Shown here one piece after another: positions 1-30,258 of a stretch of 30,258 nt of DNA. Location of the stretch: positions 1 to 30,258 of IMG/VR virus record IMGVR_UViG_3300003177_000013. One strand, written 5' to 3'. Positions within the stretch are counted from its first letter, which is position 1. Every line of letters begins with the position of its first letter. The position numbers and the translations under genes are program-made. The notes under the pieces were generated by a model. It was given only the letters and a program-made list of their open reading frames with translations, did no database searches and was not told the origin of the DNA. The DNA comes from a virus.

Positions 1-681
1 TTTGTTTCTCTGAATTCTTATATTTCTATTTCCTTTATATGTTTCTTCACCTTGAATAACTAATTCCATTCTAGACTTTTTGTACATATCTTTATCATTT
101 TTATATTTTCTACCAAACCATGTACTAAGATATGGTTTTGATTGATATTTTGCAAGTCTATTTTTTAAAAATTGTAAATTTTTCTTCTTTCCTTTTACAA
201 AATTTCTATTAAAATGCTTATGCTCATTTTTCTCAGTCATATCTTTAAGTTCTTTTTCTATAAACAGAATCTTATTTTCTAAATTGGATATTGTTTTTGA
301 GTAATGGGTATCCATAGAATCAATTTTACCTTTAGCAAAAGAATAAACAGATAAAGCTTCATATGCCATCAAACCCCATCTAGACTGTTGACCTATTTTA
401 CTGCATTCATTAGCTGAGAGAATTTTTCCTTTTTGTATTTGTGAAAATATCCATCTAGAAAAAGAAGATTGTCTATCCATCTTACTTACAATTTTATTGT
501 AATCTTCTTCATTTAGTAAGTTTTCTAATCCCATTGTCATGGTTCGCTTTTCTAATATTGAATCAATATCATACTTGTCAGTTTTTGTGCTGTATTTTAT
601 GTGACCAATTGAACGCCAAAATTTTAATTCTGTTTCTGATATTTTTAGCTTATTTAGAATTTTCTCTTCAGTTAGATACAT
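1..681 (-). CDS. tnpB: TnpB-like RNA-guided nuclease, partial (C-terminal part beyond left edge)
   Basis: This open frame starts at ATG 681 and runs off the left edge, giving the first 227 residues. It overlaps the end of tnpA by 14 nt, the usual tnpA-tnpB layout of IS607 elements. Residues 1-47 look like a MerR-type helix-turn-helix (TEEKILNKLKISETELKFW), resembling the N-terminus of the adjacent TnpA. The stretch near residues 180-226 (WFGRKYKND, then GNRNIRIQR) resembles the N-terminal region of IS605/IS607 TnpB proteins. Family knowledge: TnpB is an omega-RNA-guided DNA nuclease related to Cas12. The RuvC and zinc-ribbon residues would lie outside the window, so activity cannot be judged. 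A homing-type role in the phage is inference. Confidence 0.82.
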   Translation of the reverse strand, partial: MYLTEEKILNKLKISETELKFWRSIGHIKYSTKTDKYDIDSILEKRTMTMGLENLLNEEDYNKIVSKMDRQSSFSRWIFSQIQKGKILSANECSKIGQQSRWGLMAYEALSVYSFAKGKIDSMDTHYSKTISNLENKILFIEKELKDMTEKNEHKHFNRNFVKGKKKNLQFLKNRLAKYQSKPYLSTWFGRKYKNDKDMYKKSRMELVIQGEETYKGNRNIRIQRNK

Positions 682-1264
682 CGGTTTTTAACACTCTTTC
701 TATTTCTTTAAGACCTTTTCTTCTATTGGAATATATTTTCATACTGAAGTGATGTATGATAGAAATCAGATCTTCTGTCAATTCTTGCTGAAATGAAGAT
801 TCATCTGTAAGATTGACCACTTCAATTTTTGTTCCAAATTTCTGAAACAATCTTTCAAAATATCCAAAACCAAATCTAGTCAGTCTGTCTTTATATGAGA
901 CATACACAGTTTCTATGTTCCCATCAATGATTTCATCCAATAGTTTATTGAAGTTCTTTCTATTTTCATTCATACCAGACGCTATATCTGAATATATCTC
1001 ATCAACAATTACACCATTTTTGACAACATATTCTCGTATTATTTCAATTTGTCTTTCAAGGTCATGTTTTTGTTTTGTATTAGAAACTCTTCCATATATA
1101 ACATGTCTCTTTTTTAAATCATCACCAAGCTCATTATCGATATACATATATCTTCCACTTTCCATAACTTTATATTTAATCTTTTTTCCCTTTCTCCAGT
1201 TATATAAAGTTTGATTCGTGATCTTATATTTTTGTTTTATTTCTTTTGCTGTATATAGTTCCAT
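668..1264 (-). CDS. tnpA: IS607-family serine recombinase (TnpA)
   Basis: This is a 198-residue protein of the usual IS607 TnpA length. Residues 1-50 form a MerR-type winged helix-turn-helix (YTAKEIKQKYKITNQTLYNW). A small serine-recombinase catalytic domain follows: YGRVS with the probable nucleophile Ser61, an LERQ segment near 69-72, the IASG motif near 94-97 and DRLTR at 126-130. It would catalyse insertion and excision of the element through a phosphoserine intermediate. It sits directly downstream of the prohead protease gene and shares its direction, with a phage late-type promoter box 25 nt ahead of the ATG. No clear element ends were recognised. Confidence 0.92.
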   Translation of the reverse strand: MELYTAKEIKQKYKITNQTLYNWRKGKKIKYKVMESGRYMYIDNELGDDLKKRHVIYGRVSNTKQKHDLERQIEIIREYVVKNGVIVDEIYSDIASGMNENRKNFNKLLDEIIDGNIETVYVSYKDRLTRFGFGYFERLFQKFGTKIEVVNLTDESSFQQELTEDLISIIHHFSMKIYSNRRKGLKEIERVLKTDVSN

Positions 1265-1289
1265 GTTTACTCTTTTATATATAATTATA

Positions 1290-1299
1290 AGTATTTAAA
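1290..1299 (-). promoter_or_regulatory. T4-type late promoter box before tnpA
   Basis: TTTAAATACT on the minus strand, ending 25 nt before the tnpA ATG. The same box at the same distance precedes gp21 and the tail tube gene. It resembles the T4 late promoter core TATAAATA. It may originally have served the gene now displaced downstream of the insertion. Confidence 0.65.
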
Positions 1300-1305
1300 C
1301 TTATT

Positions 1306-2052
1306 TTAGACTTTTGAATATAATATTTTTATTGCTGGATCTAAATCTGTTGATTCAGCAATCATTTTAAAGAAATCATTGAATACATCTTTAACTTTTT
1401 CTTTATAGTAACTTTCAGACATAGTTTCTTTAAGTTTACATTTACAAGCTTCAGGATTATTAATGCTACAAACAATATCACCACTTTCAGTAATATCAAA
1501 CTCTTCATTGACTAAAATTCCATTCTCGAAACTTTCAACAACACCATCTAAAGACGCAGCATAATCTGAAGCACCTTCTGGTACAATATCATATGTTATT
1601 AACTTAAACGACTCTACAACACCGCTTCCATTAACTTTACCTACACCTCTTGACGATACATCAATTTTATATCCAGCATCAATTAAAGCTTTTAACTGAT
1701 TTGTGTTATCTTTATTGTTATTGAGAATCATTGCTTCACCAATAACATATTTTCCATCTATATAAAGTTTTGTTATTTTTGCCACTGCTTCCATAATATC
1801 AACTTTAGTTCTTGGTGGGTGATGAAGTTCCATAGCTGTTTCATTTCTATTTTCTTCGATAACTTTTTGATATTCATTTACATTCTGTTCCCAAAGTTCC
1901 CTAGAATATAATCTACCGTTTCTGTTACGTTCACCAATTGTTGAAAATCTACCTTTTATATAATAGTTCTTTTCTTTATTACCAGCTTCATTGACGACTT
2001 CCTCGACTAGATATTCTAATTTAGAGTCATTCTCTTCCGTGATTAGTTTCAT
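1306..2052 (-). CDS. 21: Prohead core scaffold protease, T4 gp21-like
   Basis: This 248-residue protein matches the T4 gp21 family of serine proteases that cleave the scaffold and capsid proteins inside the prohead before DNA packaging. Visible motifs are the family N-terminal signature ERNRNGRLYSRELW (41-54), the HHPP segment with the probable catalytic histidine (77-80), DVSSRGVG with the probable catalytic serine at 133-134, and YDIVPEGASDYA (154-165). In T4 the genes after 21 are 22 (scaffold) and 23 (major capsid). Here the next downstream genes are tnpA and tnpB. A late promoter box lies 25 nt upstream of the ATG. Confidence 0.95.
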   Translation of the reverse strand: MKLITEENDSKLEYLVEEVVNEAGNKEKNYYIKGRFSTIGERNRNGRLYSRELWEQNVNEYQKVIEENRNETAMELHHPPRTKVDIMEAVAKITKLYIDGKYVIGEAMILNNNKDNTNQLKALIDAGYKIDVSSRGVGKVNGSGVVESFKLITYDIVPEGASDYAASLDGVVESFENGILVNEEFDITESGDIVCSINNPEACKCKLKETMSESYYKEKVKDVFNDFFKMIAESTDLDPAIKILYSKV

Positions 2053-2077
2053 TTTAAAATTCCTTAAGATTTCTATA

Positions 2078-2087
2078 AGTATTTAAA
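2078..2087 (-). promoter_or_regulatory. T4-type late promoter box before gp21
   Basis: TTTAAATACT on the minus strand, 25 nt before the gp21 start and just outside the preceding stop codon at 2090. This placement would let gp21 and downstream genes be transcribed independently of the portal operon. Confidence 0.7.
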
Positions 2088-2089
2088 AT

Positions 2090-2470
2090 CTAATACTTGT
2101 TTTTAAGAAGCACTTTTTCCCATGGACCGTATGTTTCAAATTCTTCCATTTTCTCTAGCATCTCTTCATATGTATATTTATATGTCGTCTTAATATTCCC
2201 AATCTTATAGTACAATTCAACAGGAATAGATTTTTGAATAGATTTTGGTAAAGTCATATCAATGATTTTACCTCCCTTTTCACACCATGCATGATTATAT
2301 GTAATCCCTTCAAGTGGACCTTGACCATCAACTAATCCATGAACTAATGTAGCTGATGGATCAGATTGCATATAGTGTAATGCCTTCACATAACAATCAC
2401 CACCTTTATTTTCATCAGGTATATATTTCTCAAATAAATTTGAAATGAGTCTTTCTTTAAGAGTTTTCAT
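2090..2470 (-). CDS. Putative Cys-His-Asp hydrolase or transglutaminase-like protein
   Basis: A 126-residue protein with residues in the order expected of a papain/transglutaminase-type triad: Cys26 in GGDCYVKALHY, His60 in ITYNHAWCEKGG, and Asp71 in KIIDMTL. The C-terminal pattern (paired Tyr, Gly-Asn-Ile, then YGPWE) resembles a small phage and prophage protein family I have seen without a firm function. The start codon abuts the stop of the ParB-like gene, and the gene lies between portal and prohead protease genes, so a role in head maturation is possible but inferred. Enzyme activity is not established. Confidence 0.6.
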   Translation of the reverse strand: MKTLKERLISNLFEKYIPDENKGGDCYVKALHYMQSDPSATLVHGLVDGQGPLEGITYNHAWCEKGGKIIDMTLPKSIQKSIPVELYYKIGNIKTTYKYTYEEMLEKMEEFETYGPWEKVLLKNKY

Positions 2471-3153
2471 TATCCGTTCCTTTTATTCCCAACTGCATCC
2501 GAAAAAGATAAAGCTAAAGGAAGAAATTTTGAAATAGGTAAATCTACAGTCAATGTATGTACTTTCATATCTGGATTGACTAGTAAACCAGACAGAAATC
2601 TATGATGACCATCAACAATATGATTATCTGATGATGTCACAAATGTTGTTTTGTTTTCAAGGAAATCTTTTGTCCCATCAATACCAAAACTTGCAATTGC
2701 ATCAATACTTTTATCAAAATAAATCTGTCTCTGAATCGGTCTCAGTTCTTTAACAACAGTTTTGTTAATCTTAGCTTTAACTCTATCATCTTTAGTCTTC
2801 CCATCATGAACCTTCATGCCACCAGTCAACCATTCTTTTGCTTTCTCTGAATTTCTATCTAACCCTTTAGGGAATGGATCTTCTTTGTCTTCTTTGTCTT
2901 TAAATGGTGCATTCAAATCTATGTTTCCATTAGAAAGTTCTTTCTGGAGATGTTTGACATCCTTCTCATCGATAACTGGCATGTCTTTTCTTAGAGTTTT
3001 TCCACCACTAGCTTTTTCTTGTGCAATTTTATAGTTCTTATCAAAATCAGGGAAGTCTTTATCTAAATCTAATCCGTTTTCGCTGAATACTTTTTCTGCA
3101 TATTTTCTTGCATCCTCTAGACTTGTTTCATCACTCATCCCCAGTTGGTTCAT
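2470..3153 (-). CDS. ParB/sulfiredoxin-fold protein in the head gene cluster
   Basis: A 227-residue protein. The first half is charged and probably flexible. The second half has the ParB/Srx-fold signature: LRPIQRQIYFDK (137-148), a target-setting loop, and DNHIVDGHHRFLSGLL (176-191) with the conserved DGHHR. In ParB/Srx proteins this segment binds nucleotide, but the cellular partner here is unknown. Similar proteins occur beside structural genes of marine T4-like phages. The start is uncertain: ATG 3153 overlaps the preceding gene by 23 nt, whereas ATG 3138 would overlap by 8 nt but has a GGGG directly against it. I kept 3153. Confidence 0.65.
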   Translation of the reverse strand: MNQLGMSDETSLEDARKYAEKVFSENGLDLDKDFPDFDKNYKIAQEKASGGKTLRKDMPVIDEKDVKHLQKELSNGNIDLNAPFKDKEDKEDPFPKGLDRNSEKAKEWLTGGMKVHDGKTKDDRVKAKINKTVVKELRPIQRQIYFDKSIDAIASFGIDGTKDFLENKTTFVTSSDNHIVDGHHRFLSGLLVNPDMKVHTLTVDLPISKFLPLALSFSDAVGNKRNG

Positions 3154-3334
3154 CTTTAAGTTGAAGCTCTTTAGTTTCTTGAGCTTTATCTATTGCACTT
3201 TGATATACAGATTTTTCAGCAGAATATATCTTATATGTATCATTGTTTTGTTTAATATCTTCTAGCTTATCTTTGACAGCATCTTTAAAATCTGTGTATG
3301 ATTTATCTATTGCACTTTTAATTATATTTTCCAT
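3131..3334 (-). CDS. Small prohead-core candidate in the gp67/68 position
   Basis: A 67-residue, Lys/Asp/Glu-rich and probably helical protein directly after the portal gene: its ATG at 3334 abuts the portal stop. In T4 the small acidic/basic core proteins gp67 and gp68 lie at this position between 20 and 21 and help build the prohead scaffold. The assignment rests on position, size and composition only. No diagnostic motif was seen. Confidence 0.5.
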   Translation of the reverse strand: MENIIKSAIDKSYTDFKDAVKDKLEDIKQNNDTYKIYSAEKSVYQSAIDKAQETKELQLKDEPTGDE

Positions 3335-4810
3335 TTATTCTTCCTCAGTTTGAATTTCACCAGATTTTTTCTCTTGGTCTATTTGTTTCTTCATTTCTTG
3401 AATTTCATCATCACTCAAATTCAACACATTTTTCTTTACAAATTCTCTTGAATAGTAAGTACCAACATATTCTTCTATGTCATTGAGAATATCTATTCTC
3501 TTAGATAAAGTTTCTAGTCTCTTAGTTTCAGAAAATTTCATATCATCAGGATATTTGAATGATATCGATTCTTGAATATCTTCAAACTCATCTTGAGTCA
3601 TGATTTTTGTTGAAACAACTTCTCTTTTTAACAGTTCAAGAAAAATGTCATTAAACTTATTTCTAAGTCTAAATATGAAATTCAGAAATCTCAATTCCTC
3701 TCTTGAGATTTCTGTTGCCGTTAGATCATACATAGAATCTTGTGACTCATTATTCATTCTGTTTGCTGGAACCTTAAGAGACTTTAGAAATTTATCTCTG
3801 AAATATTTAATATCATCCAACTCACCAAGATTCATCCCAGAACCAACTGTATCTATTTCTATATCTTTAGCTGAATTTTTAGTCGGCAACCAAATGTCTT
3901 CTGTCAGTGAGATCAAATGAGAATTGTTAGTAACTTCACCAGTTTCAGAGTTATAAGATTTATTAAACTTAAATTTACTAATTAGACCCTGCATATATGA
4001 TACTGCTTTATTTTTAGGCATATTCCCAACATTAACCTTAAAAACTCTCTTCTCAGTACCACGAGTCATTCTATACACAACTATGATGTCTTCAATCATA
4101 GAGAGTTGGTTAAATGTTTTAACTGATCTATCTAAGAACCCGATCTTTCTACCCTTAGCATCTTTTAGACCTGAATCAGACCAGATAAGTTGATCTTTAA
4201 GGTAAGTCATGTTTCCATTGTAGTCTGTCTTCCAGTAGTCTTCCATACCTGTTCCAGTATCTGAATACTTATACACAACTTCATTTGACTTTTCATCAAA
4301 CTCTTTATATAGATTGTGAGGAGTTAGTACAACAACATTTTGAATTCCATCTTTCATATTACTTTCATCGAAAACGCACTCGAGTGCAATACCACCATCC
4401 ACATACCAATCTCTAAAAATATCTTGACCATTCTTAGTGAACTTCATTAATCTAAGTATCTTATCGAATGCAGTTTGAATCTTTTCCTGGATCTGTTCTG
4501 AAATGTCTGCTTCTTGAAAATCTAATCTAATTGGTTCTCTATCAATACCACTCATAAATTCATTTGTTATTTCATCTATTGCTTCTCCGCCATCCGGTGA
4601 ACTTGCAATATTTCTATATACTTTTATTAGATCTGAATGAGATAGTTTCTCGACCTTTTGATCAACTATTCCACCTGTTAGATTTATTAGTTGAGAAAGG
4701 TCAAGATCATCGCCTAAATCTTTCACTATATGTTCAGGTGACACTATTGATAGATCTTTAGGTTCTTCATTACTTAAGAACGGTTTCTTAAGAGCTTCTA
4801 GAATATTCAT
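3335..4810 (-). CDS. 20: Portal vertex protein, T4 gp20-like
   Basis: This 491-residue protein (T4 gp20 is 524) forms the dodecameric portal through which DNA enters and leaves the head. Diagnostic features include YRNIASSPDGGEAIDEITNE (65-84), DWYVDGGIALE (134-144), and the strongly conserved segment 236-270 with LSMIEDIIVVYRMTR followed by EKRVFKVNVGNMPK. Near the end is a region with SRE and RNKF in a helical wing, and the C-terminal tail is acidic and Gln-rich. The gene lies 8 nt after the 180-residue gene and abuts the small core-like gene, as expected of a head-assembly operon. Confidence 0.96.
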   Translation of the reverse strand: MNILEALKKPFLSNEEPKDLSIVSPEHIVKDLGDDLDLSQLINLTGGIVDQKVEKLSHSDLIKVYRNIASSPDGGEAIDEITNEFMSGIDREPIRLDFQEADISEQIQEKIQTAFDKILRLMKFTKNGQDIFRDWYVDGGIALECVFDESNMKDGIQNVVVLTPHNLYKEFDEKSNEVVYKYSDTGTGMEDYWKTDYNGNMTYLKDQLIWSDSGLKDAKGRKIGFLDRSVKTFNQLSMIEDIIVVYRMTRGTEKRVFKVNVGNMPKNKAVSYMQGLISKFKFNKSYNSETGEVTNNSHLISLTEDIWLPTKNSAKDIEIDTVGSGMNLGELDDIKYFRDKFLKSLKVPANRMNNESQDSMYDLTATEISREELRFLNFIFRLRNKFNDIFLELLKREVVSTKIMTQDEFEDIQESISFKYPDDMKFSETKRLETLSKRIDILNDIEEYVGTYYSREFVKKNVLNLSDDEIQEMKKQIDQEKKSGEIQTEEE

Positions 4811-4818
4811 GTATTCTC

Positions 4819-5361
4819 CTATTTATATTTTAGTTGACGTCTTTTTCGAGACATTCGTTTTGTATCTTGAATTTTCTTTTTTCTAACAAGATATACATAT
4901 ATATTATCAGACTCTGCACCATATAGCTTTTTGGTGTCTAGTTCAGTTGCTGCATGTATATAGTCTTCATAAGAATTTGGAATAACAATCTGCTTACCAA
5001 TTCTTCGTATTAGATATTTTCTGATACATACAGTTGCATTAAGTTTTTTCAACAATCCCTTGAAATCTTTATAGTTTGCTTGAAGAGGTCTATTGTTTCT
5101 TATATTTGAAGAATTTATCTTCAAAAGAAATTTTAGAATCACCTTTCTCATCTGAACAGGAACGAAGTGAAGATTTATCCCAAGAGCGTGTCTTTTTGTT
5201 TTCCACAAAAGAATAACTGTAGGATTTTTGTCCCAAAAAGGCAAGTCTTTAGTTATCGGTGAATAGTGATAACTCATCAAAGAACCAGGACGTATCTGTT
5301 TTAATGCTTTATCTTTTCTTAGTACAGTAAAATGTTTCTTTTCTGTTGTATTTAGTTTCAT
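4819..5361 (-). CDS. Conserved T4-like phage protein with a PG-SL-Y...NLH motif, probable virion protein
   Basis: A 180-residue basic protein. Its core, RPGSLMSYHYSPITKDLPFW (24-43) followed by ALGINLHFVP, resembles a family common in marine T4-like phages, usually next to head or baseplate genes. I cannot assign it firmly. Proteins of this type are sometimes annotated as structural or DNA-end-protecting. It has a very basic C-terminus (RKKK and MSRKRRQLKYK), consistent with nucleic-acid contact. A late promoter box ends only 3 nt before ATG 5361, so the start codon would lie at the very 5' end of a late transcript. A start further in, at ATG 5277, would cut into the conserved core. Confidence 0.6.
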   Translation of the reverse strand: MKLNTTEKKHFTVLRKDKALKQIRPGSLMSYHYSPITKDLPFWDKNPTVILLWKTKRHALGINLHFVPVQMRKVILKFLLKINSSNIRNNRPLQANYKDFKGLLKKLNATVCIRKYLIRRIGKQIVIPNSYEDYIHAATELDTKKLYGAESDNIYVYLVRKKKIQDTKRMSRKRRQLKYK

Positions 5362-5364
5362 ACA

Positions 5365-5374
5365 AGTATTTAAA
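5365..5374 (-). promoter_or_regulatory. T4-type late promoter box close to the 180-residue gene start
   Basis: TTTAAATACT on the minus strand with only 3 nt before ATG 5361. It is the only good box upstream of the portal operon in the short gap after gp4, so it probably drives portal expression. The first gene would then be leaderless or nearly so. Confidence 0.5.
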
Positions 5375-5416
5375 GGTCAATAAATTTGAAGGATATAGTA
5401 TAAATAGAAGGGTATC

Positions 5417-5860
5417 TTATTTGAAGAGGTGTTTTTCTGTTATTATTTTAAATTCCATATCATGTTCTCTACACCATATTCTGGCAGCTTTCCATTTAGC
5501 ATCATTCTTACTAAATGTTTTCATCTCATTTAGATATGTTTCTTTCTTTTTTCTTCCACCTCTCTTTGGTGGAACAGTTTGAGCGTGTGGCTTGATTTCT
5601 ATTAAAAAGTTCTTAAGAGTTCCATCGGCAGTTCTCACTCGTATCATATAATCAACATAATATTTGTGCATCTTTTTATCAACTTCCCAATAATATGGAA
5701 TCACAACTCTTTCTGATGCAACGAGTAGTACATCTTTATTTAGATCTGCCCATTTATTGAATTTATATTCATAGCTGGATCTATATACTATTTTAGCACC
5801 ATCTGGTTTCCATTTCTCAGGATTGATTGGATTATATATACCTTGCTTAAATTTTCTCAT
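5417..5860 (-). CDS. 4: Head completion nuclease, T4 gp4-like
   Basis: A 147-residue protein (T4 gp4 is about 150) of the head-completion family with a TnsA/restriction-endonuclease-like fold. It acts on filled heads before tail joining. Recognisable features are the start KFKQGIYNPINPEKW, the YRSSYEYKFNKWADLN segment, the acidic PYYW...YYVDYMI strand and the catalytic-type FLIEIKPHAQT motif (E-x-K). I chose ATG 5860, which aligns with the family N-terminus and overlaps the upstream gene by 14 nt. A longer frame from 5992 adds 44 residues that overlap the preceding gene and lack family resemblance. A late box at 6048-6057 could transcribe it. Confidence 0.9.
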   Translation of the reverse strand: MRKFKQGIYNPINPEKWKPDGAKIVYRSSYEYKFNKWADLNKDVLLVASERVVIPYYWEVDKKMHKYYVDYMIRVRTADGTLKNFLIEIKPHAQTVPPKRGGRKKKETYLNEMKTFSKNDAKWKAARIWCREHDMEFKIITEKHLFK

Positions 5861-6146
5861 TTTTCTTCTTATTGATAGTTTTCTTGAACTTTTTCCAAAT
5901 ATAGATTTTTCCGTCTCTGAATTTAACAAGTTTCTTTGGACACCAAAAATCACCTTTTTTGTGTTTGAATAGATATGCACTATCTGTTTCATGTAATATT
6001 TCTATATGTTTATACTGTCTATGATAGAATAGTTCATCTTTTTCAAAAGTATTTATATTAGAACTTGATGGTCCATCCTGGCCATGCCAGGATTCTTCCC
6101 AACCTGATCCAGAATAATCCAGACACATTTCAGCTATGTCCCCCAT
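5847..6146 (-). CDS. Small conserved-looking phage protein of unknown function
   Basis: A 99-residue protein starting 3 nt after the preceding gene ends and overlapping gp4 by 14 nt. Residues 56-88 (DSAYLFKHKKGDFWCPKKLV and on to a Trp-containing end) follow a pattern seen in small phage proteins: a strand ending in Leu-Phe, then Trp-x-Pro-Lys, then a final Trp. The N-terminus is rich in Gly, Ser, Trp and acidic residues. Function is unknown. A perfect T4-type late box lies inside it at 6048-6057. Confidence 0.6.
   Translation of the reverse strand: MGDIAEMCLDYSGSGWEESWHGQDGPSSSNINTFEKDELFYHRQYKHIEILHETDSAYLFKHKKGDFWCPKKLVKFRDGKIYIWKKFKKTINKKKNEKI
6048..6057 (-). promoter_or_regulatory. T4 late promoter box (TATAAATACT) ahead of gp4
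   Basis: TATAAATACT on the minus strand equals the T4 late consensus core plus CT. It lies inside the 99-residue gene, about 190 nt upstream of the chosen gp4 start. Confidence 0.5.
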
Positions 6147-6149
6147 GAT

Positions 6150-6374
6150 TTAATCCTTTGAAGACTCATCTAAAGAATACAGTGGTTCATCTACAACTTT
6201 CACTTTATCTGTTAAGATGATATCTTCTATAAGAGACATCTGCTCTTTATTCAAAATCATCTGATATCCATATATATCACCTTGTCTATTATCAATATTT
6301 GCAAAAACTGAATATGAATGAATGTCACTCACAATACTCTCTTCAGTTTCTTCAGATTTATCATTATTTAACAT
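6150..6374 (-). CDS. Small acidic protein of unknown function
   Basis: A 74-residue protein overlapping the membrane-protein gene by 11 nt and followed 3 nt later by the next gene. It has a Glu/Ser-rich start, a central segment (YSVFANIDNRQGDIYGYQMI) and an acidic end. No domain was recognised. The tight spacing supports it being a real gene of the same operon. Confidence 0.55.
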   Translation of the reverse strand: MLNNDKSEETEESIVSDIHSYSVFANIDNRQGDIYGYQMILNKEQMSLIEDIILTDKVKVVDEPLYSLDESSKD

Positions 6375-6921
6375 GTCTTTCCTTTACACATACAAATTTT
6401 GTATCTTCTAATATTGGTTTAGATTTGTAGGTATCGTTATGCTTATAAACATTTAAAACCTTTACAGTTCTACATTGATTGCTTTTTAGAATTACATATA
6501 CATCTTCATCAATTTTTATTGATGTGTCTCCTGACACCATATAACAATTCCCATTGACATTTTCATATCTTACATTCTTGTATAATTTCGGTACAGTTTC
6601 TTCATGATATTCACTAGATATATCTTTATATAAAAAACTAAGAAAGAGTATCACCAATATACCAAATATAGATAAACTTAATATTGCTACAACATACTCT
6701 CTTATATCAACCTCTAAAAATACCATAAATGTTGACACTGGAATAATTAAGAGAATTAAAAATTCATTTGAAGTGACAACAATAAGTACACTTAAAACTA
6801 TAATTGACAGAACATACAGTATAATAGTGAATCCTGGAATATGTCTTACTTTTTTCACCAAATATAAAATTGCTTCTAATAAAACAACAATATATTGATA
6901 TATGCCTTTTATTGTTTTCAT
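6364..6921 (-). CDS. Membrane protein with three or four helices and a soluble C-terminal domain
   Basis: A 185-residue protein. Hydrophobic stretches at about 31-50, 53-71 and 76-98 are clear transmembrane candidates, and 8-22 is a possible fourth. Residues 100-185 look soluble and beta-rich (NGNCYMVSGDTSIKIDEDVY). Its ATG overlaps the MazG-like stop by 4 nt. Function is unknown. A holin is possible for a phage multi-helix protein, but the large C-terminal domain and position do not particularly favour it. Confidence 0.6.
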   Translation of the reverse strand: MKTIKGIYQYIVVLLEAILYLVKKVRHIPGFTIILYVLSIIVLSVLIVVTSNEFLILLIIPVSTFMVFLEVDIREYVVAILSLSIFGILVILFLSFLYKDISSEYHEETVPKLYKNVRYENVNGNCYMVSGDTSIKIDEDVYVILKSNQCRTVKVLNVYKHNDTYKSKPILEDTKFVCVKERHVK

Positions 6922-7229
6922 TTTAATTTACTCTCCCATTTATCCAATTTTTTATCAAACATTACCTTCACCTCTTCATCTGAAACACCCAATGAGTTTA
7001 TAAGATCCAGAGCAGTATTTATCACATCACACAATTCTTCTAACACAAGTTCTTTTGGATCTTCATCAGTAACACTCTTAGAAACATTAGAACTATTAAT
7101 GTACTTTAATGATACCTGAGCGACCTCTCCTGTCTCTTCAGATAACTTTACGACCTTATTCACGAATGGGTTTGATTTGTCTTTTTTGGAGAGCTCAGAG
7201 ACTCTCTCAAAATCTATGAAGTTTTTCAT
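6918..7229 (-). CDS. MazG-like NTP pyrophosphohydrolase
   Basis: A 103-residue all-alpha NTP pyrophosphatase of the MazG/HisE type. Metal-binding motifs are visible as KLSEETGEVAQ (28-38) and EELCDVINTALDLI (64-77), matching the E-E-x-x-E and E-x-x-D pattern. Such enzymes hydrolyse NTPs or dNTPs to monophosphate and pyrophosphate. Phage versions are thought to affect nucleotide pools or host alarmone signalling. The substrate cannot be deduced here. Both its start and stop overlap neighbours by 4 nt. Confidence 0.85.
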   Translation of the reverse strand: MKNFIDFERVSELSKKDKSNPFVNKVVKLSEETGEVAQVSLKYINSSNVSKSVTDEDPKELVLEELCDVINTALDLINSLGVSDEEVKVMFDKKLDKWESKLK

Positions 7230-7915
7230 ACTACACAGTCGAATAGACCATTTTTATCAAATGTAACACAATCATGGGTTTTCGATAGTCCTACCCACTC
7301 ATCGTTGATTTCTAAAATTTCAGGTACTGTTGATTCTTTAAATCTGAATGCATCAAATATATATCTACTTGGTGGCAATTCTTCTAGTTCTTTTAGACTA
7401 CTTTTATACATACTCAATTCTGACCATCGTTGATTTTCTATTCTAAAATTTCTTAAGAAATCAGAAAGAATACCTTTCGAATCAAGAAACTCTGCAAAAT
7501 CTATACTAGAGTCTTCAATAAATCTGAATTCTTTATAATCACCCTCTAAACATGCAATTGGTGTACTTGAATCTGGAATATAGTTAGAAAATTTTTCCTC
7601 TATCCAACTATCATTTGAATTATCTCGTACAAGAATAGTCTGACAATATTTTGGTAAAATCTTAAGTTCACCATTAGAAGCCACAAAACTAAAAGCGTCA
7701 ATTTCTTCAACGCCTTGCTCACAATATTTTGGTGCATCATTTGAGATATAAATTACACCATCAGTTAAAACTAACCACTCTGAAGTAAGTTCACCGACTT
7801 CTCTTGATCCATCCTTCCAAGTATAACATTTAGAGAATAAAATCTCTTGAACTCTTTCTGATAGTCCAGGTGTAACTCTCATATACCAATTAGTTGGAAC
7901 TTTATATTTTGACAT
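7226..7915 (-). CDS. Protein of unknown function, first gene of an accessory operon
   Basis: A 229-residue protein, acidic, with many Trp and Phe residues and no signal peptide or membrane segment. I do not recognise a domain. Two similar-looking patterns (SEWLVLTDGVIYI near 65-77 and DEWVGLSKTHDCVTF near 205-219) hint at an internal structural repeat of a strand with Trp and a following turn. The start at 7915 has AAAGGATTAAAG just upstream, and a phage promoter of the class described at 7944-7977 precedes it. It is translationally coupled to the MazG-like gene. Confidence 0.65.
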   Translation of the reverse strand: MSKYKVPTNWYMRVTPGLSERVQEILFSKCYTWKDGSREVGELTSEWLVLTDGVIYISNDAPKYCEQGVEEIDAFSFVASNGELKILPKYCQTILVRDNSNDSWIEEKFSNYIPDSSTPIACLEGDYKEFRFIEDSSIDFAEFLDSKGILSDFLRNFRIENQRWSELSMYKSSLKELEELPPSRYIFDAFRFKESTVPEILEINDEWVGLSKTHDCVTFDKNGLFDCVV

Positions 7916-8215
7916 CTTTAATCCTTTTTGTTTTAATAGAGTAAATATAACCGAATTGACCTTAAATGAAAATTAAATTTATAAATTTTATGTTGGAGTA
8001 GGAATTAATGTGAAAGTTGCTAAATTTTACAGTTTTTCTCTGAAAAGTGAACGTATTTTTATTATTAAAATTATTCCAAGCAAATCAAACACCAAAAAGC
8101 TAGAAAAGAATATATAAAATAACTAATAATATGGAATATCTATGGAATCTAGAGCTAATCTATATTCAATTCTATTCAATTATTGGTTATTTTATTATAT
8201 CTAGTTCAAAGTGTT
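7916..8215. other. 300 bp non-coding AT-rich stretch
   Basis: No convincing gene. The side near 7915 holds the promoter of the minus-strand operon (7944-7977). The side near 8215 follows the stop of the helix-turn-helix gene, where I saw no strong stem with a U-tract. Short direct repeats occur: ATGGAAT twice at about 8131-8146, and ATTCAATTCT/ATTCAATTAT at about 8163-8182. A 60-codon plus-strand frame at 8131-8313 overlaps the end of the helix-turn-helix gene and has no good ribosome site. Confidence 0.5.
7944..7977 (-). promoter_or_regulatory. Phage promoter, TTTAATTTTCATTTAAG-N10-TTATATT
   Basis: On the minus strand the 17 nt upstream element is followed by exactly 10 nt and a -10-like TTATATT, 28 nt before the start at 7915. 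The same arrangement occurs at 11257-11290. The upstream element is not a sigma70 -35 hexamer, so an activator-dependent or phage-specific promoter is likely. Confidence 0.55.
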
Positions 8216-9682
8216 CTAAGCTGATATATATTTATATTCACTTCCATGTAAAATGTTATTTGCTGAAGACTTCATTTCGATATTCATTGATTGAAATGAA
8301 TCTTTTATCATAAGCATAATTCTTTCTCTAGGAGTAAGTTCTCGTTGATTGTTATATCTTCTAGTTACTTTATCCAAAGAAAGACTTCTATCATTATAGA
8401 ATCTATAACCTTTAGAATATCTCTTATATTTAATGATGTTTTCTAAACTTAAGAGTCTAGTGCTATACATTTCATATGTTCTTAAGATATTACTTGTGTT
8501 GACTCTGTCTAAGTCTTCCAGTGTGTTATTTTTAACTTTGTCTCTTAGAATCTTTACTCTAGAGTCTATCTTATTCTTATAATAAGAAAGTTTTCTGAAT
8601 AGGTTTGGTGTTTCAATAAATTTTAAAACTGTAATAGTATTCAGTGCTTGTGCAAGCATCTTTCTTCTTGTATGAATTTCAAGTTTTAAATAACTCAGGT
8701 GGAAGCTTGTAGAAGCTATTTGAAAAATGCCATTTGTTTGTTGGGAAGAACTTAATCTATTAGAAACCGTTGATAGGCTTGGAATGATTTCTTCTTTAAC
8801 ATACGAAACTACATATTCTTTCACTTCATTAGCTTTTAGAGTATTTTCATACTCTTTGCTATTGACTAACTTATTAACTGTATGATGAGTTTTGTTTTTG
8901 ATATTTTTAGAAACACCAACAACAAAACTTTTATATCTTAAACTCGTTTTTAATGACATTCCTATGTACTTCATAAATTTCACTTGAGTATATTCTTCAC
9001 CATTTTCATCGTAAAGCTTAGTTCCTGTGAATTTGTATATAGGAGTGAATTTTTCTTGACTTCTGTTTTGAAATAAAAGTCTTTCATATTCAGCTTCATC
9101 AATCTCTTGATATCCATATACTTTTTGAAGTCTTTTGAGTGCATTACTTACATTCATCTCACTGATGTTCAGTTTTTCTGAAATAAGTTTTTGAGTAGTA
9201 AAGTTAATAGTCTTATTTTGACCGTTTTCGATATCTCGTTTTTGAACGAATTTTGATTGAGGTAGTCCAGCTTCAAACCGAACAATTAAATCTTTAAAAT
9301 TTTTGAGTGTAAAAAGTGAAGTTTTTTCACTGATCCACTCTACCCAAAAAAAGTTTGTTTTTTCTGGATAGAATTGATCAAGAATTTCTTGTTTAGATAG
9401 AATGTAAAAATCTTTGCTTTTGAGTTCTCGCACTAATCCTGAATTGATAAATTCTTGAACATAGTTACTCACACTCTTTCTTGAGATTTTAAAATTCTTT
9501 GTGATGAACTTTGAAAGTTCTTTGATGTTGATTGTTCTGTTGTTGTAGTTGCGGAGTTTCTTTTGACAAGAGTATTTATGGAATGTTCTATATGCAGTCA
9601 AAACATATCGAGCTTCTATAGAAATTGGAAGCTCGATATCATATTGATTGATAATGATTGAAAATTCGTTAAATTTGTTCAA
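8216..9682 (-). CDS. Protein with two winged-helix-like segments, replication-initiator-like or regulator
   Basis: A 488-residue basic protein. Residues 52-88 (NIKELSKFITKNFKISRKSV, then a recognition helix and a wing ending GLVREL) and 162-187 (TTQKLISEKLNISEMNVSNA) are two helix-turn-helix segments about 110 residues apart. Tandem winged helices occur in plasmid and phage Rep-type initiators, but also in regulators. The C-terminal half is Lys/Arg-rich and helical, with no recognised motif. The start is TTG 9682, with AAAAGG seven nt upstream. Nested inverted repeats lie directly upstream (9689-9792), a likely own-operator or origin-like site. It was not recognised as any T4 gene. Confidence 0.55.
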   Translation of the reverse strand: MNKFNEFSIIINQYDIELPISIEARYVLTAYRTFHKYSCQKKLRNYNNRTINIKELSKFITKNFKISRKSVSNYVQEFINSGLVRELKSKDFYILSKQEILDQFYPEKTNFFWVEWISEKTSLFTLKNFKDLIVRFEAGLPQSKFVQKRDIENGQNKTINFTTQKLISEKLNISEMNVSNALKRLQKVYGYQEIDEAEYERLLFQNRSQEKFTPIYKFTGTKLYDENGEEYTQVKFMKYIGMSLKTSLRYKSFVVGVSKNIKNKTHHTVNKLVNSKEYENTLKANEVKEYVVSYVKEEIIPSLSTVSNRLSSSQQTNGIFQIASTSFHLSYLKLEIHTRRKMLAQALNTITVLKFIETPNLFRKLSYYKNKIDSRVKILRDKVKNNTLEDLDRVNTSNILRTYEMYSTRLLSLENIIKYKRYSKGYRFYNDRSLSLDKVTRRYNNQRELTPRERIMLMIKDSFQSMNIEMKSSANNILHGSEYKYISA

Positions 9683-9688
9683 GATAAA

Positions 9689-9792
9689 CCTTTTAAATAG
9701 TTATGGATTGGGACAGCTGTTTATAAGCCTTTTCAGTTTTGAAAGAACTCTTATTCCTTTCAATTACCAATCCTATTACAGTTATTTAAACC
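9689..9792. repeat. Nested inverted repeats upstream of the helix-turn-helix gene
   Basis: The outer arms are 9689-9711 (TTTTAAATAG...GGATTGG) and 9767-9792 (CCAATCC...TATTTAAA), an imperfect inverted repeat. Inside them is an exact 7 bp inverted repeat, TTGAAAG at 9739-9745 and CTTTCAA at 9757-9763. The palindrome CAGCTG lies at 9714-9719. This clustering suggests protein binding, either autoregulation or replication. Confidence 0.5.
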
Positions 9793-9832
9793 TATTTTTG
9801 AAATTGGTATAAACAACTTAATTAATTCCTCT

Positions 9833-9866
9833 ATTTTACCTAAATAAACCTTAAATTCCACTTAAA
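9833..9866 (-). promoter_or_regulatory. Weaker member of the ATTTAAG-N10 promoter class
   Basis: On the minus strand TTTAAGTGGAATTTAAG is followed by 10 nt and GTAAAAT, matching the layout at 7944 and 11257 with a poorer -10. It would give a leader of about 145 nt for the helix-turn-helix gene, carrying the inverted repeats. Confidence 0.35.
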
Positions 9867-10119
9867 TTTTTAAATCTTCTCTTTTCTCAATTGCATAAAA
9901 AATAGTTACATGGTGATATGTTTGTTGCATATATTTTCCCGCATCTAGAGTAGTTCTTATTGAAATATCAACTATATCTACATCACTAGATGTGTGTTCA
10001 TTAGATATATTTCTGATATAATTTTCTATTGTTTTATCTAAATATGATTGGTTTGGGTTTGAATCTTCAACAGTAAAAGATTTAAATCCAAAATTTTCAT
10101 TCTTTCTATACTTTATCAC
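9862..10119 (-). CDS. Small protein of unknown function
   Basis: An 85-residue protein overlapping the end of the preceding gene by 14 nt. The middle contains VDIVDISIRTTLDAGKYMQQ followed by a strand (HHVTIFYAIEK). This resembles the short alpha-beta proteins used for sensing or binding in phages, but no family was recognised. It is the last gene of the 11234-9862 operon. Confidence 0.5.
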   Translation of the reverse strand: MIKYRKNENFGFKSFTVEDSNPNQSYLDKTIENYIRNISNEHTSSDVDIVDISIRTTLDAGKYMQQTYHHVTIFYAIEKREDLKI

Positions 10120-10480
10120 TCTTAAACCATTCTACAATTGTTACTTCTCTTGGTTCAACTATATCAAATCCATTTCTCCATTCAGTACCGTTCCAAGAAC
10201 TATAATATCCATTTTTTCTGATGAATGTTGTATCACCTGACTTTTTATCTGTAATTTCATATACAATCCAGGCAGTTTCACCAGCGCCTTCATATCCACC
10301 AAAGTTTTCTTTTTCTTTTATTTTGAAGTTTTCTGATTCGATTTCATAACTGAAAAAATCTTCAATGTCATATATTTCATCAAGTGTTTGTCCAGAGTAT
10401 TTATCTTTTAGATATTCGTCGCTCATATATCCCACTTTAATCAGTTCATTTAACGCTTCATTAATTTGTTCTTTGTTCAT
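10106..10480 (-). CDS. Small phage protein of unknown function (YYSSWNG motif)
   Basis: A 124-residue protein 1 nt downstream of the nucleotidyltransferase-fold gene. The central part is a Gly-rich turn and strand (NFGGYEGAGETAWIVYEI), and the end carries RKNGYYSSWNGTEWRNGF followed by a pattern ending VTIVEWFKS. I have seen this C-terminal pattern in small conserved proteins of large phages, without a known function. Confidence 0.6.
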   Translation of the reverse strand: MNKEQINEALNELIKVGYMSDEYLKDKYSGQTLDEIYDIEDFFSYEIESENFKIKEKENFGGYEGAGETAWIVYEITDKKSGDTTFIRKNGYYSSWNGTEWRNGFDIVEPREVTIVEWFKSDKV

Positions 10481-10481
10481 T

Positions 10482-11234
10482 CTATTTTCCTTTTATTTTA
10501 GTCAACACTTGAAAAAAGTGTTCTTCTTGATAGTTCAATAGAGTTTCAAAATTCATAATTAAGAATCTATTGAACCAACCGCTTGTTGTTGAAGTTATCA
10601 TTTTCTTTAACATTTTTGTTTTTGCAAATTTACATTTTATTGGATTTTCAACCAAAATATATCTTTCTGATGTCAAAACAAATAATTCTTCAGCTGCACA
10701 TTTTAGTTTATCTTCATGTGAAAGTTCATTCCATAAATACTCAGAACATAGTGGAGAATTTAAATCTTCTCTGATTTTTTCATTTAATGGTCTTTCGTAA
10801 AATCTAAATTCGTTATGGAGTTCTTCATGATTGAACCTTCTATATATGTTCTCTTTAAAGAAAACTTCATTTTCGACTTTCATTTTGACTTTTTTCTTTC
10901 CGTGTAATACCTCCCATTCTTTATAAAGTAATTCATAGAAGTCATAATCAATTTTACATCCTTTATTCTTAAGGAATATAAAGTCTTTCATGTGCTTATC
11001 CCAGTTTATATCCCAAGATAGATGAGAAAACTTTATAGTGAACAATAAATCAGGATCAACATAATGTTTATCTTGATTATGTTCTTTGAGGTAATCCATA
11101 CCTTTGTTGTAAAATATTTCAACCTCTTTTGTACTTTTGAATCCTCTATCTGAGATTATATCTAAATCTTTAGGTTGTCTAGAATAATCAGGAAACCAAT
11201 GCTTTATCGCTGTTGAACCGAAGATTAAAAACAT
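10482..11234 (-). CDS. Nucleotidyltransferase-fold phage protein
   Basis: A 250-residue protein beginning with a nucleotidyltransferase signature: FGSTAIKHWF (5-14) with the Gly-Ser pair, then PKDLDII (21-27) with Asp23 and Asp25 as probable metal ligands. This pattern is common in a family of phage proteins related to minimal nucleotidyltransferases. The acceptor (protein, RNA or small molecule) is not known. The rest of the protein is helical and basic, without recognised motifs. It is first in a three-gene operon behind the promoter at 11257-11290. The presence of both acidic residues suggests it may be active. Confidence 0.7.
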   Translation of the reverse strand: MFLIFGSTAIKHWFPDYSRQPKDLDIISDRGFKSTKEVEIFYNKGMDYLKEHNQDKHYVDPDLLFTIKFSHLSWDINWDKHMKDFIFLKNKGCKIDYDFYELLYKEWEVLHGKKKVKMKVENEVFFKENIYRRFNHEELHNEFRFYERPLNEKIREDLNSPLCSEYLWNELSHEDKLKCAAEELFVLTSERYILVENPIKCKFAKTKMLKKMITSTTSGWFNRFLIMNFETLLNYQEEHFFQVLTKIKGK

Positions 11235-11256
11235 AATCCATCCTTTTGTTTCAGAA

Positions 11257-11290
11257 ATTATAATATTTTTAAGCTTAAATGGAAATTAAA
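11257..11290 (-). promoter_or_regulatory. Phage promoter, TTTAATTTCCATTTAAG-N10-TTATAAT
   Basis: The minus-strand element has the same 17 nt upstream box and 10 nt spacing as 7944-7977, with a near-consensus -10. It ends 22 nt before the start at 11234. A 12 bp palindrome TTTAAGCTTAAA (11268-11279) overlaps the spacer and could be an operator. Confidence 0.55.
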
Positions 11291-11345
11291 CAATAGAATA
11301 TCTTTATGGAAAAATCTTAACCTTAAATACACAAAAGGAGAACGA

Positions 11346-12695
11346 ATGCTTTCTAAATATAAAGAAATTTTAGTACTGGATACAAATATCATTCTAAATG
11401 ATGTCAATAATTTACACCAACTTTCAAATGGTGGGGAGAACCTATTAGTTATTTCTGAAACAGTTCTAAATGAACTTGATAACTTTAAGTCAGGGTGGAA
11501 TGAAATAAACTATCAGTCCAGAGAATTTGGTAGACTATTCGATAAGGCTGATGTAATATCTATAAACAGAAACAATGACTCTACGGAAATATTCACTAGA
11601 ATCGAAGAAGTCCACATAGACATATTGGTAGTATCAAAGTCTGTCTACAGAGTACCTGAATCAACTTCAAGAAGTATTATCAACGATAGAAAGATAATTG
11701 AAATTGCAGAAGATCTATCTAAAGAGTATAAAAATGTTGTATTTATGTCTATCGATAACATGGCTAGATTTAGTGCTCTATCTCTAGGGTTAGAAGTTCG
11801 AAAACTTGTCATTGAAGAACCTAAAGAATTAGTTCTATATAAAGAAATAGAGATTGACTCAACTGAAATAAAAGACATATATACAAGAGAAGAACTTGGT
11901 CTATCTGATGATATTCAAGGGTTGTCTATAAGAAGTAAGAATGGAAACTTCAAAGTGTTCTATTTTACTGGTGGGGTGTTTAAACAGATAGATGAAGATT
12001 CAATCATGAAGCAAAACATATCACCAAAGAATATTGGACAAAAGATTCTTAGTTCACAAATTCTTGACCCATATTTTGATTGTGTTGTAGTGTCTTCCCC
12101 AGCAGGTGTTGGAAAAACAATTTCAGCTCTGTCTAATGCAATGAGACTTCTAGATATTCATAAAGACAGATATGAAAAGATAATCTATATCAGAAAAACT
12201 TCATTGTCTGATACAGAAGAACTTGGTCATCTCCCAGGGACACTTGAAGAGAAGATGTCTGGATATCTTGCACCTCTATATTCGAACTTAGAATTTATTG
12301 TTGAACAGAAATTTAAAAATAGAAAGAAAAGACTAGATAAAGAAGAGAAAGAAAAAGAACTTCAAAAATTAGTCGATAGGTATCAAATAGAATTTTTATA
12401 TGAAGGTCACTTACGAGGTACAAATATCAGAAAGGCTATTGTTATTATAGATGAGGTACAAAATGAATCTATATCTAGTCTAAGAACGGCAGTTTCTAGA
12501 ATTGGAGAGGATTGTAAATTAGTTCTTCTTGGTTCTAATAGACAAATTGATTCAAAATATGTGAATAAATATAACAATGCTTTAACTTATATATGTAATA
12601 AGATTCCAACTGAAAAAGATATTCATTTAACTGGAATTTCTCTAGAAAAAGTTGTTAGATCTAAGATGGCAGAATGGGGTGACAATTTCAAGTAA
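11346..12695 (+). CDS. phoH: PIN-PhoH protein (PhoH2-type ATPase with RNase domain)
   Basis: A 449-residue two-domain protein. Residues 8-150 form a PIN nuclease domain, with LDTNIIL (11-17), ETVLNELDNF (38-47) and NDRKIIEIA (113-121) supplying acidic residues. Residues 235-449 form the PhoH ATPase, with Walker A SPAGVGKT (251-258), ELGHLPG (292-298), the RGTNIRKAIVIIDEVQN segment with Walker B (358-373) and LLGSNRQID (394-402). PIN-PhoH proteins act as RNA helicase/RNase in bacteria, and PhoH is common in marine phages with an unclear role. It begins the plus-strand arm after a 111 bp divergent gap. A CTTAAATACA sequence at 11322-11331 may be a degenerate late box. Confidence 0.92.
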   Translation: MLSKYKEILVLDTNIILNDVNNLHQLSNGGENLLVISETVLNELDNFKSGWNEINYQSREFGRLFDKADVISINRNNDSTEIFTRIEEVHIDILVVSKSVYRVPESTSRSIINDRKIIEIAEDLSKEYKNVVFMSIDNMARFSALSLGLEVRKLVIEEPKELVLYKEIEIDSTEIKDIYTREELGLSDDIQGLSIRSKNGNFKVFYFTGGVFKQIDEDSIMKQNISPKNIGQKILSSQILDPYFDCVVVSSPAGVGKTISALSNAMRLLDIHKDRYEKIIYIRKTSLSDTEELGHLPGTLEEKMSGYLAPLYSNLEFIVEQKFKNRKKRLDKEEKEKELQKLVDRYQIEFLYEGHLRGTNIRKAIVIIDEVQNESISSLRTAVSRIGEDCKLVLLGSNRQIDSKYVNKYNNALTYICNKIPTEKDIHLTGISLEKVVRSKMAEWGDNFK

Positions 12696-12701
12696 GAATT
12701 G

Positions 12702-12786
12702 GCTCAAATAAGAGCACTGAGACAATTTTAACAAATAATCTATACTTTGGTATAGGATAACAATTATAAGAGCGTGATGGCTCTTA
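12702..12786 (+). other. Two small hairpins between PhoH and the AAA+ gene
   Basis: GCTC/GAGC (12702-12715) lies just after the PhoH stop. TAAGAGC/GCTCTTA (12767-12786, 7 bp stem, 6 nt loop) lies 4 nt before the AGGGAG ribosome site of the next gene. The second stem has no following U-tract, so it is more likely to affect translation or mRNA stability than to terminate transcription. Confidence 0.4.
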
Positions 12787-12801
12787 AAACAGGGAGAAAA
12801 C

Positions 12802-13971
12802 ATGAGTAAAATAAACCAAGTATTATCATCTACAATTTCTGATAGTGTTTCACAGTCAGTAAACATTAATAGATTAGTATCTAAGTTTGATTTTTGTCTA
12901 GAGAGCATTCTATATAGAAGTGAAGAAATTGATAAAATTCTTAAGAAGTTCAAGAAAAAGTTTAAGAAAATCAGCATAGAGAAAATTGAGTTTGATATCA
13001 ACACAACTCAAACTTTCATAGAGACAGATGAGTTTTGTGTCATTCTGACTCAATCCTATGGTAATCTTTATGGTGATATTTTTTCTGAAAATGTCTCATC
13101 TGGCAATAACCTTAAGAAATTTTTAAATAAGTATGAAAATAGGACTTCAGAGGTCACGTTAATCTTTGATAACTATTCTTTATCTGGTGGAAAATTAACA
13201 ACTAATACAGTAATGAAGTCACCTAAAGATTATAAAGATGTAGTTTCAGATTTTTATCCATTTTTAGATACTGATGAATTTTTTAGACAGTTCTTAGACT
13301 CTGATTCCAATATTCTTATTTTACATGGTGAAAGAGGGTGTGGAAAATCTAAGTTTATTGCTCTCTTCAATAAGTTTTTAGTGGATAACATTGCTGAATA
13401 TAAAGAATATTCAGTGAACTATGATATAGGTGAACCTTCTTTTATTTTTAGTACAGTTAAGAATGAACAACTTTTATCTGATGATGGTTTTTGGTCTGAA
13501 AGTTATAAGAATAATCCTTGTGCAATATTCTTAGATGATCTTGATGGTATGTTACACTCAAGAACCAATGTTGTTGATTCTGGTTTAGAGGTTGAAAAGA
13601 ATAAGTTTGTTTCTCAACTTTTAAGCTTCAGTGATGGAATTCACAAAGATTCAAATAGAACTAAAGTGATCATAACAACAAATCAGAAGTTAGATGATAT
13701 AGATTCTGCATTGACTAGAAAAGGAAGACTTTTTGATATTTTGGAATTTAGAGAATTGACTAGAGAAGAGGCATTAAAAATATGGAAAAAGAACTTTAAA
13801 AAAGAAGAATTTCCGTTTGATTCTGATTTAGTTCGTCAATCAGATTTAGCTGATGCAATGGATATCAAGAAACGTGAAATAAAGAAGAATAGAAAATATA
13901 AGAATTATTTATTAGATGATTCAGTTAGTAGTGTTGAAAAGCATTCAAAGAAAAGAGTTGGTTTAGTTTAA
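12802..13971 (+). CDS. AAA+ ATPase of unknown role
   Basis: A 389-residue protein. Residues 1-165 are an unrecognised N-terminal region with a Lys-rich helix near 44-57. Residues 170-335 are an AAA+ module: Walker A GERGCGKS (176-183), Walker B AIFLDDLDG (241-249), sensor-1 ITTN (291-294), and ALTRKGRLFD (303-312) resembling the arginine-finger region. The AAA+ lid follows. Such ATPases remodel proteins or nucleic acids, and the substrate is not evident. It has a strong AGGGAG ribosome site and lies directly upstream of the terminase region, separated by a perfect 10 bp hairpin. Confidence 0.85.
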   Translation: MSKINQVLSSTISDSVSQSVNINRLVSKFDFCLESILYRSEEIDKILKKFKKKFKKISIEKIEFDINTTQTFIETDEFCVILTQSYGNLYGDIFSENVSSGNNLKKFLNKYENRTSEVTLIFDNYSLSGGKLTTNTVMKSPKDYKDVVSDFYPFLDTDEFFRQFLDSDSNILILHGERGCGKSKFIALFNKFLVDNIAEYKEYSVNYDIGEPSFIFSTVKNEQLLSDDGFWSESYKNNPCAIFLDDLDGMLHSRTNVVDSGLEVEKNKFVSQLLSFSDGIHKDSNRTKVIITTNQKLDDIDSALTRKGRLFDILEFRELTREEALKIWKKNFKKEEFPFDSDLVRQSDLADAMDIKKREIKKNRKYKNYLLDDSVSSVEKHSKKRVGLV

Positions 13972-13973
13972 AA

Positions 13974-14004
13974 AGTTCAGGTGAAGGGAGAGTGCACCTG
14001 AACT
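13974..14004 (+). terminator. Hairpin terminator candidate after the AAA+ gene
   Basis: AGTTCAGGTG (13974-13983) and CACCTGAACT (13995-14004) form a perfect 10 bp stem with an 11 nt purine-rich loop, starting 3 nt after the stop codon. The downstream tract is AT-rich (AATATATTT) but not a clean U-run, so termination may be partial. Confidence 0.6.
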
Positions 14005-14044
14005 AATATATTTAAACCAATAACACAATTAAGGAAACTTTAAG

Positions 14045-14503
14045 TTGAATAAGCAAAATTGGCAAGACAATGAAAATTTATTACTCCCTAGAAATGATGA
14101 AGGGTTTTTTCTAGATGTAGACGGGAACGAAATATCATTCTTTGGTGACCCTGATTTATTACCAAAAGGTACAAAACTTCCATATACAGAAGATATGTTA
14201 ATAGAGATAGCAAAATGTAGAGATGATATTATATATTTCACCAATAACTATTTCAAAGCTATGACTCCACATGGCTTTGATTTTGTTGAGTTGTATGATT
14301 TTCAAGAAGAAACTTTAAAAAGTTGGGAAGTGAATTACAAGAACGTTTTGATGGAAAGTAGACAAATGGGTAAGTGCCAACACAAAGACACACTATTGAC
14401 TTTAAATACTAAAGATGGTGTAAAAGAACAATCAATAGGTGATCTATTCAATGAATCAAAATTGGAGTTTGAAGATAATCTCAATTTTAATCTTATATCT
14501 TAA
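14045..14503 (+). CDS. 17: Large terminase piece 1: N-terminal extein plus split intein 1 N-half
   Basis: A 152-residue protein starting at TTG 14045 (AAGGA nine nt upstream). Residues 1-110 are the N-terminal part of a T4 gp17-type packaging motor, with the adenine-binding region near FDFVELYDFQEE (78-89) and the P-loop NVLMESRQMGK (100-110). The P-loop is interrupted after its lysine. Residues 111-152 begin with Cys111 in CQHKDTLLTL, a typical intein block A, and end after only 42 residues. There is no intein block B here, so this is an atypically short N-half. The protein would be inactive until joined to the second piece at 15728-16516, which supplies the missing Ser of the P-loop. Confidence 0.93.
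   Translation: MNKQNWQDNENLLLPRNDEGFFLDVDGNEISFFGDPDLLPKGTKLPYTEDMLIEIAKCRDDIIYFTNNYFKAMTPHGFDFVELYDFQEETLKSWEVNYKNVLMESRQMGKCQHKDTLLTLNTKDGVKEQSIGDLFNESKLEFEDNLNFNLIS
14375..14500 (+). other. Split intein 1, N-half (42 residues)
   Basis: Cys at 14375-14377 follows the extein Lys. Block A is CQHKDTLLTLNTKDGVKEQS. The half ends at TAA 14501, far earlier than in canonical split inteins, whose N-halves are about 90-120 residues. Confidence 0.88.
14401..14410 (+). promoter_or_regulatory. Late-box match inside the intein 1 N-half
   Basis: An exact TTTAAATACT lies within coding sequence, 140 nt before the homing endonuclease gene. It may transcribe the endonuclease and the second terminase piece, or may be chance in AT-rich DNA. 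Confidence 0.3.
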
Positions 14504-14550
14504 TTTTAATTTAAGTCTTTTTACGCTATGCTAAAAATAAAAGGACATAT

Positions 14551-15759
14551 ATGAGAAGCAAATTCAAACGAAAATATAATTTAGTTAGTCTTGTGAAATC
14601 TAAAAAGATATCAGTACCAAAAGAAATCATACAAGATGAACGAACTCAGATTATATATGTTTCTATTGAAGATATCAATAAAATTTTAGTAAACGAAACA
14701 GATAGATTAGGTAGACCATATAAGAAAAGAACTTTAAGAAATCTATTAAATACAAAATATATGAAAGAAAATCTTAAAGAACTTCCGACTCTTTCACAAT
14801 TTAGAGAACTTAAAAAGATAGTTTATCTTGAAAGATATGGGTTTTTATACAATAAAAAACTTCTTTGTGATTTAATTCTTGCTGGTGTGAATGATAGATA
14901 CATTTTAAGATTGTCTATTTTGAGTAATCTTAAAGCCACTGATAGCAAACTTAACTTTATTACAATATATGGATATAAACTTGGTTTAGAAAAATGGAAA
15001 GAATTAAAATCAGATAAAATTAAGGGTGATAAAAATCCTGCGTATCAACACGGTGGAAAATTTAGTCCATTCAGTACAAAATTTGTAAAATATAAAGATG
15101 ATCCAGACTCCGAAGAAAAGATCAAGTCTCTAAAGAAACAAGTATCAGATACTAGAAAAGAAAATCATTCATATAATTCAACACTGGAATATTACCTGAC
15201 TCGTGGATATTCTGAAGAAGAAGCAGAAAAAGCTTTAAGTAAACGTCAATCAACTTTTTCTTTAGAAAAATGTATTCAACGATACGGTGAAGAAGAAGGA
15301 ACTAAAGTTTGGAAAGAAAGACAAGATAATTGGCAAGAAACTTTAAACTCTAAAAGCAAAGAAGAGAAAGACAGAATTCGACAAGCAAAGAGTACAGGAA
15401 GAATGTGCCAATTATTCAATAGCGATGAAAGTGTGAAATATATAGATGGTGTGGTTTATTTCATAAAATTCTCACACAATGGTACTGAATTTTGGAAGAT
15501 AGGAATAACTTCTGTTGGAGTAGACAGAAGATTTAAAGAGAAAACACTATCGAAAAGATTTTCAATTGAAATGGAAGTGTTATATGAATTAAAATCTTCT
15601 TTCTACAAGTGTTTCAAAATAGAACAAAATATACTTAGAAAATATAAAGAAAAAAGAATAAATATAGATATAGAAGGATTCCAATCAACTGAATGCTTTT
15701 CAGAAGATATTTTTAAAGGAAATTATAATGAAATTGAAACTTTCAGACACGATCACTAG
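14551..15759 (+). CDS. Free-standing homing endonuclease, GIY-YIG-like (T5orf172/MUG113 type), in the intein 1 gap
   Basis: A 402-residue protein with its own start and AAAAGGA site. Residues about 295-320 read DGVVYFIKF...FWKIGITS followed by an Arg-Arg pair (VDRRF), the signature of GIY-YIG-superfamily nucleases of the T5orf172/MUG113 group, with a later Glu (FKIEQNIL). Near 158-175 is GDKNPAYQHGGKFSPFS, a segment I associate with phage homing endonucleases, and LEKCIQRYGEEEGTKVWKER (residues 233-252) is a likely DNA-binding repeat. It lies exactly between the two halves of intein 1 and overlaps the next terminase piece by 32 nt, so it is expected to spread the interruption by cutting uninterrupted terminase genes. 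The target site is not shown. Confidence 0.8.
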   Translation: MRSKFKRKYNLVSLVKSKKISVPKEIIQDERTQIIYVSIEDINKILVNETDRLGRPYKKRTLRNLLNTKYMKENLKELPTLSQFRELKKIVYLERYGFLYNKKLLCDLILAGVNDRYILRLSILSNLKATDSKLNFITIYGYKLGLEKWKELKSDKIKGDKNPAYQHGGKFSPFSTKFVKYKDDPDSEEKIKSLKKQVSDTRKENHSYNSTLEYYLTRGYSEEEAEKALSKRQSTFSLEKCIQRYGEEEGTKVWKERQDNWQETLNSKSKEEKDRIRQAKSTGRMCQLFNSDESVKYIDGVVYFIKFSHNGTEFWKIGITSVGVDRRFKEKTLSKRFSIEMEVLYELKSSFYKCFKIEQNILRKYKEKRINIDIEGFQSTECFSEDIFKGNYNEIETFRHDH

Positions 15760-16096
15760 AAAGTTTATAGAAACATATCCAGTTAAAGACAAAGAAGTCT
15801 TAACACATAATGGATATAAACCAATTAAAACTATTTCAAAGACTATTGTCTATGAAGTATATAAAGTTACTCTAGAAAATGGAATGAGCATTAAATGTGC
15901 AGATGACCATATATTGATGACTGAGGATCTCGAAGAGGTGTTTGCAAAGGATTCTCTACATAAGGTATTGAATACTGTTAATGGCAGTTCTAGGGTGATT
16001 TCTGTTATTAATACTGGTAAGTCTGAAAATATGTATGATATAGAAGTAGATTCTGAGGATCATCTATTTTATTCTGATGGAATATTGTCTCACAAT
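15728..16096 (+). other. Split intein 1, C-half (123 residues)
   Basis: It begins at its own ATG and ends with Ser-His-Asn (Asn codon 16094-16096), followed by Ser as the +1 extein residue. It contains the block-B-like and blocks F/G regions, so the break lies before block B, as in the known AceL-TerL atypical split intein. Confidence 0.88.
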
Positions 16097-16516
16097 TCAA
16101 TGGTGGCTTCTATATTCATTTTATATTCCATAGTTTTCGGGAAAGATCTTTCTGTTGGTATAGCAGCAAATAAACAAATTATGTCTATAGAAATTCTCGA
16201 AAAAGTTAAGGAAGCTTATAGAAATCTTCCTATGTGGTTACAACCAGGAGTAGAAAAATGGAATACAATTTCTATTAAATTAAGTAATGGTTGTATGATA
16301 AGAACAGCAGCAACAAGTGCTAGTGCATTTCGTGGTATGACTTTTGCATCTGAATATAAATTAGAAAGAAGTGAAGGATATGATGATATAATTCTAAGCT
16401 CTATATTATATGTTGATGAGTGTGTGGAAAAAGAGACACTTTTAACTGTTCGAAATAAAGAGAATGGTAAAATAGAAACAATCACTATTGGAGAACTAGA
16501 TGAAAGACTTTCTTGA
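15728..16516 (+). CDS. 17: Large terminase piece 2: intein 1 C-half, middle extein, intein 2 N-half
   Basis: A 262-residue protein with AAAGGA seven nt before its ATG. Residues 1-123 are the long C-half of intein 1, including a block-B-like NGMSIKCADDHILMT (51-65), with Ala instead of the usual Thr at H-3, and the C-terminal YDIEVDSEDHLFYSDGILSHN. Splicing would occur before Ser124. Residues 124-231 are the middle extein: SMVASIFILY completes the P-loop, SASAFRGMTF is conserved in gp17-type ATPases, and ILYVDE is Walker B. Residues 232-262 start with Cys232 (CVEKETLLTV) and form the 31-residue N-half of intein 2. A 17-residue insertion precedes Walker B (residues 209-225). Confidence 0.93.
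   Translation: MKLKLSDTITRKFIETYPVKDKEVLTHNGYKPIKTISKTIVYEVYKVTLENGMSIKCADDHILMTEDLEEVFAKDSLHKVLNTVNGSSRVISVINTGKSENMYDIEVDSEDHLFYSDGILSHNSMVASIFILYSIVFGKDLSVGIAANKQIMSIEILEKVKEAYRNLPMWLQPGVEKWNTISIKLSNGCMIRTAATSASAFRGMTFASEYKLERSEGYDDIILSSILYVDECVEKETLLTVRNKENGKIETITIGELDERLS
16421..16513 (+). other. Split intein 2, N-half (31 residues)
   Basis: Cys at 16421-16423 directly follows the Walker B Asp-Glu. Block A is CVEKETLLTV, with a short IGELDERLS tail and a TGA stop at 16514. The 31-residue length is close to the short N-half reported for AceL-TerL. Confidence 0.88.
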
Positions 16517-17573
16517 AAATAAAGATATAATCATTGACAATTTGCTAGAAATATCTGATGAAGAAAGAAAAATTATAGAATATGTAGAATTTATAGAGAG
16601 GAATTATGTAGAGAATAGAAAAAACAATACAGAACTTCATCATATCTTACCAAAATGTGTATTTAAAAAATACAAGAACTTAAAACACTATAAGTGGAAT
16701 GGAGTTCATTTAAGAATTTCTGATCATGTAAAAGCTCATGTGTTGTTATCAGACATTTCACCATTATTCGTGTTTCCTTGGACTCGTGTTTCTGATGGTG
16801 AACTGACATATGAAGAAATCGAAAGAATGAAAGTGAATAATAAGAAAACAATACCAGCAATTGAAATTGAAACTTCTAAAAGAGTGAGAGTACCCAGAGA
16901 AATTTATTTCAATAATAGAGACAAATACAAATATGTTTCAGATAGAAGTGGTGAAAAAAATTCTATGTTTGAAAATGGATATAGAATATCAGGAAAGAAA
17001 AACGGTCGCCATCGAGACAATTTTAAAGGAGACTTAGAAAAAATTGGCAAAAAGATAAGTAATACATATCAAAATAAGACAACAGAGGAAAAATTAAGAA
17101 TCAAAGAAAAAGAATTAGAAACAAAAAGAAAAAGAGGGTCCGATAAAATTGGTGCGAAGAAAATGAAAGAAACTAAGAAGAATTGGTCTGAAGAAAAGAG
17201 AGAGGAAATAAAAAAGAAATACTCTAAAATGCAGAAAGATATAAATGATGACCCAAAAAGACGAGAACAAAAAAGACTTAGATTACTAAACACAATGGAA
17301 AAGAAGAAAGAAGAATCGTTTTATTTATATGAGTTATTTTCAGATTGTGGTGAAGTGGTTTCGTCTTTTTTAGTCCATCAAAAGAAAGATATTAAAAAAA
17401 TACTCAGACAGAATAAAATTCCATTAAAATTTCTGTCTTTTCTTGATGAACCATTGGTTGTCATCAATGAATATAGCAGAAGTAGTGATATTTCAAGAGC
17501 AAAGAAAAATGGTTCAATCTTGTTTGAAAATTATATTTTGACTGTTAAGAAAATGGAAAGGATAAGATTTTGA
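16500..17573 (+). CDS. Free-standing HNH homing endonuclease in the intein 2 gap
   Basis: A 357-residue protein. Residues 45-82 hold the HNH motif: ELHHILPKC with His47-His48, Asn68 in KWNGVHLRIS, and DHVKAHVLL with His76 and His80. The remainder is very Lys/Arg-rich (about 150-260), suiting DNA contact, with a GEKNSMFENG stretch resembling the small DNA-binding modules of phage homing nucleases. The ATG overlaps the end of terminase piece 2 by 17 nt and has GGAG six nt upstream. Its TGA overlaps the TTG start of piece 3. It is unrelated to the GIY-YIG-like enzyme in the other gap. Confidence 0.85.
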   Translation: MKDFLENKDIIIDNLLEISDEERKIIEYVEFIERNYVENRKNNTELHHILPKCVFKKYKNLKHYKWNGVHLRISDHVKAHVLLSDISPLFVFPWTRVSDGELTYEEIERMKVNNKKTIPAIEIETSKRVRVPREIYFNNRDKYKYVSDRSGEKNSMFENGYRISGKKNGRHRDNFKGDLEKIGKKISNTYQNKTTEEKLRIKEKELETKRKRGSDKIGAKKMKETKKNWSEEKREEIKKKYSKMQKDINDDPKRREQKRLRLLNTMEKKKEESFYLYELFSDCGEVVSSFLVHQKKDIKKILRQNKIPLKFLSFLDEPLVVINEYSRSSDISRAKKNGSILFENYILTVKKMERIRF

Positions 17574-17887
17574 AAGAGAATTCTAAATATCAAGTTCTTA
17601 CGAATTCTGGATTTAAAGACTTCAAAGGCATTAAAAAGACCACACGAACAGACAATATCAAATTTTATTTCAGTGATGGCTCTGATATAATCGTCACACC
17701 AGAGCATAGATTCTTAGTGTGTAAGAATATTTTTAGGAGAGCTTGTAACATAAAAGTTGACCATAAGATAAAAGATCTTAAAGTTATAGGAAAAGAATAT
17801 AATGTTGAATGTTCAAATGAATTCTTTGATTTAATAGATGTTGATGGTGGAAATAGATATTTAACAAATGGTGTGACTTCTCATAAT
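17570..17887 (+). other. Split intein 2, C-half (106 residues)
   Basis: It ends with Ser-His-Asn (Asn codon 17885-17887) before Cys. Block B with TPEH is intact. The layout (short leading NSGF segment, block B, NGVTSHN end) closely resembles the C-half of AceL-TerL as I remember it. Confidence 0.9.
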
Positions 17888-18907
17888 TGTGCTTTTATTC
17901 CAAAGAACATCTGGGAAGGATTTAAAAAGTCTGTTATACCAACAACATCTAGTGGTAAACATGCTAGAATAATTTATACTTCAACACCTTATGGAATGAA
18001 TCATTTTCATAAAATAGTTCTTGATGCAAAGAATGGAGTAAGTGGTTTTAACTATTTATTCTTTCCTTATTATGCTCACCCAGATAGAAAAGATCCAAAA
18101 TGGAAAGAAGAAAAGATTAAGGAACTTGGTGGTGATTTAGTTACTTGGGCACAGGAATATGAATGTTCATTTTCAACAAGCTCTAGAACCCTTATCAATG
18201 GTGATGTTATTATAAAACAAGAAAGAAAACTTCCCTTAAGAGAAATGGATGGGATCAAAATATATGAAGAACCGATTGAGGGTCACTTTTATACTGCAGG
18301 TGTAGATACAGGTAAGTATTCAGATGAGGGTGATTTTAGTTCTATTCAGATTTTAGATATAACAAAACGTCCATTTAGACAAGTTGCTTCATATAGGGCA
18401 AGAGAGTTGACATATTTTGATTTAGTAGACCCAATCTATAATATTTGTAAGCTATATAATGATGCACTATTGTTTATAGAGAATAATTCTGGTGATGGTC
18501 AAAGCACGGTGGATCTATTAGCTATGAAACACGAATATGAAAATATATATGTTGAAAAACAACCAGTGTATGGATTCAGAACTACAACTTCAACTAGAAA
18601 GATTGGATTACAAAATCTTAAGAAATATACTGAAAGTGGTATGCTCAAGATTTGTGACAATGATACTTTAGAAGAGTTACAATATTTTTCATTACATAAT
18701 GGTAAATATCAAGCAACTGATGGATATTCAGATGATGCAGTTATGGCTTTAGTTGCAAGTATGTTTTTTCTTCAGGATAAGAGTTATGTAGACTCTGAAG
18801 AACTGTATGATTCAATTATTAAAAAGATATCTTCTAATGAAGACGATGAGGATGATATATTTGCATTCGGGTTTGTGTCTGATGGTTCTGGTTCAAGCTT
18901 TTTTTAA
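17570..18907 (+). CDS. 17: Large terminase piece 3: intein 2 C-half plus C-terminal extein with nuclease domain
   Basis: A 445-residue protein starting at TTG 17570, with AAAGGA seven nt upstream and a 4 nt overlap (TTGA) with the HNH gene. Residues 1-106 are the intein 2 C-half: NSGFKDFKG, block B IIVTPEHRFLV (41-50), and the end NRYLTNGVTSHN. Splicing would occur before Cys107. Residues 107-445 continue the gp17-type motor: CAFIPKNIWEGF just after Walker B, the coupling motif IIYTSTPYGMNHF (134-146), and an RNase-H-fold nuclease with GVDTGKYSDEGDFSS (Asp246), LLFIENNSG (Glu303) and GYSDDAVMAL (Asp388/389). The tail is acidic and Gly/Ser-rich. A late box overlaps its stop codon. Confidence 0.94.
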   Translation: MKENSKYQVLTNSGFKDFKGIKKTTRTDNIKFYFSDGSDIIVTPEHRFLVCKNIFRRACNIKVDHKIKDLKVIGKEYNVECSNEFFDLIDVDGGNRYLTNGVTSHNCAFIPKNIWEGFKKSVIPTTSSGKHARIIYTSTPYGMNHFHKIVLDAKNGVSGFNYLFFPYYAHPDRKDPKWKEEKIKELGGDLVTWAQEYECSFSTSSRTLINGDVIIKQERKLPLREMDGIKIYEEPIEGHFYTAGVDTGKYSDEGDFSSIQILDITKRPFRQVASYRARELTYFDLVDPIYNICKLYNDALLFIENNSGDGQSTVDLLAMKHEYENIYVEKQPVYGFRTTTSTRKIGLQNLKKYTESGMLKICDNDTLEELQYFSLHNGKYQATDGYSDDAVMALVASMFFLQDKSYVDSEELYDSIIKKISSNEDDEDDIFAFGFVSDGSGSSFF

Positions 18908-18912
18908 ATACT
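18903..18912 (+). promoter_or_regulatory. T4-type late promoter box after terminase
   Basis: TTTAAATACT overlapping the terminase stop, 23 nt before the next ATG. It would start a neck-gene transcript (102-residue gene and gp13). Confidence 0.7.
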
Positions 18913-18935
18913 AATATAAACATAAGGAAAATATT

Positions 18936-19244
18936 ATGAAGGTCAATTTACCAAAAGACACTAGAATCACTTTAAGTTGTAATTCAAGAAATTATACAAT
19001 CATTGGTGGTGAAAACTTCTATCAAGAAGATGTAATTGAAATGTATCCAAAATACTTTATTGGAGAAGAATCTGAAAAAGAAGTAGAGAAAACTGAAGAA
19101 CAGTCTGAAGAGGGCATAATTTCTAAGATGTCTAAGAAGCAATTAGATGAATATGCTGAGAAAGAATTCAATATTAAATTAGATAGACGAAAAACATTGA
19201 AGAAGATGAAAGAAGAGTTTTTATCTATGTTAGAAAAAAGCTAA
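18936..19244 (+). CDS. Small protein with HeH/SAP-like C-terminus
   Basis: A 102-residue protein. The N-terminus carries short strands (RITLSCNSRNYTIIGG), followed by a Glu-rich linker. Residues about 65-101 (KMSKKQLDEYAEKEFNIKLD, then RRKTLKKM) match the HeH/SAP/LEM-type helix-extended-loop-helix pattern found at the ends of small phage head-tail proteins. It sits between the terminase and gp13, preceded by a late box, with an AAGGAAA ribosome site. Its role is unknown. A head-decoration or joining role is possible from position. Confidence 0.6.
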   Translation: MKVNLPKDTRITLSCNSRNYTIIGGENFYQEDVIEMYPKYFIGEESEKEVEKTEEQSEEGIISKMSKKQLDEYAEKEFNIKLDRRKTLKKMKEEFLSMLEKS

Positions 19245-19253
19245 AGGATAAAT

Positions 19254-19985
19254 ATGGCACCAAATTCAAGAGATACACTAAAAGAATATATTCTTAGAAG
19301 ATTAGGGTCTGGTATATATGAAGTTGAATTGACACCTGACCAAATGGATGATATTATCAATGATACATTACAGGTTTTCGAAGAGTTTATAGATGATGGT
19401 GTCATAGAGAAGAAGCTTATAGTAAAAGTTGATCCAGGTGCTAATAATATAATTCTACCAGACCAAGTTATGGGAATTTCTGAAGTATATTATACTGAAA
19501 CAACATCTAGTACAAACTATGAAGTTGATCCATTTTCTATCAAGACGAAATTCGCTAATGTATATGACCATCTATTAACAAATGGTCAAAGTCAAGGGGA
19601 TTTAACCTACATTACAGTCATCAATATGTATTATGAAACTTTAAAGGATATTTTTAATCCAGATACTGCATTTGATTTTAACCCATATACAAAAGAGCTT
19701 TCTATTACAGAGTCTAATATTGGTGGGATTATTCTTGGGATGACTGTATTTTGGAGTTCTATTGAATCTTCTAGAGTTTATAATCATAAATTCATTAAAG
19801 AGTATGCAACTTCTCTAGCTAAAAAACAGTGGGCAAGAAACTTGAGTAAATATAGTAATGCAACTATTGTTGGTGGTATGGAATTGAATTGGCAACAATT
19901 GTATCAAGAAGCAACTGACGAGCTAGATAAATTAGAAGAAGATATGAATGATAGGTATTCGGAACCTCTTGGAATCTTTTTATAA
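19254..19985 (+). CDS. 13: Neck protein, T4 gp13-like
   Basis: A 243-residue protein (T4 gp13 is 309). The start LKEYILRRLGSGIYEVELTP followed by DQMDDIINDTLQVFEEF matches the gp13 N-terminus, where a helix is followed by an acidic Asp/Glu motif. The C-terminal half has the KQWARNLSKYSN segment and GMELNWQQLYQEATDELDKL typical of the family. In T4, gp13 and gp14 form the neck that closes the filled head and accepts the tail. It lies 9 nt after the small HeH-like gene. Confidence 0.85.
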   Translation: MAPNSRDTLKEYILRRLGSGIYEVELTPDQMDDIINDTLQVFEEFIDDGVIEKKLIVKVDPGANNIILPDQVMGISEVYYTETTSSTNYEVDPFSIKTKFANVYDHLLTNGQSQGDLTYITVINMYYETLKDIFNPDTAFDFNPYTKELSITESNIGGIILGMTVFWSSIESSRVYNHKFIKEYATSLAKKQWARNLSKYSNATIVGGMELNWQQLYQEATDELDKLEEDMNDRYSEPLGIFL

Positions 19986-19996
19986 TTTTATTCACC

Positions 19997-20006
19997 TTTA
20001 AATACT
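19997..20006 (+). promoter_or_regulatory. T4-type late promoter box before gp14
   Basis: TTTAAATACT in the 40 nt gap between gp13 and gp14, 19 nt before the ATG. An AGAAGGG ribosome site follows it. Confidence 0.7.
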
Positions 20007-20025
20007 TAAAAATAAGAAGGGTGAT

Positions 20026-20634
20026 ATGAATTTCAATTTAAAACCAACAGAGATTGGTACATATATAAATCAGTTTCATGAGTCCATAAATACATTTGGG
20101 ATAAAAGCTAAATATCTATTTTCAGAGAATATCAATAAAGATGATTTGCTTGGTGAATACGATCATGTAAAATACACTGGAAATAATGCTTTTGATGTAT
20201 ATATCAAATTTCAAGATGACAGTACATTCAATTCTGATGATCTATATTCAAATTTTGGATTACAGATGACAGATACAATAAAAATATATGTCAGTAAGAA
20301 AACATTCGAAAATCTACCAAGAATAGAACCCCAAGCAAACGATCTTATAGTTGTTGATGAAATGGATAATATATTTGAAATCACACACGTTGAAAGAGAA
20401 CTTGATGGTGTTGGGTTTTATGGCGGAAAAGAGAAGTTTATTGGTTTCCTCTTAACAACTCACTATTATAAGATAAACTCAGATTCTTTCGATGAAGAGC
20501 TATCATTAGAATTGGATGAAGTACCAAGAAACGAAACTAGAAAAGAAACAGAATCTTCAAACAACGAAAAAATTGAAAACGAATTTGATATGTTTGTAGA
20601 CAATTCAGAAAAAAGTCCATGGGGTCAATTATGA
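20026..20634 (+). CDS. 14: Neck protein, T4 gp14-like
   Basis: A 202-residue protein (T4 gp14 is 256). The family pattern is visible: YDHVKYTGNNAFDVYIKF, then NFGLQMTDTIKIYVSKKTFE (the conserved FGL...D segment), PQANDLIVVDEMDNIFEITH and a strand leading to FLLTTHYYKINSD. The C-terminal 45 residues are a charged tail. With gp13 it would form the neck. Its stop overlaps the gp15 start (ATGA). Confidence 0.85.
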   Translation: MNFNLKPTEIGTYINQFHESINTFGIKAKYLFSENINKDDLLGEYDHVKYTGNNAFDVYIKFQDDSTFNSDDLYSNFGLQMTDTIKIYVSKKTFENLPRIEPQANDLIVVDEMDNIFEITHVERELDGVGFYGGKEKFIGFLLTTHYYKINSDSFDEELSLELDEVPRNETRKETESSNNEKIENEFDMFVDNSEKSPWGQL

Positions 20635-21293
20635 GTTATTACTTTTTTGATACAACACGTAAATATATTGGAACAATGATGAGTCTATTTGATAATATAA
20701 TAGTTCAACGAACTGATGGGAATCAAGTAAAGGTTCCATTAGTGTGGGCTTCAAAACAAAGAGAAGTCATGGTAGAGGAATCTGATGGTATGAATACATC
20801 AACGGTTATTCCAAAGATGGCACTATCAATGGTTGGGATGAATTTTGATACAGTTAGAAAGACAAATAAACTGACAAGTGTTCCAATCAATATTGATGTA
20901 TCAACTTTTAAACGATCTCATCAATATAATTCTGTACCATATAATTTTGATTTCATGTTACAGATAGTCACTAAGTCAGTAAGAGATCAAAACCAAATCA
21001 TAGAACAGATTTTACCTTATTTTAACCCAAGTATTTCTTTAAACATTCATGAAATTCCAGGGAAGAAGCCTTCGAGTATAATAGTCACACTTTCTTCTGT
21101 TGATATTGCATTCGATGAAGATTTAGGTGTAGACGATGATTCTAGAATGATTAATGGAACTTTGAATTTCACTCTAAAAGGCAATCTGTATATGCCTATC
21201 AAAGACACTAAACTTGTGAAAGAGATAGAGACAAAATATGGAATAAACGAAAATGATATAGAAGATTCAACAACAATCATTGGTACATTATAG
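20631..21293 (+). CDS. 15: Tail sheath stabilizer and completion protein, T4 gp15-like
   Basis: A 220-residue protein (T4 gp15 is 272). Matching segments are YYFFDTTRKYIGTMMSLFDN at the start, VPLVWASKQREVM, IPKMALSMVGM, SVPYNFDFMLQIVTK, QIIEQILPYFNPSISLNI and the closing NGTLNFTLKGNLYMP. gp15 caps the finished tail and contacts the neck. I chose ATG 20631 because it overlaps the gp14 stop as ATGA and matches the family N-terminus. The in-frame ATG 20619 adds four residues. Confidence 0.93.
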   Translation: MSYYFFDTTRKYIGTMMSLFDNIIVQRTDGNQVKVPLVWASKQREVMVEESDGMNTSTVIPKMALSMVGMNFDTVRKTNKLTSVPINIDVSTFKRSHQYNSVPYNFDFMLQIVTKSVRDQNQIIEQILPYFNPSISLNIHEIPGKKPSSIIVTLSSVDIAFDEDLGVDDDSRMINGTLNFTLKGNLYMPIKDTKLVKEIETKYGINENDIEDSTTIIGTL

Positions 21294-21302
21294 GGAGACA
21301 TT

Positions 21303-21764
21303 ATGGGAGAGAATCCAAGTGAAAAATTAAATAGAATTTTTGACATGACAGAAGAAGTTTTGTTAGATCAAGATAAACAACTGACCACTATTGAGACTAG
21401 AGTTTTAGATGAAGATAAACACGCAGAAGAAGATGAGATTCTATCGTTTCAAACGCTGAAGACTGATTATTTTTTCATTAAAGAAACTGTAATAGAAAAT
21501 ATTCTATTAGGTAAAACTTTATTAAAAACAGTTGTAGAAAAAATGGAAGACGATGTAACAATAGATGAGAAAGCTGTGTTGACTTGTGTTGAATTGATAA
21601 AAGCAAACAATATATCATTGAAGCAACTTTCAAACATTTTCAAAGAGATTAAAGAGATAGAAAAGATGAATAGAGGTGAGCCTCTTATAAAAGGTGAAAG
21701 TGGTGGACAAACCACAAACTATTTTGTTGGAAATCTAAACGATGTACTTAAATTAAAGAAGTGA
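21303..21764 (+). CDS. 16: Small terminase subunit, T4 gp16-like
   Basis: A 153-residue protein (T4 gp16 is 164). The N-terminal acidic region is followed by the central coiled-coil oligomerisation helices (about 53-122). The family-specific end is GGQTTNYFVGNLNDVLKL, corresponding to the T4 NATVFMGSPTELM segment. It helps recognise DNA and stimulates the gp17 ATPase. In T4 gene 17 follows gene 16 directly. Here the large subunit has moved upstream of gp13 and gp16 is followed by the sheath gene. Confidence 0.82.
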   Translation: MGENPSEKLNRIFDMTEEVLLDQDKQLTTIETRVLDEDKHAEEDEILSFQTLKTDYFFIKETVIENILLGKTLLKTVVEKMEDDVTIDEKAVLTCVELIKANNISLKQLSNIFKEIKEIEKMNRGEPLIKGESGGQTTNYFVGNLNDVLKLKK

Positions 21765-21787
21765 TTTTTTGTCTTTCTTAAAATATT

Positions 21788-21797
21788 TTTAAATACT
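21788..21797 (+). promoter_or_regulatory. T4-type late promoter box for the sheath gene
   Basis: TTTAAATACT, 118 nt before the sheath ATG, much further than the usual 19-25 nt here. It gives the sheath mRNA a leader of about 110 nt. Confidence 0.65.
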
Positions 21798-21829
21798 AAT
21801 GATAAAGCCTAAAAATACATTTTAGACAT

Positions 21830-21859
21830 TATGACGTCATATTTGGGTGATTATGTACC
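21830..21859 (+). promoter_or_regulatory. Palindrome and small hairpin in the sheath leader
   Basis: TATGACGTCATA (21830-21841) is a perfect 12 bp palindrome. GGGTG...TACCC (starting near 21845) could form a short stem with one G-U pair. They lie in the long leader of the sheath gene and may stabilise the mRNA or bind a regulator. Confidence 0.35.
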
Positions 21860-21915
21860 CTGTTTTAGAACGAAAGATACTTATCTACATAATAAAATAA
21901 TATAAAGGAAATAAT

Positions 21916-24006
21916 ATGGGAAATTTTTTATCCCCTGGAGTTTATGGTACTGAAATAGATCTATCAACTTCTGTACCTTCTGTTGCAACAGGAATCACAG
22001 GATTTGTTGGTGAATATGAAACAGGTATGTTAAATAAACGTATTCCAGTGACTAATTTAGATCAATACATAAGTAAATTTGGAAAACCGACTGACACAAA
22101 CTATAATGATTGGTTTCAAGGAGAGCGATTTTTAAGAAATGGTTCTGAACTATATGTGGTTAGAAGTGCAGATACAACAACTGAATCTTTAAATGATTAC
22201 ACTCCTCTGGATTCTGATAGAATGTATTCTATTGGTGAAGGTGCATTATATAATGGTTGGAACTATACAGCATTATTAGAGACTAAAGGTGTCATTGATG
22301 TTGATGTTAATGGTGACCCCCAAAACAGTTCAATTGGAGTCTGGCAAAAAGAAGAAGCGGTAGGAACTCTTCCAACTTTCACTGAACCAAAGACTATGAA
22401 TGCTGGTGTTAAATTTTCTCAACTCGGAGTTTCTTATTTTGTTCATGAGTTAATTGAAAACGATATAGATTTTGATATCTTTAGTGATTCTTATACTCAA
22501 AGTGGAACTGTTGTTACATTTTTTGCTAAATCTCCTGGAAGTAAGGGTAATGATATTGAAGTTTCAATTTCTAATGACCTTTCTAAAGGTATAGAATCTC
22601 CAGTGAGTAATGTGTGGCTTGGACTTGGAAGCTCAGAGTTTGATCAGAATGTGACATATTCTACTAATAATGTTGTAACATATAATGGTAAACTTTGGAA
22701 GTCTCTTCAAGATTCTAATAATACAATTCCTGGTTCTGTTGGTTCTGAAACATATTGGGAAAATGTGTCTTACAATATCAATGATGTTGTGTTTTACAAT
22801 GGAAATAATTGGTATTCTTTAACATCTAACAATGGTGATGAGCCAACAAATTCTAGCAGCAAATGGGCTATGGGACAAACATTCAGTGATATGTTTGATT
22901 CTAAGTTATATGGTTCTGAATATGCAGTAATTATATTTGAGAATAAAAAGATTGTAGAGAAGTATATAGTTTCTTCTGACCCAACTGGTACAGATGCTGA
23001 TAACAACAATATTTTTATTGATAATATTCTCAATAACTATTCTGAGTATGTCTATTCAATCACTGAAGGTTCTCTTCCTGATTTAGTTCAACAAAAATGT
23101 CTAACTGGTGGAAAATATTCTTCTCCAACAACTAGCAACATTATTGATTCTTATGGTCAGTTTGCTAATTCTGAAGATTTCGATTTAAGTGTTTTGATAG
23201 CAAATGAAAAAGCAAATCAGTTTGTTTCTGATATCGCTAAACAAAGAGCTGACTGTATAGCAATAGTTGGTGCAAGAAAAGAAGATACTGTTGGAATAAA
23301 AGATCAAGTTTCTAAACTTGTTGATTATGTCATGGTACAAGAACTTAACACTGAAAATAGTTATGCTGCATTCTATGGTAACTACATTCAAATTGTAGAT
23401 GAATATAATGCAAAATATAGATGGATCAACGTTGCTGGTTCTGTTGCTGGTTCTCAAATTAGAACTAACTATAATAGAGACCCTTGGTGGGCAAACGCTG
23501 GTATTGAAAGAGGACAACTTGGTGATGTTGTTAAAATTGCTTTTAATCCAACTCAAGGTGAACGAGATATTCTTTATCGTAATAAAATCAATCCTATTGT
23601 AAATTTTCCTGGACAAGGAAATGCAATTATATGGGGTCAAAAGACATTACTTTCTAGAGCAAGCTCATTCGATAGAATCAATGTTAGACAATTGTTCTTA
23701 GTGATAGAAAAAGCTGTAGATAAAGCAATGAAATATTTCGTTTTCGAACCAAATGATGTATTCTTACGTGCACAAATTGTTGCAATGATTACTCCATTCC
23801 TAGAAGAGATTAAAGGAAGAAAAGGTATATACGAATATAAAATTGTTTGTGACGAAACCAACAATACTCCTGAAGTGATAGATTCTAATCGTCTTAGAGT
23901 TGATATTCTAGTTAAACCAACTAGAGTTGCTGAATTTGTTGAGATTAAATTTGTCTCTGCAAAAACTTCTGCAAACTTAACTGAAATTGCTTCTCAAGTA
24001 GCTTAA
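21916..24006 (+). CDS. 18: Contractile tail sheath protein, T4 gp18-like, with carbohydrate-binding-like inserts
   Basis: A 696-residue protein (T4 gp18 is 659). The N-terminus SPGVYGTEIDLSTSVPSVAT and the C-terminal domain (DRINVRQLFLVIEKAVDKAM, then VFEPND and the Arg-containing end VDILVKPTRVAEFVEIKF) are typical of contractile sheath proteins. The inserted outer domains contain three segments with the CBM5/12 (ChtBD3) pattern of Tyr, Val-x-Tyr-Asn-Gly, Trp/Tyr and a closing Trp: about 103-145 (GALYNGWNYTALLE, VWQKE), 246-281 (VVTYNGKLWKSL, YWE) and 286-317 (VVFYNGNNWYSL, KWAMG). These would face outward on the sheath. Carbohydrate binding is inferred. The gene stands alone between a late box and a strong terminator. 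Confidence 0.95.
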   Translation: MGNFLSPGVYGTEIDLSTSVPSVATGITGFVGEYETGMLNKRIPVTNLDQYISKFGKPTDTNYNDWFQGERFLRNGSELYVVRSADTTTESLNDYTPLDSDRMYSIGEGALYNGWNYTALLETKGVIDVDVNGDPQNSSIGVWQKEEAVGTLPTFTEPKTMNAGVKFSQLGVSYFVHELIENDIDFDIFSDSYTQSGTVVTFFAKSPGSKGNDIEVSISNDLSKGIESPVSNVWLGLGSSEFDQNVTYSTNNVVTYNGKLWKSLQDSNNTIPGSVGSETYWENVSYNINDVVFYNGNNWYSLTSNNGDEPTNSSSKWAMGQTFSDMFDSKLYGSEYAVIIFENKKIVEKYIVSSDPTGTDADNNNIFIDNILNNYSEYVYSITEGSLPDLVQQKCLTGGKYSSPTTSNIIDSYGQFANSEDFDLSVLIANEKANQFVSDIAKQRADCIAIVGARKEDTVGIKDQVSKLVDYVMVQELNTENSYAAFYGNYIQIVDEYNAKYRWINVAGSVAGSQIRTNYNRDPWWANAGIERGQLGDVVKIAFNPTQGERDILYRNKINPIVNFPGQGNAIIWGQKTLLSRASSFDRINVRQLFLVIEKAVDKAMKYFVFEPNDVFLRAQIVAMITPFLEEIKGRKGIYEYKIVCDETNNTPEVIDSNRLRVDILVKPTRVAEFVEIKFVSAKTSANLTEIASQVA

Positions 24007-24010
24007 TCTC

Positions 24011-24040
24011 ATATAAGGTGTCTTCTATGACACCTTATAT
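24011..24040 (+). terminator. Strong stem-loop terminator after the sheath gene
   Basis: A perfect 12 bp stem, ATATAAGGTGTC/GACACCTTATAT, with a 6 nt loop starts 4 nt after the stop codon and is followed by TCTTCTT. It separates sheath from tube transcription. Confidence 0.85.
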
Positions 24041-24070
24041 TCTTCTTAAACCTCCAACAACTCTTTTCAC

Positions 24071-24080
24071 TTTAAATACT
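24071..24080 (+). promoter_or_regulatory. T4-type late promoter box before the tail tube gene
   Basis: TTTAAATACT, 25 nt before the gp19 ATG and directly after the sheath terminator, giving the tube gene its own late transcript. Confidence 0.75.
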
Positions 24081-24105
24081 ATAGATAATAACATAAGGAA
24101 ATAAC

Positions 24106-24594
24106 ATGAGTACAATTTCAGAGATCCGTACTAACATAACAGGAAAATCAAAACTAGATAGATTTCGTATTACATTACCAACACCAAGTGGTGTAGTTCA
24201 AGAGGTCTTTGTGAAAGCTGCTGGGATGCCAGGACGCAACGTCGGTGTAATTGAAGTTAAACATAGAGGTGCTACAATTAAAATGGGGGGTGACCCAACA
24301 TATAATGAATGGTCTGTCACTATGTATGCAGAAGACTATGATGAATATAAGAAAATGTATCAATGGATGAATAAGATTGCTGATTTTTCTAATAACACTA
24401 GAGGAAATCCATCTGAATATAAAATGGATGGAGTAAAAGTGGAACAAATTGGTTTAGACAATAAGCCTCTTATGACCATGACACTTAATGGTGTATTTCC
24501 TACTGCTGTTGCTGATATATCATTTGACAATGAAAGTACAGACTCTTTAGTTGAATTTGAAGTGACATTTTCTATAGATGAAACAATAGTTTAA
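24106..24594 (+). CDS. 19: Tail tube protein, T4 gp19-like
   Basis: A 162-residue protein (T4 gp19 is 163). Recognisable parts are SKLDRFRITLPTP, a conserved AAGMPGRNVGVIEVKHRGAT loop, the strand DPTYNEWSVTMYAEDYDEYK, the helix YQWMNKIADF, and the closing LNGVFPTAVADISFDNESTD with a final VEFEVTFSID. It forms the inner tube through which DNA passes. A late box, a separate transcript and an AAGGAAA ribosome site agree with high expression. Confidence 0.93.
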   Translation: MSTISEIRTNITGKSKLDRFRITLPTPSGVVQEVFVKAAGMPGRNVGVIEVKHRGATIKMGGDPTYNEWSVTMYAEDYDEYKKMYQWMNKIADFSNNTRGNPSEYKMDGVKVEQIGLDNKPLMTMTLNGVFPTAVADISFDNESTDSLVEFEVTFSIDETIV

Positions 24595-24604
24595 GGAATG
24601 AATT

Positions 24605-25099
24605 TTGGGAATCCTTGATATTAAGAATAGAATGAGTGGTTTCCAAAGATCTAACAGATTTATGGTCGTACTCGCTGCTATGAGCATGATACCTGTCCCA
24701 ATAGATCCAGTTGTCGTAACTTCTACCACTATGCCAGGAAGATCTGTTGGAGAGATTATTATAGGTGATATTGGTACTGACATTTCTATTGCTGGTGATG
24801 TTACATTCAATGATTGGACAGTGACTATAAGAACTTTTGAATATATAGATTATAGAACTTTCAAATCTTGGTTTAATACAATACATGATCCATCTATTAG
24901 AGAGAAGGGTACTCCATCTTCATATAAGACAATTGCTACAGTGTCCCAATTAGATGATAAATCTATACCAATTCATAATATGGTTTTAAAGGGAGTTTAT
25001 CCAAAATCATTAAGTGATATTTCATTTTCTACTGAGAATGACAACCAGATAGTCACATTTGATGTTACTTTTAATGTTGATGATATTGTTTTCTTATAA
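24605..25099 (+). CDS. Second tail-tube-fold protein (gp19 paralogue)
   Basis: A 164-residue protein starting at TTG 24605, with AAGGA seven nt upstream. The nearby ATG at 24599 is out of frame and hits a stop quickly. It follows the gp19 pattern: QRSNRFMVVLAAM, STTMPGRSVGEIIIGDIGTD, DVTFNDWTVTIRTFEYIDYR, FKSWFNTIHDP and the closing LKGVYPKSLSDISFSTENDN with VTFDVTFNVDD. It may cap or initiate the tube, or be a minor tube component. It lies 10 nt after gp19. Confidence 0.85.
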   Translation: MGILDIKNRMSGFQRSNRFMVVLAAMSMIPVPIDPVVVTSTTMPGRSVGEIIIGDIGTDISIAGDVTFNDWTVTIRTFEYIDYRTFKSWFNTIHDPSIREKGTPSSYKTIATVSQLDDKSIPIHNMVLKGVYPKSLSDISFSTENDNQIVTFDVTFNVDDIVFL

Positions 25100-25108
25100 G
25101 GATGAATA

Positions 25109-25714
25109 ATGAGTTTAGATCTACTAAGTAAAGTTAAAGACGAGTTTCTTGGTGTAGAAACGGGAATAAATGAAGTTGTAAATAATGTACAGTTTGGAAA
25201 TAGATTCAGAGCAATGGTCAATAGTCCAACTTCAAAGAAGATATTTGAAAGTTCTGATAGTTATTTTATAAAATCGTTCAATATTCCAAATGAAAATATT
25301 TCTCTAGAAAAAAGAAATACTGATGGTATTAGTTTTTCTATTGGTAGTGACAGAAACTATGATACTATGACAGTAACATTTTATGATAGAGAAAAAGGTG
25401 AACTGAGAGATAAATTCTTAACTTGGTTAGATATTGTTTACGATAAAGATACTGGATTAACTGGATATTATAATGACTATATTTCTAATTTAAGTATTGA
25501 TATATTACCAACTGCAAGTGTAAGTGGAACTTTCAATAAATTAACATTTCAAGAAGCATTTCCGAGTTCAGTTGGTGACATTTTATATAGTAGAGACAGT
25601 AAGAACACTCTACAAGAGTTCACAGTAACATTCACTTTCAAAAAGTTAGTTCATTCAAAAGAAACTGACTATGGGGTTAATCGTACAAATTTGATGAATT
25701 ATAAAAGCAATTAA
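25109..25714 (+). CDS. Third tube-fold protein, possibly gp54-like tube initiator
   Basis: A 201-residue protein. The tube-type pattern continues: FGNRFRAMVNSPTSK, FIKSFNIPNENISLEKRNTD, DTMTVTFYDREKGELRDKFL, VYDKDTGLTGYYNDYISNLS and the closing FPSSVGDILYSRDSKNTLQE with FTVTFTFKKL. The DPxTGL-type segment resembles the tube-like C-terminal part of T4 gp54, the baseplate-tube junction initiator. Gene order (after tube, before tape measure) fits either a tube initiator or a third tube variant. Confidence 0.65.
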   Translation: MSLDLLSKVKDEFLGVETGINEVVNNVQFGNRFRAMVNSPTSKKIFESSDSYFIKSFNIPNENISLEKRNTDGISFSIGSDRNYDTMTVTFYDREKGELRDKFLTWLDIVYDKDTGLTGYYNDYISNLSIDILPTASVSGTFNKLTFQEAFPSSVGDILYSRDSKNTLQEFTVTFTFKKLVHSKETDYGVNRTNLMNYKSN

Positions 25715-25725
25715 AGGGAGAGCTT

Positions 25726-26436
25726 ATGGAATTGCCAATTTTAACAAACGAGGTCACTAAATCTTTAGAGATAAACGGTGAAATGTTTGTGATACGTCCT
25801 TGGACAACTAAAGAAGAGAAAAACTATTTCTTGAAGAAAGCTATGCTATCTAAGAAGAAAGATACTAAAATGAAAGAAATAGATGAACTTATGATAGATT
25901 CATTAATAAGACCTTGTGTGATTCAAGGAAATTTAGATCTATTGAGTTTCACTGAATTAAAATTCTTAATGATTGAGATTAGAATCATCAGTATAGGTGA
26001 AGAAGTTGAAGGTGTAGTCTTCAAATGTTCATCTTGTGGAAAGACTAATGAGAATGTATTGAATCTGGATGCTGAAGGTGTCATTACCTTTAATAATTCT
26101 AGTAAAGAAGTTGTTGAAATCAATGAAGATATTAAAATAAAATTCAAGTCTGTTCCATTTAAACTTTTAACAGAAATAGAAGATGGAAGAGAGGAATTAT
26201 TTCTATATTATAGTATATCTGAAATTCATATTAAAGGTAAAATATATACTGATTTCACAAAAGATAATTTTCAAGAATTTTTTGACTCTCTTGATATAAA
26301 TACTACTAAGAAGATAGTAAAAGAACTAGAGAAGAATGTCGAACATCTTAAGATAGTGCAGGAATATTCTTGTATGTTTTGTGGTGAACAAACTAAAATT
26401 GAATTCGATGAGATGCCAAATTTTTTTCTTCCATAA
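25726..26436 (+). CDS. Baseplate hub/tail assembly protein, T4 gp26-like (frameshift candidate)
   Basis: A 236-residue protein with the T4 baseplate (gp26/PF12322-type) N-terminal pattern: a short LPILTNE start, MFVIRPWTTKEEKNYFLKKA, then helices to LKFLMIEIRIISIGEEVEG. Two Cys pairs, KCSSCGKTN (Cys101, Cys104) and CMFCGEQ (Cys216, Cys219), could hold zinc. In this position, between tube and tape-measure genes, long-tailed phages encode the tail assembly chaperone. Its last codons read AAT TTT TTT CTT, containing T TTT TTT and A AAT TTT slippery heptamers, and the -1 frame stays open into the next small gene. Confidence 0.75.
   Translation: MELPILTNEVTKSLEINGEMFVIRPWTTKEEKNYFLKKAMLSKKKDTKMKEIDELMIDSLIRPCVIQGNLDLLSFTELKFLMIEIRIISIGEEVEGVVFKCSSCGKTNENVLNLDAEGVITFNNSSKEVVEINEDIKIKFKSVPFKLLTEIEDGREELFLYYSISEIHIKGKIYTDFTKDNFQEFFDSLDINTTKKIVKELEKNVEHLKIVQEYSCMFCGEQTKIEFDEMPNFFLP
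26295..26304 (+). promoter_or_regulatory. T4 late box match (TATAAATACT) inside the gp26-like gene
   Basis: The exact consensus core lies in coding sequence about 300 nt before the tape-measure candidate. It could boost downstream baseplate genes. Its coding location makes chance a real alternative. Confidence 0.35.
26418..26427 (+). promoter_or_regulatory. Probable -1 ribosomal frameshift site
   Basis: A AAT TTT (26418-26424) and T TTT TTT (26421-26427) are both canonical -1 slippery heptamers in the gp26-like reading frame, 3 codons before its TAA. A -1 slip continues as Ser-Ser-Ile-Met into the 53-codon downstream frame, giving a product of about 290 residues. Confidence 0.55.
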
Positions 26437-26597
26437 TGTTGAATGGTGATCTCGGTGGGTTGTACGAGTATTATCATATAATGAAATATTATGGAAACTA
26501 TTCAACAACCGATGTTGATAATATGTATCCGTTCGAAAGAGATATCTTCTTTAGTATGTTATTAGAAACTAAAAATAAAGAAAAACAAAACTCTTAA
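26436..26597 (+). CDS. Small tail-assembly-chaperone extension (53 residues), in the -1 frame
   Basis: A 53-codon frame starting at ATG 26436, overlapping the gp26-like TAA (TAATG). Its residues YEYYHIMKYYGNYSTTDVDN and MYPFERDIFFSMLLE fit the short T-part of tail assembly chaperones: a Tyr/His-rich helix, then a Pro-(Phe/Ile)-Glu-Arg helix. It may be made as a C-terminal extension by -1 frameshifting, by reinitiation, or both. It ends 9 nt before the tape-measure candidate. Confidence 0.65.
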   Translation: MLNGDLGGLYEYYHIMKYYGNYSTTDVDNMYPFERDIFFSMLLETKNKEKQNS

Positions 26598-26606
26598 GGG
26601 GTATAT

Positions 26607-28139
26607 ATGAAATCTAAAAGACGAATCATAAAAGAATCTATGAAGAAAAGTGTTTCGAATAAAACAACAGACTTCATAGAAGATAAACTTAAAATCTCTT
26701 CTGATGAAACAGTAAAAGAACTAAAAGCTCACACGCAATATTTTAGTGAGATGAAAGATATAGATTACCTATTGCTCATTGCTACACTAAAATCAAATGA
26801 AGACAATCTAAACTTCTATTCAGATATGTTAAAAACTCAAAAAGAAACGAATGAAATTTTAACAAATAGTATAGAAAATTCCAAGATACAAGCATCACTT
26901 CAATCAGATAAAAGTGTTGACTTAATGGATGATTCCACTTCTGAACCTAAAATTACTGAAATTCAAGACAAAAAAGAAGATTCAATGTTTGGTGGTTTTT
27001 CTGGTATGTTCGATGGAATAAAAGCTGGTGTTGGTAAACTCTTTAATGTTTTGAAAATTGCTGGTGGTGTTGTGGCATCTCTAGTTGGTGTGTTTGAAGT
27101 ATTTGATACTATGTTTGATGACGATAAACTGAAAGCCTTTGGTGATCCCTCTAAAATGAATTGGGGTGAGAAATTTCTTGCTGGAGTGAGTTCTCTTGTA
27201 GATTTTCTATCGTTTGGTTTAATCAACAAAAATATGGTGTATTCATTGGTTCATTCTATGGCAACGAACATGATATCCTTTGTGTCTAGTACAAGCGATA
27301 AATTCAGTGAATATTTAGGTAAAAATGACGTAACAGCTTTACTTATAAAACCATTATATGATAAAACAGTTAAACTTGTGACTAATATCGGTTCTTTTGT
27401 TGGTGACACTTTAAATGAGTCACTGGATTGGATGAAAAAACTTTGGAACAGCGATGATAAAAAAGGATTTCTTCATGATGAGATGACAAAATTTATAGAC
27501 TATTTTTCTGGATGGTTTTCTGACAAGATTGATTCTATAAAAAATACTCTTTCTGGAATTGTCTGGGATATAAAAGATTGGATATATAAAAACACTGGAT
27601 TAGATTTTTTCACCAATAAAGATAAAGAGATCAAAGCAGACAAAATAAAGAACAAATATAAAAATATCAATAAAGACAATTCGGAAGATTTCGATAAAGA
27701 TCTGAAAGATAGTGGGATAATAAAAGAGAATTTTTTCAATAAGAAATATCATATCACTAATGAGAATGTGTTGAATAGTCTAAATCTAGACCAATTGAAA
27801 ACATTAAGAAAAAACAAAGACTTAGATTATGAAAATAAAGAAAAAGTTTCTGCAGTAATAAAAGAGAAAGAAAAAGTTCTTGAATTGAATTCCAAGTATG
27901 GGAACAAAGAAAAAGTTTCAATTGTACCTAAACAATTTCACAGAGAGCTTCCAAAATATAAAAGTGGAGACTATTCTTCAGATATAGAACGAGTATCTAA
28001 ACCGTTGGTTCAACATAAAGAAGAATCCAAAAATATAAATACTTCTAATAATACGACTATGAATAATAGTAATACAACAGTAATTCAGGGTGGCAATGGG
28101 TCACATTCTGAAAAACAATTTATGAAAGGTAGATTATGA
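26607..28139 (+). CDS. Tape-measure candidate (T4 gp29 position)
   Basis: A 510-residue protein. Residues 1-125 are helical and charged. Residues about 127-170 form a hydrophobic, Gly-rich stretch (MFGGFSGMFDGIKAGVGKLF followed by VLKIAGGVVASLVGVF), typical of the membrane-interacting part of tape measures. The rest is amphipathic helix with a Lys-rich region, then an Asn/Thr-rich tail. Its place directly after the chaperone pair and before the gp48-like gene is where T4-like and other tailed phages keep the tape measure (T4 gp29 is 590 residues). No direct sequence match to gp29 was recognised, so the call is from position and composition. Confidence 0.65.
   Translation: MKSKRRIIKESMKKSVSNKTTDFIEDKLKISSDETVKELKAHTQYFSEMKDIDYLLLIATLKSNEDNLNFYSDMLKTQKETNEILTNSIENSKIQASLQSDKSVDLMDDSTSEPKITEIQDKKEDSMFGGFSGMFDGIKAGVGKLFNVLKIAGGVVASLVGVFEVFDTMFDDDKLKAFGDPSKMNWGEKFLAGVSSLVDFLSFGLINKNMVYSLVHSMATNMISFVSSTSDKFSEYLGKNDVTALLIKPLYDKTVKLVTNIGSFVGDTLNESLDWMKKLWNSDDKKGFLHDEMTKFIDYFSGWFSDKIDSIKNTLSGIVWDIKDWIYKNTGLDFFTNKDKEIKADKIKNKYKNINKDNSEDFDKDLKDSGIIKENFFNKKYHITNENVLNSLNLDQLKTLRKNKDLDYENKEKVSAVIKEKEKVLELNSKYGNKEKVSIVPKQFHRELPKYKSGDYSSDIERVSKPLVQHKEESKNINTSNNTTMNNSNTTVIQGGNGSHSEKQFMKGRL
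28034..28043 (+). promoter_or_regulatory. T4 late box match (TATAAATACT) before the gp48-like gene
   Basis: The exact T4 late consensus core lies near the end of the tape-measure candidate, 92 nt before the gp48-like ATG. It could transcribe gp48, gp53 and the hub gene. Confidence 0.45.
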
Positions 28140-28828
28140 GTACAAAAAATCTGAAATATCCAAAAGACATAGATAAAAGTAATCTATCTTCTCTATTGTT
28201 TATGGCTAAAGAATATACATCAGTCGCAAGTAACAGACATAAGATAAGTGAAATCACTCAAAAAGATATTCAGAAATCACCACTTGGTAGTGTCTTATTA
28301 TACATGCCGCAATTTTCTGAGTCATTCAATACAACTTGGGATTTTACATTGGATTTTGTTGATTCACTTGTTCATAGTGGTCAGAAGCTCATTCGCGGTG
28401 CAGTTAAAAATACTGTACAAAAAACAAACGGAATAGCAACAGCCAATAACGAGATGTCAACATTCACTGATATTAGTAATAGAACATATAACTTTTCTTT
28501 TACATTTTTTCCAAAGTCTAAAGAAGAAGCAACTGAGATTTCAGAGATTATAAACTTTTTTAGATATCATAGTATGCCTGATTATGGTGACAGAGCGACT
28601 GTCAAAATTCCTACTGTATTTGAGATTAAAGCTAGTGGGTTAAAAAATTCTTTCAAGAATACTCTAATGTTCAAACCTATGGTGTTAAACTCAGTGAATG
28701 TCACATATGGAAAAGACGACCATGTTCAACTTATGAGTGATGGTGCAATATCTGATATTACACTTTCTCTAAATCTAACAGAAATCTTTAAACCTTTAAA
28801 ATCAGATTTCAAAGACTGGAATAAATAA
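28136..28828 (+). CDS. 48: Baseplate tail-tube cap, T4 gp48-like
   Basis: A 230-residue protein. The C-terminal half carries the family pattern NRTYNFSFTFFPKSKEEATE, EIINFFRYHSMPD, a strand with VKIPTVFEIKASG, and LNSVNVTYGKDDHVQLMSDG followed by ITLSLNLTEIFKPL. This tube-like domain in T4 gp48 forms the first rings at the baseplate-tube junction. It is shorter than T4 gp48. The start overlaps the preceding stop by 4 nt (ATGA), and its own stop overlaps the gp53 start. Confidence 0.85.
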   Translation: MSTKNLKYPKDIDKSNLSSLLFMAKEYTSVASNRHKISEITQKDIQKSPLGSVLLYMPQFSESFNTTWDFTLDFVDSLVHSGQKLIRGAVKNTVQKTNGIATANNEMSTFTDISNRTYNFSFTFFPKSKEEATEISEIINFFRYHSMPDYGDRATVKIPTVFEIKASGLKNSFKNTLMFKPMVLNSVNVTYGKDDHVQLMSDGAISDITLSLNLTEIFKPLKSDFKDWNK

Positions 28829-29256
28829 TGAACTTTAGTAATGGACTATTTGATAAATTTGAAACTATAGAATTCAATGGAATAAAGACTAAAAATATCA
28901 TAAACTTCTATGATGTTATGAACATAGAGGAAAAGGGTGAATTTTTCTTTGAGTATAATATTCAAGGGAATGAAAACCTTGACATGATATCATATAAGGT
29001 GTATAATGATCCTTCATATTATTGGATTATTATAGTATTGAATAAGATTCAAGACCCACTTTTTGATCTACCTTTATCTGAACGTGAACTATCTAAATAT
29101 ACAAAATTCTTTATTGATAACAGTGAAGAATATACAGCAGAGGACTATTACAGAGTGTATAAAATGTTAGAAGAGCGAAACAATGAAAAACGAAAGATAA
29201 AATTGGTTCGACCTGAAAAGTTATCCACATTCTTAACTATGTTTAAAGAGGCATAA
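28828..29256 (+). CDS. 53: Baseplate wedge protein, T4 gp53-like
   Basis: A 142-residue protein (T4 gp53 is 196). The characteristic gp53 segment is present: FFEYNIQGNENLDMISYKVY followed by NDPSYYWIIIVLNKIQDPLF (a LysM-like fold), then DLPLSERELSKY. In T4, gp53 joins neighbouring wedges around the hub. The start overlaps the gp48-like stop by 1 nt and its stop abuts the next ATG. Confidence 0.92.
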   Translation: MNFSNGLFDKFETIEFNGIKTKNIINFYDVMNIEEKGEFFFEYNIQGNENLDMISYKVYNDPSYYWIIIVLNKIQDPLFDLPLSERELSKYTKFFIDNSEEYTAEDYYRVYKMLEERNNEKRKIKLVRPEKLSTFLTMFKEA

Positions 29257-30258
29257 ATGATATCTCTTAATTCTTATGAAATCCAGACCATCAACATTTC
29301 CAATGACACTCTAGATTATAATGTAACTGAAGATAATATAATACAGTTGATTATATATGAAGGATTGGATAAGAAGGGTATGACAGGTGAACTGACTTTT
29401 CTTGATTATGATTTTATTACACAAGAAATGAATATTCTTGGTGGAGAAAAGGTGAAAATCATATTAAAAGACTTCTTTAAGGAAACTTTAAATTTAGAGT
29501 TCATTATCACAGAAAAAGAACAGATGAACATCATAGATAAACAAGGAAGAATGAATGTGACATTTTCTCTTATAGAAGAACACTATTTCAACTTTATGAC
29601 TAAATCACCAAAATCAGGTATTTTTCCAAATTCATATTCTATCAGTAAAGTTCTTAAAGAAATAATAGAGAGAGAAATAGGCACAGTTATCAAATATAAA
29701 GAAACAAAAGATTTCAATGAAAATATTGAAAATCTATACTTCCCGATGTCTTGGAGCATTGAAGAAAGTATAAATTTTCTACTAGTCTATGCTACATCAA
29801 ATTCACAATACGGGTTTTATCTAATACGAGATAAACTTAGAGATGAACTTAAGGTAGTTTCTGTTGTAGATATTCTATCAACACAACTTGATCACAACAA
29901 TGATATATTCAATATTAAAGATAACCAAAGCTTTAACTATATAAGAAATTTAGAAGTGAAGAGTTCTGGTAATCTACTTTATAAAGTCAATGCAGGAATT
30001 TTAGATTATAATTCATATAGTATAGATACAAAGACTAAACATCTTAATGTTAATATGGATAAATACACTTCAGTTGTAGAAGAAGAAAGATTCAAGAATA
30101 TTGAAAATAAATCAACAATGAAAATGTCCGACTATAACTCTTCTTTTAACTATCAAACAGAATTGGTAAAAGATTCAAGTAAAGTTAAGAATAGAAATTT
30201 TAAAACAAAGTTTATGTTAGGTGAGATTGAGATTGATGTTCTAGTTAATGGAAGATTT
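29257..30258 (+). CDS. Baseplate hub protein, T4 gp27-like, partial (cut by right edge)
   Basis: The frame opens with ATG 29257 directly after the gp53 stop and stays open to the right edge (334 residues). The N-terminal region has YEGLDKKGMTGELTFLDYDF and GGEKVKIILKDFF, the usual opening of phage hub proteins. Near residue 167 lies YFPMSWSIEESINFLLVYAT followed by YGFYLI, matching the P-x-W-x-P-x-E-A-I-N-x-L pattern of gp27/gpD-type hubs. It would form the trimeric hub that holds the central spike. The size is comparable with T4 gp27 (391), so perhaps 50-100 residues are missing. Confidence 0.75.
   Translation, partial: MISLNSYEIQTINISNDTLDYNVTEDNIIQLIIYEGLDKKGMTGELTFLDYDFITQEMNILGGEKVKIILKDFFKETLNLEFIITEKEQMNIIDKQGRMNVTFSLIEEHYFNFMTKSPKSGIFPNSYSISKVLKEIIEREIGTVIKYKETKDFNENIENLYFPMSWSIEESINFLLVYATSNSQYGFYLIRDKLRDELKVVSVVDILSTQLDHNNDIFNIKDNQSFNYIRNLEVKSSGNLLYKVNAGILDYNSYSIDTKTKHLNVNMDKYTSVVEEERFKNIENKSTMKMSDYNSSFNYQTELVKDSSKVKNRNFKTKFMLGEIEIDVLVNGRF

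What the first reader, a model, noticed from the sequence alone, without database searches (positions are those of the whole stretch)
14045..18907. Large terminase broken into three genes by two atypically split inteins
Seen: three frames carry consecutive gp17 segments. Piece 1 ends ...SRQMGK then Cys. Piece 2 resumes after SHN with Ser-Met-Val and ends ...ILYVDE then Cys. Piece 3 resumes after SHN with CAFIPKN. Joining them rebuilds an unbroken 557-residue motor with Walker A, Walker B, coupling motif and nuclease residues. N-halves are only 42 and 31 residues and C-halves are 123 and 106, so both breaks lie before block B. Known: split-intein genes interrupted by nuclease genes ('fractured genes') and the atypically split AceL-TerL intein were reported from metagenomes. 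I am not aware of a described gene with two such inteins, one in each ATPase motif, so packaging needs two trans-splicing events.
Basis: partly seen in the sequence, partly recalled or inferred. Interest (0 to 1): 0.92.

Follow-up and report, generated by a model that had tools for sequence, protein, structure and literature searches.

The report
Phage packaging motor in three pieces
A virus of bacteria encodes its essential DNA-packaging motor as three separate proteins that two different self-splicing "split inteins" should weld together, a doubled version of a known trick that turns out to recur in other phages but that I did not find described as a natural doubly split gene.

Summary
Confirmed. 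The large terminase (TerL, T4 gp17-like) of this 30 kb IMG/VR myovirus fragment lies in three same-strand pieces (14045-14503, 15728-16516, 17570-18907), broken exactly after the Walker A lysine and after the Walker B catalytic glutamate. Each break is an atypically split intein (42+123 and 31+106 residues) of the AceL/GOS/Cat-TerL class, with a homing-nuclease gene between the halves (GIY-YIG/T5orf172; phrog_655). Joined, the pieces give a 557-residue terminase with every catalytic residue tested. No intron family matches. All five starts have Shine-Dalgarno sites. The two inteins belong to deeply separate clades, as two trans-splicing reactions in one protein would require.

Not unique: IMG/VR relatives carry two split inteins in TerL at other site pairs (A+C, B+C, D+B), and isolates CP21 and VP-1 carry multiple TerL inteins. 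Complete isolates NCTC12673 and PspYZU05 have no detectable unbroken TerL, only a two-piece one broken at the same Walker B site, so reliance on this reaction is credible. Splicing and orthogonality are inferred, not shown. New variant of a known kind (fractured genes).

The parts
14045..14374 (+). TerL extein 1 (110 aa), up to Walker A ...SRQMGK (T4 gp17 K166)
   Evidence: (phrog_5989 E 4e-21); TTG start with SD AAGGA
14375..14503 (+). N-half of intein A (42 aa + stop), Cys1, block A and N2-like motif
   Evidence: aligns with N-halves/N-parts of inteins at Walker A sites in L013, L069, L070, CP220
14551..15759 (+). free-standing homing endonuclease 1, GIY-YIG / T5orf172 type (402 aa)
   Evidence: PF10544 E 2e-6; phrog_681 E 2e-8; own SD
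15728..16096 (+). C-half of intein A (123 aa) ending ...ILSHN; starts inside the 3' end of nuclease 1
   Evidence: Pfam Intein_splicing, gp41-1 intein E 2e-7, CatC E 6e-6, VidaL; about 50% identical to C-halves at L013/L014/L069; model fold matches VidaL, gp41-1, Cat
16097..16420 (+). TerL extein 2 (108 aa), S+1 to Walker B ...YVDE (T4 T167-E256)
   Evidence: (T4 gp17 rmsd 1.0 over 79 columns)
16349..16402 (+). 18-residue insertion within extein 2, immediately before the Walker B strand, absent from relatives
   Evidence: predicted disordered, pLDDT < 50
16421..16516 (+). N-half of intein B (31 aa + stop)
   Evidence: (43% identical to L013_B; tiles the contiguous mini-intein of L014)
16500..17573 (+). 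free-standing homing endonuclease 2 (357 aa; HNH-like motif H-H..N..H by eye)
   Evidence: phrog_655 homing endonuclease E 1e-7; overlaps the intein N-half; SD; no Pfam hit
17570..17887 (+). C-half of intein B (106 aa) ending ...VTSHN; TTG start overlaps nuclease 2 stop
   Evidence: CatC (consensus atypically split TerL intein, 6DSL) E 4e-10; Pfam Intein_splicing; 55% to L013_B; SD
17888..18907 (+). TerL extein 3 (339 aa), C+1 onward: coupling motif and nuclease domain
   Evidence: Pfam Terminase_6C E 1e-5, phrog_2 E 3e-19

Best explanation
A T4-like large terminase gene has been invaded at two of its most conserved motifs by two unrelated inteins, each split before block B, with a homing-nuclease gene lodged between the halves. 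Five overlapping or tightly packed, separately translated ORFs make TerL-N (e1-InA), nuclease 1, a middle piece (IcA-e2-InB), nuclease 2 and TerL-C (IcB-e3). InA folds into IcA and InB into IcB; Cys1/Ser+1 and Cys1/Cys+1 splicing then joins e1-e2 and e2-e3 to give the 557-residue motor. Neither the P-loop lysine nor the catalytic glutamate is followed by its native chain until both reactions occur, so packaging should depend on both. Because the middle piece has the order IcA-e2-InB (the topology used to make cyclic peptides), the two inteins must be sufficiently orthogonal, or e2 would be cyclised and e1 joined directly to e3. Shown: the reading frames, intein and terminase homology, site positions, clade separation. 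Inferred: splicing, its order, orthogonality, nuclease homing.
For: Frames and exact junctions. Both C-halves match solved split/mini inteins, intein B best the atypically split consensus Cat-TerL; fold model of the middle piece matches VidaL/gp41-1/Cat plus T4 gp17. InB+IcB tile the contiguous 132-aa intein at the same site in L014, and IcA aligns over residues 12-123 with the contiguous CP220 intein. Site-specific families: IcA in a clade with other Walker A inteins (100/100), IcB sister to L013_B (99/95); In and Ic distances correlate across 37 inteins (r 0.48, 0 of 5000 permutations). SD sites at 5/5 starts against 17/282 other start-like codons. Same-site split halves in T4-like phages are under purifying selection, dN/dS 0.04-0.11 where estimable. 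Isolates NCTC12673 and PspYZU05 carry only a two-piece terminase broken at the same Walker B site, as their only detectable TerL. No Rfam intron in 13.9-19.3 kb.
Against: No expression, splicing or proteomic data. The N-halves of the two inteins are 34% identical and InA's nearest N-halves by identity are at Walker B sites, so cross-talk is not excluded. The C-halves fall below Pfam's curated cut-off. The unique 18-aa insertion beside Walker B could impair the motor. The genome is incomplete, so an intact terminase elsewhere cannot be excluded. No close relative of this phage was found to check conservation.
Confidence: 0.85

Rival explanations
1. The pieces are a decaying or broken terminase in a defective phage; inteins are remnants and no active motor is made.
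For: Unique 18-aa insertion at the Walker B strand; fragment genome; no expression data.
Against: Five open, overlapping ORFs each with an SD site; all terminase catalytic residues tested are kept; all intein junction residues kept; C-half B against L013 dN/dS 0.29; complete isolates depend on the same Walker B fracture.
Confidence: 0.08
2. The terminase works as three non-covalently associated polypeptides (genes in pieces, as reported for a T4-like NrdA split by MobE), and the inteins are not needed.
For: A split enzyme that works without ligation is reported for ribonucleotide reductase (cited in PMC3322345, its reference 46).
Against: The breaks are inside the P-loop and directly after the catalytic glutamate, where chain ends and 31-123-residue intein appendages should abolish ATPase function; the splicing residues are all kept and same-site halves stay under purifying selection.
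Confidence: 0.04
3. The gaps are removed from the mRNA as self-splicing introns; the intein-like ends are incidental.
For: ICP1 splices terL at the RNA level (PMC10448857), and the IBB_35 paper called its second terminase interruption an intron.
Against: No intron family in 13.9-19.3 kb; the coding ends are intein halves up to the exact splice points; the IBB_35/CP21 'intron' itself carries intein halves on reading the DNA.
Confidence: 0.02

Closest known systems
AceL-TerL, GOS-TerL and the consensus Cat-TerL atypically split inteins
   Same: Same host protein, short N-fragment (25, 37, 30 aa) and ~104-115-aa C-fragment, Cys/Ser1 and Cys+1; C-half B matches CatC E 4e-10; sizes from PMC11766414
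   Different: Those are single interruptions; here two in one gene, at Walker A and Walker B. Placing AceL/GOS at the nuclease-linker site (site C here) is from memory
Fractured genes (Dassa et al. 2009; cited in PMC10448857, PMC3653736)
   Same: Split intein with a free-standing homing endonuclease gene between the halves, in phage
   Different: Two fractures in one gene, so three polypeptides; nuclease types GIY-YIG/T5orf172 and phrog_655. Dassa 2009 itself is not in the held library
Campylobacter phages CP21 and IBB_35 terminase
   Same: Isolated phages whose TerL holds several inteins, including Walker B and near-Walker A sites
   Different: Near-Walker A intein is contiguous (site D, 3 residues upstream), the split one lies just before Walker B (RGFS|CNII), and the Walker B intein is contiguous in CP21
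IMG/VR contigs L013, L041 group, L047, L070
   Same: Two split inteins in one terminase, usually with nuclease genes
   Different: Site pairs D+B, B+C, B+C, A+C; in L013, L047 and L070 one of the two splits has no nuclease between the halves
Campylobacter phage NCTC12673 (Fletchervirus) and Pseudomonas phage PspYZU05 terminase
   Same: Split intein at the identical Walker B site; no intact TerL detected in the complete genome
   Different: Single split; in NCTC12673 the halves are about 26-27 kb apart on opposite strands
Mycobacteriophage TerL inteins (PMC5050341)
   Same: Inteins cluster in the TerL ATPase motifs
   Different: Contiguous inteins, terminase_1/6 types
Engineered tandem protein trans-splicing (PMC12707363, PMC7210297, PMC7090010)
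   Same: Three segments joined by two orthogonal split inteins
   Different: Man-made; the window looks like a natural counterpart

Membership tests
Atypically split TerL inteins (AceL/GOS/Cat class) | N-fragment of about 25-40 aa, split before block B; C-fragment about 100-125 aa | tested here: met
   42+123 and 31+106 against 25+104, 37+115 and 30+104
Atypically split TerL inteins (AceL/GOS/Cat class) | Cys1 or Ser1, C-terminal His-Asn, Cys/Ser/Thr +1 | tested here: met
   Cys1 and SHN in both; +1 Ser (A) and Cys (B)
Atypically split TerL inteins (AceL/GOS/Cat class) | Sequence kinship with the class | tested here: met
   Intein B: CatC E 4e-10 as top hit. Intein A: CatC E 6e-6, but gp41-1 intein scores better (2e-7), so its place in the class is by architecture more than by closest sequence
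Atypically split TerL inteins (AceL/GOS/Cat class) | Trans-splices | not testable with these tools
   needs co-expression
Fractured genes | Host gene broken by a split intein with a free-standing endonuclease gene between the halves | tested here: met
   both breaks
T4-type large terminase (gp17) | Walker A, Walker B, coupling motif, acidic residues of the nuclease site | tested here: met
Group I or II intron | Structured intron RNA around the interruption | tested here: not met
   no Rfam match up to E 1
Orthogonal tandem trans-splicing pair | Halves of one intein do not react with those of the other | tested here: inconclusive
   C-halves only 20% identical and in deeply separate clades, but N-halves 34% identical

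The most novel reading that the evidence does not exclude
A natural, obligate tandem protein trans-splicing system: an essential motor is assembled from three genes by two mutually orthogonal split inteins, with orthogonality kept by selection because the middle fragment (IcA-e2-InB) would otherwise cyclise; the repeated appearance of such doubly fractured terminases would make them a recurring phage strategy or a stable homing outcome.
Probability: 0.6. Interest if true: 0.75.

Novelty: new variant of a known kind. Interest (0 to 1): 0.66.

Why it matters
It would be a natural example of three-segment protein assembly, so far an engineered technique, in an enzyme the phage cannot do without. 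It offers ready-made candidate pairs of co-evolved short-N-fragment split inteins, and a clean test of whether natural split inteins sharing one protein evolve orthogonality. The isolates CP21, VP-1, NCTC12673 and PspYZU05 make the dependence of packaging on trans-splicing directly testable in culture.

Tried and rejected
Close relatives by single-protein scans (e3; neck-region protein): none. Broad terminase alignment A1 and probe alignment A5 had no stretch conserved enough. N-halves against solved structures: nothing, too short. Dassa 2009 and Novikova 2016 are not in the paper library. Searches for a described natural doubly split gene found none, in a limited library. Group I/II intron: rejected. 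Translational bypassing of the 18-aa insert: considered and rejected, since the insert is open and in frame, and the codons at which a bypass would restore the homologous length do not match. The search probes A2-A5 contained made-up junction variants in their later rows; they only steered scans and are not evidence, and loci found with A3/A4 were selected for the junction, so no frequency can be drawn from them.

Full report
OBSERVATION. The window is a 30,258-bp IMG/VR virus record, a T4-like myovirus by its portal, prohead protease and terminase; its nearest tail sheaths, only about 35% identical, are in Vibrio and Campylobacter phages. Families and solved structures identify the pieces as T4 gp17-type terminase. 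On T4 numbering the breaks are K166|T167 (inside Walker A) and E256|C257 (after the catalytic glutamate), and all tested catalytic residues are present.

Extein 2 carries 18 extra residues (SEYKLERSEGYDDIILSS, 16349-16402) between RGMTFA and ILYVDE. They are absent from the seven intact terminases and the 13 relatives, and AlphaFold gives most of them pLDDT below 50. The spot lies two residues from another intein site found here in Campylobacter phage CP21 (RGFS|CNIIVVDE). I cannot say whether it is a surface loop or a scar.

THE INTEINS. Both C-halves hit the Pfam intein splicing domain, and a whole-window scan finds that domain nowhere else. C-half B has as best solved match CatC, the consensus atypically split TerL intein (E 4e-10); C-half A matches gp41-1 (2e-7), CatC (6e-6) and VidaL. 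The model of the middle piece matches VidaL, gp41-1, Cat and T4 gp17; its pTM is only 0.47, so the relative placement of parts is not interpreted. Fragment lengths fall in or near the published range (AceL 25+104, GOS 37+115; PMC11766414). A contiguous mini-intein at the same Walker B position in contig L014 is tiled by InB+IcB with no gap.

RELATIVES. Scans of IMG/VR for the two junctions returned 60 loci. Mapping terminase fragments on T4 numbering shows at least four insertion points: D (Q163|), A (K166|), B (E256|) and C (about residue 350, in the linker to the nuclease domain), and a fifth (E, just before Walker B) in isolates CP21 and IBB_35. Two split inteins in one gene occur in L013 (D+B), the L041 group (B+C), L047 (B+C) and L070 (A+C); the window is the only A+B case found. 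L014 has split D, contiguous B and a third break near T4 residue 305. The gap ORFs in other loci are mostly nucleases, of several kinds: GIY-YIG in L013, TnsA-like fold in L017/L030/L041, homing endonuclease families in L016/L070; one (L041, second gap) had no family match.

ISOLATES. Pseudomonas phage PspYZU05 is fractured at the same Walker B site with an endonuclease between. In Campylobacter phage NCTC12673 the two terminase parts are about 26-27 kb apart on opposite strands. A search of both complete records with a full-length terminase returns only these two parts and no unbroken copy. These phages grow, so a terminase in such parts must be made functional. This is indirect support that the Walker B reaction works. 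CP21 has a contiguous D intein, a split E intein and a contiguous B intein. The IBB_35 paper described its terminase as interrupted by an intein and an intron with a homing endonuclease (PMC3322345); the DNA shows the same E-site N-half and B-site C-part as CP21, so the 'intron' is better read as split/contiguous inteins. Vibrio phage VP-1 has a contiguous A and a split C intein.

TWO UNRELATED INTEINS. In a maximum-likelihood tree of 37 C-parts the window's A half lies in a clade of Walker A inteins (A and D; 100/100) and its B half is sister to L013_B (99/95) within the B/C group (100/100). Distances of N- and C-halves correlate (r 0.48, none of 5000 permutations as high), consistent with co-inherited pairs; this permutation does not correct for shared ancestry of sites. 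Within the window the two C-halves are 20% identical, the N-halves 34%. So pairing specificity is probably carried mainly by the C-half and the longer A N-half (inference), but cross-reaction is untested.

EXPRESSION AND SELECTION. All five start codons have a Shine-Dalgarno-like site against 17 of 282 other start-like codons in the region; the C-pieces start inside or at the end of the nuclease genes, an arrangement suited to translational coupling. For T4-like phages with the same Walker B split, dN/dS of the intein halves is 0.04-0.11 where dS could be estimated, similar to or below the exteins (0.10-0.15); several comparisons were saturated.

MECHANISM. The simplest account is two trans-splicing reactions, A joining e1 to e2 (Cys1/Ser+1) and B joining e2 to e3 (Cys1/Cys+1). 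Because the middle protein is IcA-e2-InB, a cross-reaction of InB with IcA would cyclise e2, and InA with IcB would make e1-e3. The system therefore predicts orthogonality; all doubly split relatives found likewise pair inteins of different site families. Splicing order, rates and any regulatory role are unknown. The nucleases presumably spread the split alleles by homing; this is inference from family membership.

VERDICT. Its class (fractured genes with atypically split TerL inteins) is known; the doubling is a new variant that I did not find described in the held literature, but it is recurrent rather than unique.

Noticed in passing
L073 1405-2121 (-) and L022 6989-8323 (Campylobacter phage NCTC12673 about 46.1-46.8 kb and 72.9-74.2 kb): Terminase split at the Walker B site with the two parts about 26-27 kb apart on opposite strands; no other terminase match in the complete genome. 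C-part matches in 40 Campylobacter phage records. Neither part appears in the listed CDS of GU296433.
   Followed up: partly
L076 439-4746 (Campylobacter phage CP21) and L078 132-5405 (IBB_35): Terminase with three inteins: contiguous at RQ|SSKS, split at RGFS|CNII with nuclease gene(s) between, and (in CP21) contiguous at VVDE|CAYL. The published IBB_35 'intron' is probably these inteins.
   Followed up: partly
L077 505-3847 (Vibrio phage VP-1): Contiguous Walker A intein plus a split intein at the nuclease-linker site whose N-part is read in frame into a GIY-YIG-like nuclease.
   Followed up: no
L002 1818-4726 (Providencia phage PSTRCR_127): Terminase split at QEH|CAEF by a 35+111 split intein with a GIY-YIG-like ORF between; the N-piece and the nuclease are annotated as hypothetical proteins.
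   Followed up: partly
L003 53-2271 (Campylobacter phage CJLB-12): The contiguous CP220-type intein is broken by a deletion/frameshift into two overlapping frames, the downstream one lacking an obvious ATG: a fresh split, a decayed allele or a sequencing error.
   Followed up: partly
L014 3300-3640: A third terminase break near T4 residue 305 with an intein N-half-like tail lacking Cys1 and a short zinc-finger/nuclease-like ORF, but no C-half.
   Followed up: no
window 16349-16402: Unique 54-nt in-frame insertion next to Walker B, beginning and ending with TCT, two residues from the CP21 split-intein site.
   Followed up: partly
window 668-1264 (-): Serine resolvase with helix-turn-helix domain (IS607 TnpA-like) in the phage fragment; the adjacent ORF running off the end (1-681) has no Pfam match.
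   Followed up: no
window 12802-13971: AAA-family ATPase gene directly upstream of the terminase; role unknown.
   Followed up: no
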